Assembly (NCBI GenBank): GCA_016222825.1
Contig: JACRQF010000019.1
Coordinates: 186,001-250,000, forward strand
Length of the DNA: 64,000 nt
Direction: 5' to 3'
Source: Verrucomicrobiota bacterium
Lineage (GTDB): Bacteria; Verrucomicrobiota; Verrucomicrobiia; CAIQCK01
The position numbers were made by a program, and so were the translations under genes. Shown in pieces: positions 1-64,000 of this stretch; the stretch's first letter is position 1; the number at the start of each line of letters is the position of its first letter. The notes beneath the pieces were generated by a model, which saw only the letters and a program-made list of their open reading frames with translations, was not told the origin of the DNA and did no database searches.

Positions 1-1
1 C

Positions 2-349
2 AAGTATCCCGGCTGCTACGACTCCTCCGCCTCCGGCCATCACGACGCCGGCGAAGACGCCGATACCTGCGCCTGCCGCGAACTGCGCGAAGAACTCGGC
101 TTGGAAGGCGGGACGAGCCTGACGCGCCTCTTCAAGATTCCCGCGTGCGCCGAGACGGGTTGGGAGCACGTCACGTTCTACACGCTGCAAACGGACGCAC
201 TGCCTCAGCCGAACCCGCGCGAGATCGAATCAGGGCGCTTCTTTACGCTTGCGGAGGTGCTGCAAATGATCGAGGCAGACGTGCGGCAGTTCGCGCCGGG
301 TTTTCTCAGGGTGCTGCAGAAGTTCGGCGAGCAGATGGGAAAGGGATGA
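2..349 (+). CDS. Nudix hydrolase, C-terminal part
   Basis: The frame is open from the window edge, so the start is missing. A complete Nudix box (G-x5-E-x7-REL-x-EELGL) is readable around bases 38-106, which gives the helix binding the divalent metal that cleaves nucleoside-diphosphate-linked substrates. The tail after the box (FKIP, a WEHVTFYTL strand, an EIESGRFFTLAEV segment) is typical of Nudix proteins related to isopentenyl-diphosphate isomerase or NUDT-type pyrophosphohydrolases. The substrate cannot be told from the visible part. The gene runs towards the converging minus-strand lipoprotein gene 19 bases away. Confidence 0.85.
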   Translation, partial: KYPGCYDSSASGHHDAGEDADTCACRELREELGLEGGTSLTRLFKIPACAETGWEHVTFYTLQTDALPQPNPREIESGRFFTLAEVLQMIEADVRQFAPGFLRVLQKFGEQMGKG

Positions 350-368
350 TGCCCGCAATTGCCGGCGG

Positions 369-515
369 TCAGTTGGTCGGTCGCGTGTCGCGAATTAGAA
401 TCTGCTTCGTGTTATAGGTCGGATCATTCTTGTCCACAGTTCCGCACCCGGCCAGCCCGACCAGCACTACCGCCGCCAGCATCCATCGCAACAAGATCGT
501 CATGCTTCTCTTCAT
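369..515 (-). CDS. small lipoprotein, entericidin-like size
   Basis: This 48-residue reading frame is short. It begins MKRSMTILLRW, has a hydrophobic segment, and reaches a clear lipobox (VGLAGC). The mature peptide is only about 24 residues (CGTVDKNDPTYN...). An in-frame ATG at 503 is an alternative start and has a purine-rich GAAGAGAAG just upstream. It lies 29 bases downstream of the membrane protein gene at 545-1096 and may share its transcript. Such tiny lipoproteins are common envelope components; no function can be assigned. Confidence 0.6.
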   Translation of the reverse strand: MKRSMTILLRWMLAAVVLVGLAGCGTVDKNDPTYNTKQILIRDTRPTN

Positions 516-544
516 TCGTGGCTTTCCATTTCAGCGGTTCGATC

Positions 545-1096
545 TCACTGCCAGCGCGTGCCGGTGTAAGTCTTCCACTCTCCTTCGACAAACGGCCCCT
601 TGGGCGCGCCGTCCTCTTTCAACGGCACGCGAATCCCCCGGCTGGGCGGCGGACTGCCAGCCACTTTTCCCGTGGGCGCTTCACCGATCAACAGCACCAG
701 CGACTTTGAGAGAAGGCCGGGCGGCAGGGTGAACTTCAACTCCATTTCCGGCCCTGTCCGGCCCGGCGCCAGTTTCGACGGCGGCTCGTCCGGCTTCTCC
801 GCCGCATAACGGTCCAGATGTGGCAAACCCTCGGCGTCGAGCAGCCAGAACGACCCCGGCCCCAGCCGCACGGGCGCGGTCCCGTCGTTGCGCAGGCGCA
901 AATGAACCTTGAGCACCGCTTCTGTTTCCCTCGCGCCCAGCTCGCAGCGGATGATCTGGACCTTCAATCCCTCCAACACCGCCGCCGTCGGCGCGACGCT
1001 GCCACGCGGGATCGTCTTCCAATACGCCGCGAGCGCCACGCAGAAGAGCAGCGCCGCCGACATCGTGATGATCAAGACGCGAATCCGAATTGACAT
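545..1096 (-). CDS. membrane-anchored hypothetical protein, DUF4352-like fold
   Basis: The 183-residue product has one N-terminal membrane segment (about residues 7-25: VLIITMSAALLFCVALAAY). An exported domain follows, with alternating beta strands such as VLKVHLRLRN, GSFWLLDAEGL and EMELKFTLP. That pattern resembles the immunoglobulin-like DUF4352 group of extracytoplasmic proteins (inference from strand pattern only). It sits between the secreted GH10-like gene and a small lipoprotein gene, all on the minus strand. A functionally similar anchored beta protein occurs at 60023-60556, but the two are not clearly homologous by eye. Confidence 0.6.
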   Translation of the reverse strand: MSIRIRVLIITMSAALLFCVALAAYWKTIPRGSVAPTAAVLEGLKVQIIRCELGARETEAVLKVHLRLRNDGTAPVRLGPGSFWLLDAEGLPHLDRYAAEKPDEPPSKLAPGRTGPEMELKFTLPPGLLSKSLVLLIGEAPTGKVAGSPPPSRGIRVPLKEDGAPKGPFVEGEWKTYTGTRWQ

Positions 1097-1173
1097 ATTC
1101 GTAGCTTACCCCGCCTCCCGCCACTTGACGAGAGCTTTGACTGTCTTCGACGTTGCTCGGCGCGCGCGGCCGG

Positions 1174-3609
1174 TCAACGTTTGGCAGTGATGCCGAGGCC
1201 GAGCATCGGCACGAGGTCTTTGGCCTCGGTGACGCCGTAGTTGAAGATGATGAAACCGCGCGTGTCGTGACGGCGCGTGATGGCGATCTGGCCGATGGTG
1301 CGGTCGGCGCCGAGCCGCGAGCCGGAGGAACTGACGCCAATGCCGGGATAGACCGGCACCTTGCCCGCCCAATCCTTCTGGAGCGCAATCCAACTATCAA
1401 ACTGCCGGTCGCTCTCCGTGTAGTCCATCGGGCAGACGAAATCGAGCCAGCCGTTGTCGCACCAGAGCTTCCAGTCCTGGCCGACGCCGTCGCGGTCGGT
1501 GGCCCAGTTGCGGAAGACGGCGGCGGAAATCTTGATCTTCGGCTTCGCGACGCGCGCCTGCTCGCTGACGGCCTTGACGACGGCGGTGATGTTACTGCGG
1601 CGGAAGTCGAGCCACTGCTGGCGGAACGGACCTTTGCCGAGCGCGTCCTGCGGCCAGTTCTTGATTTCAACGCCCGCCGCTTTCCCGAACCGCTCGCGAC
1701 AGCCGGGGCAGAAGCAATGGTCACCGCCGGGATAACGGATGTAATCGAAGTGGATGCCGTCCACGTCGTAATCGCGCGCTACCTCGACCATCGAGGCGAT
1801 TTCCAGCTTTTGGTTATCGGGATGCGAGGGACAGAGCCACGGTTCCTCCTTGCCCCTCGAACTCATCTGGAGCCGGCCCTCGCTCCGCATCTTGTCGAGA
1901 AACTCCTTCGGCACGCGGTGGCCGGTGTTCCAGTTGACCTTCCAGACGTGAATCTGGACGCCGTTTTTTTTGCAGGCGGCGATGCATTTGGCGATCTGGT
2001 CGCCTTTCTCCGCCACATCGGGTGCGACGGGCAGCGTCTTGCTGTTGTAGAACGCCACGCCGCCCCAGAGCATGTTCGGGACGATGGCAGTGAAGCCGTT
2101 GTCGGCGAGCCGCTTGATGGCCTCGTCCCACTCCATGCCTTCGACGCCAAACGCGCTGTGGCACCAGAACGCGCGGAACTCGCCTTTGAGCGGCTGCTGC
2201 GCCATGCAGAACGCCTCGTTGAGCCGCTGCGTGGCCGCCGCTGCTTTTTCCGTCGCTTCGACGTATTTCTCCTTCACGCCGAGCGCCACGGCTTCGTCGC
2301 GGAGCTTGCGGGCGGAGTCGAGCGCAGCCTTGGCTTTGCGGTTGCCCTTGGCAGTCTTCGTGATCAGCGCGGCGACTTCGTCGAAGTTCTTGCAGCCGCC
2401 GATCTGGCCGATGCGGGCGATGCCGGCGTTGGTGGTCTTCCACCAAATGTCGGGTTCGAGGTGGCCAACCATCGCCAGTAACATGCGGCGCTTGTTGACG
2501 AGGTCGTCGTCGAGCAAGACATGGCTCATCACGATGCAGTTGTCGGAGGCAACGACGGCGGCATGGCCGGTCGGCTGGCCCTTGTCGTCGAGCCACTCCG
2601 CCAGCACGCGGCTCGCGCCGGGAACGGCCTTGGCGGCGTTGATATTCCACGAACGCTGGCCGATGAGCGTGGGCGCGCCGGGCAGAGCGCCGTCAGTGAA
2701 GCGGATCGCGGAGAACTGGCCGGGATGGCTTGCCTTGGTGTGCGGCCCGCCTTCGATTTTCACCACGGAGCGGAGTTTCGCCGGCAGGCAGTAGAAGACG
2801 AGCAGGTTGCCGCCACGGCCGAGGAACTTTATCAGTGCATCCGCCGCGCTGTCGGGCATGGATGGGTTGTGCGGCAGGATAACAAGCTTGGCTTTGGCGA
2901 GCCGCTCAGCGGTGAGGTCGAGGTCGCTAATCATCGAACAACCGATGCCAAGCGCGGCGAGGTTTTGCGTCACGCCTTCCGCAAATTGGTCGGCGGCTTT
3001 CGACTCGCCCGAACGGCCGCGCGCCAGCGATTCGCCGCGCACGACGGCGACGCTCGCATCCACGCCGAGCACGCCGGTCATGCGCAAGTCGCTCACGAAA
3101 AGCTCCGTGTCCTCGTTCCGGCCGCGCCACGCGGAGATGCGGATTGTCTCGATGTTGCCCCAACCGGCCGGCGTTCCCTCCGAGCGCGTGCTGGCCTTGT
3201 TGATCGTGATGGTGCTCCAGCCGGCGGCTTCGGGAAAGAAGCCGGTGGAATACCAGCCGCCGCCGCTCTGGAAATAGACGCTGAAGTGCGAGACCGGCGC
3301 GGGGTTCTTGCAGAAGACCTTGAACTGGATGCCCTGGCACGGCACGAGGTCGAGCTTCACCTTCCGGTCCCACGACGCGCGCTCCATGGTCGTGCCGGCA
3401 AAGTTGCACGGCAGGCGCAACGCCTTGCGGCCGTCAAGCGTCACCGCCGCGGCGGGCGCGCTGCCGCCCATCGGCCGCCAGGCTTTCTGGGCCGCCGCGT
3501 CGTCCGCGTAATGGCAGTCGTCAATCATTCCCGGTTTGTTGTCGGCAAGAACCGCCGCCGCGGCGAGCAACAGCGACGATAGGATGGCGGGCAATGCAAA
3601 TGGTTTCAT
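1174..3609 (-). CDS. secreted GH10-like (GHL10/YngK-type) glycosyl hydrolase
   Basis: The 811-residue protein has a signal peptide (MKPFALPAILSSLLLAAAAVLAD). A jelly-roll-like sugar-binding region covers about residues 25-180. A Rossmann-like region at about 190-380 (KLVILPHNPSMPD, GGNLLVFYCLP) resembles the glutamine-amidotransferase-like domain found in trimeric glycosidases. A coiled segment at about 410-465 follows. The C-terminal 340 residues begin GEFRAFWCHSAFG and contain VDGIHFDYIRYPGGD and CPMDYTESD, typical of the glycosyl hydrolase-like 10 barrel. The substrate is probably an extracellular polysaccharide. The start is set by the signal peptide. The pfkA stop lies 21 bases upstream. 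Confidence 0.8.
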   Translation of the reverse strand: MKPFALPAILSSLLLAAAAVLADNKPGMIDDCHYADDAAAQKAWRPMGGSAPAAAVTLDGRKALRLPCNFAGTTMERASWDRKVKLDLVPCQGIQFKVFCKNPAPVSHFSVYFQSGGGWYSTGFFPEAAGWSTITINKASTRSEGTPAGWGNIETIRISAWRGRNEDTELFVSDLRMTGVLGVDASVAVVRGESLARGRSGESKAADQFAEGVTQNLAALGIGCSMISDLDLTAERLAKAKLVILPHNPSMPDSAADALIKFLGRGGNLLVFYCLPAKLRSVVKIEGGPHTKASHPGQFSAIRFTDGALPGAPTLIGQRSWNINAAKAVPGASRVLAEWLDDKGQPTGHAAVVASDNCIVMSHVLLDDDLVNKRRMLLAMVGHLEPDIWWKTTNAGIARIGQIGGCKNFDEVAALITKTAKGNRKAKAALDSARKLRDEAVALGVKEKYVEATEKAAAATQRLNEAFCMAQQPLKGEFRAFWCHSAFGVEGMEWDEAIKRLADNGFTAIVPNMLWGGVAFYNSKTLPVAPDVAEKGDQIAKCIAACKKNGVQIHVWKVNWNTGHRVPKEFLDKMRSEGRLQMSSRGKEEPWLCPSHPDNQKLEIASMVEVARDYDVDGIHFDYIRYPGGDHCFCPGCRERFGKAAGVEIKNWPQDALGKGPFRQQWLDFRRSNITAVVKAVSEQARVAKPKIKISAAVFRNWATDRDGVGQDWKLWCDNGWLDFVCPMDYTESDRQFDSWIALQKDWAGKVPVYPGIGVSSSGSRLGADRTIGQIAITRRHDTRGFIIFNYGVTEAKDLVPMLGLGITAKR

Positions 3610-3630
3610 GGTCTTGGAGTTCTCCTCCCG

Positions 3631-4599
3631 TCATCTCGCCAGGATGTAGGCGAGGTCCATCAGCTTTTGATTGATCGGTTTCTTCTTCGTGTAGGCTTCT
3701 TCCAGCGGCGTCAGGCGCGTCTGGCCGCTGACGAGGCCGACAAGCTTGTCGGCTTCACCGGCGAGCAATGTCTCGACGGCCGCCGCGCCGAGCCGGCTCC
3801 CGTTGATGCGGTCGCGGGCGGTGGGCGCGCCGCCGCGCTGGACGTGGCCGAGCACCGTGACGCGCATGTCGAGATGGGTGCTGGCGCCGACTTTCTCGGC
3901 GAGCGCCACGACGCCGCCGGTGACGGGGCCTTCGGCGACGACGACGATGCTGCTGGTCTTGCCGCGCTTCTGCGCGTCGAGCAGCCGCTGGCAGAGCGCG
4001 TCCACGTCGGTCGGCACTTCGGGAATCACAATTTCCTCCGCGCCGCCCGCGAGGCCCGCGTAAAGGGCGAGATAGCCGTTGTTGCGGCCCATAACCTCGA
4101 TGAACGACGTGCGGTCGTGGGCGGCGGCAGTGTCGCGCAGGCGGTCAATCGCCTCCAGCGCGGTGTTCATGGCGGTGTCGAAGCCGAGCGTGTAGTCGGT
4201 GCCGTAGAGGTCGTTGTCAATCGTCGAGGCGCAGACGACGAGCGGCACGCGCTCCTGGAGCCAGAGGTTGTGCGCTCCCTCGGAGGTGCCGTTGCCGCCG
4301 ATACCAATGATCCCGTCAACACCCGCCGCGCGCAGGTTCGCCGCCGCCTTTGCCCGGCCTTCCTGCGTCTTGAACTCCGGGCAACGCGAGCTTTTCAGGA
4401 TCGTGCCGCCGCGGCAGATAATGTTAGACACCGAGCGCATGTTCATCGGCAGAAACTTCGCCGCGATCATGCCGGCGTAGCCGCCTTCAATGCCGGTGAC
4501 TTCGAGGCCGCGAGTGATGGCCGTGCGGACGATGGCGCGGATGCAGGCGTTCATGCCCGGCGCGTCGCCCCCGCTGGTATAAACACCGATTCGTTTCAT
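3631..4599 (-). CDS. pfkA: 6-phosphofructokinase
   Basis: The 322-residue product matches the length of bacterial PfkA, which phosphorylates fructose 6-phosphate in glycolysis. Visible motifs are YTSGGDAPGMN near the start, STIDNDLYGTDYTLGFDTA (catalytic Asp in TIDND), VMGRNNGY, and GHVQRGGAPTARDR. The nucleotide/Mg motif reads GIGGNGTSEGA: position 103 is Asn (codon at 4291-4293), where E. coli has the Mg-binding Asp103. The next residue is Gly, as in ATP-using enzymes. The start at 4599 is chosen because MKRIGVYTSGG is the family N-terminus; a longer frame to 4659 has no support. Confidence 0.9.
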   Translation of the reverse strand: MKRIGVYTSGGDAPGMNACIRAIVRTAITRGLEVTGIEGGYAGMIAAKFLPMNMRSVSNIICRGGTILKSSRCPEFKTQEGRAKAAANLRAAGVDGIIGIGGNGTSEGAHNLWLQERVPLVVCASTIDNDLYGTDYTLGFDTAMNTALEAIDRLRDTAAAHDRTSFIEVMGRNNGYLALYAGLAGGAEEIVIPEVPTDVDALCQRLLDAQKRGKTSSIVVVAEGPVTGGVVALAEKVGASTHLDMRVTVLGHVQRGGAPTARDRINGSRLGAAAVETLLAGEADKLVGLVSGQTRLTPLEEAYTKKKPINQKLMDLAYILAR

Positions 4600-4673
4600 A
4601 GAGCGCGGAGCGTTGCGGCAAGCCGCCGCAAAGTCAAGCGCGGCAAAGTGCCGCGTCATGGGTCTGTTGAAGC

Positions 4674-4698
4674 TGGCGCAAGTTGGAAGCTTGCGCCA
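4674..4698. repeat. palindromic repeat, 9-bp arms
   Basis: TGGCGCAAG and CTTGCGCCA form a perfect stem with a seven-base loop. It starts six bases past the stop of the site-2 protease gene and 75 bases before pfkA. The core GGCGCA.../...TGCGCC resembles the palindrome at 40047-40070, so it looks like a copy of a dispersed repeat. It could also act as an intra-operon terminator or mRNA stabiliser. No U-tract follows. Confidence 0.6.
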
Positions 4699-4703
4699 CC
4701 CGA

Positions 4704-5819
4704 TTATGTCTGCGCACCGTCCTTGGCCGCCCCCGCGGAACGGGTCATGAAATAGCGGTTGATGTTGTCGAACGTCAACAGCCCGACAAGCCGGCCGTCC
4801 TCCATCACCGGCACCGTGCGCTGCCCGCTGGCCTGCATCGAGTCGTGAACTTCCGCCACGGGCGCGTCCGGCCGCGTGCTGGAAAAACTCGTCATCATCA
4901 ACTCCGCCGCGCGCACCGAGCCATTCCGCCGCGCAGCTTCCAGCACGGCGCTTTGCGTCAGCATTCCCAAGAGCCTGCCGTCAGCCATCACGGGGAAGTC
5001 ATCCTGGCCGCGCTGAAAAATCCAGGGCGCGCAACCACCCGCCGCGTCGTCCGGCCCGACGGCCACAAACACCGGTGTCATGACCCTGCCCACCTGAACG
5101 TGCTGTAACGCATCGCGCAAGCGAACCGTCTTCTCCTCCGCGCCCGCGGCGAGGAAAATCAGCACGCCGATGATGGCCAGCATGATCCAGCCCGGCTCCC
5201 ACAAGCCATACAAGATAAACACGCCCGCTATCACCTGTCCTATTGTTGCCGCGATAGCCGTCGCTCGTGGATACGGCAGCCATTGTGCCAGCACCGCACG
5301 GAGCAATCGGCCGCCGTCCATCGGGTAAGCCGGAATCAGATTGAACACGATCATCCACTTGTTCACGAGCAACAAGACCCCGGTCAGTTCCCCCCAATCC
5401 GTTGGCAGTCCGGGCATCAACACCAAGCCGGGGAAGTAAGGCACACGGTCCGGCGCCCAACAGTAAACGACGTAGAGCACGGCGAAAATCAGCACGTTCA
5501 CCAGCGGCCCGGCCACGGTGATCGCCATCTCATGCGCCGGCTTTTGCGGAATCGAGCGCAACGCCGCCACGCCGCCGATGGGCAGCAACGTGATGGAACT
5601 GACCTTGATGCCAAACCGCTGCGCCACAACGCTGTGACCCAGTTCGTGCAGCACGACGCACGTAAACGTCGCCACAATGAACACCACGCCCCACATCGCC
5701 GCGCCCCAGCCCGCCGCCGCACGCGCCTCCACCACAATCCAGAGCAGCAGCAGGAAAAACGTGAAATGCACCCGTATCTGGATGCCAAACGCCCTGGCGA
5801 TGGTTAGCGACCACTTCAT
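4704..5819 (-). CDS. site-2 protease family membrane metalloprotease with CBS pair
   Basis: The 371-residue M50-family protein carries the zinc motif HELGH at residues 58-62 within membrane helix 2. The second motif is NLIPAYPMDGGRLL, with the metal-binding Asp near 168. Several hydrophobic helices follow (IFAVLYVVYCW, VIAGVFILYGLW, IMLAIIGVLIFLAAG). The C-terminal 130 residues hold two CBS modules (GRVMTPVFVAV; ELMMTSFSSTRPDAPVAEV), as in the CBS-containing SpoIVFB-like branch. The family cleaves substrates inside the membrane; its target is unknown here. It may be co-transcribed with pfkA downstream. It is divergent from the sigma-54 regulator, with 116 bases between the starts. Confidence 0.9.
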   Translation of the reverse strand: MKWSLTIARAFGIQIRVHFTFFLLLLWIVVEARAAAGWGAAMWGVVFIVATFTCVVLHELGHSVVAQRFGIKVSSITLLPIGGVAALRSIPQKPAHEMAITVAGPLVNVLIFAVLYVVYCWAPDRVPYFPGLVLMPGLPTDWGELTGVLLLVNKWMIVFNLIPAYPMDGGRLLRAVLAQWLPYPRATAIAATIGQVIAGVFILYGLWEPGWIMLAIIGVLIFLAAGAEEKTVRLRDALQHVQVGRVMTPVFVAVGPDDAAGGCAPWIFQRGQDDFPVMADGRLLGMLTQSAVLEAARRNGSVRAAELMMTSFSSTRPDAPVAEVHDSMQASGQRTVPVMEDGRLVGLLTFDNINRYFMTRSAGAAKDGAQT

Positions 5820-5935
5820 CGGCTGACTGCTTCCATAAATTCGATTTACTTCGCTCCGCGCGACTTCTAGATTTCCGCCGCCCTGATGGAGCAGCCTAAA
5901 GCTGACCCACCATACGGCAGCAACTGGGTCCGGTC

Positions 5936-7390
5936 ATGGAAAAAATACTGGTCATAGACGACGCGCAAGACATGCTCTACTCGTTCCGGCGAAACCTCGA
6001 ATCGCCGGAGCGACAGGTGCTCACCGCCGCTTCGCTGGTCGAAGGCATTGAGACCTTCCGCCGCGAGAAGCCCGACGTGACGGTTTGCGACATCCGCCTC
6101 GGCGGCGAGAGCGGCCTCGACGGGCTGACACAGCTCCGCCAGCTCGATCCCAAGGCGATGGTCATCCTCATGACCGCCTACGGCACCTCGCAGACCGCCA
6201 TTGAGGCGATGAAGCGCGGCGCGTTCGACTACATTCTCAAACCGTTCGACGTGCCGAAGGTGAAGGCGCTGATTGACTCCGCGCTCAAGGCCGCGCGCGA
6301 CATGCGGCAGGTCGTCTCCTATGAGCCGCTGCTCCGCTCCGAGGACCACACCGAGGGCATCGTTGGCCGCTCCGAGGCGATGCAGACCGTCTTCAAACGC
6401 ATCGGCCAAGTCGCGCACAGCGACGCCACCGTCCTCTTGACCGGTGAGAGCGGCACCGGCAAGGAACTCGTCGCCCGCGCCATCTATCATCACAGCCCGC
6501 GCGCCGGCAAGGTCTTCATGGCCATCAACTGCGCCGCCATCCCGGAACAACTCCTGGAGAGCGAGCTGTTCGGCCACGAGCGTGGTGCGTTCACCGGCGC
6601 CACGCAGCAACGCATCGGCAAGTTCGAGCAATGCGACGGCGGCACGCTCTTCCTCGACGAGATCGGCGACATGCCGCTGCTGACGCAGAGCAAGATCCTG
6701 CGCCTGCTGCAAAACGGCGAGTTCCAGCGCGTCGGCGGCTCGCAGACGTTGCGGGCCGACGTGCGCGTCATCGCCGCCACCAACAAACCGCTGGAGCAGC
6801 TCGTCTCGGAGAAGCAATTCCGCGAGGATCTTTACTACCGGCTCAACGTCGTGCGCGTCCATCTGCCGCCGTTGCGCGAGCGGCGCGAGGATATCCCGGT
6901 GCTGACGGATTACTTCCTGCAGCGCCTCCGCGAAGCCGGCAAAACCCGCATCCGCACCGTCGCGCCCGACACGTTGAGCGCGCTGGAGAACCACACGTGG
7001 CCCGGCAACGTCCGCGAACTTGAGAACGTCGTCCATCGCGCTGCGATCATGGCCAAGGGCGATTACGTCCTGCCGACTGACCTGCCAGCCGAAGTCCTGC
7101 GGCCCGCCGCGCCGAAACCCGCCGAGCCAGCCGCCGCCACTCCGTCAGCGCCCGCTGCCGCGACGCCGGAGTCCGCCGTCAACGAAGCCGCCCGCGTTCT
7201 GTTCGAGAACGCGCGCCGGCAGTCCCAACTCAAGATCATCCCGTGGGTCGAGCGCGAGTTGATCCGCCGCGCGCTGACGGAAACCAACGGCAACCAGGTC
7301 CAAGCCGCCAAGCTGCTCGGCATCACCCGCGCCACGCTGCGCAAGCGCATAGAGAAATTCGGCATCAAGAAGGAACTGAACGTCTCGTAG
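5936..7390 (+). CDS. sigma-54-dependent response regulator (NtrC/AtoC type)
   Basis: The 484-residue protein has an N-terminal receiver domain (acidic D8/D9, phospho-acceptor D52 in VCDIRLGG, K102 in YILKPFD). The AAA+ sigma-54 activator domain shows Walker A GESGTGKE, the sigma-54 contact loop GAFTGA, Walker [12 protein letters not shown] and the sensor [12 protein letters not shown] Pro/Ala-rich linker covers about residues 388-410. The C-terminal Fis-type helix-turn-helix reads [19 protein letters not shown]. It should activate sigma-54 promoters when phosphorylated. No histidine kinase gene is adjacent, so the partner is unknown. The upstream 116-base divergent region shows no strong sigma-70 boxes. 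Confidence 0.95.
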
Positions 7391-7451
7391 CGAACGGACG
7401 GCGGTTTGAAGCCACGGATGAACACAGAGCGGCGGAGCCGTGACTCCCAAA

Positions 7452-7530
7452 GGTGGGGCGAGACTCCGTCGAGCCTCCGCCGTCGAAGCGTTTCGGCCAA
7501 AGCAGTGGCTCGACGGAGTCTCGCCCCACC
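7452..7530. repeat. perfect 24-bp inverted repeat
   Basis: Bases 7452-7475 and 7507-7530 are exact reverse complements, separated by 31 bases. The arms begin GGTGGGGCGAGACTCC and end CGTCGAGCC. The element lies just upstream of, and in frame with, the signal-peptide start of the next gene, so translation from the earlier TTG (7406) or ATG (7418) would read through it. The bases just before it (7412-7440, CCACGGATGAACACAGAG) also have the look of a dispersed intergenic tag. A REP- or MITE-like mobile element is the likeliest explanation. Confidence 0.8.
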
Positions 7531-7552
7531 GTCGGGAACCATCTGCGGCGTC

Positions 7553-9841
7553 TTGCGCTTAGCCCACCTGTGGCTCTTTCTCTTCTCCCTCTCTGTCTCC
7601 GCCCAATCGCTCGTCCTCGATGAAGCGACGAAGGCGCAGAACTGGACAGGCGCCGGCCGAACGCGCGTCGGCGGCACGGCGTTCGTCGCCGTCGGCAGCC
7701 AATCCGCCATCGCATTGCGGATGATCCTGCCTCTGAGCGGCGACGGGCCGCGATGGGCGACACTCGCGTTGGCGCGCACCAACTGGAGCGGCTACACCAC
7801 GCTGCGCATCCGCGCGCTCGCCGAGGGGGCGTTCGAGCCGCCGCTGGATCTCGCAATCACCGACCAGGCGGGCCGGCGCTTCGTCGCCCCGCAGCCGCTC
7901 GCGCTCGGAGCGCCGGGCTGGAACGAATTTGATGTGGATCTCTCCAAAACCGGCGCGCTCGATCTCTCGCGGCTCCGGTCGCTGGCCATCGGCCTCGACC
8001 GGCCCCGTGGCATGGACGCTGGCGATTCCCGCCAGGCGCGATTCCACCTCGCCGACATCCGGCTCCTGACGAAAACGCCGCCCGCCGAAACCGCAGAGCA
8101 TCCCGGCCCGCAGCCGGTGCCGGAGCTTCGCGTCAGCCTCGGCCAGATTTTCCCGCAAAACCTGATTGTCGAGAAGTTCCGCATTGCCGCCGGCGCCAAC
8201 CTGCTCGCGCGGCTTGTGCTGTTGCTGACCGACGACGTGTTGTTCGATCCGTTGGCCCGCACGAATTTCGTGCGCGGCATCGAAGCGCAGGCGGCGGCGC
8301 TCAAGAGCCAGACGAACCTCGTCGGCATTTCCTTTTCTGTTTCCGTTCCGCCGATCACCGCCGGCTCGCCACTCAAGCTTCAGTCATTTCGAGGTTGGCT
8401 GACGAACGCTTACGCCACCGTCGGTGACCTGAACGGCCGGTGGGACACGAAACTGAAACGGCTCGACGACGTGGCCTGGCCGGACGCCGCGCAAACCGCC
8501 GCATGGCGAGACGCCGTCACGTTCTGGCAGGAGTCGGTGACGCGAACGTTGCGCGAGACGATGCTGGCAGCCCGGCGCGGCTCGCCGCGCGCTTATCTGT
8601 TGATGCGGCTGGAGCGGCTGTCCGGCGAGGCATGGCGCGAGCGACCGCTTGATTACTATGCCATCCAGCGCACGGTCGGCTGCTCGCACTACTCGCTGGC
8701 CGACGGCGGCGGCGACTCGCGCGAGTTCGTCAGTGGTGGCGAGACGCGGGCGCTGGTCTCGGCGCTCGCGACGCAAATCAACCGCCGGCTCTGGGCGGAT
8801 TCGTTCGACTGGAGCGCGCCGGAAGGTCGCTGGCTGCGCGGGCCGGCCGCGAAATGGCTCGACGCCGTCGCCTCACGGAATCTCTGGCTGCAACTGGCCG
8901 CCGGCAAGGACGGCGTCAGCGTGCCGGAAACGGTGCCGGCGCTGGATGAGATCGCGCGGCAGATCAAGCCATTGTGGCCGGTGTTCGTGGCGACAAGGCC
9001 CGTCAGCCCGAAACTCGGCGTCGTTTGCTCGGCTTCATCGCGGTTAATGAACCCGGCGGTAGAGCGGGAAGAGAGCCGGTTCTTCGAAACCTTCTGGGCC
9101 GGTGGCTGGCAGGCGGCGGTGGTTTATGAGGAGATGTTCCGCGATTATCCGAAAGCGCTCGGCGACTACAACGTGCTGGCGCTCGGCGGCACGACGCATC
9201 TGCCCGGCTGGTTGCAGGACGCACTGCTCGCGTGGGTGGAGAACGGCGGCACGCTGCTCTGTTCCGGCCCGCCGGGCTTGTTCGATCCGTGGGGCCGGCG
9301 GCTGGCGCGACTGATGTGGGAAACGTTCGGCGTGGATGAGGCGCGCTTCGAGAACCCAGCAACGTCGTGGCGCTGGCGGATGGACACGGCGCGGGTGAAG
9401 ACGAGTTGCGTCATCATGGCCTCCGACGACGCGGGCGCGCCACTGGCGATCCGGGCGCCACACGGCCGGGGTGAGATCGTCGTATCGCTCGCGCCGTTCG
9501 GCGAGGTGAAGCAGCTCCGCGACTACTGGCAGTGGAAACTCCACGACCGCGTGAAGCGCGACATTGAATCACCGGAGCGCAATCTCCATCTCGACTGGCG
9601 GCCGACGGAGAATCCCCGGACATTTTTCTCCGTCGCGATCAACCTCTCGCCCTACGTGCCGTTGAAGACCTTCATCATCGCCAACGACCGTTTCAGCCGC
9701 GTGCTGAACCTCAGCGCCGACGGCGGCGCAAGCCCGCTGCCGCGCGAGACGACGGAGCTTTCGACGACGTTCCCGCTGGAGTTGCCGCCCGGCGGCGGCG
9801 CCGTGTTGATGCTGGAGAAATCTTCCGCGCGCCAACGGTGA
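7553..9841 (+). CDS. secreted GH42-like (beta-galactosidase-like) protein
   Basis: No enzymatic proof is visible, but the middle part reads FRGWLTNAYATVGDLNGRWD, the arrangement seen in GH42 barrels and nearly the same as FRAWLKKKYGDIAVLNRRWG in the protein at 45511-48519. An N-terminal jelly-roll-like domain comes first. After the barrel, a Rossmann-like segment (VLALGGTTHLPGWL, WVENGGTLLCSGPPG) matches the trimerisation domain of GH42 enzymes. I start at the TTG at 7553 (RLAHLWLFLFSLSVSAQS signal peptide); earlier starts at 7406 or 7418 would add a basic stretch encoded by the inverted repeat. The last 33 codons are echoed at 13857-13958. Confidence 0.6.
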   Translation: MRLAHLWLFLFSLSVSAQSLVLDEATKAQNWTGAGRTRVGGTAFVAVGSQSAIALRMILPLSGDGPRWATLALARTNWSGYTTLRIRALAEGAFEPPLDLAITDQAGRRFVAPQPLALGAPGWNEFDVDLSKTGALDLSRLRSLAIGLDRPRGMDAGDSRQARFHLADIRLLTKTPPAETAEHPGPQPVPELRVSLGQIFPQNLIVEKFRIAAGANLLARLVLLLTDDVLFDPLARTNFVRGIEAQAAALKSQTNLVGISFSVSVPPITAGSPLKLQSFRGWLTNAYATVGDLNGRWDTKLKRLDDVAWPDAAQTAAWRDAVTFWQESVTRTLRETMLAARRGSPRAYLLMRLERLSGEAWRERPLDYYAIQRTVGCSHYSLADGGGDSREFVSGGETRALVSALATQINRRLWADSFDWSAPEGRWLRGPAAKWLDAVASRNLWLQLAAGKDGVSVPETVPALDEIARQIKPLWPVFVATRPVSPKLGVVCSASSRLMNPAVEREESRFFETFWAGGWQAAVVYEEMFRDYPKALGDYNVLALGGTTHLPGWLQDALLAWVENGGTLLCSGPPGLFDPWGRRLARLMWETFGVDEARFENPATSWRWRMDTARVKTSCVIMASDDAGAPLAIRAPHGRGEIVVSLAPFGEVKQLRDYWQWKLHDRVKRDIESPERNLHLDWRPTENPRTFFSVAINLSPYVPLKTFIIANDRFSRVLNLSADGGASPLPRETTELSTTFPLELPPGGGAVLMLEKSSARQR

Positions 9842-9866
9842 ACGATGGCCGTTTCTGTTTCCGCCC

Positions 9867-12800
9867 TCAAGGCGCGAGGAACGCCGTGTAGAAGTAATCG
9901 TTGAACTTCCACTCATTGCTGATACACGACCACACCCGCACATACACCGGCCCGCCGTCCACGGGCAGCGTCAGCGTCTGCGTCCGGTTCGTCCCCAGCG
10001 CCGCCGCGTAGAGATCATGGCTTCCCGGCGTGCTGCCAGCCCACATCGCATACTGGCTCACGCCCGTGCCCGCGCTCCAACTGAACGTCGTCGAGGCTCC
10101 GCTCAATGTCGCCCCGTTCACCGGGCTGGTCATCTGCGCTTTCACGGCCGCGCCACTCGTCGCATACGTGTAGTCATTGAACTCCCACGTGCCGCTGAAG
10201 AACGACCACAGCCTCACGCAGATCGGCCCGCCATCCAGCGGCAAGGTCAACTGATGCGTCCGGTTCGTCCCCACCAGCAGCGCGGTAAGGCCATAGCTGC
10301 CCGACGTGCTGCCCACCCACAATGCATACTGGCTCACCCCTGTCCCGGCGCTCCAAATGAGCGTCACCGGGTTTGAAATAAACGTCGCCCCATTGGTCGG
10401 GCTGAGCATCTCCGCCCGCGACAGCGGCGCAGTATAAGCCGTGAACACGTAGTTGTTCTGCTTCCACGTCCCGTTGATCAGCGACCACAGCCTCACGTAA
10501 ATCTGCCGCCCATCCGAGGGCAGCGTCAGCGATTGCGACAGATTCGTGCCCGTCGCCAACGCCGCGAGGTCATGGCCGCCCGCCGAGCTGCCCACCCAGA
10601 GCGCGTATTGGCTCACGCCGGCTCCCGCATCCCACGTGAAGTTCGCGCTCGCGGAACCCAGCGTCGCCCCGTTGGCCAAGCCCGTGAACCGTGCCTTCAC
10701 CGCCGTCAGCGCCCGGTAGCTGTAATCGTTGTAGTCCCAGCCTCCGTTGAGGAACGACCAGAGCCGCACATAGATCTGCCGCCCGTCCGACGGCAACGTC
10801 AGCGTCCGTGACAAGCCCGGCTCCACGGCCGCATACAGGTCGTAGCTGTTGGAGGCGCTGCCCACCCACAACGCATATTGGCTCACGCCGGCCCCGGCAT
10901 TCCACGCGAGCGTCACCGACGCGCTGCTGTTGGTCGAGCCGTTGGCCGGGCTGGTCATCACCGCCTTGGCGGGCGTCGGCGCCGTGTAGCCGTATTCGTT
11001 GTATTGCCACTCGCCGTTGATGAACGACCACAACCGCACATAAATCTGCCCGCCCGTGGCCGGCACGGTGACCCGCTGTGACAGGTTGGTGCCGACGACG
11101 GCGGCATAGAGATCATAGCTGTTCGAGGCGCTGCCCACCCACATCGCATACTGGCTCGCGCCCACTCCAGCATCCCATGTGAATGTTACCGAGCTGCTGC
11201 TGTTGGTGGTCCCGTTGGCGGGACTCAGCATAGCGGCTTTCACCACCACGGGCGCCATATAGTTGTAGTCGTAGTAATACCACGCGCCCTGGATGAATGA
11301 TAACAACCTCATATAGAGCGCCTGGCCGTTCGCCGGCACCGTCACTGTCTGCGACAGATTCGTGCCCGCGTTCAAAACAGCCAAGTCGTTGGTTGCCGCC
11401 GTGCTCCCCAGCCACAACGCATACTGGTCCACTCCTGTCCCGCTGCTCCAGTTGAACATCACTGAGGTTGCGTTGAGCGTGGCTCCGTTGGCGGGACTCA
11501 GCATCTGCGCCCGCCCTGACGCGGGTGTTATGTAGGTTGCATTGGTGGTCGTGAGTTGCAGGCTGTTGATGGTCACCGTCAAGTTCGTCGGCGCAATCCA
11601 ATCACTGACGGCGCTGAAACCCACCGTGTGAGTGCCCGGCGCCAGATTCGTCACCGTGACGCCGCTGTTCTGCCATGCGCTGCCGTCCACGCGCCATTGC
11701 GCTCCGACGCTCACCGCCCCCGCCGGTCCCAGCGTCACCTGCAAAGAACCGTCTTGCAGCGTGGTGAAACCAACCGCTTGCACCGGCAAGTCGCGTTCTC
11801 CTGTTGTTCCATCGCCTATTGCGCCAAAGGTGTTGTATCCCCATCCCCAAACCGTCCCGTCCGTTTTCAAAGCCGCGTTGTGCTCCCATCCGGCCGCAAT
11901 CGTCCTCACGCCGTTAAGCCCGCTCACCGGCACGGGCGTCGAACGATTGACCGTGGTGCCGTCGCCCAACTGCCCGCTCGAGTTCAATCCCCACCCCCAA
12001 ACCGTCCCGTCCGCTTTCAATCCCAAGGTGTGGCGCGATCCCGCCGTGATGGCTGTCACGCCGCTGAGTCCGCTGACCTGCACCGGTGTCGCGCGATTGA
12101 CAGTCGTTCCGTCGCCCAGTTCCCCGTCGCCGTTATTGCCCCATCCCCAAACCGTCCCGTCGGACTTCAGCGCCACGCTATGTTCCGTCGTTGTCCCGTC
12201 GCCCAGTTGACCGCCAAAGTTCGATCCCCACGCCCAGACCGTCCCGTCCGATTTCAGCGCCACGCTGTGATACGTTCCCGCGGCAAGGGCGATCACTCCG
12301 CTGAGTCCGCTCACTTGCACCGCCGTGGCGCGATTGACAATCGTTCCGTCGCCCAGTTCCCCGTCGCCATTGTATCCCCACGCCCAGACCGTCCCATCCG
12401 ATCTCAACGCCGCGCTATGATACATTCCCGCGGCAAGGGCAACCACTCCGCTGAGTCCGCTCACCTGCACCGCCGTGCTGGCGCTATTGGTTGTTCCATT
12501 GCCCAACTGGCCGTAGGCGTTGTATCCCCACGCCCAAACCGTGCCGTCCGATCTCAAGGCCAACGTATGGTCGTATCCAGCGGCGAGAGCCGTGACTCCG
12601 CCGAGTCCGCTCACTTGCACCGCCGTGGTGGCGGTATTGGTGCCTCCATTGCCCAACTGGCCGTAAAGATTCCGTCCCCAAGCCCAGACCGTTCCATTCC
12701 ACTTCAACGCCAGTGTGTGCTGATAACCCGCAGCCAACCCCAAGCCCGCGTTGGCCATGTAGTTTGCATTCGCAACCGTGGTCTGGCCGCTGGTGATGGC

Positions 12801-13505
12801 CACCGTCAGGTTCGTCGGCGCGATCCAGTTGGTCACTGAACTGAAACCCACCGTATGGCTGCCGGCCGCCAAATCCGTGGCGGTCGCCCCGCTATTCCGC
12901 CAAGCGCCGCCGTCCACTCGCCATTGCGCGCCCGCGCTTACAACACCCGCCGGAGCAAGGGTCACCTGCAACGAACCGGTCAGTTGTCCGCCCGTCCAGA
13001 GGGCGGTCGGACGGTCGCCATACGTCGCGCCCCAGCCCGTGGTTCCCGCCAGATAATAGATGGTCGCGTTGACGTCATTGTAGAACACATCTCCACTCAG
13101 GATGGGAGCGTTCCCTTGGAAATACACTCCGGCCAGGTTGGTGCAGGCCCCAAACGCCAGATTGCCAATGCTGGTGACGCCGTTGGAGATCGCGACGCTG
13201 CTCAGACTGCCACAGTTGAAGAACGCCCCATCCCCGATGGTGGTGACGCTGTTCGGGATCGTAGCCGTGCTCACAATGGTGGAGTTAAAGAACGCCCAAG
13301 CCCCAATGCTGGTGACGGGCAGGCTGTTGATCGTGCTGGGGATGGTCAAGACGGCGTTGGTGCCGGTGTAGCCGGTGATGGTGGCGGCAACGGCATTCGT
13401 CGAGTAGGTGAAATCCCCAAGCTGATCCGCTGATGCCGACAGCGGCGTTGACAGCAGGAGAAAGCCCGACAGGGCGAGCAGAGTTCGACTTGTAAGACCA
13501 TTCAT
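9867..13505 (-). CDS. secreted RCC1 propeller and tandem-repeat protein
   Basis: The start at 13505 has an AAAGGTGG ribosome-binding site and a signal peptide ending STPLSASADQ. Parts in order: BspA-type leucine-rich region (about 25-175, ending with CTNLAGVYFQGN), a PEGA-like module (GAQWRVDGGAWRNSG), seven RCC1 repeats (about 252-580, core HTLALKxxGTVWAWG), a second PEGA-like module, then six repeats of about 90 residues to the end. Seven RCC1 units would close one seven-bladed propeller. The fourth unit lacks about 17 residues before the fifth starts. It is probably a surface adhesion or binding protein; no catalytic domain is seen. Cys residues are rare. Confidence 0.85.
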   Translation of the reverse strand: MNGLTSRTLLALSGFLLLSTPLSASADQLGDFTYSTNAVAATITGYTGTNAVLTIPSTINSLPVTSIGAWAFFNSTIVSTATIPNSVTTIGDGAFFNCGSLSSVAISNGVTSIGNLAFGACTNLAGVYFQGNAPILSGDVFYNDVNATIYYLAGTTGWGATYGDRPTALWTGGQLTGSLQVTLAPAGVVSAGAQWRVDGGAWRNSGATATDLAAGSHTVGFSSVTNWIAPTNLTVAITSGQTTVANANYMANAGLGLAAGYQHTLALKWNGTVWAWGRNLYGQLGNGGTNTATTAVQVSGLGGVTALAAGYDHTLALRSDGTVWAWGYNAYGQLGNGTTNSASTAVQVSGLSGVVALAAGMYHSAALRSDGTVWAWGYNGDGELGDGTIVNRATAVQVSGLSGVIALAAGTYHSVALKSDGTVWAWGSNFGGQLGDGTTTEHSVALKSDGTVWGWGNNGDGELGDGTTVNRATPVQVSGLSGVTAITAGSRHTLGLKADGTVWGWGLNSSGQLGDGTTVNRSTPVPVSGLNGVRTIAAGWEHNAALKTDGTVWGWGYNTFGAIGDGTTGERDLPVQAVGFTTLQDGSLQVTLGPAGAVSVGAQWRVDGSAWQNSGVTVTNLAPGTHTVGFSAVSDWIAPTNLTVTINSLQLTTTNATYITPASGRAQMLSPANGATLNATSVMFNWSSGTGVDQYALWLGSTAATNDLAVLNAGTNLSQTVTVPANGQALYMRLLSFIQGAWYYYDYNYMAPVVVKAAMLSPANGTTNSSSSVTFTWDAGVGASQYAMWVGSASNSYDLYAAVVGTNLSQRVTVPATGGQIYVRLWSFINGEWQYNEYGYTAPTPAKAVMTSPANGSTNSSASVTLAWNAGAGVSQYALWVGSASNSYDLYAAVEPGLSRTLTLPSDGRQIYVRLWSFLNGGWDYNDYSYRALTAVKARFTGLANGATLGSASANFTWDAGAGVSQYALWVGSSAGGHDLAALATGTNLSQSLTLPSDGRQIYVRLWSLINGTWKQNNYVFTAYTAPLSRAEMLSPTNGATFISNPVTLIWSAGTGVSQYALWVGSTSGSYGLTALLVGTNRTHQLTLPLDGGPICVRLWSFFSGTWEFNDYTYATSGAAVKAQMTSPVNGATLSGASTTFSWSAGTGVSQYAMWAGSTPGSHDLYAAALGTNRTQTLTLPVDGGPVYVRVWSCISNEWKFNDYFYTAFLAP
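9870..11516 (-). repeat. six tandem coding repeats of about 270 bp
   Basis: These encode the C-terminal third of the RCC1 protein. Each unit starts with xMLSPANGxT, continues GxGVSQYALWVGS, and ends with a strand YVRLWSFINGxW followed by an N-D/E-Y motif. Neighbouring units share long identical stretches at DNA level (for example the segment coding YALWVGSASNSYDLYAA in units 2 and 3). This suggests recent expansion or gene conversion. The fold is probably an immunoglobulin/fibronectin-like beta sandwich. Confidence 0.85.
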
Positions 13506-13762
13506 GTTCCACCTTTCTTTGCGCCGCATGACTGTCTCCGAACTTATGGCTGGAATTGCAGATGTTTTCATGGCGGACACAAGGTTGTTAGTGAGGTAAG
13601 AGGCAGGGGGACAGCGGGACGCTTCGCCCTGTCGGCGCGAATGCGGATGCGAAGATACTGCCCTTCGGTCAACGCTGGTCCCCCAACGTCTTTCAACAAC
13701 CCGCAATGCTTTTCCGGTTTCCACCGAACACAACCTCCACTGCCGCCGCTTCAACGGCGCGG

Positions 13763-13791
13763 ATTCTCTCGCGGAACCGGGATGCTGTCAA
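13763..13791 (-). promoter_or_regulatory. candidate sigma-70 promoter of the RCC1 gene
   Basis: On the minus strand, TTGACA (13786-13791) is a perfect -35 box. After 17 bases comes GAGAAT (13763-13768), a 4/6 match to the -10 box. The predicted leader of about 250 bases runs to the ATG at 13505; I see no other gene or structure in it. Confidence 0.4.
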
Positions 13792-13792
13792 T

Positions 13793-13832
13793 ATCAGGAA
13801 ATACCTGATTCGAACATCAGGAGTTTCCTGAT
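13793..13832. promoter_or_regulatory. twin 17-bp operator-like dyads
   Basis: Two palindromes, ATCAGG-N5-CCTGAT (13793-13809) and ATCAGGA-N3-TCCTGAT (13816-13832), are centred 23 bases apart, roughly two helical turns. They stand immediately upstream of the candidate -35 box of the RCC1 gene. The identical half-sites and helical phasing suggest binding of a dimeric regulator as two dimers. The regulator is unknown. Confidence 0.55.
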
Positions 13833-13856
13833 GCCCTCACATCCCGGAAGGCGGCG

Positions 13857-13958
13857 CCGCGAGAGACGACGGAGCTTTTGACAGCATTCCCGGTGGAGTT
13901 GCCGCCTGGTGGCGGAGCGGTGTTGATGTTGGAGAAATCGTCCGCGCGTCAGCGGTAA
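13857..13958 (+). pseudogene. 3' remnant of a GH42-like paralogue
   Basis: Thirty-three codons plus a stop read PRETTEL-LTAFPVELPPGG-GAVLMLEKSSARQR. That is nearly the same as the C-terminus of the protein encoded at 7553-9841. Most base differences are at third codon positions, so this is the tail of a gene that once evolved as coding sequence rather than a recent DNA copy. Nothing upstream of 13857 continues the homology. It overlaps the end of the 1903-residue gene by ten bases. Confidence 0.7.
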
Positions 13959-16900
13959 ACCACCCGCCGCAGCCAGCCGGCATCGAAGCCGAAGGCGTTG
14001 GCGCGGTTCTTCGCGTAGGTCCAGGTCAGGCGATGACTGCCTGCAAGAATGGTGAATCTCAGCGCCTGCCAGTCCGCCTCGCCGGAAATGCGGCCGGGCT
14101 GCTCCACGCCATCCACCGAGAAGGTCAGGAAGTCGCTGTTTGGCTCCGACGACACCTTCCATTCAAAGCCCAGCGTGCCCGGCCCCCTCACCGTTGTCTC
14201 CACCCACGAGACGTTCAGGTCGCCGATGCTGCCGCTCCAGGCCGCCCCAGAGCCGTCCGGCGCAATCGTGGGCGACCACGCCTCGTCACCGTTGGTGCTC
14301 CACGCCAGCGCGGGCGCGCCCAACGCTTCGCCGATCGTGGCGGCGGGCAAGGCAAGGGTCGGAGTGGTGGAGAACTGGAGTGTTGGGGTGCTGAGATTGA
14401 AGCTACCGAGCGAAACCGTGTGGGAGAGCATGTTCTTGCCCACCTGCATGTCGCCGATGGTGATGGTGCCGGTGAGGTTGACGTCGCAGAGGAAGTTGGT
14501 GGCCGTGAGCGTCCGGCTCAGGTTGTTCTTGGCGGCGTGCATGTCACCGATGGAGACCGTGCCGCTTTGGTTGATGTCGCCGTAGAGCGCGCGGACGCGG
14601 ACGGCGTTGGTGCCGGCGAGCGCATTGCCGGCGGGGTCGGTGAGGCCGTCGAGGACGACGGTGACGCGCGACTGGTCCACCACGTTGGTCAGGTTCAACG
14701 TCAGGTTGCTGCTGAGAATGCTGGCGCTGACGTAGGTGGCGTTGGTGAGGGTGAACTCGTTGGCGCTGAGCAGGCCGTCGGTCGCGGCGATGGCTTTGTT
14801 GAACGCGAACAACACCTGTGTCGGCCCATAGCGGCGCGGCTCGACCGTGGGGTTCAGCGCCGGATTGAGGTTCAGCGCCAGGTCGAACGCGCCGACCGCG
14901 CCGTGGACTTTGCGCGAGACGGCGGACAGCAACGCTGGCGCGGCGCTGTCTATCGTGACGGCGAGGGCGGGCGAGGCGGCGGAGGCGAGTTTGCCGGAAG
15001 CGGTCTGCGCGGCGGTGATGGAATGAACACCGCTGGCCAGCGTCGTCGCGCCATCGGTGGTCACGTCGGTTTCCGCGCCGCTGGCGGTGGCGGAACCGAC
15101 GGCGGTCGAGCCGGCGTAGAGCGTGACGGTCGCGCCGGTGATGGCGCCGGAGACGCGGAACGTGAGCGCCCTCGCAGGCACGCTGTTGTCGAGGCTGGTG
15201 AGACGGTCGCTGTTGGAAGCGCCGGTGTCGCTGGCGGCGAGCAAGGCCACGCCCGTCGGCGCGGCGGTGATGACGCTGGAGATGGTGAGCGTGGCGGCGG
15301 ACGGGCTGCCGAGCGGCGCGCCGGTGGCGTTGTTGAGTGCGAGGTTGATTGTTTCGTCGGCCTCGTAAGTGCCGCCGTTCAAGATCGGCACGGTGAAGCT
15401 CTTGGCGCTGCCGTCGCCGTCGGCCCAGGTGAGCGTGCCGCTGGTGGCGGTGTAGTCAGTGCCGGCAATGGCGGTGCCATCGCTGGTGGCGTAGTCCACG
15501 CTGGCCGCGCCGGTGACGCCGCTGGTGCGCGTGACGTAGATGGTGGCGCTGCCGCTGTCTTCGTTGATGCCGTAGCCCGACGCGCTGAACTGCACCGTGC
15601 CGGCGGCGTTCGGCGGCGTGACGGCGGCGTAGGTGTCGCCGAAACGTATCTCGTCGAGGGCCATGTTGTTCAGGGAGGTCTGGCCGGAGAACGCCAGCGC
15701 GCGGAAAAAGACATCGCTCGCGCCGGTGGTGGTCCAAGTCGTGCTGGGCGTGGCGGGCGCGTCGCCGCCGAGTGAGGCGGGGTTCACGAAAAGGTCGAGG
15801 GTGTCGGTCGCGCCGAAACGCATCCGCACGACGAGCAACGCGGTCTGGCCGGCGACGATGGGGACGTTGGAGCGGATGACGTCAATGCTGCTGTCGGCGG
15901 CGTTGCGCACGGCGAGCGACCAGTAGCGCGTGCCGCTGTTGTTGGACATCGCGCCGTAGTAGCCGACGCCGAGCCGGCTGTTGCCGATGGCGTTGTAAGC
16001 GGCTGTGCCGTTGTGGAGAATGACGGCAACCATGTTGTCATCAGCGATGTTCTTGCGCATGAGCACGCTCATCCACAACTCGGTGCCGCTGAGGCCGACG
16101 ACGTTGGTGCCGTTCTTGTTGAACGCCCACGACGAGAACGCGCTCGTGTCGAGGAAGCGCCCAGCGGTGGCGTAGTTGGTGCCGCCGCCTCCGGCGTAGT
16201 TGCCGCTCGTGCGCAGCGTCGAAAATGCTAGGGCGTTGGTTGCGATGACTTTGAAACCGTCGGTGTAGTTGGTGCCGCCGTTGAAGCCCTGCACGACCCA
16301 CGCGCCGGTCCAGTTGGTGCCGGTGGCGACGCCGTTGAGGAACGGCGGCACGGGAGTGGCGTTGGTGGCGACGTTAAAGTCGTCGTAGGCGAGAAGCTGG
16401 TTCATCGGCGGGGGAACTGAATAGCTGACGCCGCTGTCGGTGGCGCTGGAGGCGAGGCTGGCCTGACCGCTAGCGACGCCCGTGGCCGCGCCCGCGGCTA
16501 GCCGGATGGTGACGCTGCCGCTGTTGGTCATGCCGGTGACGAGGACGGTGAACGTCATGCCGGCGGTCGTGCCCGTGTCGGTGATGGTGGCGAGGTTCGC
16601 GCCTGCGGTGCCGCCGATGATGATGTCGCCCGCGGTGAATCCGTTGACCGGTTCGCTGAAGTTGATGGTGAACTGCGCGGCGGGCGTGGTGGTGGAACCG
16701 GTCTGCCCGGGCGCGCGGCTGATGGTGGCGGTGGGCGCGGCGGGCGTGCTGATGGTCGTCACGCCGGAGAAGTTGAAGAGGTAAGCGGAACCGGGCGGCA
16801 TCGAGAAGGTGTAGTTCTGCGAGAAGTTCGTTACAGCCTGTTCGGTGACGGCGATGTTGTAGTTGGAGCTGTTGCCGATGCGCGGGTCGCCGGTGAGCGC

Positions 16901-19660
16901 GTAGAGCGTGGCGTTCGTCACCGAGTTGAACGGCAGCCGCAACGTGACGGGCGTGTTGCCGTTGATGCGGCGGGAGAGGACGAAGACGGAGTAGTTGGAG
17001 CCGTCGCGGAACGCGTAGGGCTGGATGAGCGGGACGTTGGGCATCGCGGCGACGACGACCGCGCCGGTGCGGTTGGTCCACGCGTCCACGTCGAGGGTGG
17101 GCGCGCTGTTGATGGCGGTGGCGACCATCGCGCCGCTGACGTAACGGTTGCGCATCTGGAGCGCAAGCCAGCTTGTGTGCGGGTGGTAGCCGTTGGCGAC
17201 GAGCGCGTGGCTGGCCCAGTTGTAGGCGCCGCCGAAGGTGAAGTAGCACTGCGGGTCCATTTGCTTGAGCGAGTGGTAGAGATAGGTATCGAGCGTGGAG
17301 ACGCCGGCGGCGAGGGACTTGCCATAGACCTCGGAGACCGGCTCGTAGGGCTGGCCGGGCGAAGGATTGGCGTAGCCGGGGCCGCCCTCATAGACGGCGA
17401 TCTTGTAGGGATGGCCGGCGGCGGCGTTGGCGTCGCGCGAGGCGGCGTGCTGGTCGGCGAAATAACGGATATACGTCGGCAGATACATCATGTAGCCTTG
17501 GTAGCCGATGTCGTTGACGTTGGTGCCGCCGACGGCGATGCCGGCTTCCCAGCCGCCGATGTAGGTCGCGATGTCGTTGAACTGCGAACTGGGCGACGCG
17601 AGCGACGCGGCGTGACCGTAGCCGTTGGTCTGGCCGGTGGAGATGTGCCAGCCGTTGACGATGAGGTTGAGCTTGCTGGCAACGCCGGCGTAGTAAGGAC
17701 TGCCTTTGGCGATGTTGAAGAAGTATTCGCTGAACTGGCCGCAAGTGTTGCCGCTGGCGAATGTGTTCTCGAACATCGGGTTCCACTGCTCGTTGCCGAA
17801 CTCAATGAACAGACGCGGGAACACATCGGTCCACGGCGCTTGCTGGCCCTGCGAGTAGCGGAGGTAGGCGTAGGGTTTCGTTGCGGGCGTGTCGGTGCCG
17901 GGCGTATAGGGCGCGGCGAGATACTCCATCAGGTGCAGCCACTCCTGCTCGTCCATGAATGTGCCGACGATAATCCACGGTTCGCCGCCGGCGTCGCGCG
18001 TCATGCGCAGCACCATCGGCAGCTTGTAAGGATCGTCCGGCCGCACGCGCCCGCCGTCGCCGCCCCATTGCGGCGCGATGCGCGGCTCCTCGGCAAGGAA
18101 GTCGTCCATGCTGACGCCCCATCGGCTCGTGCTCACGCCGGTGTTCATGCGGAGCGGGCCGGGCCTATAGTCCGCCAGCGCCTGCGCCGCGGCGGGCCGC
18201 AGCGTGAACGGCGGATAGGTCGCGGGGTTGCCGTCGGCGTCTTCGTAGAACAGCAGGTTGTCCACCCACAGCGTGCCAGGGCCGTTGAACGCGAGTGTGA
18301 TGGAGGAAATGGTGCCGTCGGCGCCCATCGCCGGCGCGGTGAAGAGATAAGAGTGTTTTTGCCAGTCCGACGTGACGGTGAACGTATTGGAGATGCTGTT
18401 GTAGGGCGCTGTCAGCGCGAAACGCACCGTGCCACCGGGCACGCCAGATTGTTTCAGCCACACCTCCACGCGATACGTCACGCCCGGCGTAAGCGCGGGA
18501 TAGTAGCCGCCGTGGAACTGCGGGTTCGAGAAGGCCGCCTGCTGGATGCGGACCTCGTGCGAGCCGGGACTGTCGAGGCGCAGGCTGCTGCCGCCGCCGT
18601 TCTCCGGACAGACCGTGGAGTCGTCGCGCGTGATCGAGCCGGGCCTCCCGTAAGGCCAACTCGATCCAGCGAGGAACGTCCACTGGTCATTGAGCGTGTT
18701 CCGGCCGAGCCGGTCGTGCATCCGGTGCGTCGGCGGATTCACATAGGTCGCCTCGACGAAATAAACGTCATTCGATTGTGCCGCAGGGCCGTCGCTATCG
18801 AGGATGATCCGGTTCTGCGGCGCTCCTTGCGTGCGGCGGCAAATGTAATAGCCCGCGAGGTCCGTCTCCGCGTTCGCCGTCCAGTCCAACCGCACCGCGC
18901 CGGCGAGCGGCGTGGCGGTGACGTTGGCGGGAATGGCGGGCGCGGCGCTGCCGCGGTTGTAGAAACTGTTCGTCCACGTCGGGTTTGACGCGCTCGTTGA
19001 GCCGGCCAGCGCCGCGGCCGTCGCGATGCCCGCTGTGGACGCACCGCCACTGTAGTTGGTCGAGACAGCGGCGGAGCTGTTCACTGCGCGCACTTGATAC
19101 TCATAGGTCACGCCTGGCGTCGCGGTCGTGTCGGTGTAGGTGTTCGTCACGACCGGCAGCACGTGCAGTCGGCGAAAACCGTCCGTCACGTAGTTCGCCA
19201 CTGTCGCGCTGCGGACAAGCAACAGCGAGCCTCCATTGGTCGAGGGCCGATACACGCGCACCGTCGCGCCGTCGAAAAAGCCGTCCGCGATCTGCCGCCA
19301 GTTCGACGTGGTCGCGCCGCTGGCGTTCTCGATGTAATTGGTGCCGCCGCCGGTAGCGATGGCCTGTCGGCGGATGGTGATCGGCTCGAAGCCGGGGTCG
19401 AATGTGTAGTTGTTGTAGTCGAACGGCTCTCGGAGGTTCACGCCGAAGCGTTCCGGTGACGGCGCGACAACATAGGTGCCGATGGTGAAGTCGGCGGGAG
19501 CGTTCGTGTCGGTGGCGCCTAAAGGGGAAGTTCCAAGCTCAAAGCTCAAAGCTCCAAAGAAACTCCAAACGGCCAAGCTCACAGCTCCAAATTGGCATTG
19601 GAACCCGGAACTTGAAGCCTCTTTTGAGCTTTGAGCTTTGAGCTTTGAGCTTCTTTCCAT
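13949..19660 (-). CDS. giant secreted hydrolase-like protein with dockerin-like domain
   Basis: The 1903-residue product has an N-terminal hydrophobic stretch (AVSLAVWSFFGALSF) encoded by a repeat element. A fibronectin-III-like unit lies near 240 and a carbohydrate-binding-like unit at about 340-470. A clan-A-type barrel covers about 490-960, with IEFGNEQWN near 620 (candidate acid/base Glu) and YEGGPG near 755 (candidate nucleophile). Then come a bacterial Ig-like unit, a LamG-like unit, a Calx-beta unit (about 1353-1457), a second Ig-like unit, a dockerin-like pair of calcium loops (DINQSGTVSIGD, DVNLTGTITIGD; about 1693-1755) and a terminal beta domain. It is likely an arabinofuranosidase- or GH39-like enzyme. 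It lies three bases after the FecR gene. Confidence 0.75.
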   Translation of the reverse strand: MERSSKLKAQSSKEASSSGFQCQFGAVSLAVWSFFGALSFELGTSPLGATDTNAPADFTIGTYVVAPSPERFGVNLREPFDYNNYTFDPGFEPITIRRQAIATGGGTNYIENASGATTSNWRQIADGFFDGATVRVYRPSTNGGSLLLVRSATVANYVTDGFRRLHVLPVVTNTYTDTTATPGVTYEYQVRAVNSSAAVSTNYSGGASTAGIATAAALAGSTSASNPTWTNSFYNRGSAAPAIPANVTATPLAGAVRLDWTANAETDLAGYYICRRTQGAPQNRIILDSDGPAAQSNDVYFVEATYVNPPTHRMHDRLGRNTLNDQWTFLAGSSWPYGRPGSITRDDSTVCPENGGGSSLRLDSPGSHEVRIQQAAFSNPQFHGGYYPALTPGVTYRVEVWLKQSGVPGGTVRFALTAPYNSISNTFTVTSDWQKHSYLFTAPAMGADGTISSITLAFNGPGTLWVDNLLFYEDADGNPATYPPFTLRPAAAQALADYRPGPLRMNTGVSTSRWGVSMDDFLAEEPRIAPQWGGDGGRVRPDDPYKLPMVLRMTRDAGGEPWIIVGTFMDEQEWLHLMEYLAAPYTPGTDTPATKPYAYLRYSQGQQAPWTDVFPRLFIEFGNEQWNPMFENTFASGNTCGQFSEYFFNIAKGSPYYAGVASKLNLIVNGWHISTGQTNGYGHAASLASPSSQFNDIATYIGGWEAGIAVGGTNVNDIGYQGYMMYLPTYIRYFADQHAASRDANAAAGHPYKIAVYEGGPGYANPSPGQPYEPVSEVYGKSLAAGVSTLDTYLYHSLKQMDPQCYFTFGGAYNWASHALVANGYHPHTSWLALQMRNRYVSGAMVATAINSAPTLDVDAWTNRTGAVVVAAMPNVPLIQPYAFRDGSNYSVFVLSRRINGNTPVTLRLPFNSVTNATLYALTGDPRIGNSSNYNIAVTEQAVTNFSQNYTFSMPPGSAYLFNFSGVTTISTPAAPTATISRAPGQTGSTTTPAAQFTINFSEPVNGFTAGDIIIGGTAGANLATITDTGTTAGMTFTVLVTGMTNSGSVTIRLAAGAATGVASGQASLASSATDSGVSYSVPPPMNQLLAYDDFNVATNATPVPPFLNGVATGTNWTGAWVVQGFNGGTNYTDGFKVIATNALAFSTLRTSGNYAGGGGTNYATAGRFLDTSAFSSWAFNKNGTNVVGLSGTELWMSVLMRKNIADDNMVAVILHNGTAAYNAIGNSRLGVGYYGAMSNNSGTRYWSLAVRNAADSSIDVIRSNVPIVAGQTALLVVRMRFGATDTLDLFVNPASLGGDAPATPSTTWTTTGASDVFFRALAFSGQTSLNNMALDEIRFGDTYAAVTPPNAAGTVQFSASGYGINEDSGSATIYVTRTSGVTGAASVDYATSDGTAIAGTDYTATSGTLTWADGDGSAKSFTVPILNGGTYEADETINLALNNATGAPLGSPSAATLTISSVITAAPTGVALLAASDTGASNSDRLTSLDNSVPARALTFRVSGAITGATVTLYAGSTAVGSATASGAETDVTTDGATTLASGVHSITAAQTASGKLASAASPALAVTIDSAAPALLSAVSRKVHGAVGAFDLALNLNPALNPTVEPRRYGPTQVLFAFNKAIAATDGLLSANEFTLTNATYVSASILSSNLTLNLTNVVDQSRVTVVLDGLTDPAGNALAGTNAVRVRALYGDINQSGTVSIGDMHAAKNNLSRTLTATNFLCDVNLTGTITIGDMQVGKNMLSHTVSLGSFNLSTPTLQFSTTPTLALPAATIGEALGAPALAWSTNGDEAWSPTIAPDGSGAAWSGSIGDLNVSWVETTVRGPGTLGFEWKVSSEPNSDFLTFSVDGVEQPGRISGEADWQALRFTILAGSHRLTWTYAKNRANAFGFDAGWLRRVVYR

Positions 19661-19673
19661 AGCTCACTTCCCC
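19524..19673. mobile_element. MITE-like repeat with 8-bp terminal inverted repeats
   Basis: The element is bounded by GGGGAAGT (19524-19531) and ACTTCCCC (19666-19673). Inside, an AAGCTCAA-type octamer is reiterated on one side and its complement (TTTGAGCTTTGAGCTTTGAG) on the other, giving a long imperfect hairpin. It contains the stop codon of the FecR-type gene and the start codon plus signal peptide of the 1903-residue gene. No transposase lies inside, so it would move only in trans. Confidence 0.65.
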
Positions 19674-21412
19674 GTCACGATCTTCAAAGACCGCACGACC
19701 TTGGACACCTCCGCATCAAGTTTTTGCCAGTCCGTCTCCATCGGCAACTCGGCCAGGAACTGCGCGTGCGGCTGCTTCCAGCCGTCCCGCGCCGGCGCGG
19801 TGGGAATGCTGTGCGTCACGTAAGCGCCGTAGATTTGCAGCGCCCGCGCGATCTCGAAGGCCGGTCCGCTGTCGCCAACGCCGAGCGTTTTCAAATCCAA
19901 GTCGCGCGGCAGCGCCAGCCGCGTGCCGTAGAAGATGTTTCCCGACTCGCCCATCGCGGCGAGCTTCTTCTCCTCGATGGGCATGTGACGCCCCGGCCAG
20001 ACGAACGGCCCGCCGTCCGGCCCGCGGCGGTTCAGCCCTGCGTGCAACACCGAGACGCACAGCGCGTGACGAATGCCTTGCTCCAGTTCGCCGGCGCGGA
20101 TGACACCCGCCATCATCGGCAGGCCGCTAAAGAGATTGCCGCCAATGCCCGGCCCGCGCAGGTTGACCGGCACGCAGAGCATCGCCTCGATGTCGCCGCC
20201 GCGGCGCTTGGCGTTCGTCAGTTCGTAGGCCACGCCACGCGCCGGATCAATCACCGTGCAACCGGGCCGCTCGCGCCCGTCGCCTAGCGCGTCGGTCGGA
20301 ACCGGCACGCTGGCAAACTCGCGGTCCTCGTAGCGCGCGACGAGCCGCGTCGGCGGATCGCCGGGCTTCGCGACAAACACCGGTCGGAAGTGCGACGCCG
20401 GCCGCACCGACCCGCCGTGGCCGGCCAAGTCGAGCGCGGGCGACTGCACGTCCGCGTAGGCCGCGCCGGAACCTATGGCGGTGTTCCACGGGCTGTCGCT
20501 TGAAAACGGCCGCGTCACGAAATCACCATCGCCGGCAGTTGCGTGTTGTTCCTTTGGCGGCAGCAGGCCGGCGACCAGTTCATTGCCGGGCACGGCGAGC
20601 GCAAACTCGCCGCCAGCCACCTCCACCGCGCTGTCCACACCAACGTGCGCGATCTTCACCAAGCCCTCGCTCACCTCGATCCGCGTCGCGCGCGGCGCGG
20701 CATTGAGCGTGAATTCTGTGCCGACCACGCGCGCGACCGCCAGCGGCGTGCGGATGGTCAGCGGCCGGTCGGCCGGCTGCTTTGCGACGCTCGCCGTGAG
20801 CCGGCCCGCGAGGAGCTGCAACTCGCGCGTGGCATCGCCACCGAGTTTCAACTCCGTCCGCTCTGCCAACATCAGCCGCGTCTTATCGGCAAGAACCACC
20901 GTTGCCGCGCCGTCGCCAACGCGAACTGCGTCGCCCGGCTGCAAGACCGCGCCATCCTTCGCCGCGAATTCGCCGTCATCACGCACGACCACCACGGCGT
21001 TGCGCACGCTGCTGAGTCGCGCAAACTGGATCGGGGAAACCGTCTCTGGACGCGGCCACAACAGGAACGCGAGTGCCGCGCACGCCGCCGCAGCCAGCCC
21101 GCCGGCCAAGACGCCGCGCCAGCCGGCAAGCCAGTCGCGGAACGAAAAGCAGGGCGCGACAATGTCGTGCATGACGCTGCTCTTGATCTCCTGGTAGCTG
21201 GTGCCGGAAACAACTTCGAGAATCGCTCGCTTCACCTGCTCGCGCTCCGCCGCGCCGCCGAACATCGCGCGCAGAGCCGCGTCCAGCCGCTCTTGCTCGA
21301 CCACCGACCGTAGCGCCGCTTCATCACCAGCGAGTTGCTCCTCCAGCCGCTCGCGCTCCTGCGCCGCGAGTGTGCCCGACACATAGGCGATGAGTTGCTC
21401 GTTGGCGATCAT
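19664..21412 (-). CDS. FecR-type anti-sigma/regulator fused to an unknown exported domain
   Basis: The start overlaps the sigma gene stop (ATGA at 21412-21409). Residues 1-90 are cytoplasmic (MIANEQLIAYVSGTLAAQ), as in anti-sigma proteins. One membrane helix follows near 95-118 (VLAGGLAAAACAALAFLLW). A FecR domain covers about 130-275 (GDAVRVGDGAATVVLADKT, VVGTEFTLN). The remaining 280 residues begin SSDSPWNTAIGSGA and contain RPGCTVIDPARGVAYEL and RRGGDIEAML. They resemble secreted bacterial proteins with a SPWNT start, possibly sugar-active; I cannot name the family. A sensor whose periplasmic part binds or cuts a polymer is one reading. Confidence 0.75.
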   Translation of the reverse strand: MIANEQLIAYVSGTLAAQERERLEEQLAGDEAALRSVVEQERLDAALRAMFGGAAEREQVKRAILEVVSGTSYQEIKSSVMHDIVAPCFSFRDWLAGWRGVLAGGLAAAACAALAFLLWPRPETVSPIQFARLSSVRNAVVVVRDDGEFAAKDGAVLQPGDAVRVGDGAATVVLADKTRLMLAERTELKLGGDATRELQLLAGRLTASVAKQPADRPLTIRTPLAVARVVGTEFTLNAAPRATRIEVSEGLVKIAHVGVDSAVEVAGGEFALAVPGNELVAGLLPPKEQHATAGDGDFVTRPFSSDSPWNTAIGSGAAYADVQSPALDLAGHGGSVRPASHFRPVFVAKPGDPPTRLVARYEDREFASVPVPTDALGDGRERPGCTVIDPARGVAYELTNAKRRGGDIEAMLCVPVNLRGPGIGGNLFSGLPMMAGVIRAGELEQGIRHALCVSVLHAGLNRRGPDGGPFVWPGRHMPIEEKKLAAMGESGNIFYGTRLALPRDLDLKTLGVGDSGPAFEIARALQIYGAYVTHSIPTAPARDGWKQPHAQFLAELPMETDWQKLDAEVSKVVRSLKIVTGK

Positions 21413-21990
21413 GGCTGGCCTCCCGCCAGTTTGCCTTCGACGCATTGGCGCAACTGCTGCCGCAGCCGGAACAACACTTGCCACACCCATGTCTGCGTGC
21501 GCTGGAGCCGGCCGGCGATTTCCTCCGTCGGAAGCTCCTCGCGATACTTCAGCGTGAGCAACTCCTTCATCGGCGGCGGCAGTTCCTCGACGCAGTCGCG
21601 CAGGAAATCCATTTCCACTGCATCTTCCGCGTCCGAGCGACCAAGCTCTTGCTCCAGCAGCCGGTGTCTGGCGTAGGTGAACTGGTTGGCTTGCTCGCGG
21701 GCGTAACGCTGAAGTTCGGCGCGGACGAGGTTGGCGGCGATGGCGCGCAACCACGCGCGGAAGGACGTGCCGGCGGTGAAACGGTGGATGTTGCGGTAGG
21801 CGAAGACGAACGTCTCGTGGGCAATCTCGTTGACGAGATGCGCTACCGGCAGTTTCAGCGCGATAAACGCCCGCAAGTAGTCGAGGTGCATGTCCACCAG
21901 CGGCTCAAACGCCCGCGTGTCGCCACCTTGCACGGCCTGCACCAGCTCCGCTTCCCGTCGCACCGCCTCGTCGTCGTCCTGATTCCTCAT
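21409..21990 (-). CDS. ECF RNA polymerase sigma factor
   Basis: The 193-residue product has the two conserved regions of an extracytoplasmic-function sigma factor. Region 2 is AHETFVFAYRNIHRFTAGTSFRAWLRAIAANL, where the helix recognises the -10 element; region 4 is ELLTLKYREELPTEEIAGRLQRT with a helix-turn-helix. It is translationally coupled to the downstream FecR-type gene. Sigma, FecR and the giant hydrolase probably form one regulated unit. Upstream (minus strand), an AT-rich TATATA stands about 12 bases before the ATG. Confidence 0.92.
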   Translation of the reverse strand: MRNQDDDEAVRREAELVQAVQGGDTRAFEPLVDMHLDYLRAFIALKLPVAHLVNEIAHETFVFAYRNIHRFTAGTSFRAWLRAIAANLVRAELQRYAREQANQFTYARHRLLEQELGRSDAEDAVEMDFLRDCVEELPPPMKELLTLKYREELPTEEIAGRLQRTQTWVWQVLFRLRQQLRQCVEGKLAGGQP

Positions 21991-22068
21991 GTCATCCCGT
22001 ATATAGCACTTGGGCGGGGATTCCTTACAACAATCGTCCGGTTGCGGACGGCGTGCGGGGACGCAGCG

Positions 22069-23451
22069 TCAGTTCCGCGCTGTGCCTAGCGTCGAGACTT
22101 CGATTTGCCGGCCGCAGCCGGTGCAGCGGATGGAGTTGCCACTGAACGTGGGGCTGATCAAGACCGCGTGTCCACAGCCGCAGCGGAACGACTCCCACCC
22201 GTTGATCCGTCGCGTGTAGCGCAGCGGTTGCGCGGCGGCCAGAACCGGTGGCACAGCCGTTTGCGCTGCAGGCACGGGCCAGACGCTGCCACAGCGGACG
22301 CAACGAACATCCTTCCGCTCGTAGCCCGGCGGGACGCCGATCTCCATGCCGCACGTGCAGCGAACGGGCACGTAGCCTGCATTGCGCCGGACCGTGGCGC
22401 GCGCTTCGCGCCGGCCAAGAACCGGCCCTTCGTCGGACGCGTCGCGCTTGGCTTGGGCCGGCGAGGATTGAAGCGACTGCGCGCCGATCAGCCCGCCGCC
22501 ATGCGCTTTGCGGTAAGCGGCCTCGTAGTCGGCCAGCGCCGCGCCGGCCATGCTTCGCAAGATGCGGACGCGCTTGCCGGTGGGTGGATGCGTGGAGAAG
22601 ACGCTGCTCGATTCCGCCGTCGCTGCGAGCGGGTTGACGATGAACATCGGCGTGTTGGCGTTGTTGGTGAACGCCGGCGGCTCGGCAGCCTGCGCAATCT
22701 TCTCCAGCGCCGACGCGAGTCCCTCCGGATAACGCGTGAACTGCGCTGCGCTGGCGTCGGCGAGAAACTCCCGCTTCCGCGAGCAGGCGAAGTAAAGCAG
22801 CCGCGCCATCATCGGGCCGAGAATCACCAGCAGCAGCCCGATGAGGAGAAGGATGGCTTGTGCCTGGCCACCGCCACGCGAATCGGAGCGCGACCGCGCG
22901 CGACCGCCAAGCCGCATCGTGCGCCAGATGATCTCCGAGAGCACGGCGATGGAGCCAAGCATGACGGCCGCGAGCATCATGAACTGCACGTCCTGGTTCT
23001 TCAGGTGGCCTGTCTCGTGAGCGATGACGCCCTGGAGTTCGTCGCGGTTGAGCCGGTGCAGCAAGCCGCTGGTGACGGCGATGGTGTAGTTCTCCGGCTT
23101 GTGGCCGAACGCGAACGCGTTGGGCGACGGGTCCTGGATCAACAACACTTTCGGCGTGACCGGCAGGCCCGACGCAAGCTGCATCTCCTCGACGATGTTG
23201 AAGAGCCGCGGGCAGTCGTCCCGGCTCAGCTCAGCGCCACCCGCGCCGCCCAGCACCAACGCCTGTGCGCCGGCGAAGTAAATGGCCAGTTGCGCCAGCA
23301 GGACGACAACCGCCACGATCAAGCCGATGAAGCCGCCGCCCCCGCCGAGCACCATCTCGCCGCCGCAGTAGCCGAGCAAGACCAGCACGACACCCATCAG
23401 CGAGATGAGCATCGCCGAGCGTCGGCGGTTGGCGCGGATTTGTTCCCACAT
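22069..23451 (-). CDS. M48 membrane metalloprotease with C-terminal zinc ribbons
   Basis: The 460-residue HtpX-like protease has two N-terminal membrane helices (SLMGVVLVLLGYCGG; GLIVAVVVLLAQLAIYF) and the zinc motif HETGH at residues 145-149. A third helix pair follows (IWRT..., ILLLIGLLLVILGPM). The third zinc ligand is in REFLADASA. After residue 370 there are two CxC/CxxC ribbons (CTCG...CVRC; CGCG...CTGC), an unusual addition for HtpX. The family degrades misfolded membrane proteins. It is the last gene of a minus-strand operon with lemA (21-base gap) and a zinc-ribbon gene. Confidence 0.88.
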   Translation of the reverse strand: MWEQIRANRRRSAMLISLMGVVLVLLGYCGGEMVLGGGGGFIGLIVAVVVLLAQLAIYFAGAQALVLGGAGGAELSRDDCPRLFNIVEEMQLASGLPVTPKVLLIQDPSPNAFAFGHKPENYTIAVTSGLLHRLNRDELQGVIAHETGHLKNQDVQFMMLAAVMLGSIAVLSEIIWRTMRLGGRARSRSDSRGGGQAQAILLLIGLLLVILGPMMARLLYFACSRKREFLADASAAQFTRYPEGLASALEKIAQAAEPPAFTNNANTPMFIVNPLAATAESSSVFSTHPPTGKRVRILRSMAGAALADYEAAYRKAHGGGLIGAQSLQSSPAQAKRDASDEGPVLGRREARATVRRNAGYVPVRCTCGMEIGVPPGYERKDVRCVRCGSVWPVPAAQTAVPPVLAAAQPLRYTRRINGWESFRCGCGHAVLISPTFSGNSIRCTGCGRQIEVSTLGTARN

Positions 23452-23472
23452 GGGAGCAGGCAGACGGCAGTG

Positions 23473-24054
23473 TTACGAGAACGACACTTTCGGCGCTTCG
23501 CGCTCGGGGCCGGCCTTGACCTCGAAGAACTCGCGCTTGGTGAACTGGAACATGCCGGCGATGAACAGCGCCGGGAACGTCTGGATGCGCGTGTTGTAGG
23601 TCATCGCGTTGTCGTTGTAGAACTGCCGCGCGAAGGAGACCTTGTTCTCGGTGGAGGTCAACTCCTCCTGCAAGCCCATGAAGTTCTGGTTCGCTTTCAG
23701 GTCCGGGTAAGCCTCGGCCACGGCGAAGAGCGACTTCAGCGCGCCCGTCAGAATGCCCTCGGCCTCCGCGCGCTCGCCGACGCCCTTGGCGCTGACGGCC
23801 ATGTTGCGTGCCTGGATGACGCGCTCCAACGTCTCGCGCTCGTGCTTGGCGTAGCCCTTGACCGTCTCGACGAGGTTCGGGATGAGGTCGTAGCGGCGTT
23901 TCAACTGCACATCAATCTGCGCCCAGGCGTTGTCGAGCTGGTTGCGAAGCTGGACGAAGCCGTTGTAGGTGGCGATCGCCCAGGCGATCACGATCACCGC
24001 GACAACGATCAAGCCGATAAACACCAACAAGCTAATACTGGCAATCACACTCAT
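23473..24054 (-). CDS. lemA: LemA family membrane protein
   Basis: The 193-residue protein has one N-terminal helix (LLVFIGLIVVAVIVIAWAI). The typical LemA core follows: NQLDNAWAQIDVQLKRRYDLIPNLV, then a four-helix bundle with AYPDLKANQNF and RQFYNDNAMTYNTRI. LemA proteins are commonly encoded beside M48/HtpX proteases, as here, and are thought to act with them at the membrane. It lies 17 bases downstream of the zinc-ribbon gene. Confidence 0.95.
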   Translation of the reverse strand: MSVIASISLLVFIGLIVVAVIVIAWAIATYNGFVQLRNQLDNAWAQIDVQLKRRYDLIPNLVETVKGYAKHERETLERVIQARNMAVSAKGVGERAEAEGILTGALKSLFAVAEAYPDLKANQNFMGLQEELTSTENKVSFARQFYNDNAMTYNTRIQTFPALFIAGMFQFTKREFFEVKAGPEREAPKVSFS

Positions 24055-24071
24055 ATTTCATTCCTCCATGT

Positions 24072-24494
24072 TCAGGTTGCATTGATGGGTCCCAAAAACT
24101 CGTTCAAAAAAGCAATTGTGTGCGTTGCGCCGCTCGCCGGCGGGAACAACGCCAGCAACTGCCGCAGTTCACTCGCGTCAAACCAGAGCCCGTGTCCGCG
24201 CGGGCAGCGATCCAGATGCAACGGCCCCGCGCCCGGCCGCGGCACCGCGACCTCGCGCAAGGTCTGGTCGCAGCGCGGGCAGAGATGTTTGCGCTCACGC
24301 GACGGCGTCGCGCCGGGCTGATTCTGAAATGCCATCAGTGGATCGTCGGCGGAACCGCCGGTTTGCCGCATCAACGCCTCCAGTTCGCCCGCGTCCAGCC
24401 ACAGCCCGCGGCAACGCTCGCAAAAATCCACCTCCACCTCCTTGAATCGGAGGTTGAGCAACTGCGCGTCGCACTTGGGACAGATTGGAATCAT
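24072..24494 (-). CDS. TFIIB-type zinc-ribbon protein
   Basis: The 140-residue soluble protein contains two ribbon units: CPKCDAQL...[17 protein letters not shown], and CPRCDQTL...[18 protein letters not shown]. The CxxC pairs followed by GLWxDxxEL are diagnostic of the zf-TFIIB family. The second unit has its distal ligands as C-x3-H. I start at 24494 (MIPICPKCD), where the family begins; a longer frame to 24539 has no support. It is the first gene of the operon with lemA and the M48 protease and is divergent from purH. Function unknown; possibly a chaperone or maturation factor. Confidence 0.85.
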
Positions 24495-24660
24495 GGCCCG
24501 TTGGCCGCAGAGAATGAAACGCCCTGCCAAGCGGGTCAAGCTTCATCGGACAGCCTTCATCGGACCGCACGAGACGGGGTGGGACAGTGGGACACCCACA
24601 TTCACCATGGGCCTCAAAATCTCCGTGACGAGCGCGCTCCGTCTCGCTACGCTCCGGCGC

Positions 24661-26217
24661 ATGTCCAAGATTCAACGCGCCCTCATCTCCGTCTCCGACA
24701 AGACCGGTTTGGTTGACTTCGCCCGGGAGTTGGCTGCGCTCGGCGTCGAAATTCTTTCCACCGGCGGCACCGCCAAGGCCCTGCGCGACGCGGGGCTGAA
24801 GGTGATGGATGTCAGCGATTACACCGGCTTCCCGGAGATGATGGACGGCCGCGTGAAGACGCTGCACCCGAAGGTCCACGGCGGGCTGCTCTTCCTGCGC
24901 GGTAACGCCGAGCACGAGGCCGCCGCCGCGAAGCACGGCATCAAGCCGATTGACCTCGTCGTGGTGAACCTCTACCCGTTCGAGAAGACGGTCGCCAAAC
25001 CCGGCGTCCAGTTGCACGAGGCGATCGAGAACATTGACATCGGCGGTCCCTCGATGCTCCGCAGCGCGGCGAAGAACCACGCCAGCGTCACGGTCGTTGT
25101 GGATCCTGCCGATTATTCGGTGGTGTTGGAGAGCGTTCGGAAGCACGACGGCGACACCTGCCCGAACCTCCGTCGCAAGCTCGCCATCAAAGTTTATCAG
25201 ACTACCGCCGCCTACGACGCGGCGATCTCCGCCTACCTCCACAAGGTCCGTTGCGAGGAGAAAGGCGAGTTCGCCTGGCCCGACCGCTGCGCCATCACCG
25301 GCATGAAGGCGCAGGAGCTTCGCTATGGCGAAAACCCGCACCAGCGCGCGGCATTGTTCGGGCCGTTCCGCGAGAGTTTCGAGCAACTCCATGGCAAGGA
25401 GCTGAGCTACAACAACATTCTGGACATCAGCGCAGCCAGTGGCCTCATCGCGGAGTTCGCGAGCGACGCGCCGACATGCGCGATCCTCAAACACACCAAC
25501 CCCTGCGGCGTCGGCCAGGGTGCGGCTTTGCGCGAGGCTTGGGACAAGGCGTTTGAGACCGACAAGCAAGCGCCGTTCGGCGGCATCATCGTCGTCAACC
25601 GCGCGCTTGACCTCGGCATCGCCGAGGCGATCAGTGAAATCTTCAGCGAGGTCATCATCGCGCCGGAGTTCGCCGCCGATGCGCTGGCGTTGCTCCAGAA
25701 GAAGAAGAACCTCCGGCTCATCCGGATGAAGCAGAACCCCGCGGCGGCTCCCGGCGTGGATTTCCGCTCCGTGGCGGGCGGCTTCCTCGTGCAGGATCGC
25801 GACACGAAGTCCGTCGCCGCCGCCGAACTGAAGGTGGTCACCAAGCGCGCGCCGAGCGAGGCGGAGATGCAGGCGATGCTCTTTGGCTGGCGCGTGGTGA
25901 AGCACGTGAAGTCCAACGCCATCGTTTACGCCGGCCCCGGCCGCACGCTCGGTATTGGCGCGGGCCAGATGAGCCGCGTGGACAGCTCGCGCATCGCGGT
26001 GTGGAAGGCTGGCGAGGCGAAGTTGCCGCTGAAAGGCAGCGTTGTGGCGAGCGATGCCTTCTTCCCGTTCCCGGACGGCCTCATCGCTGCCGCCGAAGCC
26101 GGCGCGACCGCCGCGATCCAACCGGGCGGCTCGGTCCGCGACGTTGACGTCATCAAAGCCGCCGACGAGCGCGGCGTGGCGATGGTCTTCACCGGTTTTC
26201 GGCATTTCCGGCACTGA
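24661..26217 (+). CDS. purH: bifunctional AICAR transformylase/IMP cyclohydrolase
   Basis: The 518-residue enzyme performs the last two steps of IMP synthesis. The N-terminal methylglyoxal-synthase-like cyclohydrolase domain starts [17 protein letters not shown], with STGGTAKAL and [13 protein letters not shown]. The transformylase domain shows RYGENPHQ, the catalytic Lys-His in [15 protein letters not shown] and FFPFPDG. Length and motif order are standard. The start at 24661 is chosen by alignment with the family N-terminus; in-frame upstream codons exist but no strong ribosome-binding site is seen. Confidence 0.97.
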
Positions 26218-26250
26218 GTTTTTCAACACGAACCCGCAACAAGGAGAAAT

Positions 26251-27558
26251 ATGATTACGCGAACACGTTTCGATCTGACGCAGGCCGACATTCCAGAGCA
26301 GTGGTATAACATCAATGCCGACTTCCCGGAGCCGATGCCGCCGCCGCTCCATCCCGGCACGAAGCAGCCGATCAGCCCGTCGGACATGACGGCGATCTTC
26401 CCGGAGTCGCTCGTGATGCAGGAGGCGAGCGCCGAGCGTTGGATCGAGGTGCCCGGCGAGGTGCGGCAGATTCTGTCGCTCTGGCGGCCGACGCCGTTGC
26501 TGCGCGCGGTGCGTTTCGAGCAGGCGCTCCAGACGCCGGCGCACATCTACTACAAGAACGAAGGCGTCAGCCCCGCCGGCAGCCACAAGCCCAACACCGC
26601 CGTCGCGCAGGCTTACTACAACAAGCAGGCTGGCGTGAAGTCCCTCGCCACCGAAACCGGCGCGGGCCAGTGGGGTTCGTCGCTTGCGCTCGCGTGCCGG
26701 CTCTTCGGGCTGGAATGCACGGTGTTCATGGTGAAGGTGAGCTATCACCAGAAGCCCTATCGCCGGATGCTGATGGAAACTTGGGACGCCACGGTGCATT
26801 CGAGTCCGAGCAACGAGACGGAGTTCGGCAAGAAGACGCTGAAGGAGAATCCGCATTGCGCCGGCAGCCTTGGCATTGCCATCAGCGAGGCGATCGAGAT
26901 GGCCGTGAAGACGCCGAACACCAAATACAGCCTCGGCAGCGTGCTCAACCACGTTTGCATGCACCAGTCCGTCATCGGTCTGGAGGCGATCAAGCAGATG
27001 GAGCAGGCAGGCGAGGACCCGGACATCATCATCGGTTGCGCGGGTGGCGGCAGCAACTTCGCCGGCATCGCGTTCCCGTTCCTCCGCAGGAAGATCGCTG
27101 AGAAGAAACCGTATCGCATCATTGCGGTCGAACCGGCGGCGTGTCCGTCGCTCACGAAAGGCGAACTGCGCTACGACTTCGGCGACACGGCCATGACGAC
27201 GCCGTTGATGATGATGTATACGCTCGGCCACGACTTCATGCCGCCGTCCATCCACGCCGGCGGCTTGCGTTACCACGGTATGGCGCCGACGGTGAGCCAC
27301 GCGCTCAAGCTCGGCCTCATCGAGGCGCGCGCGGTGAAGCAAACCGACGTGTTCAAGAGCGGCGTGCTCTTCGCGCGCACCGAGGGCGTCCTGCCCGCGC
27401 CGGAATCGTCGCACGCCATCCACGCCGTTGTGGAGGAAGCCATCAAGGCCCGCGAGGAAAACCGCAAGAAAGTCATCGTGTTCAACCTCTCCGGCCACGG
27501 CCTGATGGACCTCAGCGCGTTCGAGGCTTACTTCGACGGCGAGCTGCAGGATGTGTAG
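26251..27558 (+). CDS. trpB: TrpB2-type tryptophan synthase beta-like enzyme
   Basis: The 435-residue PLP enzyme starts after an AAGGAG site. PLP-binding Lys113 is in AGSHKPNTA, the ammonia/indole loop reads [10 protein letters not shown], and the phosphate-binding loop reads GCAGGGSNF. The longer N-terminus ([17 protein letters not shown]) and the motif RPTPLLRA mark the TrpB2 subfamily, which usually works without a TrpA partner next door. No trpA lies nearby. The reaction is indole plus serine to tryptophan; in some lineages TrpB2 scavenges indole. It lies 33 bases after purH, possibly co-transcribed. Confidence 0.93.
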
Positions 27559-27606
27559 TTCCGGCTTTTGCAGGAGCAGTTAGTCATTGCAGAGCTTCAG
27601 TTGCGG

Positions 27607-27640
27607 GCAGGCGCAGGGTGAGAGATCGTCCTGCGCCTGC
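27607..27640. terminator. candidate hairpin terminator after trpB2
   Basis: GCAGGCGCAGG (27607-27617) and CCTGCGCCTGC (27630-27640) form a perfect 11-bp GC-rich stem with a 12-base loop. It lies 48 bases past the trpB stop and 43 bases before the next start. No T-run follows, so it may instead attenuate or protect the mRNA. Confidence 0.45.
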
Positions 27641-27683
27641 TGCGCGAGGATGAGTGTGTGTGGATGGAGTAGATTCTGTTCGT

Positions 27684-28499
27684 ATGAAAAAACTTCTCTG
27701 CTGTCTCTCGGTCCTTTTGTCGCCGGTTCTTCTCGGCATCGTGTGCTGCGCGGAAACGCCGCCGTTCGCCGGCGGGCGGTGGATTGACCTCACGCAGGAA
27801 TACTCCAGCGAGACGATCTATTGGCCCACGGCTTCCGGGTTTGTCCTGGAACAGGAGTTCTGCGGTGCAACGCCCAAGGGCTATTTCTACGCAGCGAACC
27901 GATACAAGGCTTCCGAGCACGGCGGGACGCACCTGGACGCGCCCATCCATTTCGCCGAAGGCCGCAAGAGCGTCGAACAGTTGCCGCTGGAGCAACTCAT
28001 CGGCGCGGCGGTGGTCGTGGATGTGTCGGCCAAGGCGCTGAAGGACGCCGACTATCGAATTGAGGTTGCGGATCTAAAAGCGTGGGAGTCGGCGCACGGG
28101 CGGATTCCGCGCGGCGCGATGGTGTTGCTGAGGACCGGCTACGCGCGGTATTGGCCGGACGCGAAGAAGTATCTCGGCACGGCTGAGAAAGGGCAGGCCG
28201 GCGTGGACAACCTGCATTTCCCCGGCCTGCATCCGGACGCCGCGCGCTGGCTCGTCTCCGAGCGGGACATCAAGGCGGTCGGCTTGGACACGGCGAGCAT
28301 AGACTACGGCCAGTCGAAGCTGTTCGAGGCGCACCGCGTGTTGTGCGAGCGCGAGGTGTTGGTATTTGAGAATGTGGCCGCGTTGGACAAGCTGCCGCCG
28401 ACGGGAGCGCATGTGATCGCGTTGCCGATGAAGATCAAAGGCGGAAGCGGCAGCCCACTGCGCATCATTGCGTGGGTGCCCGCGAAACCGGCAAAATGA
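27684..28499 (+). CDS. exported cyclase family (kynurenine formamidase-like) hydrolase
   Basis: The 271-residue product starts MKKLLCCLSVLLSPVLLGIVCCAE, a signal peptide that could be processed either way because Cys residues are near its end. The core carries the metal-binding HGGTHLDAP of the PF04199 cyclase family and DLTQEYSSETIYWP at the start, with GLDTASIDYG and ENVAALDKLPPTG later. Relatives hydrolyse N-formylkynurenine or other amides and lactones. Its place after a trpB-like gene is suggestive of tryptophan-related metabolites, but that is only context. Confidence 0.85.
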   Translation: MKKLLCCLSVLLSPVLLGIVCCAETPPFAGGRWIDLTQEYSSETIYWPTASGFVLEQEFCGATPKGYFYAANRYKASEHGGTHLDAPIHFAEGRKSVEQLPLEQLIGAAVVVDVSAKALKDADYRIEVADLKAWESAHGRIPRGAMVLLRTGYARYWPDAKKYLGTAEKGQAGVDNLHFPGLHPDAARWLVSERDIKAVGLDTASIDYGQSKLFEAHRVLCEREVLVFENVAALDKLPPTGAHVIALPMKIKGGSGSPLRIIAWVPAKPAK

Positions 28500-28506
28500 C
28501 AAAGGC

Positions 28507-29208
28507 ATGAAACCACACGCACCCTTTTGGGGATTGTTCCGACGCCGCGAGTGCCTGGCGCCGACGTGGCGGGGCTGGGCGCTGATGCTGGCGGTGACGG
28601 CGGCGCTGGTCGCCGGCGTGGTCGGGAACATCCACTCTTTTCTTGCAGTCACCGCTCCAGTTCCCGCGGAGGCGCTGGTCGTCGAGGGCTGGACACCGGA
28701 CTACGTTTTCAAGGAAGCCATCGCGGAATTCAAGCGACACCCTTACCGCAAGGTGTATGTCACGGGCGGATCGCTGGAACAAGGCGCGTATCTGTCGGAA
28801 TACCAGACCTACGCGAACCTTGGCGCGGCCCTGCTGGTAAGCATGGGCTTGAACCGCGAAGTCGTCCAAGCCGTGCCTGCCGAACGGGTGCGGCAGGACC
28901 GGACACACGCCTCTGCGGCGGCGCTGAACACCTGGCTGCACCAGCACCACGCGATGCCGCAGGGCCTCAACGTGATCTCGCACGGCGCGCACGCGCGGCG
29001 GTCCTGGCTGCTTTTCGAAAAGGTGCTCGGAGGCCACACGCGGGTGGGCATCATCTCCATCGAGGACCGCGACTACGACCCGAAGCGTTGGTGGAAAGCC
29101 AGCCAGGGCGTGCGGCTGGTGATGGATGAACTGATCGCCTACTGCTACGCGCGGTTCCTGTTCTCGCCTCCCAAGGAGCCATCAACGTCAACGGCCGGCG
29201 CGCGATGA
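28507..29208 (+). CDS. YdcF/ElyC-like (DUF218-type) membrane protein
   Basis: The 233-residue protein has one membrane helix ([18 protein letters not shown]) and then a DUF218-like domain. Its signatures are [32 protein letters not shown], a [12 protein letters not shown] segment and [17 protein letters not shown]. Relatives (SanA, ElyC, YdcF) act in envelope integrity or polysaccharide synthesis, with no firm reaction known. The GTG/ATG alternatives before 28507 are weaker. It overlaps the next gene by four bases (ATGA), so the two are translationally coupled. Confidence 0.75.
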
Positions 29209-29840
29209 TGGACACGATCATTTTTGACGCGGAGGGCGTCGTCATAGACACCGAGCCGATGTGGGACAAGGCGCAGGCGGAGTTCCTGCGCCGGCGTGGC
29301 GTCGCTTACGACCGCGACAAGCTCAAGCACCTGCTCAGCGGCCGGTCGGCGCTGGAGGCGGTCGAGATCACAAAGGTGGAGTGCGGCATTTCTGGTGACG
29401 CGCGCCTCCTCTCCGAGGAACGCATGGCACTGGTTCGCCAGCAGCTTGAGGAACACGTCGGGTTTATCGCGGGCTTCATGGAGTTTTTCCGACGCGTCCA
29501 GCCGGCCTACAAGACCTGCATCGCGACGGCGATGGCGGAGGAACTGCTGCGGATCGTGGACCGGCGGCTAAAGTTGTCGCAACTGTTTGGCGGCAACATC
29601 TTCTCGCTTGTCGCCCTCGGCCTTCGCTCCAAGCCGCATCCGGACATTTTTCTTCACGCGGCGCAGGAGCTTGGCTCCAAACCCGAAACCTGCCTTGTCA
29701 TCGAGGACGCGCCACATGGCGTAAAGGCGGCGCGGCGGGCGGGCATGAAGTGCATCGCCATCACCACGACCTACGACCGCGAAAAGCTCCGGGACGCGGA
29801 TCGCATCGTGGATTCGTTCGCCGAGATCGGCGCGATCTGA
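29205..29840 (+). CDS. HAD superfamily phosphatase/phosphoglucomutase-like
   Basis: The 211-residue subfamily IA hydrolase has motif [14 protein letters not shown], motif II in TCIATAM, the lysine of motif III in SKPHPDIF and motif [11 protein letters not shown]. Motif I is DxE rather than the usual DxD: nucleophile Asp8 is kept, but the general acid/base position 10 is Glu. The helical cap (residues about 15-85) resembles beta-phosphoglucomutases and small sugar-phosphate phosphatases. The substrate is unknown. Confidence 0.85.
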
Positions 29841-29864
29841 GCGCGTCGCCGGCTGGTGCGGGCG

Positions 29865-30701
29865 TCACATGTTCTTCGCCTTCTCCAGCAACATCGGGCG
29901 GGCTTCCTCCATCATGTCCTTCACGTCGTCGTAGCGCATCGTGCGTTGCTCGAACGTGCGTTTCTGGAGCGCGCCGAGGAAACGTCCCTCGAACTCGCGG
30001 AAGTAGGAGCCGTAGATGTGATAACTGTCGGCGATGTGACAGTAGCGGCCCAACGCCACTTCGCGGCCGAGCAGTTCCGAGACACGCGCGGCGATCTTCT
30101 TCTGCAACTGCACCAGTGCGAACATGTTCATAAAGGCGGCCTTGTAGGCGTCGTTGGATCGGAATCGGACGTTCATGCTGAGCACCGGCTGGTCGGCCTC
30201 CTCCTCCAGAATGCGGCACCAGATGCTCTGGAGGCACGCGGGATCGTAGCAGTCGTTGTCCTCCCAGACCTTCCATGTCACCGCCTGGGCGCGGCGCGTG
30301 TGCGGCGTCTTCACCAGCTTGCGGCAGATGGTTTCAATCTGATCGGTCGGTTTCAGTCCGGGCGTGTCGTAGCCAAAAAGCCGCTGGTGGTAGGTGTATT
30401 CCCAACGCGTGTCCTTCGGGTCGTTCGGGTCGCGGACGAGATGGTCCTTGATGCCTTCGAGGACCTCCATGACGTATTCCTGAAGCTCGACGGGGCCGCC
30501 CGGGAAATCCATGTGGATCATCGGCTCCGAAAGCGGCTCGGTGATCGCGATGACCATCGTGGCGTCTTTGCTGGGCGGGTCGGTCGGCTTGTCGTATTCG
30601 GTTTTGACGTTGCAGCCGTTCTTGTGCAACTCGATAAGCGAGAGTTCCCAAGCCCGTGCGATGCAGTTGGCCTCGACGTGAAGGATCGGTATGCCTTTCA
30701 T
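29865..30701 (-). CDS. thymidylate synthase family protein
   Basis: The 278-residue protein keeps the thymidylate synthase active site: catalytic Cys156 in DPACLQSIW, the phosphate-binding FRSND, an Asn in FMNMFALV, and a His-Tyr pair in DSYHIYGSY. The N-terminal half (ITEPLSEPMIHMDFPGG...) differs from canonical ThyA. RRAQAVTWKVWEDND recalls the archaeal or hydroxymethylase branch. It could be a true dTMP synthase, or act on dCMP/dUMP as a hydroxymethylase. I start at 30701 (MKGIPILHVEA); an ATG 33 bases upstream is possible. Nothing nearby encodes dihydrofolate reductase. Confidence 0.82.
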   Translation of the reverse strand: MKGIPILHVEANCIARAWELSLIELHKNGCNVKTEYDKPTDPPSKDATMVIAITEPLSEPMIHMDFPGGPVELQEYVMEVLEGIKDHLVRDPNDPKDTRWEYTYHQRLFGYDTPGLKPTDQIETICRKLVKTPHTRRAQAVTWKVWEDNDCYDPACLQSIWCRILEEEADQPVLSMNVRFRSNDAYKAAFMNMFALVQLQKKIAARVSELLGREVALGRYCHIADSYHIYGSYFREFEGRFLGALQKRTFEQRTMRYDDVKDMMEEARPMLLEKAKNM

Positions 30702-30970
30702 AGAGTGTTCGATGACGGTTGTGCCGCAAAACAATTGGGCGCGTCTTTACCATGCCCGATCACCACGATCAATCCTCATCTCTGGCGCTTTTCGCGGAAG
30801 CGAACGGGGAGGATTTGCCGAGGCGTCTTCTGACAGGCGTTTGCTGACAGGCCCGGACGGCTTTCCCGACATGACAGTTCCGCGTTCCAGGTTAGAGTGA
30901 CCGCGTCGTTTGGCTCAACACTTCGATTGAGCCTGAGGAGCGCGGTGAAACTGGTTGAGAGAGGACGTAT

Positions 30971-31150
30971 ATGACAACCATCGAGCAGCAAAGTCATCTG
31001 ACGGCAGCGGAAATCGCAGTGCGTGCGTTGTCCATCTGGAAGAGGGAATGGATTCCGCAGGGGCTCCAACCCCACCACTTGGAACAGGCCAGGGAAGAAC
31101 TTCTGGCCGAACGATTCATGGATAGTGACGAACGGGCTGCCGACCTCTGA
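30971..31150 (+). CDS. DUF2934 family micro-protein
   Basis: This is a 59-residue frame with a good ribosome-binding site (GAGAGAGGA, 6-7 bases upstream of the ATG). The sequence EIAVRALSIWKREWIPQG and then HHLEQAREEL follows the DUF2934 pattern of short proteins (AYelWeerG...hW.qAE.el). The family is widespread in environmental bacteria with no known function. The gene stands alone between the thymidylate-synthase-like gene and rlmI. The 270 bases upstream hold only a weak ATGACA/TTAGAG promoter candidate. Confidence 0.7.
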   Translation: MTTIEQQSHLTAAEIAVRALSIWKREWIPQGLQPHHLEQAREELLAERFMDSDERAADL

Positions 31151-31168
31151 CGAGGCTGGCGCTTTCAT

Positions 31169-31229
31169 CCCGAGAACCGAAGCCGAGCCGGCAAGGGAAC
31201 CGGCGCCACGCTCCACTTCGGTTTTCGGG
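31169..31229. terminator. bidirectional terminator between convergent genes
   Basis: CCCGAGAACCGAAG (31169-31182) pairs with CTTCGGTTTTCGGG (31216-31229), 13 of 14 positions plus a wobble. A smaller GCCGG/CCGGC stem lies in the loop. It falls between the DUF2934 gene and the convergent rlmI gene, and the TTTT inside the right arm may help release. Placement and length fit a shared terminator. Confidence 0.55.
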
Positions 31230-31230
31230 C

Positions 31231-32496
31231 TTACATCACCTGCAAGATCGCGCCCTTGAGATACTCCGTCTCCGGCACGGCGGGGAGAATGGGATGGTCG
31301 GGGGATTGGCCCAGGCGCTCCAGCAATCGGACGGGACGGTGCGCGTCGGCGGAGGCTTCGGCAATGATCTGCTCGAACATTTCGCGCGGGACGTGGTGGG
31401 AACAACAGAAGGTGGCGAGCATGCCGCCTCCCGGGAGCGCGCGCATCTTGCCCGCCGCCGCTGTGGAAGTTGCGTCGCCCGATGCGGGCAGGATGCCCGC
31501 GTTCCCAGCACGGTCGTCGGGCGCGGCCAACATGCGCAGGGCGCGGAGGTGGATTTCTTTGTAGCCGCGCGCAGCTTCGGGGACGTTGGCACGGGTGCGG
31601 GTGAAGGAGGGCGGGTCGAGGATGATGAGATCATAGGTTTCGCCGGCCTTCTGGGCGGCGGAGAGGAGGTCGAAGGCGTTTTGCGTGCGGAACTCGATGC
31701 GGTCGGCGAGGCCGTTGGCCTGGACGTTGGCCTGGGCGGCGGCGACGTTGTCGGCGTCAATCTCGACGGCGGTGACGCTGGCCGCGCCGGCACGCGCGCA
31801 GAAGAGGGAGAACGCACCCATGTAGCTGAAGGCGTCGAGGACTTTCCTGCCGGCGGCGAGGGCGGCGACGCGGGCGTAGTTGACCTGCTGGTCGAGGTAG
31901 AAACCAGTCTTGTGGCCTTCGAGGAGGTTGAGGGAGAACTTCAGGCCGCCGACCTCGACGTTCACGCGGCCGTCGGTCTGGCCGTGGAGGATGCCGCGCA
32001 CGGGTTCGAGTCCCTCGTAACGGCGAACGGGCGCGTCGTTGCGCTCGATGATGGCGGCGGGCTTGAGCAGGTCAACGAGGAGCTTGACAAGTTCGGCTTT
32101 GCGGTTGTCCAAGCCAAGCGTGAGGGTCTGGAGAACGAGGTGGTCGCCGTATTTGTCCACGATCAGGCCGGGCAGCGAGTCGGCTTCGCTGGCGACAACG
32201 CGGCAGCAGTCGGTGGTGGGGGCGTAACGCTGGCGGTGTTCCCACGCGGCGCGGAGGCGGTAGTGGAAGAAGCCGGTGTTGATCTCGTCATTGTGGCGCG
32301 AGATGAGCCGGACGCGAATCTGGGATTTGCCGTTGTAGAGGCCGAGGCCGAGGAACCGGCCATGGTCGTCGAGGAGTTTGACGATGGAACCGTCGGGCGG
32401 GGTGGGAGCGTCCTTGGCGATTTCGCTCTCATAGACCCAGCAATGGCCGGAGAGAACCCGATGATTGACGCCGCGATTCAATTGTATTGTAAACAT
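31231..32496 (-). CDS. rlmI: RlmI/RlmK-like 23S rRNA cytosine methyltransferase
   Basis: The 421-residue protein has an N-terminal PUA domain (NRGVNHRVLSGHCWVYESEI). A class I SAM methyltransferase follows with VLDAFSYMGAFSLFCARAGA (SAM site), VEIDADN, LIILDPPSFTR, and the Cys motif TFCCSHH. This is the COG1092 family that methylates cytosine-5 of 23S rRNA. Between LRALRMLAAP and GGGMLATFC there is an insert of about 30 residues encoded by a palindromic repeat (31433-31506). The insert is in frame and does not break any motif, so the gene is probably functional. Confidence 0.88.
   Translation of the reverse strand: MFTIQLNRGVNHRVLSGHCWVYESEIAKDAPTPPDGSIVKLLDDHGRFLGLGLYNGKSQIRVRLISRHNDEINTGFFHYRLRAAWEHRQRYAPTTDCCRVVASEADSLPGLIVDKYGDHLVLQTLTLGLDNRKAELVKLLVDLLKPAAIIERNDAPVRRYEGLEPVRGILHGQTDGRVNVEVGGLKFSLNLLEGHKTGFYLDQQVNYARVAALAAGRKVLDAFSYMGAFSLFCARAGAASVTAVEIDADNVAAAQANVQANGLADRIEFRTQNAFDLLSAAQKAGETYDLIILDPPSFTRTRANVPEAARGYKEIHLRALRMLAAPDDRAGNAGILPASGDATSTAAAGKMRALPGGGMLATFCCSHHVPREMFEQIIAEASADAHRPVRLLERLGQSPDHPILPAVPETEYLKGAILQVM
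31433..31506. repeat. palindromic repeat inserted in rlmI
   Basis: Arms 31433-31455 and 31484-31506 are inverted repeats matching at about 20 of 23 positions (GGGAGCGCGCGCATCTTGCC versus the complement of GGCAGGATGCCCGCGTTCCC). On the coding strand they give NAGILPASGD...AGKMRALPG inside the methyltransferase. The translated pattern NAGILPA/AGKMxALPG looks like a repeat-encoded peptide. Confidence 0.75.
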
Positions 32497-32531
32497 GGAC
32501 TTTGATCCTGACTGCGTTTGGTTGAGGAGAG

Positions 32532-32600
32532 GTTAGCCGCAAAGGAACGCAAAGAACACAAAGATTTTCCACCGCGGTAGAAGCATCGCTTGTGCTTCTC
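32532..32600. repeat. intergenic repeat-like tag and hairpin after kamA
   Basis: The stretch GCAAAGGAACGCAAAGAACA (from 32539) is a reiterated AACGCAAAGA-type phrase. Next to it, AGAAGCA (32579-32585) and TGCTTCT (32593-32599) form a 7-bp stem with a 7-base loop, starting 6 bases past the kamA stop. It may serve as a weak terminator for kamA (minus strand). Confidence 0.4.
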
Positions 32601-32605
32601 TGTGG

Positions 32606-33826
32606 CTACACCGTTTCGACTTGGCGCGGCTTGGCGGGCTGGACCGCAGCGTCGGGCAGGGTTTCGGGATACTCGAAGACCTTGCCTTCGTAGTTGCGGA
32701 AGATGACACGCTCTTCGTCGCGATAGACGACGTATTCGGGGCTGACGGGAACTTTGCCGCCGCCGCCGGGGGCGTCAATGACGTAGGACGGCACCGCGTA
32801 ACCGGTGGTGTGGCCGCGGAGCGATTCCATGATCTCCAACCCGCGGCCAACGCTGCTGCGCAGGTGCGCGGAGCCGGTGATGAGATCGCACTGGTAGATG
32901 TAGTAGGGGCGCACGCGCATCATGAGCAGCTTCTGTAGAAGCACCTTCATGGTGACGGGGTCGTCGTTGACGCCGCGGAGCAGGACGCTTTGGTTACCGA
33001 GCGGGATGCCCGCGTCGGAGAGACGCTCGCAGGCGGCCTTCATCTCCAGCGTGCATTCGCGCGGGTGGTTGGTGTGGATGCTCATCCAGAGCGGTTGATG
33101 CCGGCGGAGCATGGCGCAAAGTCCCGGCGTGATGCGTTGCGGCAGGAAAACCGGGATGCGCGAGCCGATGCGCACCAACTCCACGTGAGGGATGGCGCGA
33201 AGCCGGCCGAGCAGCCAGTCGAGCTTCTCGTCGCTGAGCAGCAGCGGGTCGCCGCCGCTAACAAGCACGTCGCGCACTTCCTTGTGCTCGCGGACGTAGG
33301 CGAGTGCCTGCTCGATGTGGGGATGGAAATCGTAATCGCTGGCGCCGCTGACAAGCCGCGAGCGCGTGCAGTAACGGCAGTAGGACGCGCAACGGTCCGT
33401 GACGAGCAGCAGCACGCGGTCAGGATAACGATGGACGAGGCCCGGCACGGGCGAGTGGCTTTCCTCGCCGCAGGGGTCGGTCATCTCCCAGCGCGCGGTG
33501 TGCGTTTCCTCAATGCGCGGGATGACTTGGCGGCGGATCGGCCCGCCGGGATCGTCGGTTTCGACGAGATTGAAGAAATAAGGCGTGATGGCGGTGGCGA
33601 GCTTGTGGCCGGAGAGCTTGAAACCGGCTTCTTCTTCGGGCGTGAGCCGGAGCAGCGCGTTGATCTGGTTGAGGTTGGTCAGCCGGTGCTGGAGCTGCCA
33701 GCGGTGGCTGTTCCAGTCGTCATCGCTGACGTCGCGCCAGTGGCCTTTGCCGGACGAAATGAATGCCTTCAGTGACGACCTTGCCGATGGCGGCTCGTCG
33801 GGCGATGAAGATTCCTCGGGTTGCAT
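32606..33826 (-). CDS. kamA: L-lysine 2,3-aminomutase family radical SAM enzyme
   Basis: The 406-residue protein has the radical SAM cluster motif CASYCRYC (C146, C150, C153), the SAM-binding VSGGDPLLL, and the PLP-binding Lys358 in DAPGGGGKVPV. KamA isomerises L-lysine to beta-lysine using a 4Fe-4S cluster, SAM and PLP, for lysine fermentation or osmolyte (acetyl-beta-lysine) synthesis. EpmB, the EF-P-modifying relative, is shorter, and no efp or epmA is in the window. The N-terminal WRDVSDDDWNSHRWQLQHRL is typical of KamA. Confidence 0.92.
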   Translation of the reverse strand: MQPEESSSPDEPPSARSSLKAFISSGKGHWRDVSDDDWNSHRWQLQHRLTNLNQINALLRLTPEEEAGFKLSGHKLATAITPYFFNLVETDDPGGPIRRQVIPRIEETHTARWEMTDPCGEESHSPVPGLVHRYPDRVLLLVTDRCASYCRYCTRSRLVSGASDYDFHPHIEQALAYVREHKEVRDVLVSGGDPLLLSDEKLDWLLGRLRAIPHVELVRIGSRIPVFLPQRITPGLCAMLRRHQPLWMSIHTNHPRECTLEMKAACERLSDAGIPLGNQSVLLRGVNDDPVTMKVLLQKLLMMRVRPYYIYQCDLITGSAHLRSSVGRGLEIMESLRGHTTGYAVPSYVIDAPGGGGKVPVSPEYVVYRDEERVIFRNYEGKVFEYPETLPDAAVQPAKPRQVETV

Positions 33827-33871
33827 AAAATAAACGCCCGCTGCCTTTGGCCAGTGGGCTTGGTTGGGTGA

Positions 33872-33899
33872 AGTATAGACCGCGACGGGAAGCTGTCAA
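33872..33899 (-). promoter_or_regulatory. near-consensus sigma-70 promoter of kamA
   Basis: On the minus strand TTGACA (33894-33899) and TATACT (33872-33877) are separated by 16 bases. Both boxes are strong matches, and the -10 box ends 45 bases before the kamA ATG at 33826. This is the clearest housekeeping-type promoter in the window. Confidence 0.7.
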
Positions 33900-33988
33900 G
33901 TTGACGGCTGGATCAGGTGGAACTGGCGATGTGTCGGGCTAATCCGAACTGTCAGTCAAACGCGCCGGCTCCGCGGACTGCGACGTTG

Positions 33989-36721
33989 CTACGGCTTGCG
34001 GCTCACCCAGATCGGCGAGGTCCAAGCTAGATCGTTCGTGCCGACCTGGGCGCGGACGTAGTAATAGGCGCTCTGGCCGGGCTTCAGCGCCGGGTCGGTG
34101 AAGGTGAACGTGGCCTCGGTCGCGTTGGGCTTGCTCGTATAAACGAACTGGCCGTCGCGGACGACCTGGACGAGCGCGAGCGGTTCGGCGGCGGCAAGCT
34201 TTGCCTCGATCTTTGGCGCGGCCGTCACTTCAATCTCCTCGCCCTGCGGTTTGCCGCCGATGCGCGTTTGGATGGAAACCTTGGTTGTGCCGCCAAAGGT
34301 GCGGCGGGCGCGCAACGCATCGAGGATGGCTTTGCGGCTGAAGTCGGTGGCCCAGACGCCCGCGTTGGCGATGTGGGTCTGGCCATGGTCGCTGGAAGCG
34401 ATGATGCCGATGCGAACGCCTTTGGCGAGGGCGTCCCACATGAAGTTGCCCGGCGTCATGATGCGCGCGGCGCGCGGACAGTCGGCGAACTCGTAGTTGC
34501 CGCGGACCTGGAAGATTTCGGCGACGCGCTCGTGCTCCTTGTTCCACTTGTCCCAATCCATGCGCGAGCCGGCGTCAGCAAGCTGGTGCGGAATGGCGAT
34601 GCAGCCGCTGTTGGCGAGCACGCGGAAAAGCTCCTCCGGCGAGTCGTCTTCGCGCACGGACCGGCCGCGCACGTCGGAGATGATGTTCTTATGGCCACCG
34701 CGCTGCTGGTAGCTGCCGCCGTGTTCGTAGCCGTAGAGCGCGAGGAACCGGCCGGGGATGCTGTAGAGGTCGCAGTATTTTTCCGAGCGCCACCACGCGT
34801 AGTCCTGACGCGGGCGGGCGATGCGGTCGCTGCGGTGCTTGAGGATGTCCTGGTCGTGGTCGCTGATGGCGAGCCAATCGAGCTTGTAGGCGTTGATCGC
34901 GTAACGATAGCCGTCCTGCAACGAGCCGTCGTAGCCGTTCGAGCATTGGCTGATGTCCGTGTGGCGGTGCGTATCGCCGAGCAAGAGGCGGTAGATCTTG
35001 CCGCCGACATTCCACTCGCGCGGCAACGGTTTCTGCTCCGCGTCGGCGTCGGCGGGCGTGACCTTGCCGAGATCGTCCACGGCGGCAAACTGCGCCGGGC
35101 GCGTCGCCGATCCGAAGCCTCGCAGCGACGCGACAAATACGTCATGGTCCACCGGCATCGCGGGCTTCAGCCGCGTGCGGTTGTCGCCGGCGAAGGCGAC
35201 GAGCAGGTCACCGTCGCGGTCGAGTGCGGTATCGAGCCGCATGTCCTGGCGGCCGTTGCTGCGCGGCAACACAATCGGCCGCGACCATTTCTCGCCGTCG
35301 TAGCACGTGGCGAAGAGCAACCACATGCAATGGGTCTGCGCCGTGCGCCCGCCCGTCGGCGGCACGACCGGTTGCACGTCGTTCTCGAAACGGTAGATGA
35401 CCCACACCCGGTCGCGGCCGTCCACGGCAACGGCGGGATATTCGATCCACCTCGCGCCCGGCACCGGCGAAGTCTCCATCAACGGCTGCGCGGGCCATGA
35501 GAGCTTGCCGCGCTCCAGACAAGCCACGTCGCTCCGCCGCCAACCATGCAGTCCGCTGGACTTCGCATACCAGGTCGGCCCGGTGTCGGCGGCCTTGGGA
35601 TGCCGGCCCCAATTCTCGCCGCTCACGTCCCACGCGATCCAGACGCGTCCCTTCGAGTCGGCGGCGACGCTCGCGTGAGCCTCGCGCAACGCCGACGCGG
35701 CGACAGGCATCGCCGGACCAAGCGGTTTGCTGTCGCGGAACTCGCGCGCGTAGATGTCGTAGCTGCCGTTGCGGTAGCTGTCCCACGCGACAACGATGCG
35801 GTCGTCGGGCGCGGCGCAAATCGCCGGCTCCCAGTCGTCACCGACGTCATCGCTGACGTTCACGGGCGCGCCGAGGCCGTCACTGCCGAGCTTCGCGAGC
35901 ATGACTTCGTAGTGGAGGTCTTCCGCGACCGTCTGCCACGCAAGCCAGAAATCGCCGCTCTTGGTGCGGGCTAGTCGCGGCCAGAAATCGTTCTGCGTCG
36001 AGCGCGTGAGCCGGATCGAGGGCTTGCCGGGCGTGCGCGCCCAGAGGTCCCATTGCTTGCCGTCGTTGGCGGCCCAGACGCACCAGAGTTCGCCGCGGCC
36101 ATTCACCGCGACGCGCGGCTCGTGAAAATCGCCGTCTTCGGTCAGCGGTTCCGCTTTGTCGCCGACGCGCAGCCAGACACGGTCTTTCTTCCCGTTCCAA
36201 GCAATGTATGCAACGGCCGCCCGGCCATCCGGCAGAACCGCAATGCTCGGAAACTCATCTTCCGCCTCGCCGCCGCTCGTCAGCGATTGCACGTCCGGCA
36301 GGCAACGCAGCCGCACGCGTTCGTCGAGGAAGTTCATGTCGCGCCGTTTCGCGATGTCAGCCAGCGGCACGGCGATGTCGCCAAGTTTCGTCGAGCACGC
36401 CAGCGTGGCCGACAGCGGCGCGCTCACGTCCAGCAACAAGCCTTTGCCGAGTGTGGAGCGGCGAACATTGCGGCCTTGTTTGACCGTGCCTTTGCCGTGC
36501 TGAGTGCGCGCCTGCCAGGCTGCGCCGTCAAGCTTGTCGGTGTCCTCGAAGAGCCACTCGCGCACGGTGACCTTGCCGCCGTCGCTGACGCGAGCCGAGC
36601 CGTCCCATGCGACAGCGGGGCCGATGGTTTTCTCGTTGAGGGTGAGCCAGAGGGTGAGGTTCTCGCCGCGGGCAGAGGCCGCCAACAGCGCCAGTGTGAG
36701 ACACAAGGCAGAAGTTTTCAC
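33989..36721 (-). CDS. secreted PHP-domain metallohydrolase-like protein (DUF3604/CehA-like)
   Basis: The 910-residue product starts at a GTG and has a signal peptide (TSALCLTLALLAASARGE). Residues about 130-560 carry repeated beta-propeller-like strands (GRAAVAYIAWNG, GELWCVWAANDG, GDFWLAWQT, GRVWIAWDVSG). The C-terminal part from about 578 is a PHP-type phosphoesterase fold: GDTHRHTDIS, AISDHDQD, YGYEHGG, IPHQ and SSDHGQTH supply the metal-binding His and Asp residues. A terminal Ig-like domain follows. Substrate unknown; relatives hydrolyse esters or phosphoesters. A 7-bp hairpin (36723-36743) ends one base before the GTG. Confidence 0.8.
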   Translation of the reverse strand: MKTSALCLTLALLAASARGENLTLWLTLNEKTIGPAVAWDGSARVSDGGKVTVREWLFEDTDKLDGAAWQARTQHGKGTVKQGRNVRRSTLGKGLLLDVSAPLSATLACSTKLGDIAVPLADIAKRRDMNFLDERVRLRCLPDVQSLTSGGEAEDEFPSIAVLPDGRAAVAYIAWNGKKDRVWLRVGDKAEPLTEDGDFHEPRVAVNGRGELWCVWAANDGKQWDLWARTPGKPSIRLTRSTQNDFWPRLARTKSGDFWLAWQTVAEDLHYEVMLAKLGSDGLGAPVNVSDDVGDDWEPAICAAPDDRIVVAWDSYRNGSYDIYAREFRDSKPLGPAMPVAASALREAHASVAADSKGRVWIAWDVSGENWGRHPKAADTGPTWYAKSSGLHGWRRSDVACLERGKLSWPAQPLMETSPVPGARWIEYPAVAVDGRDRVWVIYRFENDVQPVVPPTGGRTAQTHCMWLLFATCYDGEKWSRPIVLPRSNGRQDMRLDTALDRDGDLLVAFAGDNRTRLKPAMPVDHDVFVASLRGFGSATRPAQFAAVDDLGKVTPADADAEQKPLPREWNVGGKIYRLLLGDTHRHTDISQCSNGYDGSLQDGYRYAINAYKLDWLAISDHDQDILKHRSDRIARPRQDYAWWRSEKYCDLYSIPGRFLALYGYEHGGSYQQRGGHKNIISDVRGRSVREDDSPEELFRVLANSGCIAIPHQLADAGSRMDWDKWNKEHERVAEIFQVRGNYEFADCPRAARIMTPGNFMWDALAKGVRIGIIASSDHGQTHIANAGVWATDFSRKAILDALRARRTFGGTTKVSIQTRIGGKPQGEEIEVTAAPKIEAKLAAAEPLALVQVVRDGQFVYTSKPNATEATFTFTDPALKPGQSAYYYVRAQVGTNDLAWTSPIWVSRKP

Positions 36722-36840
36722 AGCGCCGCGAGTCTAGCGGCGCATCCATAGTCTGACAAGCGCAAGGCTGGCGATTACGCGCAATAATCTGACTTGCGCA
36801 CGGCCCGGTCGTGTCCAATGATGACCGCAAGGAGAAAAGC

Positions 36841-37245
36841 ATGAAGGCACGGCTCGCAATATACAAGGGCGCCAAAGTGGATCTGGCGTTTCCGGTCGCG
36901 GAATCCATTACCGCCATCGGCAGGGACGCCGACAATGCGGTTCAACTGACCGACCCGCAGGTCTCCAAACGCCACGCCGTCATCCATACCAAAGGCAATG
37001 CGTGGACCATCGAAGACGCGAACAGCACCAACGGCATCACCGTCAACGGCGCCCGCGTCAAACGCGCCGACTTGAAGAACGGCGACAAGATTCGCATCGG
37101 CCCCTTCGATCTGGTCTTCGAATCCAACGTCACCGGCGAATGGGTCCCGTCGCTCGTGATTGACCTGTCATCCAAAGCCGACCAGCAAACCATCACGCAG
37201 GCCCCGGAATATCCGCCCGCCAAGCCCAGCAGCGACCGGCAATAA
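36841..37245 (+). CDS. FHA-domain protein
   Basis: The 134-residue cytoplasmic protein follows an AAGGAGA ribosome-binding site. It contains one forkhead-associated domain with the phosphothreonine-binding pattern GRDADNAVQL, SKRHAVI and NSTNGITVNG, then an acidic/proline-rich tail. FHA domains bind phosphothreonine peptides in kinase signalling or secretion systems. No kinase or secretion gene is adjacent. A longer frame from 36811 is possible but has no better ribosome-binding site. Confidence 0.88.
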   Translation: MKARLAIYKGAKVDLAFPVAESITAIGRDADNAVQLTDPQVSKRHAVIHTKGNAWTIEDANSTNGITVNGARVKRADLKNGDKIRIGPFDLVFESNVTGEWVPSLVIDLSSKADQQTITQAPEYPPAKPSSDRQ

Positions 37246-37271
37246 CGCTACCGGCTTGCCTTGGGCGAAAC

Positions 37272-37769
37272 CTAGGACGACGGCGGGTTCGCCTCCGGCT
37301 TCGGTTCCTCAAACACCTTCGTGCCGTAGGGAATCGGCGGTTTCGCATGGACCGCCTGGCTCATCGCTTCGATCCGCCACTGGCCGCCCTCGTTCTTCAG
37401 TTCGACCGTCTGGCGCTGGTTCTTGTCCCGAAGAATGAACTCCACCTCGATGCGCGCGCGGTCTGGCCGCGCTTCCGCCAGCCGCGTCGTCGCGACGCCC
37501 ATCATCGGCGCCTGTGACTCCGCCAGATACTCGCGAAACCGCGCCTCGCCCATCTGCTGGCGCGTCGCGTCGAGTTGCGGGCGCATCGCGTCGGTGAAGC
37601 AATCGAGATAAGTGCGGACATCGCCGCGCCGGCTGGCGTCGAGCATCGCTTGGATGGCGTCCTCCGGCGTCGCAGCGTCGCCAGAGTCCGCCGGCCGGTT
37701 GCGGGCGGTGAACCACACGCCCGCTCCGATCAGCAGTAGCGTCAGGATAGTAATAAAATGGCGTTGCAT
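37272..37769 (-). CDS. membrane-anchored NTF2/DUF4878-like protein
   Basis: The 165-residue protein has one N-terminal helix (FITILTLLLIGAGVWF). A compact alpha-beta domain follows, with AIQAMLDASRRGDVRTYLDCF, then IEVEFILRDKNQRQTVELKN and GQWRIEAMSQ. That pattern matches NTF2-like stress or lipoprotein domains (inference from fold pattern). It starts 58 bases from, and is divergent to, the P-ATPase gene, so the two may share regulation. It converges with the FHA gene. Confidence 0.65.
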   Translation of the reverse strand: MQRHFITILTLLLIGAGVWFTARNRPADSGDAATPEDAIQAMLDASRRGDVRTYLDCFTDAMRPQLDATRQQMGEARFREYLAESQAPMMGVATTRLAEARPDRARIEVEFILRDKNQRQTVELKNEGGQWRIEAMSQAVHAKPPIPYGTKVFEEPKPEANPPSS

Positions 37770-37780
37770 GACGCGAAACT

Positions 37781-37809
37781 TTGCAGCGACAGCGGCATTC
37801 TGATATAGA
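37781..37809 (+). promoter_or_regulatory. candidate promoter of the P-ATPase-HflK gene
   Basis: TTGCAG (37781-37786) and TATAGA (37804-37809) are 17 bases apart. The -10 box is good and the -35 moderate, and the ATG lies 19 bases downstream, giving a very short leader. Confidence 0.4.
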
Positions 37810-37827
37810 CTGCGGAACGCGTCAACC

Positions 37828-40800
37828 ATGCCAACGCCTTGGAAACAACTCGGCAAGCCGCTCTTCATCGCCGGTATCGGCGCACTTCTCGCTCTTTACT
37901 GGCTCGGCTGGATCAAAAACGTCGGCCTGTTCGACATTGCCGTGCTCATCGCGCTGGTTGGCGGCTACAAGATTTTCGGCGACGCCGTCTGGGGGCTGCT
38001 CCACGGCAAAATCTCCAGCGACCTCGCCATCGCCATCGCGGCGTGCGCGGCGCTCGCCATCGGCCAATACTTCGCCGCTGCCGAGGTCATCTTCATCATG
38101 CTCGTCGGCGGCTGGCTCGAGGAACTCGCCGTGGACCGCACCCGCGGTGCGATCGAGAAGCTTATCCGCCTCGTGCCGCGTTCGGCGCACGTCCGGCGCG
38201 GCGACGAGATCGTGGAAGTCGCCATAACCGACATTCGACCCGGCGACGTCGTCGTGGTGCGGCCCGGCGAACGCATCGCGGTGGATGGCGAGGTAACGGA
38301 GGGTTCGTCTTCGGTGGATCAGAGCGCCATCACCGGCGAGAGCATTCCCGCCAGCAAAGCGGGTGGGGACAAGGTCTTCGCCGGCACCATCAACCAAGTC
38401 GGCTCGCTCGACGTGCGTGTGACCGCCGTCGGCGAGGACTCGACGCTCGGCAAGATCATTCATCTCGTCGAGGAAGCGGAGGAGAAGAAAGCCGCCGTCC
38501 ATCAACGCGCCGACCGCTGGGCCGTCTGGTTCGTGCCGGCGGTGCTGGCGCTCGGCCTGGCGACGTTTTTCTTCTCCAGCGGCGATTTCAACGCGCGGTT
38601 GATTCGCGCCGTCAGCGTGCTCATCGTTGCCTGCCCGTGCGCGCTGGTGCTGGCCACACCCACGGGCATCGCCGCCGGCATCGGCCGCCTCGCGCGCGCC
38701 GGTGTATTGGTGAAGGGCGGCGTTTACCTCGAACATCTCGCCCGCGTCCGCGCCGTCGTCTTCGACAAGACCGGCACGCTTACCGCCGGCAAGCCGCGCG
38801 TCGTCGAGGTGGTCGCATTCGCCGGCGACGAGCGCGAGATGTTTGCGCTTGCGGCGACGGCAGAGTCGCACTCCGAGCATCCGCTGGCACATGTCATCGT
38901 TGCCGAGGCGAAACGGCGCGGCATTACGTTGGGTCGGGCGGAGCGTTTTGAAGCCGCGCCCGGTCTCGGCATGGTTGCTGAGTGCAACGGCTCGCGCGTC
39001 ACTATCGGCAATCGCCAGCTTCTCCAGCAGCGCAGCATCGCGATTCCAGCGGAAGCCGAGGCGCGAATCACTCGACTGGAGGAAGTCGGCTACACCGTCG
39101 TGTTGGTCGCCACCAACGGTGCGGTTGCCGGTGCCATCGCCGTCATGGACACACCGCGTGATGACGCGAAAGACACCGTCGCGCAACTTCGCGCGCTCGG
39201 CATTGAGCACGTGCTCCTCCTGACCGGCGACAACGAGCGCGTTGGCCGTGCTGTCGGCGAGCGCGTCGGCATTAGCGAAGTTGGTGCGGGACTGCTGCCG
39301 GCAGACAAAGTCAGCCGCATTCGCGCGCTTCAGCAGCGCGGCCTGCCGACGGTGATGTGCGGCGACGGTATCAACGATGCGCCGTCGCTCGCGGCGGCGG
39401 ACGTGGGCGTGGCGTTGCACGGACTGGGGGCTGACATCACGCTCGAAGCCGCCGATGTCGTGCTGATGAGCGACGACCTGAAGAAGATTCCGTTCGCCAT
39501 CGAGTTTTGCCGGCGCGTCGTCGCGACCATCCATCGCAACATCTGGTGGTTCGCCATCGGCTTCAACGGCTCGGCGGTCTTCGCGGCGTCGCAGGGTTGG
39601 ATCGGGCCGATTGGCGCGGCGATCACGCATCAGATCGCGTCGCTGCTCGTCGTCTGCAATTCGCTGCGCCTGCTCTGGAGTGGCGAGTGGGCGGCGAAGC
39701 TCGCGGTGGCGTGGAAGCGGGAAGCGGAAGAGATGAAGCAGTTCGGCGCTTCTGTCACAAAGCTCTGCCGCGAGCATCCGCGCGGTGCGCGCTCGACGGC
39801 GGCGGCTGTGGTCGTGATCGGCTGGCTGGCGACGGGGCTGACGGTGATTCAACCGGACGAGGTCGGTGTCTGGCTGCATTTCGGAAAGAAGCAGGCGGTG
39901 CTGGGGCCGGGACTGCATTGCGTCTGGCCGTGGCCGTGCGATGAAGTGCCGCGCGTGTTGCCGGGCCGCGTGCAGCGCGTGCAGGTCGGTCTGCGCAGTG
40001 TGGAGCCGGCGGCGGCGAAACCGTGGTGGGAAACTTGGACGAAGCCGGCGCAGACAGGAGTGTCTGCGCCACCGGAGCCAACGGCTTACGAGTGGAACTA
40101 CGAGCACAAGGGCGGCTTCCAGTTCGTGCCGGAGGAGGCGACGACGGTCGTTGGGGACGAGAATCTCGTGGCGGTGACGATGGCGATTCATTTCGTGGAC
40201 AAGGATCCGGTGGCGTATCTGTTCGCGACGGTGGATCCCCCATCGCTGGTGAAGGCGCTCGCGGAGGCGGCGCTGCGCGACGCGGCGGGGCGCGCGACGG
40301 CGGAGGCGATGCTGACGACCGGCCGCGCGGCGACCGAACGGACTGTGATGGAGTATTTGCAGAAGCGGCTCGACGAATGCGGCGCGGGCATCGAGGTGCA
40401 GAGCGTGCGGTTGCAGGACGTGCATCCGCCGATCGAACTGGTGGACGCCTACCGCGACGTGGCGAGCGCGGTCGAGGAGAAGAGCCGCGTCATCAACGAA
40501 GCGGAAGGTTATCGCAACGAGCAGTTGCCGCTGGCGCGTGGCACGGCGACGAACACTGTGCTGGCCGCCACCGCCGCGCGTGACGCGAAGATCGCCGACA
40601 GCACCGGCAAGTCGGAGCGGTTCGCGGTGACGGTGAAGCCACTCGGCGCGCAGCGGGCGGCCCACGCGGAGCGGCTCTATCTGGAGTTGATGGAGGAGAT
40701 TTTGCCAAGCCAACAGCTTTACGTCGTGGACCGCCGCGGCAAGGGGCAGATTTACCTGCTGAACGACCGGCTCAAGGCGCTGTTGGGGCCAGCCGCGCAG

Positions 40801-40842
40801 TCCGCGCCCGCGCCCGCGCGTCCGACGATTCCCGAGGAGTAA
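37828..40842 (+). CDS. P1B-type ATPase fused to HflK-like SPFH domain
   Basis: One 1004-residue frame holds two usually separate proteins. Residues 1-640 are a complete heavy-metal P-type ATPase: TGES actuator (AITGESIPAS), membrane CPC (269-271) for soft metal binding, phosphorylation Asp313 in DKTGTLT, His351 in SEHPLA, TGDNERVG and GDGINDAP; no N-terminal metal-binding domain. Residues about 655-675 are a new helix (AAAVVVIGWLATGLTVI), followed by an SPFH domain from QPDEVGVWLHFGKKQAVLGPG to about 960, matching HflK. The last ATPase helix pair ends NSLRLLWSG, the natural C-terminus. A palindromic repeat (40047-40070) lies inside the HflK part. hflC follows after one base. Confidence 0.9.
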   Translation: MPTPWKQLGKPLFIAGIGALLALYWLGWIKNVGLFDIAVLIALVGGYKIFGDAVWGLLHGKISSDLAIAIAACAALAIGQYFAAAEVIFIMLVGGWLEELAVDRTRGAIEKLIRLVPRSAHVRRGDEIVEVAITDIRPGDVVVVRPGERIAVDGEVTEGSSSVDQSAITGESIPASKAGGDKVFAGTINQVGSLDVRVTAVGEDSTLGKIIHLVEEAEEKKAAVHQRADRWAVWFVPAVLALGLATFFFSSGDFNARLIRAVSVLIVACPCALVLATPTGIAAGIGRLARAGVLVKGGVYLEHLARVRAVVFDKTGTLTAGKPRVVEVVAFAGDEREMFALAATAESHSEHPLAHVIVAEAKRRGITLGRAERFEAAPGLGMVAECNGSRVTIGNRQLLQQRSIAIPAEAEARITRLEEVGYTVVLVATNGAVAGAIAVMDTPRDDAKDTVAQLRALGIEHVLLLTGDNERVGRAVGERVGISEVGAGLLPADKVSRIRALQQRGLPTVMCGDGINDAPSLAAADVGVALHGLGADITLEAADVVLMSDDLKKIPFAIEFCRRVVATIHRNIWWFAIGFNGSAVFAASQGWIGPIGAAITHQIASLLVVCNSLRLLWSGEWAAKLAVAWKREAEEMKQFGASVTKLCREHPRGARSTAAAVVVIGWLATGLTVIQPDEVGVWLHFGKKQAVLGPGLHCVWPWPCDEVPRVLPGRVQRVQVGLRSVEPAAAKPWWETWTKPAQTGVSAPPEPTAYEWNYEHKGGFQFVPEEATTVVGDENLVAVTMAIHFVDKDPVAYLFATVDPPSLVKALAEAALRDAAGRATAEAMLTTGRAATERTVMEYLQKRLDECGAGIEVQSVRLQDVHPPIELVDAYRDVASAVEEKSRVINEAEGYRNEQLPLARGTATNTVLAATAARDAKIADSTGKSERFAVTVKPLGAQRAAHAERLYLELMEEILPSQQLYVVDRRGKGQIYLLNDRLKALLGPAAQSAPAPARPTIPEE
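40047..40070. repeat. perfect 10-bp palindrome inside the HflK domain
   Basis: GGCGCAGACA and TGTCTGCGCC form a perfect stem with a 4-base loop. It encodes PAQTGVSAPPE between the strands VQVGLRSVEPAA and EWNYEHKGG of the SPFH domain, at about residues 740-748. The core resembles the palindrome at 4674-4698. Confidence 0.7.
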
Positions 40843-40843
40843 C

Positions 40844-41761
40844 ATGAACCCGAAACCCAAACTTCTCTCCTGTCTGGCTATCGCCGTCGTGGCGGCAGCG
40901 ATCTGGACATGCTTCTTCACGGTGCGCGAGAGCGAGAGCGTCATCGTCACGTTGTTCGGCAAGCCGGTGCGCACGCTCGACGACGCCGGGCTGGCGTTGA
41001 AATGGCCGTGGGAGGGCGTGCTGCGTTTCGACAAGCGCGTGCGCCTCTATGATGCGACGCCTTCGGAGTTCCTGACGCAGGACAAAAAGAACATCGTCGT
41101 CCAGAGCTTCGTAGCGTGGAAGATTGCCCAGCCACGGGAGTTCCTGCTCGCGGTGCGCGACACGCTCGGCGCGGAGATGCGGTTGCGCGACGTGCTCTGG
41201 AGCGAGCTTAGTTCCAAGCTCGGCGTGACGCCGCTGGCGGCGTTGCTCTCGACCAAGCCGGAAGAGATGAAGCTCGACAAGCTCTCGGAGGAAATTCGTG
41301 ACAAGTGCCGCGCGACTGCGCTGGCGCGTTACGGCATCGAGGTGGTGGATGTGCGGATCAAACGGCTCGGCTTCCCCGCGCAGAACCGCGACGCCGTATT
41401 CGAGCGGATGCGCGCGGAACGGCAGCGCGAGGCGAAACAGTTCCGCGCTGAGGGCCAGGAGGAGGCGATGAAGATCCGCGCCGAGGCCGACAAGCAGAAG
41501 GCGACGATCCTCGCCGAGGCGAACCGCAAGGCCGAGACGCTCAAGGGCGAGGGCGACGCGAAGGCGATTGAGATTTACAACTCCGCCATCGCGCTCGACC
41601 CGGCGTTCTACAAGTTCCTGCGGATGCTGGACGCGTATCGCGGCACGCTGAAGGAGAACACGACGTTGGTGCTCGGCAGCGAAAGCGACTTCCTCAAGCT
41701 GCTGACGGAAGGCGCGCAGGCGCTCGGCAATCGGCCGGCGGCGCACAAGGAGGCGAAGTGA
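40844..41761 (+). CDS. hflC: HflC-like SPFH membrane protein
   Basis: The 305-residue protein has an N-terminal helix (SCLAIAVVAAAIWTCFF) and the HflC core: FTVRESESVIVTLFGKPVRTLDDAG, FDKRVRLYDATPSEFLTQDKKNIVV. A long heptad-rich coiled coil follows (AERQREAKQFRAEGQEEAMKI...), typical for HflC. In E. coli HflK and HflC build a cage around the FtsH protease. Here the partner HflK is the C-terminal part of the preceding P-ATPase fusion, separated by one base, so co-expression is certain. No ftsH is in the window. Confidence 0.93.
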   Translation: MNPKPKLLSCLAIAVVAAAIWTCFFTVRESESVIVTLFGKPVRTLDDAGLALKWPWEGVLRFDKRVRLYDATPSEFLTQDKKNIVVQSFVAWKIAQPREFLLAVRDTLGAEMRLRDVLWSELSSKLGVTPLAALLSTKPEEMKLDKLSEEIRDKCRATALARYGIEVVDVRIKRLGFPAQNRDAVFERMRAERQREAKQFRAEGQEEAMKIRAEADKQKATILAEANRKAETLKGEGDAKAIEIYNSAIALDPAFYKFLRMLDAYRGTLKENTTLVLGSESDFLKLLTEGAQALGNRPAAHKEAK

Positions 41762-41999
41762 GACCATTTGCTTTCCTCCGCTGTCTGGAGATTTTGAGCG
41801 AGCTGACCGGCAAGACCGAATACCGGCAGGTGGGGCTTGATCGCATGGGGCGAACATCTTTAGTGGGACGAGCGCGAGGACAAGGCCGTGGCGACGCTTT
41901 TCGACCACGATGGGCGATGTGCTGTTGTATGCGCTGCTCCGGCTCGACCTGGCGTTGAACAAGACTTCAGTCTCGCTGTCGGACGTGCTCGTTGATTAA
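41762..41999 (+). pseudogene. possible decayed gene between hflC and the GH10 gene
   Basis: The first frame reads RPFAFLRCLEILSELTGKTEYRQVGLDR. A second frame gives AVATLFDHDG, and a third reads LLYALLRLDLALNKTSVSLSDVLVD before a stop at 41997. The pieces have coding-like composition but lie in different frames, as if indels broke a short gene. I do not recognise a family. It could equally be untranslated spacer. Confidence 0.3.
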
Positions 42000-42009
42000 C
42001 TACAGGCCA

Positions 42010-43359
42010 ATGAAAGCGAGGAACTACCCTGCCGTTATCGCCGTGTCAGCCGTCCTGCTGGTTGCTCCCCCGGCGTGGACAGCCGATGTGCCCGAAATCT
42101 ATCGCAGACTCTGGAGCGATCCCGCCGTGGCCGGACGCATCGAGCGCGACATCGAGAAGCACCGCAAAGGCGACGCGGTCATCGAGGTCATTGGCAACGA
42201 TGGCAGACCTCTGGCCAACGCGACGGTGGAGGTGCGGCAGCAGACACACGAGTTCCTGTTCGGCTGCAACCTCTTCGTCCTCGACCAGCTCGCCACGCCG
42301 GAACTCAACCGCAAATACGAGGCGGCCTTCACCAACCTCTTCAACTTCGCCACGCTGCCGTTCTACTGGCGCGAGTTGGAGCCAGAGCAAGGCAAGCCGC
42401 GCTTCGCCGAGGACTCACCGCGCATCTGGCGCCGTCCGCCACCGGATCGGCTCGTGAAGTGGTGCAAGGCCAACGGCATCACGCCCAAAGGCCACGCGCT
42501 GATGTATGCGAAGAACAAGTTCATGCCCGATTGGACTGCGCACGACGATCCGAAAACGTTTTTACAGCAAAGCACGAAGCACATGGCCGGGATCGCCGCA
42601 CGCTACAAGCGCGACATCCCGATCTGGGACGCGGTGAACGAAGAGCTTCCGCGCCGCGTCCACTTCAAGGAATGGCACGCCGTGCCGGACGATTACCTCG
42701 CGTGGTGTTTCCAGGAAGCGGGCCGGCTGTTCCCGAAGGACGTGAAGCTGCTCATTAATGACGGCCAACTTCAGGCTCACTACGGCACCTACGACTATAT
42801 GGCGCTGGTGAAGGACCTGCTGCAGCGCGGCGTGCGCGTCGAAGGCATCGGTATGCAGTTCCACGTCAGCCGGGATTCCGTGCTCAGCGGCAAGCTCTAC
42901 GTGCCCGCCCATCTTCAGGACGTTTACAGTCAACTCGGCCGGTTCGGCCTGCCGCTCTACATCACCGAGATTACCATCCCCGGCGTCGGCGAGAACGGCG
43001 CGGAGCTTCAAGCCGCCATCGTCGCGAACATCTACCGCCTCTGGTTCAGCACACCCGCGATGGCGGGCGTGACGTGGTGGAACCTCGGCGACGGCACCGC
43101 CTACGAGAACGAGAACAAGGCGCTCGGCGGCCTGCTCGACAAAGACATGAATCCCAAGCCCGCCTATCGCGCGCTCGACCGGCTCATCAACCACGACTGG
43201 AAGACACGCCTGACGCTGAAGACCGACACGAATGGCCGCGCGCGTTTCCGCGGCTTCTGCGGAACGTATGGCTACACGGCCGCAGTCGGCAGCACGAAGA
43301 CGACGGGCGTGTTCCGTCTTCAACGCAATGCGAAGAACCAGATCGCCATCAAACCATGA
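42010..43359 (+). CDS. secreted GH10 endo-xylanase-like enzyme
   Basis: The 449-residue product starts MKARNYPAVIAVSAVLLVAPPAWTAD, a signal peptide. GH10 landmarks are KGHALMYAK, IWDAVNEELP with acid/base Glu211, GIGMQFH, and YITEITIPG with nucleophile Glu320; WWNLGDG closes the active site. GH10 enzymes cleave beta-1,4-xylan or related glycans. After the barrel, a short beta domain (LTLKTDTNGRARFRGFCG) resembles the C-terminal module of similar verrucomicrobial proteins. The frame also opens from a TTG at 41992. Its stop overlaps the next start (ATGA). Confidence 0.9.
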   Translation: MKARNYPAVIAVSAVLLVAPPAWTADVPEIYRRLWSDPAVAGRIERDIEKHRKGDAVIEVIGNDGRPLANATVEVRQQTHEFLFGCNLFVLDQLATPELNRKYEAAFTNLFNFATLPFYWRELEPEQGKPRFAEDSPRIWRRPPPDRLVKWCKANGITPKGHALMYAKNKFMPDWTAHDDPKTFLQQSTKHMAGIAARYKRDIPIWDAVNEELPRRVHFKEWHAVPDDYLAWCFQEAGRLFPKDVKLLINDGQLQAHYGTYDYMALVKDLLQRGVRVEGIGMQFHVSRDSVLSGKLYVPAHLQDVYSQLGRFGLPLYITEITIPGVGENGAELQAAIVANIYRLWFSTPAMAGVTWWNLGDGTAYENENKALGGLLDKDMNPKPAYRALDRLINHDWKTRLTLKTDTNGRARFRGFCGTYGYTAAVGSTKTTGVFRLQRNAKNQIAIKP

Positions 43360-45503
43360 AGCTTGATTGCCTGAGCCAACTGTCCGCGATTGCACTTGCC
43401 GTCTGCGTCAACGCCGCTGAACCGGTCGTGCCGCCGCCACCGCGCGAGGTGCTCGACCTGACATTGCAGCCGCCCGTCGTCATCACGGCGCCCGGCCCGG
43501 AGTTTCAGGACGAGGCGCGGCACGGTGCGATGATCGTCGGCATGGACCGCACGCCCAAGGGGCGCATCTGGGGTTGCTGGACGGGCAACGGCGACAAACC
43601 GGACGCCTACTTCCTCCTCGCCACAAGCGACGATGGCGGCACGACGTGGTCGAAGCCGCGCCTCGCCGTCGGCGCGCCGGACCCGACCGGCAAGCCGCAG
43701 CGGCGTGCGCTCGTCGGCAATGTCTGGACCGACCCGCTAGGCCGCGTCTGGCTGTTCTTTGACCAGAGCTTGGTCGGGTTCTTCGATGGTCGCGCTGGAA
43801 GCTGGTATATGCGCTGCGACAATCCCGACGCCGCCGAGCCGGTCTGGTCGAAGCCTGTTCGCATCGCCGACGGCTGCACGCTCTGCAAGCCGACCGTGCT
43901 CAAGAACGGCGAATGGCTCCTGCCGGTTGCGCTCTGGACGCGCGACAAGATCAAGCCGCTTACGTTCCGCGACGCTTACCACGACCTCGACCCGAACCGC
44001 ATGGCGCACGTCTTCGTCTCGACTGATCAGGGCAGGACGTGGACGCGGCGCGGCGGCGTGGCGTTCCCGGAGAGCGACTTCGATGAGCACATGATCGTGG
44101 AGTTGCGCGACGGCCGGCTCTGGATGCTCGCACGCACCAAGTATGGCATGGCGGAGAGTTATTCCCCCGACCAAGGCCGCACGTGGACCGAGCCGAAACC
44201 GGCGGAGATCAAGAACGTCAGCGCGCGGTTCTTCATTCGGCGGCTCGCGTCGGGCCGGCTGTTGCTCGTGAAAAACGGGCCGACCACAGAGCGGCTGCCG
44301 AAGCGGTCGCACATGTCGGCGTTCCTCTCCGACGACGACGGCAAGACTTGGCGCGGCGGCCTGCTGCTCGACGAGCGCGCGAGCGTGTCCTATCCGGACG
44401 GCTTCCAAGCGCCCGACGGACTCATCCACATTCTCTACGACTGGAATCGCCACACTGACGCGGAAATCCTCATGGCGAAGTTTCGCGAGGAGGACGTGCT
44501 AGTCGGCAAGTTCGTCTCGCCCGATGCCAAGCCGCGCTTCCTCGTCAACAAGGCGCTCGGCCCGAAGCCGAAGCCCGCGCCGGTTCGCATCATCCTCGAT
44601 ACCGACATGTCGGGCGATTGTGACGATGCCGGCACGCTGGCGCTCCTACACGCGCTGGCCGACCGCGGCGAGTGCGAACTGCTCGCCGTCGTCACCAATC
44701 GCAAGGACAAGACCAACGCCTCGGCCGCCGCCGTGGACGTCATCAACACCTATTACGGCCGGCCGAACATCCCCATCGGCACCGACAAAGTCGGCCCAAC
44801 CGATCTCCAGCGCACCAGCGCCTACACGCTTGCGTTGCGCGACGAGTTCCCGCACGACGGCAAGCCCGACGACCAGATGCCCGACGCGCTCGACGTGTAT
44901 CGCCGCGTGCTCACAGCGCAGCCCGACGACAGCGTGACGATTTGCAGCGTCGGCGCGTTCTCCAACCTCGCCGAACTCTGGCGTCGCGAGCCGGCGCTGG
45001 TGCTGACAAAGGTTCACCGGCTCGTCGTGATGGGCGGCGAGTTCCCGACCAGCAAGCGGCCGGAGACGAACATCCGCACGCACCGCGAGGCCGCGCGTGT
45101 CGTCGCAGCGGAGTGGCCCACCGAGCTTGTCTGGCACGGCTTCGAGGTCGGCAACGTCCTCATCACCGGCGCTGCATTGAAACAGACGCCGAAAAACAAC
45201 CCCGTCCGCCGCGCCTATGAGCTGAAACCGTTCGGCAAACGCCCCGCCATCGAAGGCGGCCAGCCGAGTTGGGACCAAGGCGCGGCGCTCTACGCCGTGC
45301 GCGGCCCGGAGCCGGAGTTCTGGCGAGCCGTCCGCGGCGGCCGTGTGGTCGTGGACGAGGAAGGCGTTACGACATGGGAACAAGGCCCCATCACCCGCCA
45401 CTACTACGCGAAGATCAAAGGCGATCCGGCGAAGCTCGCCGCCGCCATCGAATCGTTGATGATCCTGCCACCGAAGCAACATTCGGCGTCACAACACAAG
45501 TAA
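43356..45503 (+). CDS. sialidase-like propeller fused to nucleoside hydrolase
   Basis: The 715-residue protein has a short signal peptide (SQLSAIALAVCVNAAEP). Residues about 25-395 form a six-bladed sialidase-like propeller with four Asp boxes (S-D-D-G-G-T-T-W, S-T-D-Q-G-R-T-W, S-P-D-Q-G-R-T-W, S-D-D-D-G-K-T-W). Residues about 410-710 are an inosine-uridine nucleoside hydrolase: calcium/ribose motif LDTDMSGDCDDAGTLALL starting near 415, then GAFSNLAEL and LVVMGGEF. The join is KPKPAPVRIILDTD with no stop or frameshift. It is coupled to the GH10 gene and ends seven bases before the next start. Its substrate is unclear; sialidase relatives also cut other sugar acids. Confidence 0.85.
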   Translation: MKLDCLSQLSAIALAVCVNAAEPVVPPPPREVLDLTLQPPVVITAPGPEFQDEARHGAMIVGMDRTPKGRIWGCWTGNGDKPDAYFLLATSDDGGTTWSKPRLAVGAPDPTGKPQRRALVGNVWTDPLGRVWLFFDQSLVGFFDGRAGSWYMRCDNPDAAEPVWSKPVRIADGCTLCKPTVLKNGEWLLPVALWTRDKIKPLTFRDAYHDLDPNRMAHVFVSTDQGRTWTRRGGVAFPESDFDEHMIVELRDGRLWMLARTKYGMAESYSPDQGRTWTEPKPAEIKNVSARFFIRRLASGRLLLVKNGPTTERLPKRSHMSAFLSDDDGKTWRGGLLLDERASVSYPDGFQAPDGLIHILYDWNRHTDAEILMAKFREEDVLVGKFVSPDAKPRFLVNKALGPKPKPAPVRIILDTDMSGDCDDAGTLALLHALADRGECELLAVVTNRKDKTNASAAAVDVINTYYGRPNIPIGTDKVGPTDLQRTSAYTLALRDEFPHDGKPDDQMPDALDVYRRVLTAQPDDSVTICSVGAFSNLAELWRREPALVLTKVHRLVVMGGEFPTSKRPETNIRTHREAARVVAAEWPTELVWHGFEVGNVLITGAALKQTPKNNPVRRAYELKPFGKRPAIEGGQPSWDQGAALYAVRGPEPEFWRAVRGGRVVVDEEGVTTWEQGPITRHYYAKIKGDPAKLAAAIESLMILPPKQHSASQHK

Positions 45504-45510
45504 GGCCACC

Positions 45511-48500
45511 ATGAAAGTCCTGCCCGTTGTCTTCCTCGCGCTTGTTGCCGCCGTCACCGCAGCCGACGACAACGCCGGCTTTGCAAACTGCGACTTCGAG
45601 CAAGGCGTGGCGGGCTGGGGGGTGTGGTATTCCGACGACCGCAACGCGGTGATGACGCGCTACCCGTATTCCGCCGACAGCGCGGTGGCACATGGCGGGC
45701 GGCAGTCACTGAAGATCGTCGCGCCGGACGAGAACGGCTGCGCGTTCGTGTCGCGCAGTTCGACGGCGATGAAACCTGGCGCGCGCTATGAGGTGGGCTA
45801 CTGGTTCCGCAAGTCGGCGGAGCTTGATGAGCGCGCGTTTCATGTGCGGTTCAACTTCCGCCCCGTCGACAAGAAGGCCGACTGGAAGATGAAGTCGGTC
45901 GAGTTGTTGCCGACGCGCCGCAAGACGGAAGGCGAGTGGCAATATCGCAGCGGCTACGTGCGCGTGCCGAAGGACGCCGGCTCGCCGGTTTCCCTCGGCC
46001 TTTATCTAAAGGAAGCGCACGGGACGATCTGGATAGACGACGTGCAGATTCGCGAGGTCAAGGTCGGAGAGAACCTCATCGCGGACCTGTGGGTGTATGA
46101 CCCGTATCGCGTGGAGTTGGGCGGTGCGCCGCTGAAGAAGTTCGCCGCGCTGAAGGAACGCAACGACCCGATCCTCGCCCGCGCCGCGCGTTACAACGAG
46201 ACGCTGGTGAAATCCGCGTTCGTGAAGGAGGACGTGCGCCGCTGCCTGCGCATCGGCGCGGCCAAGCTCGGCGCGCGGATGGAGCAGGCGGAGGAGAAAC
46301 TGGCTAAGCTTTATCGCGCTTACGGCGAGGCGTTCCTCGACTTGAAGAACGTCGCGAAAGCCGGGGCGTTCGACACGCAAGCCACCGCGTTGAACGCCGA
46401 ACTCGACGCGCTCGGCAGCGACGCGAAACGCGCCATTGCCGACGCCACGGAACGTTGTCGCGCCTCCGGGTTGCGCTGGCGTCCGCCGCCCGCTCCATTG
46501 AAAGCCGCGCTGCCGGCGATCAGCGGTGATGGCCGAGTCAACCAGATCATCTACGCCAACCGCAGTTCGTCGGAGTTTCAGGAGTTGGAGAAGCCGCTTT
46601 GCTTTGATCCAGTCCACAGCACCAGTGTCGGCGGTCCGCGCAGCGACAAGCCGGGCCACTACGATTGGTCGAGCTACGACAAGCAGTGGGAGCAAATCCG
46701 CGCGTCCGGGATTCCGAAGAAGAGCTGCCTGCTGCTGTTCATGACGCTGCACGACGGCAGTTGGACGCCAAAGTGGCTGCTCGACCGCGCGAAGGCCGAC
46801 CCGGAAATCCTGCACGTCGTGCCGCCAGGAGACAAACTGTCGAAGCGTTCCACGGGCACCGCGCAACTCAACTGGTGGCATCCTGCGGTGCGCGACTACG
46901 CTCGCGAGATCGTCGGCGACATGGGCCGCACGTTCCGCTCGCGCGACGACTACCTGTTCTATGAGTTCCAGTGGGAAGCCTACGGACCTTACGTCGCAAC
47001 CGAGAAGGGCCAGCGCGAGGTTGGCTACGGCAAATACGCCGAGACGGATTTCCGCGCGTGGCTGAAGAAGAAATACGGCGACATCGCCGTGCTGAACCGC
47101 CGCTGGGGCGCGAGCTATGCGTCATTCAACGACATCCAGCCGCCGCCCGACCGCAACGTCGTCGAGCGCCGACGCGCGGAGCCGCTCGCGGCGGAGTGGG
47201 AAGCGTGGCGCGAGGCGAGCTATGAGGATTGGTGCCGGCTGATTTATCGCGCGTGGAAGAAGAGCGATCCGGCCAAACCTGTCTTTGCCGACAACAGCAA
47301 CCTGTTCCGCAGCTTCAACATGCCAAACCTCGTCGACACGTGCGACATGATGGGGTTCCACAACAGCGGGCGGACGTTCATGCCGACGCTGATGTTGCTC
47401 AACAGCATCAGCCGCCACAACGGCCACAAGCCGATCGCGCAATACGAAAACTTCTGGGGCGTGCAGGAGGACCACGACCGCATGTATGAAGAACTGCCGC
47501 GCCGCCACGGCACGCAGAAGCATATCTTCCGGATGACGGCTTGGAACACGTTCCTGCAGGTCTGGTGGTATTCCTACACGGCGGCGGAGTATCTCACTCA
47601 CTACGACGGCAACTACTTTGACCCGGCTTACGCGCTGACCACGCTGCGCTATCGCACCGCCGCGTTGCCGGTCTATTTCCAGAAGCTCAAGCGGCTCCAA
47701 CGCACGTTGCTCGACAGCCGTCTCGTCGCGCCACGCCTCTGCGTGCTCGCGCCGACCGCCTCGATGCGGAACGGCTTCCCGGCGGGCGCGTCGCAGGCGG
47801 AAATCTACGACCTCTTCTGGGAACTCTACCCGCGCAACCACCACTTCGATCTGGTTCACGAGGAATACCTGCTCGACGGCCGCGCGCGGCTCGATGATTT
47901 CGACGTGCTGGTGTTGCCATACGCGCCCTACCTCGACGAGCGGCTGCAAAGCGCAATCGCGAAATGGCTCAACGCCAAGCCGCGCCTGCTCGTCAGTATC
48001 GGCCCGTTCGGCATCTACAACGAACTCGGCCGCGATTCGGCAATGCTTCTCAACGCCACGCTCCACGGCCGCGCGCTCAAACTGGAGTTCCCTGATAAGA
48101 GACGATGGGAATGGGCGGACGGTTCCGCCAAGGCAGGCGACACACTCGAAGCCCAAGCAGGCCCGTCGAAAGTGGTCGTGCTGCTCAAGCCGCTCGCGCA
48201 GTTGAAGACCGCCCGCGGGTTTGCCGACAAGCTGATCGCGCAGATCGAAGCCGCCACCGACCGCGCGGCCTGCGACGACAAGAACGCGTTCGAGCTGGTG
48301 CTGCGCCAGCAAGGCGGCACGCGCTACCTCTGCGTGCTCAATCCAGACGCAGACGCGGCGGCGGAGAGCACGGTGCGCGTGAAGGGCACGTTCAAGTCCG
48401 TCACCGACCTCGACTACGCGAGCGGCTTCCCCGTGGCAGCGCGCGTCGAGGCGGGCCACACCGTCTTTCCGCTGCGACTGGAACCGGGCGAGGCGACCCT

Positions 48501-48519
48501 TATCCGGTTAAGCCCGTAA
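45511..48519 (+). CDS. secreted GH42-like (beta-galactosidase-like) enzyme
   Basis: The 1002-residue protein has a signal peptide (KVLPVVFLALVAAVTAAD), a carbohydrate-binding-like jelly roll (about 25-180), a helical segment (about 205-330) and a clan-A barrel (about 345-680). The barrel shows DDYLFYEFQWE, FRAWLKKKYGDIAVLNRRWG and AQYENFWG, where E in YENF is a candidate nucleophile. A trimerisation-like Rossmann domain (DVLVLPYAPYLDERL) and a C-terminal beta domain follow. It is the third gene of the hydrolase cluster. The protein at 7553-9841 is a shorter relative. Confidence 0.78.
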   Translation: MKVLPVVFLALVAAVTAADDNAGFANCDFEQGVAGWGVWYSDDRNAVMTRYPYSADSAVAHGGRQSLKIVAPDENGCAFVSRSSTAMKPGARYEVGYWFRKSAELDERAFHVRFNFRPVDKKADWKMKSVELLPTRRKTEGEWQYRSGYVRVPKDAGSPVSLGLYLKEAHGTIWIDDVQIREVKVGENLIADLWVYDPYRVELGGAPLKKFAALKERNDPILARAARYNETLVKSAFVKEDVRRCLRIGAAKLGARMEQAEEKLAKLYRAYGEAFLDLKNVAKAGAFDTQATALNAELDALGSDAKRAIADATERCRASGLRWRPPPAPLKAALPAISGDGRVNQIIYANRSSSEFQELEKPLCFDPVHSTSVGGPRSDKPGHYDWSSYDKQWEQIRASGIPKKSCLLLFMTLHDGSWTPKWLLDRAKADPEILHVVPPGDKLSKRSTGTAQLNWWHPAVRDYAREIVGDMGRTFRSRDDYLFYEFQWEAYGPYVATEKGQREVGYGKYAETDFRAWLKKKYGDIAVLNRRWGASYASFNDIQPPPDRNVVERRRAEPLAAEWEAWREASYEDWCRLIYRAWKKSDPAKPVFADNSNLFRSFNMPNLVDTCDMMGFHNSGRTFMPTLMLLNSISRHNGHKPIAQYENFWGVQEDHDRMYEELPRRHGTQKHIFRMTAWNTFLQVWWYSYTAAEYLTHYDGNYFDPAYALTTLRYRTAALPVYFQKLKRLQRTLLDSRLVAPRLCVLAPTASMRNGFPAGASQAEIYDLFWELYPRNHHFDLVHEEYLLDGRARLDDFDVLVLPYAPYLDERLQSAIAKWLNAKPRLLVSIGPFGIYNELGRDSAMLLNATLHGRALKLEFPDKRRWEWADGSAKAGDTLEAQAGPSKVVVLLKPLAQLKTARGFADKLIAQIEAATDRAACDDKNAFELVLRQQGGTRYLCVLNPDADAAAESTVRVKGTFKSVTDLDYASGFPVAARVEAGHTVFPLRLEPGEATLIRLSP

Positions 48520-48644
48520 GCGGACGGCCGAAGCGTGACGCGGTGAACAAGAACCGGGTGGCGCCCTGTCGGGAACTGCGCCATTGCGGCGGGCGTTGCG
48601 GACGCTTAACCTAACCTCATCGTGATTCACCCGGAAACTTCCTG

Positions 48645-50384
48645 ATGAGAATGTGGCTTGGTATTTGGCTGACAGCGGCGGCGATGGCGGCGCAAGTGTG
48701 CGCTGCGTCCGCCGCCCGCGCCGCAGAACCGTGGACGCAGGCGGAACTGCGCCGGTTCGCGCGCGACCTCGGCGAGTATGTCACCGCTCATCACATCCGA
48801 CGAGATCCAAAGTCACCGCAGGATGGCATGGTTCACAAGTGGTATCGCCCGCGCGACGGACGCTGGGTGCTGGACACCCGCCGCAACATGCTCGGCGACG
48901 GCGCATGGTTCGCCGACGCACTCTGCCTCTACTACCGCGCCACGCGCGAGCCGTGGGCGCTCGGCGTCCTGCGGAAACATCCACTCCCGTTCTATCAACG
49001 GGTCCTGTTGGGCAGCGACCAGCTTTTCGGCGTCAGCAAAGGCATCTGCCCGCTCTGGTGGGGCGACGGAGCCGCCGTGACGCGCGACGGCGGCGTGGTC
49101 AAGGACTTCCCGAAACCGCCGCGCATGACCAGCAACGCGCTGGCGCTGGACCTCGCCACGATGCTGATGAGCGCCGGCCTGCTGTGCCCGGACGCAGAAG
49201 CCGGCGGCGCCGCCGCCTGTCTGCTCCGCGGCGACCGCGCGTGCTACGACGACCCGACAGTGCCGCTCGCGCTCGGCGTTGCCGTCGCCATGCTCGCCAA
49301 CGACGAGATGCTCCAGACGCGCTGTCTGCCGCTGATACCGTGGCAGAGCTACGACGGCCCCGGCGGCGCGCTGGCCGGCGCGCTTTGCCACAACCGCACC
49401 AACAGCGTCTCTGCCGCGTTGGAGGAGACGATGCTCAACTACCGGATGCACGTCCTCGCGCAGCCGTCGCAGCCACTCGGCGCGGACTTCGCCAAGAGTT
49501 TCATCGCGGCGGTCTTCACGTCGCTGCGGCTTGCCGATCTCTGGCACGACAACGGTCCGCGCCAGCCGGGCCTGACGCCGTTCGATGATGCCGCGCTCAC
49601 CGTGGGCGAAAAGCTCGCGTTCTACCGCTCCGACAAACCCGCGCTGTCGCCCGGCTCGCGTCACGGCCCGATGCTGCTTTGCGGCGCGGCCATCGCGCTG
49701 CAACTGATGGAGGCTTTTTCCGCCGCGTGGGAAAGCTGGTATCGCGAGCACCATGCTGCCGACGCGCGCGTGAGCGGGAGGTTCGCCGATCTGCCGGTGC
49801 TCGCCAAGAGCGGCCTCGTCGAGATGGCATGGACCACCTCAAGCCTGCTCGTCCGCGCGCGCGGGCCGTTGAAGTTGTTGCTGGCCTCCGCGACGCCCGG
49901 TGACGACGCGAGCGCGACGGTGACGCTCGATGCCGCCGGTCGCGCAACGGCAGTCAGCGGTCGTGGTGAGGCGTTGCGAATCGTCGCCGCGCCGCAACCG
50001 GACGGCCGCGTGGAGCTGGAACTTCCCTTCACGATGGCGAAGTTGCAGAAGCGCTGGCTGAACGCCGTCGAGGACAGCCGCTGGATCGCGCGCTTGGACG
50101 ACGGCAAGCCGAGCGGCCTGCTGTTCCTGAGCCGACCGGAGACGGTGCGCGCCCGGCTGGCGCTGGAGCTATCCGACGGCCTCCGCTTCTGGCAGAAAGT
50201 CTTCAACGACAAAGGCCATGTGCCGGCCGGCATCAGCATTGGGAAATCACCGGCGGGCGCCGACGCCGAACTCAGCGACGCAGCCGGCTACGCGTTCCTC
50301 ATCGCCGCGATTGCCGAATACACCGTCTGGCTCAACGGCGAGCGTGATTGGGATCTGGCGCTGAAGGTCCAGGCAAAACCGTAG
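48645..50384 (+). CDS. exported protein of unknown function, helical toroid-like
   Basis: The 579-residue product has a signal peptide (WLGIWLTAAAMAAQVCAASAARAA). The following 350 residues are rich in amphipathic helices (LDTRRNMLGDGAWFADALCLYYRAT, PRMTSNALALDLATMLMSAGL, ETMLNYRMHVLAQ) like an alpha/alpha barrel. A beta-rich C-terminal part (LKLLLASATPGDD, RVELELPF) follows. That layout is shared by polysaccharide lyases and heparinase-type enzymes, but no signature motif proves it. It ends the hydrolase cluster and overlaps uvrC, converging, by 53 bases. Confidence 0.6.
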   Translation: MRMWLGIWLTAAAMAAQVCAASAARAAEPWTQAELRRFARDLGEYVTAHHIRRDPKSPQDGMVHKWYRPRDGRWVLDTRRNMLGDGAWFADALCLYYRATREPWALGVLRKHPLPFYQRVLLGSDQLFGVSKGICPLWWGDGAAVTRDGGVVKDFPKPPRMTSNALALDLATMLMSAGLLCPDAEAGGAAACLLRGDRACYDDPTVPLALGVAVAMLANDEMLQTRCLPLIPWQSYDGPGGALAGALCHNRTNSVSAALEETMLNYRMHVLAQPSQPLGADFAKSFIAAVFTSLRLADLWHDNGPRQPGLTPFDDAALTVGEKLAFYRSDKPALSPGSRHGPMLLCGAAIALQLMEAFSAAWESWYREHHAADARVSGRFADLPVLAKSGLVEMAWTTSSLLVRARGPLKLLLASATPGDDASATVTLDAAGRATAVSGRGEALRIVAAPQPDGRVELELPFTMAKLQKRWLNAVEDSRWIARLDDGKPSGLLFLSRPETVRARLALELSDGLRFWQKVFNDKGHVPAGISIGKSPAGADAELSDAAGYAFLIAAIAEYTVWLNGERDWDLALKVQAKP

Positions 50385-51861
50385 GTTGCACATCACCACC
50401 CGCGGTTGACGTGTGCTCATCAAGAAACTTCCTCAACTCCACCGCCGTTTTGCCGCCGAAGCCCGACACTGCCGCAATTTCCTCGACGGTCGCGGCGCGC
50501 AGGCGCTTCACGGAGCCGAAGGTTTTCAGCAACAACTGCTTTTTCTTCACGCCGAGGCCGGGGAACTCGTCCAGGAGGCTCTCGGCAATGCGTTGTTTGC
50601 GAAGTTGGAAGTGATACTTCTGCGCGAACCGGTGCGCCTCGTCGCGGATGCGCCGGACCAGCCGGGACGCGGGCGAGTTGTCTGGCAGACGGACCGGCTC
50701 GGCGCGGTCGGGCAGAACGATCTCCTCGTGTTCCTTTGCCAAGCCGAACACCGGCAGCGACGGCAGGCCGAGTTGGATGAGCGCGGCGCGGGCGTAGTCG
50801 AGCTGGCCCTTGCCGCCGTCAATCAGCACCGCGTCCGGCAGCGCGCCGCCTTCGTCCAGGATGCGGCGGTAGCGGCGGCCAACGATCTCGCGGATGCTGG
50901 CGAAGTCGTCCACGCCCTCGACGGTCTTGATGCGAAAGTGGCGGTAGTTGTTCTTGTCGGGCCGCGCGTCCTTGAAACGCACCATCGAGCCGACGCTGTG
51001 CGTGCCGCTGATGTGGCTGATGTCGAAGCCCTCAATGACGCGCGGCGGCGACGCCAAGCCGAGCACGCCGCGTAGTTCCTCCAACTCGACGGTGGCGTCA
51101 ATCGCGCCGGGCATCTCGCGGGCGAACTTTCGAGTCTTCACCGCCACGGTGTCCTGCAAACCCTCCAGCACGTCGCGCAACTCCGCGGCCTTCTCGAACT
51201 CCAGCGCCGCGGCGGCCTCCTGCATCTCCCTTTCGATCTCGGCGAGATATTCCTTGTGCTGGCCCTCCAGGAAGGCGCACGCCAACTCAACGCGCTGGCG
51301 GTATTGGTCCGCCGTGCAGTCGCTCAGCCGCGCCGGCACCTGGAAGCTGGTGTATTTCCGCTCGCGCTCCGTCGGCGCGCCGCGGCCGAACGTCAACACG
51401 CCGTATTTCTTCCGCATGAAGGTGACGGTCTTGCGCAGCGCCGTCGCATGGACATACGGGCCGAAGTAGCGCGCGCCGTCGTCTTTCTTGATCCGCGCGA
51501 ACCGGAACCGCGGCCAGTCCTCGCGCGGGTCCACCTTCAGGAGCAGGAACCGTTTGTCGTCGCGGAAGCTGACGTTGTAGCGCGGCTTGAATTCCTTGAT
51601 GAGCTTGCCTTCGAGCAGCAGCGCCTCCGGCTCGTTGTGGACGGTGTGAAACTCGAAGCTCTCAATGGAGTCCACGAGCGCCTTGAACTTCCGGTCCCAC
51701 TTCTGGCTGCGCGACGGCTGGAAATACGACCGCAAGCGCGTGCGCAACCGGGATGCCTTGCCAACGTAGATCACCTTGCCGAGCCGGTCGCGGAAGAGAT
51801 AGACGCCCGGCTTGCTCGGCACGTCGCGGAGTTGGTCGGCGAATGTTTTGGGATCAGCCAT
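50332..51861 (-). CDS. uvrC: UvrC-like excinuclease subunit lacking the Cys cluster
   Basis: The 509-residue protein has the GIY-YIG nuclease (GVYLFRD, VIYVGKA, NEPEALLLE), the UVR motif (AAAALEFEKAAELRDVLEGL), the RNase H-like nuclease (GFDISHISGTHSVGSMV, LIDGGKGQL, DEAHRFA) and two helix-hairpin-helix motifs at the C-terminus. It lacks the four-Cys segment (CLxxxIxxCxxPC) that holds a 4Fe-4S cluster in typical UvrC; here the region reads TFGRGAPTERERKYTSFQVPA with a single Cys nearby. Both nuclease centres are intact, so incision is still likely. UvrC makes both cuts in nucleotide excision repair. Confidence 0.9.
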   Translation of the reverse strand: MADPKTFADQLRDVPSKPGVYLFRDRLGKVIYVGKASRLRTRLRSYFQPSRSQKWDRKFKALVDSIESFEFHTVHNEPEALLLEGKLIKEFKPRYNVSFRDDKRFLLLKVDPREDWPRFRFARIKKDDGARYFGPYVHATALRKTVTFMRKKYGVLTFGRGAPTERERKYTSFQVPARLSDCTADQYRQRVELACAFLEGQHKEYLAEIEREMQEAAAALEFEKAAELRDVLEGLQDTVAVKTRKFAREMPGAIDATVELEELRGVLGLASPPRVIEGFDISHISGTHSVGSMVRFKDARPDKNNYRHFRIKTVEGVDDFASIREIVGRRYRRILDEGGALPDAVLIDGGKGQLDYARAALIQLGLPSLPVFGLAKEHEEIVLPDRAEPVRLPDNSPASRLVRRIRDEAHRFAQKYHFQLRKQRIAESLLDEFPGLGVKKKQLLLKTFGSVKRLRAATVEEIAAVSGFGGKTAVELRKFLDEHTSTAGGDVQPTVLPGPSAPDPNHARR

Positions 51862-51867
51862 GCTGCA

Positions 51868-53472
51868 TCAACCGTGTCGGAATCCGTGGAGAATGGCCCG
51901 CACTTCCTCGCGCGCCAGCATCCACGCCGCCGCGAAATATACCACTCCACCGACCGCAATCGGGCCGAACACCAGCGCAAGGTTGTGCGCGAGCGTCGTG
52001 GGCGTCAGCCAGCCGGCCAGCCAGTGGTGCGCGCCCCAACACGCCGCCGCCATGATGAACGCCGAGACCGAGACGCGGACGACCGCCAAGGCGATGGAGC
52101 GCCCGTGCAGCGTGCCGAGGCGGCGGCTCAACAGGACGAAGAGGATCATCGAGTTCAACACCGCCGAGAGGGAGTTGGCCAGCGCCAGCCCGCCTTCCTT
52201 CAACGGCCACATCAGGCAGAGCGAAAACACAAGGTTCGCTCCCATCGTGCAGAGCGCGACGATCATCGGCGTCCGGGTGTCCTTCAGCGCATAGAAGCCG
52301 CGCGCGAGGATGCTCGTGCTGGAGTAGAACGCCAGCCCGACCGCCGTGAACTCCAGCGCATACGCGCAGTGCCAGGTGCTCGCAGCGTCGAACCGCCCGC
52401 GCTCGAACAGCAACCGCACGATCGGTTCGCTGAGCACGATCAAGCCGACCGTCGCCGGCACGGTGACGACCATCAGGAACCGCAGCGCCCGGCCGATTTC
52501 CAGGCGGAATTCCTCCATCGCGCCGCGGGCCGCGATGGAAGAGAGCGTCGGCAGCATGTAGGTGGCCAGCGACACGCTGAACACGCCCAGCGGCAGCTCC
52601 ATCAGCCGGTCGGCGTTGTTGAGCGCGGCGGGCACATAGTCGCCGACGAGGAAGCCGAGCGTGCGCGCGACGATGACGTTGATCTGGTAGGCAACGACGC
52701 CGATAACGCTCGGCGCGAGCAGCTTCCCGACCTGCCGCAGGTTCTCATCGCGCCAGTTCAGCGACCAGCACGGACGCCAGCCTTCGCGCCAGAGCTGCGG
52801 CAACTGGTAGGCAAGCTGCACAACGCCGCCGAACAACACGCCGACCGCCAGCCCCATCACCTGCGCGTCGAGCGTCGTGCCAAACAGCGGGCAGAGGACG
52901 AAGACCGAGCCGATGAGCACGAGGTTCATCAGCACCGGCGAGAACGCCGGCACGAAAAAATGCCGCATGGAATTGAGCACGCCCATCGCCAGCCCCGCCA
53001 GGCAGATGAAGACCATGTAGGGGAACATCGTCGCCGTCAGCCGCACGATGAGCCGGTTGCCCGCGCTCATGTCCAGGACGACCAGCGCGAGCAACAAGCC
53101 GCCCACGAACAGCACGGCGATGGCCACGAGGATGACGGACACGGCCGAGGCCACGGCGTTCGCCGCGCGCCACGCCGCCTCCTTGCCTTCCTTGTGCAGG
53201 CGTTCCGCAAACAGCGGCACGAACGCCGCGCTCAACGCGCCTTCGCCGAGCAGACGGCGGAACAGGTTTGGGATCGTGAACGCGTAGAAGAACGCCGACG
53301 CCTCCAACCCCTGTCCCATGAAGCTGGCGAAGATCATCTCGCGCGCCAGCCCCAACACCCGGCTGGTCATCGTCGCCACACCCACCGCGCCGGTGGAGCG
53401 GATCATGGAGGATTGCGGATTGCGGGTGACGGCTGGCGGATTGATGCTGGTGTCGTTGGATTCAGCGTTCAT
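51868..53472 (-). CDS. murJ: lipid II flippase MurJ
   Basis: The 534-residue polytopic membrane protein has the MurJ start VATMTSRVLGLAREMIFASFMG, about 14 hydrophobic helices, and signatures RRLLGEGALSAAFVP and LLAPSVIGVVAYQINVIVAR. It moves lipid II across the inner membrane for peptidoglycan synthesis. The first 22 residues (ESNDTSINPPAVTRNPQSS) derive from a repeat-like stretch, so the real start may be the ATG at 53406 (MIRSTGAVG). It is encoded seven bases after the uvrC start (minus strand), an unrelated neighbour. Confidence 0.95.
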   Translation of the reverse strand: MNAESNDTSINPPAVTRNPQSSMIRSTGAVGVATMTSRVLGLAREMIFASFMGQGLEASAFFYAFTIPNLFRRLLGEGALSAAFVPLFAERLHKEGKEAAWRAANAVASAVSVILVAIAVLFVGGLLLALVVLDMSAGNRLIVRLTATMFPYMVFICLAGLAMGVLNSMRHFFVPAFSPVLMNLVLIGSVFVLCPLFGTTLDAQVMGLAVGVLFGGVVQLAYQLPQLWREGWRPCWSLNWRDENLRQVGKLLAPSVIGVVAYQINVIVARTLGFLVGDYVPAALNNADRLMELPLGVFSVSLATYMLPTLSSIAARGAMEEFRLEIGRALRFLMVVTVPATVGLIVLSEPIVRLLFERGRFDAASTWHCAYALEFTAVGLAFYSSTSILARGFYALKDTRTPMIVALCTMGANLVFSLCLMWPLKEGGLALANSLSAVLNSMILFVLLSRRLGTLHGRSIALAVVRVSVSAFIMAAACWGAHHWLAGWLTPTTLAHNLALVFGPIAVGGVVYFAAAWMLAREEVRAILHGFRHG

Positions 53473-53502
53473 TCCGCGCTCCGCATTCCGAATTCCGCAT
53501 TC
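53407..53502. repeat. reiterated inverted-repeat element at the murJ start
   Basis: GGATTGCGGATTGCGG on one side and CCGCATTCCGAATTCCGCAT on the other form an imperfect hairpin of a reiterated GGAATGCGG-type heptamer. It covers the first murJ codons and the gap before the helicase gene. Confidence 0.45.
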
Positions 53503-53505
53503 GTC

Positions 53506-54687
53506 CTACCGCCGCCGGCGGCCCATCGTGCGCAGCCGCTTCTCGGCCTCCGGGTCGAGCAGCGTCGTGTATTTGTAGGGGAAGTTGTCGAGCTTCACGC
53601 GCGGGACGCTCTGGCCAATGAAGAACTCGATCGCGTGGACCTGCTTCTTGTCATCGGCGGTCATGATCGTGAACGCGTCGCCGGTGGACAGCGCGCGGCC
53701 CGTGCGGCCGATGCGGTGGACGTAATCCTCGGCGTGCTGCGGCATGTCGTAGTTGATGACGTGGCTGATGTCCTCGATGTCCAGTCCGCGCGCGGCGATG
53801 TCGGTGGCCACCAGCACCTCGAAACGGCCGTCACGGAAGCCGCGCAACGCCTGTTCCCGCTCGCTCTGCGTGCGGTTGGAGTGCAGCACCGCCACCAGAT
53901 GGCCGCCGCGGTGCAACATCGCCGCGACGTGATCCGCACGGTCCTTCGTCCGGCAGAAGACGAGCACCGAGTCGTATTCCGTGCGCTTGAGCAGTTCGGT
54001 GACCAGTTCGTCGCGCTGATCGTCGGCCACGGGATAGAGCGCGTGCCGGATGGTTTCAGCAGGCGAGCGGCGGCGACCGATCTCGATCGTTTCAGGATTT
54101 TTCAACGCCCACTGCGCCAGCGTCGCGATCTCCGGCGGAACGGTGGCCGAAAACAGCATCGTTTGCCGGCGCGCCGGGCAGCGGTCAATAATTCGCTTCA
54201 CGTCGGGCAGGAAGCCCATGTCCAGCATCCGGTCGGCTTCGTCGAGGATCAGGAATTCGACGTGATCAAGCTTGCAACGGCCCTGCTCCATGTGATCGAG
54301 CAGCCGGCCCGGCGTGGCGACGACGATATCCACGCCCTCGCGCAGCGCCTTCTCCTGCGCGCCATAACCGACACCGCCATAGATGACCACGGCGCGCAGG
54401 TCGGTGAACCGGCCGTAGTCGCGGAACGCCGTCTCCACCTGCGCCGCCAACTCGCGCGTCGGCTCCAGGATCAACGCCCGCAGTTTGCCGCGCTGGCCGA
54501 GCTTGGTGATGATGGGCAGGGCAAACGCCGCGGTCTTGCCGGTGCCGGTCTGCGCGCTGCCGATGATGTCGCGGCCCGCGAGGACCAGCGGGATCGCGCG
54601 CAACTGGATCGGCGTCGGGTCCGTATAGCCCGCCGCCTTGACGCCTTCGAGGGCGTGATGAGATAGACCAAGTTTTGAAAAAGGCAT
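53506..54687 (-). CDS. DEAD-box ATP-dependent RNA helicase
   Basis: The 393-residue core helicase starts MPFSKLGLSHHALEGVKAAGYTDPTPIQ (Q motif). It has AQTGTGKTAAF (Walker A), PTRELAAQ, TPGRLLDH, LDEADRMLDMGF (DEAD), FSATVPP, ARGLDIEDISHVINYDMP and HRIGRTGRA. It lacks a long C-terminal extension and ends in a short basic tail (RRRR). RhlE-like proteins of this size act in ribosome assembly and RNA decay. An upstream frame to 54786 reads through the repeat element and is not used. Confidence 0.95.
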   Translation of the reverse strand: MPFSKLGLSHHALEGVKAAGYTDPTPIQLRAIPLVLAGRDIIGSAQTGTGKTAAFALPIITKLGQRGKLRALILEPTRELAAQVETAFRDYGRFTDLRAVVIYGGVGYGAQEKALREGVDIVVATPGRLLDHMEQGRCKLDHVEFLILDEADRMLDMGFLPDVKRIIDRCPARRQTMLFSATVPPEIATLAQWALKNPETIEIGRRRSPAETIRHALYPVADDQRDELVTELLKRTEYDSVLVFCRTKDRADHVAAMLHRGGHLVAVLHSNRTQSEREQALRGFRDGRFEVLVATDIAARGLDIEDISHVINYDMPQHAEDYVHRIGRTGRALSTGDAFTIMTADDKKQVHAIEFFIGQSVPRVKLDNFPYKYTTLLDPEAEKRLRTMGRRRR

Positions 54688-54733
54688 AGGGGGGAAGATA
54701 GAGGAAGCGCGGCGGCAGGGATAGGCGAAAAAT

Positions 54734-54812
54734 GTGATACGTAACGCGTAATGTGTAACTCTCGGGTGACCTCTTCGCCGAGTCACAAGTTACGCATTAC
54801 GTATTACGCGTT
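54734..54812. repeat. imperfect inverted-repeat element between divergent genes
   Basis: GTGATACGTAACGCGTAATG on one side and CATTACGTATTACGCGTTAT on the other side share a reiterated ACGCGTAAT/ACGTAAT phrase with opposite orientation. It fills most of the gap between the helicase start (54687) and the CPBP start (54868). Confidence 0.5.
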
Positions 54813-54867
54813 ATATCCCCCACCTTTCCCGTTGCTTTCAAAAGCGGCGGCTTCCATATTTCGGGCG

Positions 54868-55587
54868 ATGGCATTGGAACCGAAACCGTGGGGTTTGCGC
54901 GCGCTGGCGTTGGTCAGCGGGGCAATCCTTTTGTCCTGGTCGCTCGGCAATCTCGTGGCGCTCGCGGCGTTCAAGCTGCACTGGATCGCCAGGAGCGACC
55001 TCCCGCTGGCCGGGGCGGTCGTGATGGGATTCACCTTTGACGTGGCGGGCCTGATCTTCATCGGCGTCTATTTGCGGAAGCAGGGCGTGACGCTGGCCGA
55101 CGCGTTTGGGTTGAAGCGCGGCCCCCTCGGCCCCGCGATGGGCCGCGCCGTCCTGCTGTGCCTGCTGGTGGTCCCGGTCGTTTATGGAACCATGTTCATC
55201 TGGCAGGCCGTGCTGCTGGCTTTTGGGATCACGCCGGAAGAACAGGACATCTTGAAGATGATTCGCGACGCGAAACACCCGCTGATGCGCGGCTATCTCC
55301 TGACGCTCGCCGTCGCCCTGGCGCCCGTGTTCGAGGAGGTGTTCTTCCGCGGCTTCATGTATCCGGCGTTCAGACAGCGGTTCGGCGTTGCCGGCGGGCT
55401 GGTGGTGGTTTCGCTTTTGTTCGCGTCGGTCCACATCAACCTCAACGCCTTCGTGCCCGTGTTCGTGCTCGGCGCGATGCTGGGCCTTGCCTACGAAGTC
55501 ACCGGCACGATTCTCGTGCCCATCACCGTCCACGCGCTGTTCAACACCGCCAACCTCATCCTTCTGCTCTTCCTGCCTGAACCGTGA
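54868..55587 (+). CDS. CPBP-family intramembrane metalloprotease
   Basis: The 239-residue polytopic protein has the conserved EExxxR motif at residues 156-161 (FEEVFFRGF), then a second His motif FASVHINLNAF and a third HALFNTANL. It matches the CAAX/bacteriocin-processing (Abi, PF02517) family, which cuts membrane peptides; the substrate is unknown. The start at 54868 gives the usual N-terminus; an ORF extension to 54751 comes from the repeat element. The stop overlaps the thiL start (GTGA). Confidence 0.9.
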   Translation: MALEPKPWGLRALALVSGAILLSWSLGNLVALAAFKLHWIARSDLPLAGAVVMGFTFDVAGLIFIGVYLRKQGVTLADAFGLKRGPLGPAMGRAVLLCLLVVPVVYGTMFIWQAVLLAFGITPEEQDILKMIRDAKHPLMRGYLLTLAVALAPVFEEVFFRGFMYPAFRQRFGVAGGLVVVSLLFASVHINLNAFVPVFVLGAMLGLAYEVTGTILVPITVHALFNTANLILLLFLPEP

Positions 55588-56528
55588 AGACGACGCTCCG
55601 CCAACTCGGTGAACGCGGTTTGATCGCGCTGCTAAAGCGGCAGCTTCCGCGCGGACGCGATGTGCGCATCGGCATCGGCGACGATTGCGCCGCCGTGCAG
55701 ATCGGTCGCGGCGCAGGCGACCGGCTATTGTTGCTGAAGACCGACGCCGTCGTCGAAGGCGTCCACTTCGACCAGCGCGCGACGCCGTTCCAAATCGGCT
55801 GGAAGGCGATGGCGCGTCCGCTCAGCGATTTCGCGGCAATGGCGGGCCGGCCGCGCTGGGCGCTCGTGACCGCGACGCTGCGCGAGGAAATGCCGGTGCG
55901 GTTTGTCCGGGAGGTTTATCGCGGACTGGCGGCGGCGGCTGGGAAGTTCGGCGTTACCATCGTTGGCGGCGAAACGGTGCGGACGCCGGACCGTTTCTGG
56001 CTGAGCGTCGCGCTGGCCGGCGAGGTGGAGCCGCAGGCAATGAAGCTGCGTTCCGCCGCGCGCCCCAACGACGCGATCTATGTCACAGGCGCGCTCGGCG
56101 GCTCCATCGCAGGCAAACACCTGAAGTTCACACCGCGCATCGCCGAGGCGCAGTGGCTGGCGAAGCAAGGTTGCGTTGGCGCGATGATTGACATCAGCGA
56201 CGGCCTCGCGCGCGATCTCGGCCACATTTGCCGGGAGAGCGGCATCAGCGCGGTGGTGTGGAAGTCGGCGGTTCCCATCGCCCTCGCGGCGGGCCGCTCG
56301 CTGCAACGCGCGCTCCATGACGGCGAGGATTTTGAGCTGCTGTTCACCGTGCCGTCGGAACGCTCGAAAAAGCTGGAGCGCGCCTGGAGGAAAAAGTTCC
56401 CGCGTCTGCGGCTCAGCTTGCTCGGTTTCACCACCTGCGGCGAAGGCATCAGGCTCCTGGATCACAGGGGCAGAATGCGACCTCTTGATGAAGACGGTTA
56501 CGACCACTTCCAACCACGTCACGCATAG
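55584..56528 (+). CDS. thiL: thiamine-monophosphate kinase
   Basis: The 314-residue ATP enzyme phosphorylates thiamine monophosphate to the active diphosphate. Motifs are IGIGDDCAAV, LLKTDAVVEGVHF, AMARPLSDFAAMAG, VTIVGGETVRTP, VTGALGGSIAG, MIDISDGLARDL and HDGEDFELLF. It starts at a GTG overlapping the CPBP stop. The end overlaps tsaE by 41 bases, showing close operon packing. Confidence 0.95.
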   Translation: MKTTLRQLGERGLIALLKRQLPRGRDVRIGIGDDCAAVQIGRGAGDRLLLLKTDAVVEGVHFDQRATPFQIGWKAMARPLSDFAAMAGRPRWALVTATLREEMPVRFVREVYRGLAAAAGKFGVTIVGGETVRTPDRFWLSVALAGEVEPQAMKLRSAARPNDAIYVTGALGGSIAGKHLKFTPRIAEAQWLAKQGCVGAMIDISDGLARDLGHICRESGISAVVWKSAVPIALAAGRSLQRALHDGEDFELLFTVPSERSKKLERAWRKKFPRLRLSLLGFTTCGEGIRLLDHRGRMRPLDEDGYDHFQPRHA

Positions 56529-56934
56529 CGTCGAGGAAACCGTCGCACTCGGCGAACGGTTGGCCAACGGCTGGCCGCCAGGCACGGTTGTCGCGCTCAG
56601 CGGCGACCTCGGCGCAGGCAAGACGGCACTCACGAAGGGCATTGCCCGTGGCCTCGGTGTGACCGACACGATCACCAGCCCGACATTCACGCTCGTCAAC
56701 GAGCACGCCGCCCGCGACGGTCAGCGGCTGTATCACGTGGACCTCTACCGGCTGGACAGGCCGCAGCAGGCCGTCGAGATCGGCATCGAGGAGGAACTCG
56801 CGCCCGACGGCTGGACGATCATCGAGTGGGCGGAGAAACTCGGCGACGTGCTGCCGGCGGACGCGGTGCGAATCCGCATCGAGATCGCTGGTGAAAACGA
56901 ACGGAAGATCGGCGTGACAGAAAGCAGACACTGA
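56488..56934 (+). CDS. tsaE: tRNA t6A ATPase subunit TsaE
   Basis: The 148-residue P-loop protein has Walker A GDLGAGKTALTKG at about residues 39-51, SPTFTLVNEH, the DLYRLDRP motif and the WAEKLGDVLPADA end. TsaE drives the TsaB-TsaD-TsaE complex that makes the universal t6A37 modification of ANN-decoding tRNAs. It begins inside thiL and its stop overlaps the tsaB start (TGATG). Confidence 0.95.
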   Translation: MKTVTTTSNHVTHSVEETVALGERLANGWPPGTVVALSGDLGAGKTALTKGIARGLGVTDTITSPTFTLVNEHAARDGQRLYHVDLYRLDRPQQAVEIGIEEELAPDGWTIIEWAEKLGDVLPADAVRIRIEIAGENERKIGVTESRH

Positions 56935-57599
56935 TGATCACGGTGGCTCTCGACACTTCCGGTCCCGTCGGCTCAGTTGCGCTGCGGCGCGACGGGTGTT
57001 TGATCGGCGAGCGCACGCTCGACACGCATCATCACCACTCGTCACTGCTGTTGCCGACGATTGACGAGTTGCTGCGGATGCACGAGTTGGTGCCGCGCGA
57101 CGTGGAATTGTGGGCCGTCGGACTGGGACCTGGCAGCTACACCGGCATCCGGGTCGGCATCGCCGCGGGGAAAGGTTTTGCATTGGCTCACGGCCAGCCG
57201 CTGGTCGGCGCGGGCAGCATGGAGGCGCTGCTGCTCGAACACGGCCAGGCCGATGCGGTCGCCGCCGTTGTGGACGCGCGCCGCGAGGAGGTTTACTTCG
57301 CGCTGACAACGGCTAGCAAACCGGTCGTGCCGCTGCAAATCGTTGCGCTCGACGCCCTGGCCGGCTTGGTGATGGAGCCGGCGCTGTTCGTCGGGCCGGA
57401 GATCAAGCGATACGAGCCGGAGATTTCGCGGCGGCTCGGTTCGCTGGCGCGGTTTCCGCAGGAGAACATCTATCCGCGCGCGACGTTCGTCGGCGAGTTG
57501 GCGGAGCGGCGGTTTGCCGCGCAGCGCGCCGGCGACGGGAAGGTGGAGCCGATCTACTTGAGAGAGACGGCGTTTGTGAAAGTGAGGAGTGAAACGTAA
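56934..57599 (+). CDS. tsaB: tRNA t6A biosynthesis protein TsaB
   Basis: The 221-residue ASKHA-fold protein begins ITVALDTSGPVGSVAL and has GLGPGSYTGIRVGIAAGKGFA, the most conserved TsaB segment. TsaB is the dimerisation partner of TsaD in t6A synthesis and has no catalytic site of its own. It overlaps tsaE by one base. Its last codons (SET, stop at 57599) lie inside a repeat element. Confidence 0.95.
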   Translation: MITVALDTSGPVGSVALRRDGCLIGERTLDTHHHHSSLLLPTIDELLRMHELVPRDVELWAVGLGPGSYTGIRVGIAAGKGFALAHGQPLVGAGSMEALLLEHGQADAVAAVVDARREEVYFALTTASKPVVPLQIVALDALAGLVMEPALFVGPEIKRYEPEISRRLGSLARFPQENIYPRATFVGELAERRFAAQRAGDGKVEPIYLRETAFVKVRSET

Positions 57600-57651
57600 A
57601 ACGTGAGACAGAAATCCTGGTCACGTTTCACGTTTTACGTCTTACGTTTTA
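57589..57651. repeat. reiterated inverted-repeat element between tsaB and alr
   Basis: GTGAAACGTAAAACGTGA (57589-57606) and TCACGTTTCACGTTTTACG (from 57621) reiterate an ACGTAAAACGTG phrase in opposite orientations. The tsaB stop (57597-57599) lies inside it and the alr ATG is four bases past its end. Confidence 0.5.
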
Positions 57652-57654
57652 ACA

Positions 57655-58800
57655 ATGAACCCTACTGAACTTTATCGCACTTGGGTCGAGGTTAGCTTTG
57701 ACGCGCTGCGGAACAATCTGGCGTGGATCCGGCACCGGGTCGGACCGCGCGTGAAGATTCTGGCGGTGGTGAAGGCCGACGCCTACGGACACGGCCTGCC
57801 GCAAATCGCCGGCGCATTGATGCACGGCGGCGTGGACATCTTCGGCGTGGCGACGTTGAATGAGGCGCTTGGCGTGCGCGCGGTCGGCGCGGGCTGGCCA
57901 ATCCTGTTGCTCGGCTCCAGCCTGCCGGCCGAGGTGGAGACGGCGGTGCGTCACAACGTCATGCCGACGATCAGTTCGCTCGACGAGGCGCGGCGGTTTC
58001 AGCGCGAGGCGGCGCGGCAGCAAAAGACACTCGCCGTCCACGTGAAGGTGGACACCGGCATGGGGCGGCTCGGTTTCTGGCACGAAGAGGCGGTCAAGCC
58101 GATCCAGCGTATCGCGGCGCTGCCGAATTTGCGGTTGCAGGGCATCTACACGCATTTCCCGTCAGCGGAGGACGACGCGGCGTTTTCACTGGAGCAGGTG
58201 GAGAAGTTCCACGCCGTGGTGCGAGGGGCCGGCGTGCGGATTCCACTGCGGCACGCGGACAATTCGGCGGGCGTGCTGAACGTCCACGCAGGCAGCCGGC
58301 GGCTCGGCTCGCTGTTCAACGTGGTGCGGCCCGGCCTGATGATGTATGGCATTGTGCCGCCGGGGCTGCCGCCGGTGCCGCAACTGCAACCGACGCTGAG
58401 CTTCAAGAGCCGCGTCATCCTGGTGAAACGCATCGCGGCGGGCCGCAGCGTCAGTTACGGCCGGACGTTCGTGGCGCAACAGCCCATGCGCGTGGCGATC
58501 ATCGGCGCAGGCTACGGCGACGGTTACTCGCGCGACCTCTCCAACCGGGGCGAAGTGCTCATTCGCGGCCACCGTTGCCCGGTGCTGGGCCGCGTGACGA
58601 TGGACCAGACCATCGCGGACGTGAGCGACGCGCGGTTCCGCGACCTGGCTCCCGGCGAGGAAGTGGCGCTGGTCGGCAGGCAGGGGCGCGATTGCATTAC
58701 GGCGGTGGAACTGGCGGCGTGGGCGGGGACGATCCCGTGGGAAGCGATGACTTCGATCACCAAGCGCGTGCCGCGCGTTTACACCGGCGCGGCGACGTGA
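57655..58800 (+). CDS. alr: alanine racemase
   Basis: The 381-residue PLP enzyme has the catalytic Lys40 in VVKADAYGHG and the catalytic Tyr268 in SVSYGRTF. It supplies D-alanine for peptidoglycan. Other signatures are VDTGMGRLG and VRPGLMMYG, and TMDQTIADVSD in the C-terminal domain. It is the last gene of the thiL-tsaE-tsaB cluster and precedes an oppositely oriented NHL gene. Confidence 0.96.
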   Translation: MNPTELYRTWVEVSFDALRNNLAWIRHRVGPRVKILAVVKADAYGHGLPQIAGALMHGGVDIFGVATLNEALGVRAVGAGWPILLLGSSLPAEVETAVRHNVMPTISSLDEARRFQREAARQQKTLAVHVKVDTGMGRLGFWHEEAVKPIQRIAALPNLRLQGIYTHFPSAEDDAAFSLEQVEKFHAVVRGAGVRIPLRHADNSAGVLNVHAGSRRLGSLFNVVRPGLMMYGIVPPGLPPVPQLQPTLSFKSRVILVKRIAAGRSVSYGRTFVAQQPMRVAIIGAGYGDGYSRDLSNRGEVLIRGHRCPVLGRVTMDQTIADVSDARFRDLAPGEEVALVGRQGRDCITAVELAAWAGTIPWEAMTSITKRVPRVYTGAAT

Positions 58801-58810
58801 CGGCTCGCGG

Positions 58811-59926
58811 TCAGTTGCCGCCGAGTTTGTAGAAACCCACCCGCGCGTTGCCGCTCTCGGCAACCCAGAGCTTCTTCTCCACGAGGTCGAAGACGACATC
58901 CGTGGGCGTGTCGAGGCCGGCATCGGCGGCTTGCGGCTCGCAGGACTCAATGTCAGGCTGGCCGAGCACGGCGGCGGCGGACAGCGGATCGTCCGAACGG
59001 CCGCTGTAGCCGACGATGCGATGATTGCCGGCGTCGGTGACAAAGATCCACGCGTCAAGTTCGTCGAGTGTGACGCCGGTGGGCGCGCGCAGACCTCCGG
59101 CGCCGCTGGCGGCCACGGCGCTTGTGAAATCCTGCTGGCCGAACACGACGTAGGCGCCGGCGCCGGTCAACGGCGCGTTGCCGTCGAATACCACGACGCG
59201 GTTGTTGCCGGTGTCGGCGACGTAAAGCTGGTTGTTGCCGTCCACAGCCACGCCCGACGGCGCGCGCAAGGCCGCCGCGCTCGTGCCCGGCTCGTAGCCC
59301 GTGAAATCCTCCTGCCCGACGACGGCGACAGCGGCGGGGAGGTGAACGAGTTTGTCCACGGCGAAGAGCAGCACGCGGTGGTTGAGCGAGTCGGCGACGC
59401 AGAGCCTGTTGCCGTCAACACTGAGCGCCAGCCCGGCCGGGCCTGCCAGCCCGCGGGCGCCGCAGCGCATCTCGTTTTGGCCGAAGCCGCTCTGGCCGAT
59501 GACAAAATCCGCGGGGAGGAAGTTCTTCAGAACACGCGTGTCGAAGAACAGGACGCGGTTGTTGAGCAAGTCGCTGACCCACAGGCCGTCGCGCGCCGCG
59601 TCGTAGGCGATGCCGTTGGGGAACGACAGCCCGCAACCGTTCGGCGTTGGCTCGCTGGTGGCGTTCATCGCGACGGACTGGGCGTCGGGCTGGCCGATGA
59701 CCGCGAGCGGTCCGGGGCCGAGCGCGCCAGCGCTGATGTCATACACGAGCACGCGGTTGTTGGCGGAGTCGCAGAGAAAAATCCGGTCGTGGGCAAGGTC
59801 GAGCGCCATCGGTCCGCCGGAGAAACTGTCCACGCCCGGCGGCGGATTGGCGGGGCCGAACGCGCGGGCGATATCCGGCGCGGCGAGCGCGGCTGCCAAC
59901 AGCAAAATAAAAAGATGCCGGTTCAC
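58811..59926 (-). CDS. exported NHL-repeat beta-propeller protein
   Basis: The 371-residue product starts at a GTG after GGAGAG and has a signal peptide (RHLFILLLAAALAAPDIARA). About five or six NHL units follow, each reading LxFPNGIAYD...LWVSDLLNNRVLFFD. The last is VFDLVEKKLWVAESGNARVGFY. NHL propellers bind proteins or RNA or serve as scaffolds; this one is exported, so a ligand- or surface-binding role is likely. Confidence 0.88.
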   Translation of the reverse strand: MNRHLFILLLAAALAAPDIARAFGPANPPPGVDSFSGGPMALDLAHDRIFLCDSANNRVLVYDISAGALGPGPLAVIGQPDAQSVAMNATSEPTPNGCGLSFPNGIAYDAARDGLWVSDLLNNRVLFFDTRVLKNFLPADFVIGQSGFGQNEMRCGARGLAGPAGLALSVDGNRLCVADSLNHRVLLFAVDKLVHLPAAVAVVGQEDFTGYEPGTSAAALRAPSGVAVDGNNQLYVADTGNNRVVVFDGNAPLTGAGAYVVFGQQDFTSAVAASGAGGLRAPTGVTLDELDAWIFVTDAGNHRIVGYSGRSDDPLSAAAVLGQPDIESCEPQAADAGLDTPTDVVFDLVEKKLWVAESGNARVGFYKLGGN

Positions 59927-59950
59927 AAAAAACTCTCCAATTGCGCGCGT

Positions 59951-59979
59951 AATCTAGAGTCAGTCACGCTGACGGTCAA
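59951..59979 (-). promoter_or_regulatory. sigma-70-like promoter of the NHL gene
   Basis: On the minus strand TTGACC (59974-59979) and TAGATT (59951-59956) are 17 bases apart, close to the sigma-70 consensus. The -10 ends 24 bases before the GTG start, leaving room for the GGAGAG ribosome-binding site. Confidence 0.55.
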
Positions 59980-60022
59980 GCACGCGCGGACACAATGCCC
60001 GCGCGGCGACGACACGCGCGTC

Positions 60023-60556
60023 TTAACGGGCCGCGTCCAACTCGAAACGGTGGGCGGCGAACTGATCCAGAGGCAGGTTCAGCGTCGTCTCGAAGGCCCG
60101 GCGCTCGCCGGCGGCCAGACCGGTAAAGAGAATCGGCTGCCGCCGCGACACCTTGCCGTGTCCGTCGAGGGCGACCAGCGCGACGACGACGAGCGAGAAA
60201 TGCCGCGGGGTGCCGTTGCTGAGTTCGCCCGTCACGCGCGTGCCGCTGGAGTCGGTGTAGGCGGACGAACTGGCGAGGTTGAAAATCTCAAGCTGGCCGG
60301 TGCCGCGCGGCATCGGGTTGTTGTGGAAGCTGATCCCGACCGGCGGGATGGACGCATCGTCACGGAGCAGCGGGTTGCTCTCCGGCGGTGGCAGCGCGTT
60401 CTTCAGCGCGGCGGTCAGGTCGGCGACGAACTGCTTCTGCGTCTCGATGCGGAACCGCTCCAGCCGCGACCGCTGCCACCAGTCGAACAGGCAGAGCACA
60501 ACGGCGATGATCCCGACGGCGACGGCGATTTCGATGAGACGTTTGGATGGCAGCAT
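60023..60556 (-). CDS. membrane-anchored protein of unknown function
   Basis: The 177-residue protein has one N-terminal helix (IEIAVAVGIIAVVLCLFDW) and a charged helix (RSRLERFRIETQKQFVADL). An exported beta-rich domain follows (TGQLEIFNLASSSAYTDSSG, FSLVVVALVALDGHGKV) of FxLYD-like character. It lies 15 bases upstream of the DUF362 gene's stop region and may be transcribed with it. No function can be assigned. Confidence 0.55.
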   Translation of the reverse strand: MLPSKRLIEIAVAVGIIAVVLCLFDWWQRSRLERFRIETQKQFVADLTAALKNALPPPESNPLLRDDASIPPVGISFHNNPMPRGTGQLEIFNLASSSAYTDSSGTRVTGELSNGTPRHFSLVVVALVALDGHGKVSRRQPILFTGLAAGERRAFETTLNLPLDQFAAHRFELDAAR

Positions 60557-60571
60557 GACGTGGCGTGGAGT

Positions 60572-61636
60572 TTACGGGTTCAACTCGACGATGTCCATCT
60601 TTGAGCGGTTGTCCACACCGGCGCCCATCTCGGTGGCAAAGCGCACATGGCGCCCGCGGTCGCGCAGGCTCGGCATGTTGGCCGCCTTGCGGCGCTTCTC
60701 GACGGCCTCCAACGCCAGCGCGTCGAGCGCCACCGGGTCGCGGCTCAGCCAGATCTCGCCCGGCGTCCACGTCGCTTGCGGCTCAAACCGCGGCCCGCCG
60801 GCATACTGGGCCACGAGCGAGTCGAGGATGTTCAACACCAGTTTCTCGCTGATGGGCGGCCGCACGCAAAGCTCGGCGATGCCGGCGTCGTAGTGCATGC
60901 TCTCGGTTTGGAACCGGCGGTTGTTGTCCACCGACCCCATCGCGATGTTGTAAAGACAGCCGGTGATGCCGACGTGCTTGTTGTCCATCAGCACGGGAAT
61001 GTTGATGAGCTTGGTCACCCGCTCGCTGACGATGCGCGAGTAATAAGACCGCTCGCTCAGTTCGCGCTCGCCGAATTCCAGGTCGCCCCAGATGACCGTG
61101 CCAACGTGCGGCACCCGGTAATACACCCGGCTGTCCCAACCCACGTTCGGCATCGTGCCAAAACACAACGGTCCCTCGCCGCTATCGCGAAGCTCCCAGC
61201 CCGCCGCCACCAGATTCTCATCGGACCGGTCCCAGATGATGATGTTCCTGGCCGGCACGCCCGCGCGGCGCAGGCCGTTCACCACGGCGTTCACGATCTC
61301 GTGGCGCGTGCCCATCGCCGGGCCGGGCAGTGAGTTGATCTTGATGCCGACCACGTCTTCCGGCTTGGCGAACTCGCGCCACGCCGCGGTGGCGTCCGCC
61401 GCCTGCGTCAGCGCGACCAAGCCCCGCTCGATCATTCGCGTCACGCGTTCGATCTGCGGCGAGTAGAACTCCACCGACCTCGCGTCGCGGACAATGACCA
61501 CACGCGACCGGCGCGCCACCTCGGCGGGTGAGTCGGACAACGACGGCCTTTGCGCCCGGCCCGGAGCGGCGGCAGCGAACAGCAATGCGCCCGCCGCGAC
61601 AGCACCGAGTTGCCGCAAGAAAGCTCGTCTTTGCAT
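60572..61636 (-). CDS. Tat-exported DUF362-domain protein
   Basis: The 354-residue protein begins MQRRAFLRQLGAVAAGALLFAAAAP, a twin-arginine signal (RRAFLR) that exports folded, often cofactor-bearing, proteins. The rest has a DUF362 pattern: VGIKINSLPGPAMGTRHE, NIIIWDRSDE, KLINIPVLMDNKHVGITGCL and LSRDPVALDALALEA. No CxxC cluster motifs are present, so the 4Fe-4S ferredoxin part found in some DUF362 proteins is absent. The start at 61636 is fixed by the Tat motif. Confidence 0.85.
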   Translation of the reverse strand: MQRRAFLRQLGAVAAGALLFAAAAPGRAQRPSLSDSPAEVARRSRVVIVRDARSVEFYSPQIERVTRMIERGLVALTQAADATAAWREFAKPEDVVGIKINSLPGPAMGTRHEIVNAVVNGLRRAGVPARNIIIWDRSDENLVAAGWELRDSGEGPLCFGTMPNVGWDSRVYYRVPHVGTVIWGDLEFGERELSERSYYSRIVSERVTKLINIPVLMDNKHVGITGCLYNIAMGSVDNNRRFQTESMHYDAGIAELCVRPPISEKLVLNILDSLVAQYAGGPRFEPQATWTPGEIWLSRDPVALDALALEAVEKRRKAANMPSLRDRGRHVRFATEMGAGVDNRSKMDIVELNP

Positions 61637-61651
61637 GAGGTGGTGGTTATC

Positions 61652-61680
61652 TTGACACACGGCGTTAGGCATGATAGCTC
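61652..61680 (+). promoter_or_regulatory. candidate promoter of the TPR lipoprotein gene
   Basis: TTGACA (61652-61657) is a perfect -35 box in the gap between the divergent DUF362 and TPR genes. The -10 box 16-17 bases later (ATAGCT or TAGCTC) is weak, so the claim rests on the -35 box. Confidence 0.3.
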
Positions 61681-61697
61681 GCACACGCGCGGGAAGC

Positions 61698-63479
61698 ATG
61701 AAAAAAGTGTTGGCACTATTAGTGGCGGTTGCGGTGTCGCTGGTGGCCGGCTGCGGGCCGCTGGATCCGCAGTCACAGGTCAACGCCGGCGCCGAGGCGC
61801 TGGCGCGCGGCGGCACCACCAACCTCGTCCGCGCGGTCTATCTGCTCGAACAGGCCGCGCGCGACCTGCCCGGCGACGCCCGCTGCCAGAACCTCTACGG
61901 CATGGCGCTCTACGACTTCGGCAAGCCGAAGGAGGCGGCGGAGGCGTTTCAGAAGGCCGTCGCCTGTGACAGGAACAATCCCGCGTTCCGCTACAACCTC
62001 GGCCTCGCCGCGTATGCCCAGCGCGACCTCGCCACGGCGCTGGAGCAGTTCCAAAGCTGCACCGCGCTCGACCCGCGCAATGTCCCGGCGTGGCTGTTTC
62101 TTGGCGCGACCTACCTGAACTTGAACAAGCTCGACGAAGCCTTCCGCGCTACGCGCAACGCCTACGACATGGACAAGAACAGCGCGGAAGCGTTGTCCAA
62201 CCTCGCCGTGATCTCATGCCGTCGGGGCCGGCCGCGCGATGCCGAGACGTGGCTGAACGAGGCGCTGCGGGTCGCTCCCAACAATCCGCAGGTCGCGCTG
62301 AACATGGCGCGGCTCTATGAGCTGGAACTCAAGGACAAGCGGCGCGCGCTGGAGTTCTACCGCCGTTACAGCGCGCTCGCGCCCGATTCGCAGTTGCGGT
62401 TCACGGTGCTGCGCTCGACGCGCCAGTTGGAGCTTGACCTGAACCTGCCGCCGTCGCCGTTGCCGGCCGCCACCAACGCGCAGCCGGTTGTTGCGGCCGC
62501 GCCGATCATCGTAAACACAAGCACGCCGACGCCGACGGTGACGATGACCTCGGAACTGCAACCAGCCGCGCTCGACGCGTTGATCGCCCAACTGAAGGCC
62601 GCTGGCCGCAACCGCGACGCCGCCGAGGTCTCGCTGTCGCTCGCCGACCACTACCAGCAGCAGCACGACACCCACAGCGCCAGCGCCGCCTACGCGCAGG
62701 CCGTCGAGTTGGATCCGCTGAATTCGCTCACGCACTTCCGGCTCGGCGAGCTATTCCTGCAACAAGGCCAGAAAGCGCCGGCGTTGCAGAGCTTCCAGGA
62801 GGCCGTCCGCCTGAAGCCGGATTTCGTCGCTGCGTTGCGCCGCGCCGCGCCGCTCGCCGCCGAGATCGGTTTGCCCGCCGTCGCCGTCGCCGCTTACAAG
62901 CGGATCGTGGAACTTGACCCGAACGACGCCCGCGCGTTGTTTCACCTGGGCGATTTGCAGGACCGTTACCTCAAGAACCGCACCGTGGCGGATCAAACCT
63001 ACCAGACGTTCCTGAAAAGGTTCCCGACCGCCCCCGACGCCGCCACCGTGCGGTCGCGTCTCAGCAGGTCGAGCGCCGCCAGCCGCGAGATCGCCAAACC
63101 CGTTGTCAAGCCCTCGCCGAAACTGATCACCCGGACAGAGGAACCGGCGCCGATGAAACTGCCGTTGCCCACAGCGCATCCTGCGCCGCCGCCAGCGCCG
63201 CCACCGGATCGGCGCACGCCGCAGGAGCGCTATCAGGATGCGTTCCTGTTGCTGCAGCGCGGCGCCTACGCCGAAGCCGGGCCACAGTTCGAGGCGTTGC
63301 TGCGGGTGGACCCGAATTTCGCGAAGGCGCATCTGGCACTCGGCCAGATCTATTCGCAACGCGCCGAGACGAAGACCAAGGCGCGGCAGCACTACATCCA
63401 ATTCCTCCAGTTGCGCCCCGACGATCCGAAGGCGCCCGAAGTGCGTCGCTGGCTGAATGAGACGCGGTGGATGCCGTGA
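61698..63479 (+). CDS. TPR-repeat lipoprotein
   Basis: The 593-residue product starts MKKVLALLVAVAVSLVAGC with lipobox VAGC. At least nine tetratricopeptide units follow in two blocks: about 20-240 (AFRYNLGLAAYAQRDLATALE, AWLFLGATYLNLNKLDEAF) and about 300-600 (LTHFRLGELFLQQGQKAPALQ). A Pro/Thr/Ser-rich linker lies near 250-285 and a Pro-rich one near 495-520. It is probably a scaffold at the outer membrane. Earlier ATG at 61671 would remove the clean signal peptide. Confidence 0.88.
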   Translation: MKKVLALLVAVAVSLVAGCGPLDPQSQVNAGAEALARGGTTNLVRAVYLLEQAARDLPGDARCQNLYGMALYDFGKPKEAAEAFQKAVACDRNNPAFRYNLGLAAYAQRDLATALEQFQSCTALDPRNVPAWLFLGATYLNLNKLDEAFRATRNAYDMDKNSAEALSNLAVISCRRGRPRDAETWLNEALRVAPNNPQVALNMARLYELELKDKRRALEFYRRYSALAPDSQLRFTVLRSTRQLELDLNLPPSPLPAATNAQPVVAAAPIIVNTSTPTPTVTMTSELQPAALDALIAQLKAAGRNRDAAEVSLSLADHYQQQHDTHSASAAYAQAVELDPLNSLTHFRLGELFLQQGQKAPALQSFQEAVRLKPDFVAALRRAAPLAAEIGLPAVAVAAYKRIVELDPNDARALFHLGDLQDRYLKNRTVADQTYQTFLKRFPTAPDAATVRSRLSRSSAASREIAKPVVKPSPKLITRTEEPAPMKLPLPTAHPAPPPAPPPDRRTPQERYQDAFLLLQRGAYAEAGPQFEALLRVDPNFAKAHLALGQIYSQRAETKTKARQHYIQFLQLRPDDPKAPEVRRWLNETRWMP

Positions 63480-63488
63480 GCTTTGCCG

Positions 63489-64000
63489 CTACTTCACGAC
63501 TGGCCGAATCACGAGGTTGCGGTAGTCCACGCTCGTGTGGTCGCCTTGGAGATAAATCGGGCCGGGGCGGAACTCATCCGAGGTCAGCGCGCCACCCGTG
63601 CAGCCGAGCAGCGGCTGGTTATCAATAATCTTCTTGCCGTTGAGGATGACCGTGACGTGGCGGTCCACCAGCGTGATGTCCATCGTCTGCCACTCGCCCG
63701 CCGGCTTCTCGGCGGCGACGGTCGGCGTGATGCGGCTGTAAACGCCGCCCATATTATGCGAGTCGAGCGGCTTGCCGCACGTGTCGGCCACCTGCACCTC
63801 GTAGATGCCGCGCAAGTAAACACCGCTGTTGCCGCCCTTCGGAACGCGCACCTCCAGTGTGAGCCGGAAGTCCTCAAACTCCTGCTCCGTGCGAAGGTTT
63901 GCGTAGCCCTTGTGCTTGCCCGGCTCCTGAGGGGCATCGTTGACCAGGATGCCATCCTTCGCACTCCAGCCGTTCGGGGCGTTTGGATTGAGCGCCTTCC
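63489..64000 (-). CDS. DUF1080-type secreted hydrolase-like protein, 3' part
   Basis: The frame is open to the window edge, so the start is missing. The visible 170 residues show the DUF1080 (3-keto-disaccharide hydrolase-like) pattern: FRLTLEVRVPKGGNSGVYLRG, VADTCGKPLDSHNMGGVYSRI and GPIYLQGDHTSVDYRNLVI. It is a concanavalin-like beta sandwich, usually exported. Genes of this family are abundant in Verrucomicrobiota and Planctomycetota. It converges with the TPR gene, leaving nine bases between stops. Confidence 0.9.
   Translation of the reverse strand, partial: KALNPNAPNGWSAKDGILVNDAPQEPGKHKGYANLRTEQEFEDFRLTLEVRVPKGGNSGVYLRGIYEVQVADTCGKPLDSHNMGGVYSRITPTVAAEKPAGEWQTMDITLVDRHVTVILNGKKIIDNQPLLGCTGGALTSDEFRPGPIYLQGDHTSVDYRNLVIRPVVK

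Follow-up and report, generated by a model that had tools for sequence, protein, structure and literature searches.

We found that one open frame on the forward strand of the window, by which we mean the whole 64,000-nucleotide stretch of Verrucomicrobiota DNA that was analysed, joins a P1B-type metal ATPase to an HflK-like SPFH protein, here called HflK1, in a single chain of 1004 residues (37828-40842, +). Consistent with the sequence-only reading, a complete P1B ATPase runs, without a stop codon over all 1004 codons, through a membrane helix into an SPFH domain, a layout borne out by Pfam and NCBIfam; in the one chain Pfam finds E1-E2_ATPase (E = 9e-60, aa 115-290), Hydrolase (7e-32, aa 307-525) and Band_7 (2e-18, aa 673-894). 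The pump part (aa 1-616; 37828-39675, +) scores 597 bits against the P1B model TIGR01525, above the cut-off of 346, and has eight membrane helices, with CPC in M4 and, from an alignment of M6, HQ..S in M6; an N-terminal HMA domain is absent from this part. The TGES (169-172), CPC (269-271), DKTGT (313-317) and SEHP (349-352) motifs previously noticed are all present, together with GDGIND (512-517), and the catalytic motifs are invariant or nearly so across 45 fused members. A basic linker and a ninth membrane helix (aa 617-674; 39676-39849, +; AF2 helices at 620-649 and 651-668, hydropathy peak at 656-674) connect the pump to the SPFH (Band_7, PF01145) domain of HflK1 (aa 673-894; 39844-40509, +). 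The AF2 model of the fusion, made from an alignment of 45 relatives (mean pLDDT 80), lays out the eight pump helices, the linker and its membrane helix, the strands of the SPFH domain and, towards the C-terminus, a helix of 93 residues (aa 869-961; 40432-40710, +), dipping below pLDDT 50 in places in the region that bears the HflK1 signature. When the whole fusion was used in a fold search (Foldseek), the best 50 matches were all P-type ATPases, and the SPFH identification therefore rests on sequence profiles; the profile of the HflK1 part matches E. coli HflK (7vhp) at E = 1e-51. Because the score against the HflK model TIGR01933 (150.9-154.6) falls just under the cut-off of 159.4, "HflK-like" is the exact word for the SPFH half, which is not a canonical HflK; the relatives L110 (218.6) and L121 (210.4) pass the same model.

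The gene hflC (305 aa; 40844-41761, +; TIGR01932 196.9 bits, cut-off 134.4) begins one base past the end of the fusion at 40842, again as first read, and thus directly adjoins the HflK-like gene, the adjacency by which HflK is recognised. The unit is bigger than was then seen: in nearly all loci with enough contig, the order is exporter-HflK1 fusion, hflC and a second, unfused hflK2, usually with an NTF2-like gene in the P1B loci. The NTF2-like protein is short, with one membrane anchor, and is encoded in 60 of 85 loci; its gene lies downstream of hflK2 in most relatives and, in the window, divergently just upstream of the fusion (37272-37769, -), and its AF2 model (pLDDT 88) gives weak matches to ketosteroid isomerase/NTF2 folds. 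Also upstream in the window is a 910-aa gene (33989-36721, -), syntenic in L042, whose C-terminus is like that of the genes that immediately precede the fusion in L009, L010 and L013; it is perhaps a conserved neighbour. Synteny breaks directly behind hflC (41730-41761, in the stretch 41730-42000), where hflK2 comes next in L042 and L043 and is found elsewhere in the window's genome, on another contig (G000:C14:97280-98191; L194:5275-6240, -), at 91% identity to the L042 hflK2. The alignment with L042 follows the window up to L042 position 8998 (window 41730) and, from position 9006, follows contig C14 (L194 position 6176), which is contiguous past hflK2 with what follows hflK2 in L042; the separate contig may reflect a rearrangement or a misjoin. 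This displaced hflK2, if it is a misjoin, is the one observation that lends anything to an assembly or frameshift artefact, and it lends nothing where the fusion itself is concerned; since the fused frame is open in over 60 other, independent genomes, that explanation has practically no weight.

The P1B-HflK fusion was in fact found beside hflC, as had been proposed for a check, in more than 60 other genomes, at 39-90% amino acid identity, from Acidobacteriota, Verrucomicrobiota, Armatimonadota and Aminicenantes. A frameshift at the junction, or a fusion confined to this assembly, is excluded by the same open join in the MAGs L042 (90% amino acid identity), L044 and L045 and in dozens of proteins at 39-46% identity; in a sample of 388 genomes from the phylum, five other proteins aligned with that of the window across the junction (42-45% identity). 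A wide scan of 84,980 species kept 80 loci, almost all from MAG or draft records, a few of which may be misbinned; its query, an alignment restricted to the HflK part, kept it free of bias towards the pump. DKTGT lies in the same open frame in 62 of these loci and Pfam identifies a further P1B fusion in L092, so that 63 of 80 have the P1B fusion with hflC, and with hflK2 where the contig extends; the rest comprise seven CDF loci, nine cut at a contig end before the pump and one broken frame (L086). The loci come mostly from Acidobacteriota, then from Verrucomicrobiota, Armatimonadota, Aminicenantes and Eisenbacteria. Two apparent fusions of canonical HflK, of 1203 aa (L190) and 779 aa (L161), were rejected as merely an unrelated open frame before the gene. 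The claim of an undescribed system stands as far as the literature searched, which largely excluded subscription journals: such exporter-HflK fusions were not found described there, and the words "ATPase" and "fused" are absent from "Evolution of prokaryotic SPFH proteins" (PMC2636767). The families of the parts are known; it is their union, repeated with unrelated exporters, that was not found described.

The exporter joined to HflK1 is exchangeable. A CDF exporter (PF01545) replaces the P1B pump in the seven scanned loci, in L184 and L201 by Pfam, and in L185, L215, L216 and L218 by BLAST, and the fused part is ArsP_1 in L159 and L188 (PF03773, from Pfam) and in L186, L187 and L189 (from BLAST), so that three unrelated kinds of exporter are joined at the same place of HflK1. 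The C-termini of P1B, CDF and ArsP pumps are expected in the cytoplasm, and the SPFH domain of HflK is periplasmic; because of this expected cytoplasmic end, the ninth (HflK) helix can carry the SPFH domain into the periplasm, and the domain order fits the family topologies. The sequence-only reading had offered, as one possibility, that the pump energises the cage. A ring doing mechanical work through the pump's ATP hydrolysis would be in keeping with the full set of catalytic motifs in the P1B part, but since the CDF and ArsP_1 parts that replace it in homologous operons lack an ATPase, we consider this very improbable.

In a fourth form, seen in L160, L200 and eleven Verrucomicrobiota loci, HflK1 has another, unassigned multi-helix N-terminus and is followed by hflC, hflK2 and, behind them, a P1B ATPase encoded as a gene of its own; L201 has the same gene order but carries a degenerate CDF on its HflK1. 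The multi-helix N-terminus, for which Pfam gave no match in L160 and L200, may itself be a degenerate CDF (L160, L200, L207-L214, L217, L219, L220). The P1B ATPase of L160 (7258-9366) has CPG, not CPC, in M4. A separate P1B gene follows the unit in 13 of the 14 Verrucomicrobiota loci examined, and coordinates place a same-strand P1B gene close behind the HflK matches in at least 16 Verrucomicrobiota genomes. Where one lineage has two genes side by side and another has them fused, this is a classical sign of joint function. The window's genome also encodes a standalone P1B ATPase (G000:C24; L193:3484-5712, -) that begins in HMA-like fashion with GMTCAGC and has HQ..S in M6 as well; at 45% identity, it is likely an unfused relative of the pump part. 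The separate P1B genes, which occur in the same operon in many Verrucomicrobiota, mean that covalent linkage is not essential, and could be taken to favour mere co-expression, in which fusion would equalise the amounts of pump and HflK1 in one membrane patch with no shared chamber or coupling. However, unrelated metal exporters have repeatedly been fused at the same end with all three SPFH genes retained, and we regard co-expression alone as improbable.

HflK1 is further distinguished by a signature, P-x-x-YEWNxxH, in an insertion ahead of the conserved GDEN element; in the window it reads YEWNYEH (aa 754-760; 40087-40107, +), and P751, Y754, E755, W756 and H760 are invariant in an alignment of 45 P1B-fused proteins. 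WxxxH is present in 72 of 72 HflK1 of the P1B type (counting L044, with YEWNYEH, which the borders of the motif scan first missed), in 13 of 13 with another domain, in 9 of 13 with CDF and in none of five with ArsP. Canonical HflK lacks it (0/33), and it occurs in 1 of about 106 HflK2, at a different place, when nine HflK1 that are broken or cut by a contig end are left out of the count. HflK1, HflK2 and canonical HflK are mostly separate in a tree built from 101 HflK-type domains. The P1B-fused rows and four of the five ArsP-fused rows fall together, with the ArsP rows nested among the P1B-fused, and a second group takes in most of the CDF-fused rows together with a single P1B-fused row (L112); CDF-type HflK1 and their HflK2 show sub-groupings that agree. 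Since support for the deep branches is weak, and several of the rows are long, the tree does not fix the number of exporter exchanges, of which there were likely at least two.

The window's genome has a canonical hflKC on contig C11 (280 bits), and therefore the fused system there is an addition; separate canonical HflKC also occur in the genomes of L042 and L045 (270-280 bits for the three). HflK exceeded the cut-off in 77 of 199 genomes of an Acidobacteriota sample, where frame lengths indicated 12 fusions of the P1B type, three CDF-sized and five ArsP-sized, most of these checked, and in 11 of 121 Armatimonadota, all 11 with an HflK1 and HflK2 pair (on two contigs in G390). CDF-sized fused frames are present in six of 8 genomes of the Eisenbacteria group. 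Several Acidobacteriota genomes, and those of the Armatimonadota, have no other HflK over the cut-off, and in Armatimonadota and some Acidobacteriota the fused system is the only HflKC-type complex seen. One could therefore envision that the system replaces canonical HflKC in such genomes and serves as a proteolysis hub, its ring enclosing FtsH, which E. coli HflKC is known to bind (PMC12048511), with the tethered exporter either letting metal status tune FtsH or shielding this zinc protease and its substrates from metal, and export being secondary. The separate canonical HflKC of the window, L042 and L045 genomes speak against this, as does the failure to recognise ftsH among the annotated neighbours, and both the exporter exchange and the His-rich tails described below point to transport; we consider such a hub rather unlikely.

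Several traits bear on the metal. At least 8 His within a run of 30 residues in the N-terminal part were found in 17 of 111 partner HflC, compared with 0 of 32 canonical HflC; the richest tail has 18 His of 30, and five HflK2 also have His-rich tails. HflC is expected to have its N-terminus in the cytosol. A His-rich tail is lacking in the HflC of the window. P1B-4 pumps have SPC in M4 and HEGST in M6, P1B-2 pumps (ZntA) have an Asp in M6, and CPC is typical of P1B-1/2. The window pump, having CPC and HQ..S instead of SPC and HEGST, falls outside P1B-4 (CoaT-like), and with His-Gln where the M6 Asp is expected it falls outside P1B-2 as well. Its nearest solved structure in the fold search is 7qbz (37% identity), a P1B ATPase named cadmium-translocating, with which it shares the M6 histidine. 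The CDF parts of the scanned fused loci have HxxxD in helices 2 and 5 (read by eye), which we take as pointing to a Zn2+-like ion. A ZnuB/ZnuC-type ABC transporter lies behind the ArsP locus L187, and L159 has a ZIP transporter and an efflux protein of the outer membrane (OEP) beside it. Because 7qbz is nearest, and because of the M6 His, as in P1B-4, the CPC, the CDF HxxxD and the ZIP and Znu neighbours, Zn2+ or a similar divalent ion is the probable substrate. FeoB lies directly upstream of the CDF-HflK1 fusions of L117 (3479-5293) and L121 (4315-6072), placing an iron importer beside a presumed exporter. Nearby FeoB and Znu importers do not speak for efflux alone.

Taken together, we favour, with somewhat better than even confidence, a reading that makes the fusion the core subunit of a modular complex for metal efflux, its exporter tethered in an SPFH ring. 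HflK1, HflC and HflK2 would assemble at the inner membrane, on its periplasmic face, into a hetero-oligomeric ring or dome like that of HflK and HflC in E. coli. The exporter, whether fused to the N-terminus of HflK1 (P1B, CDF or ArsP_1) or encoded in the operon as a separate P1B pump, would thereby be held at the ring, and metal, most likely a Zn2+-like divalent ion, would be released into a confined space in the periplasm or at its rim. Since an unfused hflK2 is always there, it seems that a pump sits on only some of the HflK positions; HflK1 may occupy some and HflK2 others, spacing the exporters regularly round the base of the shell. Twelve P1B pumps round one ring might clash, and HflK2 as a spacer keeping them apart, a guess, is the sole answer we can offer. 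The cytosolic His-rich tails that HflC or HflK2 bear in some lineages would gather metal for export, and the NTF2-like protein, anchored in the membrane, would work on the periplasmic side. The fusions, their gene order and recurrence, the exchange of exporters, the signature and the His-rich tails are seen directly in the sequences; ring assembly, release into the ring, the division of labour, the metal and the benefit are inferred. Against this favoured reading are the absence of WxxxH from ArsP-fused and some CDF-fused HflK1, the lack of a His-rich tail on the window's HflC and the position of its hflK2 outside the operon. The fuller proposition, an undescribed transport machine in which a periplasmic SPFH cage has an HflK1 with exchangeable exporter, metal exits into a secluded chamber and His-rich SPFH tails feed the pumps, we put forward more tentatively, at slightly less than even confidence.

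To our knowledge, the clients of most SPFH cages are unknown or disputed. Here evolution appears to have welded a client to such a cage several times, with unrelated metal exporters, and a covalently defined client offers a direct way to test what SPFH rings do in transport. These phyla are abundant in soil and water and hardly studied; the findings suggest scaffolded or chambered efflux as a form of metal homeostasis in them, and recurrence in several phyla points to an undescribed machine linking metal export to a membrane cage.

Among known systems, stomatin, an SPFH dome reported to enclose aquaporin-1 and urea transporter-B (PMC12407830), is alike in holding transporters and, by analogy, shows that SPFH domes are able to do so, although it is eukaryotic and its clients are non-covalently held channels, not metal exporters. 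The fused pump shares all catalytic motifs and the CPC in M4 with P1B ATPases (7qbz; ZntA, 4umv/4umw; CopA), but is without an HMA domain and its C-terminus runs on into HflK; its M6 HQ..S resembles the HEGST of P1B-4, yet its M4 has CPC, not SPC. The fused CDF parts match CDF exporters of the ZitB/YiiP type in PF01545 and in HxxxD of helices 2 and 5, but no separate C-terminal dimer domain was matched and HflK stands in its place. In L159 and L188 the fused ArsP_1 parts resemble ArsP_1 permeases in PF03773 and in a CSC motif, but they continue into HflK1, behind which come hflC and hflK2. In E. coli, HflK and HflC take turns round a 24-subunit shell whose SPFH domains lie at the membrane (PMC12048511), and the fused system resembles them in the SPFH domain, the single helix before it, the long C-terminal helix and the adjacent hflC, while differing in its N-terminal pump, the second hflK in the operon and the WxxxH insertion.

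What the first reader, a model, noticed from the sequence alone, without database searches (positions are those of the whole stretch)
43356..45503. Sialidase-like propeller joined to a nucleoside hydrolase
Four Asp boxes of a sialidase propeller are followed, in one frame, by a whole nucleoside hydrolase (DTDMSGDCDDAG, GAFSNLAEL, VVMGGEF). I know of no standard pathway that needs both. The gene sits coupled between GH10 and GH42-like genes. It might act on a nucleotide-activated or nucleoside-containing sugar such as CMP-sialic acid, or the hydrolase may have changed to a sugar N-glycosidase.
Basis: partly seen in the sequence, partly recalled or inferred. Interest (0 to 1): 0.62.

Follow-up and report, generated by a model that had tools for sequence, protein, structure and literature searches.

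The report
Sialidase-like propeller fused to riboside hydrolase
A probably secreted bacterial protein joins a sialidase-type propeller to a nucleoside-hydrolase-type domain; relatives of the second domain are joined in other species to sulfatases and plant-polysaccharide enzymes, which suggests an unrecognised way of cutting ribose-type sugars out of larger molecules.

Summary
Window 43356-45503 (+) is one open 715-aa frame: a GH33-like six-bladed propeller (four Asp boxes) joined to a complete nucleoside-hydrolase (NH) fold. It is no assembly accident: three further assemblies carry the same fusion with the same linker, and both halves are under strong purifying selection. The metal/furanose residues of the NH half are kept. 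Base-recognition residues are not those of known groups, and the aspartate motif is DxDxxxDxDD, containing the variant reported for HopQ1. The larger finding is that this NH subfamily is a shuffled module in Verrucomicrobiota. Its relatives are fused to sulfatases (6 cases, NH parts from two separate lineages), glucuronoyl-esterase-like, PL11, alpha-galactosidase, esterase and CN-hydrolase domains. Four of the six sulfatase-NH genes lie beside ribose-type importers and/or ribokinases; none of the four propeller-NH genes does. Best reading: an exported two-step enzyme whose propeller removes an acidic cap and whose NH half frees a pentofuranose, probably ribose. CMP-sialic acid is unlikely. Catalysis is inferred, not shown. 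An NH-like module in a carbohydrate-binding protein (Sde_0182) is already known, so I rate this a new variant of a known kind.

The parts
43356..45503 (+). whole fusion gene, 715 aa plus stop
   Evidence: translation; Pfam; AF2 model of the full length pLDDT 90.3, pTM 0.72
43356..43418 (+). probable signal peptide, aa 1-21 (judged by eye, no predictor run)
   Evidence: hydrophobic stretch ending in NAA-E; pLDDT under 50 for aa 1-30
43497..44510 (+). six-bladed sialidase-type propeller, aa 48-385
   Evidence: BNR_2; best structural match M. viridifaciens sialidase 1w8o Z 33.3, 302 aligned
43626..44351 (+). span of the four Asp boxes (43626, 44019, 44163, 44328)
44085..44393 (+). sialidase-type catalytic residues E244, R260, R317, Y346
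   Evidence: each invariant in 46 of 46 aligned relatives; aligned to the catalytic-type positions of Hz136 (6mnj)
44511..44585 (+). linker, aa 386-410
   Evidence: conserved in all four fusion genes
44586..45467 (+). nucleoside-hydrolase-fold domain, aa 411-704
   Evidence: PF01156; AF2 model pLDDT 95.7; 2mas Z 29.9 over 282 residues
44598..44627 (+). metal-binding aspartate motif DTDMSGDCDD (D415, D417, D421, D423, D424)
   Evidence: 60-62 of 63 relatives keep each Asp; alignment to 1mas
45063..45071 (+). E570-T-N572, ribose-binding pair
   Evidence: E in 45 and N in 57 of 63; aligned to E-F-N of 1mas
45270..45275 (+). W639-D640; the Asp is the last metal ligand, Trp replaces the usual His
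   Evidence: D in 61 and W in 47 of 63; aligned to H-D of 1mas
41992..43359 (+). upstream GH10-type gene, overlapping the start of the fusion gene
   Evidence: 85% identical orthologue precedes a stand-alone NH gene in G001
45511..48519 (+). downstream GH42-like gene
   Evidence: 86% orthologue follows the fusion in G002

Best explanation
The gene makes an exported bifunctional hydrolase. Shown: both folds are complete, their catalytic-type residues are kept, both halves are under purifying selection, and the NH module belongs to a subfamily that is repeatedly fused to glycan-active enzymes. Inferred: the propeller removes an acidic group or sugar from a ribofuranoside-type substrate; the NH half then binds the exposed furanose through its metal-bound hydroxyls, hydrolyses the bond and frees a pentose, most likely D-ribose, for uptake. 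The sulfatase in the sister architecture would play the propeller's part. Whether the bond cut is N- or O-glycosidic is open.
For: NH fold Z 29.9 with 2mas. Metal and furanose residues conserved. The window's NH half is 63-92% identical to its stand-alone and sulfatase-fused neighbours in the tree, and the four SULF-NH rows G100/G016/G269/G106 form the neighbouring clade. In 73 NH regions the ribokinase-like family is, with LacI/GntR regulators, the most widespread neighbour (11 genomes each); a seed search finds ribokinase in 15 of 73 NH regions and 0 of 76 control regions, RbsC-like in 6 and 0 (Fisher p 1e-5 and 0.012). Five of six tested kinases pass the TIGR02152 ribokinase cutoff. G106 has one gene row A-type NH, ribokinase, RbsB, RbsA, RbsC, SULF-NH; four of six SULF-NH genes lie with such genes. 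The same sulfatase scaffold (56-75% identity) carries NH domains of two lineages (one clade rejected, p-AU 5e-5). A periplasmic NH acting on nucleosides is known in Pseudomonas aeruginosa (PMC5437708, passages).
Against: No activity was measured. Ribose genes go mainly with the other NH clade: 11 of 22 A-only regions, 2 of 46 B-only regions, and 0 of the 4 SIA-NH regions. None lies near the window gene; the ribokinase of G000 is on another contig. Free sulfatase genes are not enriched (13 of 73 against 10 of 76, p 0.5). The kinase seeds came from the NH regions themselves. The NH domain lacks the usual His before the last Asp, and HopQ1, which shares the variant Asp motif, showed no activity on standard nucleosides (PMC3608555).
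Confidence: 0.45

Rival explanations
1. The NH half is an O-furanosidase (ribo-, arabino- or other pentofuranose) that trims plant or microbial polysaccharides, so it is a glycoside hydrolase with NH fold.
For: Relatives are fused to PL11, glucuronoyl-esterase-like, alpha-galactosidase, esterase and sulfatase domains; the window gene overlaps a GH10 gene and is followed by a GH42-like gene; DUF2961-type genes (named by me from sequence, no domain call) recur beside NH genes in 4 genomes; His of known NHs is replaced.
Against: No glycoside hydrolase of this fold is known to me; ribokinase and ribose import point to ribose, which is rare in plant walls (the rarity is recalled).
Confidence: 0.25
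2. The NH half only binds furanoses and works like a carbohydrate-binding module.
For: [quoted passage not shown] XopQ binds ADP-ribose without cleaving nucleosides (PMC8910321).
Against: Metal and furanose residues are near-invariant in 63 rows and related stand-alone NH genes sit in ribose operons.
Confidence: 0.15
3. Fusion without substrate coupling: two secreted scavenging enzymes that share one signal peptide.
For: In G001 and G003 the NH gene stands alone with its own signal-like N terminus behind GH10 genes; propeller relatives elsewhere carry a second propeller or other domains.
Against: The sulfatase scaffold carries NH domains of two lineages; the propeller fusion occurs in two genera plus AS06 and is kept under selection.
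Confidence: 0.12
4. The protein acts on CMP-sialic acid or a similar sugar nucleotide.
For: GH33-type fold and residues beside an NH fold.
Against: No NanA over cutoff in 9 genomes; no sialic-acid genes recognised among recurrent neighbours; sister fusions use sulfatases.
Confidence: 0.03

Closest known systems
Inosine-uridine nucleoside hydrolases (CfIUNH 1mas/2mas, E. coli RihB 3b9x; Pfam PF01156)
   Same: Whole fold (Z 28-30), first metal Asp residues, E-x-N pair and last metal Asp.
   Different: Two extra residues in the Asp motif, Trp for His241, loss of the Asn that precedes E-x-N, no V/I-His dipeptide evident in the loop after strand 3; exported and fused.
HopQ1/XopQ type nucleoside-hydrolase-like proteins
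   Same: DXXXDXDD aspartate motif as described for HopQ1 (PMC3608555, passages).
   Different: NCBIfam XopQ model scores 19 of 500 bits; here a probably exported enzyme with glycan-active partners.
Sde_0182 of Saccharophagus degradans
   Same: NH-like domain within a multidomain carbohydrate-related protein (PMC8910321, passages).
   Different: Partners there are carbohydrate-binding domains; the Pfam scan of the window protein lists PF01156 and not the Sde182-type family (that family's existence is recalled).
GH33 sialidases and GH181 (Amuc_1547)
   Same: Six-bladed propeller, Z 33.3 with 1w8o; best PDB profile hits are the sialidase entries 9eob and 8axt (8axt is AmGH181 by PMC10067855).
   Different: Keeps Tyr346 where GH181 has Gln (PMC10067855, passages); about 16-23% identity to the listed solved sialidases.
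P. aeruginosa Nuh
   Same: Periplasmic NH that hydrolyses nucleosides outside the inner membrane (PMC5437708, passages).
   Different: Substrates are adenosine and inosine. Its sequence was not compared here.

Membership tests
nucleoside hydrolase superfamily (PF01156) | Pfam gathering score | tested here: met
   69.2 against 34.2 bits
nucleoside hydrolase superfamily (PF01156) | alpha/beta NH fold | tested here: met
   2mas Z 29.9, rmsd 2.9, 282 aligned
nucleoside hydrolase superfamily (PF01156) | DxDxxxDD fingerprint | tested here: not met
   the sequence reads DTDMSGDCDD; four Asp align to those of 1mas with a two-residue insert
nucleoside hydrolase superfamily (PF01156) | distal metal-binding Asp and E-x-N pair | tested here: met
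   D640, E570, N572
nucleoside hydrolase superfamily (PF01156) | His (group I) or Trp (group II) before the last Asp | tested here: met
   Trp as in group II, 47 of 63 rows; group definition PMC8910321 section 2.3
nucleoside hydrolase superfamily (PF01156) | hydrolysis of nucleosides | not testable with these tools
   needs an assay
GH33 sialidase | six-bladed propeller with Asp boxes | tested here: met
GH33 sialidase | nucleophile pair Tyr/Glu and second and third Arg | tested here: met
   E244, R260, R317, Y346 invariant in 46 of 46, aligned to Hz136
GH33 sialidase | first Arg and acid-base Asp | tested here: inconclusive
   R55 in 39 of 46 with 6 gaps, D80 in 31 of 46; no printed alignment to a solved enzyme covers them
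GH33 sialidase | release of sialic acid | not testable with these tools
   needs an assay; nanA not over cutoff in 9 genomes
GH181 | His-Gln in place of the catalytic Tyr | tested here: not met
   Tyr346 in 46 of 46
XopQ/HopQ1 | NCBIfam XopQ score | tested here: not met
   19 of 500 bits
XopQ/HopQ1 | DXXXDXDD motif | tested here: met
   D417 to D424; motif definition

The most novel reading that the evidence does not exclude
NH-fold domains with the DxDxxxDxDD motif are a new family of glycan-active ribo- or pentofuranosidases that evolution plugs onto cap-removing enzymes (sulfatases, sialidase-type propellers, esterases) and lyases. They attack an unrecognised class of acid-capped ribofuranosides. 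Knowing their substrate would also suggest what HopQ1/XopQ-type proteins recognise.
Probability: 0.25. Interest if true: 0.85.

Novelty: new variant of a known kind. Interest (0 to 1): 0.6.

Why it matters
Nucleoside hydrolases are usually described as single-domain salvage enzymes. Here an NH subfamily is a recurrent module of multi-enzyme proteins in Verrucomicrobiota and lies, in part, inside complete ribose operons. The sulfatase-NH genes in those operons make the substrate question directly testable, and the answer could bear on NH proteins with the HopQ1-type motif, whose substrate is unknown according to PMC3608555.

Tried and rejected
Assembly or frame error at 44570-44600: rejected.

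The impression that the fusion is widespread: many one search matches span over 2 kb, but one search showed these to be two propellers in a row. Only 3 of 79 loci there (L038, L039, L040) hold both halves, and L039 and L040 are the same contigs as G006 and G002 by length.

Link between free sulfatase genes and NH genes: not above background. Ribose linkage for the window's own gene: not found.

Some large frames proved not to be fusions: L166, L173 and L174 have N-terminal extensions that I judged spurious or unrelated by eye; L171's NH part aligns for only its first 125 residues and its Pfam scan lists no NH family; no gene was called over the NH hit in L168 and L172. RNA families, tandem repeats and promoters were not searched.

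Papers: ten searches showed no report of a propeller-NH or sulfatase-NH fusion. The library is open-access only and matches words, not meanings. For the papers named only in those listings I saw titles and abstract starts.
Full report
WHAT IS THERE. The window lies at G000:C10:186001-250000 of a 6.6 Mb genome. The gene 43356-45503 (+) encodes 715 aa without an internal stop. Pfam finds BNR_2 at 81-359 and IU_nuc_hydro at 412-670, both above their cutoffs. An AlphaFold2 model of the full length has mean pLDDT 90.3 and pTM 0.72, so the domains are sure and their mutual placement is not. Modelled alone, the NH half has pLDDT 95.7. It matches the nucleoside hydrolase 2mas at Z 29.9 over 282 residues (Foldseek agrees). 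The propeller matches M. viridifaciens sialidase at Z 33.3 over 302 residues, and both folds appear in the Foldseek list of the full model.

RESIDUES. In the propeller, E244, R260, R317 and Y346 are invariant in 46 of 46 relatives. They align with the corresponding residues of the sialidase Hz136. D362 stands where Hz136 has Glu. The first Arg and the acid-base Asp could not be placed with certainty. In the NH half, D415, D417, D421, D423 and D424 are each kept in 60-62 of 63 non-redundant relatives, E570 in 45, N572 in 57, W639 in 47 and D640 in 61. Against 1mas the alignment pairs D415/D417 and D423/D424 with the DxD and DD of its motif, E570/N572 with E-x-N, and W639-D640 with H-D. The residue numbers of the Crithidia enzyme and the role of the Asn before E-x-N are recalled. 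The motif DxDxxxDxDD is not the classic DxDxxxDD. It contains DXXXDXDD, which the HopQ1 paper says was not seen in bona fide NHs (PMC3608555, passages). Trp before the last Asp is the group II state (PMC8910321, section 2.3).

DISTRIBUTION OF THE EXACT FUSION. Of 93 genomes searched among relatives, 3 hold both halves in one frame: G000, G002 and G006, the last cut by a contig end. Of 79 loci from the species-genome scan, 3 do: L038 (called AS06 here), L039 and L040, the latter two being G006 and G002 again. So four assemblies are known. That scan used short peptides and finds only close relatives. Both halves evolve under strong constraint against G002 and G006; the program returned no value for AS06. 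In G001 a GH10 orthologue (85%) is followed directly by the NH half alone (93% identity to the window's) with its own signal-like N terminus, and G003 is similar. The tree places G001 just outside the fusion genes with weak support (82/29), so gain and loss of the propeller cannot be told apart. G006's NH part is incomplete and was left out of the tree. The nearest propeller relatives elsewhere carry a second propeller or other domains.

THE NH MODULE IS SHUFFLED. In the phylum search, 49 of 387 genomes have an NH match at E up to 1e-25. I fetched 20 stretches, chosen mainly for long open frames, and, with those, read the NH frames. Ten were scanned with Pfam: sulfatase-NH (three: G016, G100, G052), NH-CN_hydrolase (NH score 30.2, below its cutoff of 34.2), NH-glucuronoyl-esterase-like, NH-F5/8C (that partner at 26.9 of 28.2 bits), NH-carboxylesterase, NH-DUF6807-PL11, an alpha-galactosidase protein whose NH part aligns for only its first 125 residues (the scan lists no NH family there), and tandem NH-NH with laminin G. 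Three more sulfatase-NH genes (G028, G269, G106) were assigned by 56-75% identity of their sulfatase parts to the others; all six keep C-T-P-T-R. The NH parts of the six fall in two places of a 63-row tree. Holding them together is rejected (p-AU 4.8e-5; the group was named after seeing the tree). G028 and G269 share 72% in the sulfatase part but 45% in the NH part. The same sulfatase scaffold has thus carried NH domains of two lineages, which argues for a functional link.

NEIGHBOURS. I called genes with a GC3-based script of my own in 73 NH regions (663 genes); some calls are spurious. Apart from the component that holds the NH genes themselves, the most widespread families were ribokinase-like kinases and LacI/GntR regulators (11 genomes each), then GRP-type sugar porters and RbsB-like proteins (6 each). 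Seeds from these found ribokinase in 15 of 73 NH regions and in 0 of 76 propeller-relative regions without the fusion (p 1e-5). The seeds came from the NH regions, so the test leans towards them. Five of six tested kinases pass the TIGR02152 cutoff; one misses narrowly (280.7 of 299.65). The transporter parts resemble several pentose systems and pass no single cutoff. Split by clade, ribose-type genes occur in 11 of 22 A-only, 2 of 46 B-only and 4 of 5 mixed regions. The window is clade B. Four of six sulfatase-NH genes (L123, L125, L159, L160) are with ribose genes; none of the four propeller-NH regions is. In G106 the order is A-type NH, ribokinase, RbsB, RbsA, RbsC, sulfatase-NH. Free sulfatase genes are not enriched.

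HOW IT PROBABLY WORKS. Exported enzyme, acidic cap removed by the propeller, then furanosyl bond cut in the metal site of the NH half and pentose taken up. The fold, the residues, the selection and the recurrence of the module are shown. The cap, the bond and the ribose are inferred, the ribose from relatives rather than from this locus. CMP-sialic acid is unlikely: the sialic-acid lyase NanA is not over cutoff in any of 9 genomes.

COMPARISON AND NOVELTY. The review PMC8910321 (outline, passages and section 2.3 read) mentions an NH-like domain behind carbohydrate-binding domains in Sde_0182, inactive on nucleosides and thought to bind furanose. A periplasmic NH is known in P. aeruginosa (PMC5437708, passages). 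What I did not find in the ten searches named in Tried and rejected is the fusion to sialidase-type or sulfatase enzymes. I therefore rate it a new variant of a known kind.

Noticed in passing
window 37828-40842 (+): A P-type ATPase joined in one frame to a Band_7/SPFH (HflK-like) domain, followed by a second Band_7 gene at 40844-41761. Matches run over nearly the whole length in G001, G003 and G005 (90, 85, 73%) and less closely in G028 (45%); most other relatives match the ATPase part alone.
   Followed up: partly
L160 7445-15626 (G106): A compact gene row with NH, ribokinase, RbsB, RbsA, RbsC and sulfatase-NH: the best place to test the enzyme family.
   Followed up: partly
L162, L163, L164: Tandem NH-NH proteins, one with Ig and laminin G domains; in L163 and L164 the Asp motif of the second copy looks degenerate.
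   Followed up: no
L178, L179, L180, L181: Propeller relatives of about 1300-1470 aa open frame (L179 cut by the contig end) whose propeller is followed by a conserved stretch containing GR.LFVDD.LIE; the second domain was not identified.
   Followed up: no
window 48645-50384 (+): A 579-aa protein downstream of the cluster without any Pfam or NCBIfam match.
   Followed up: no
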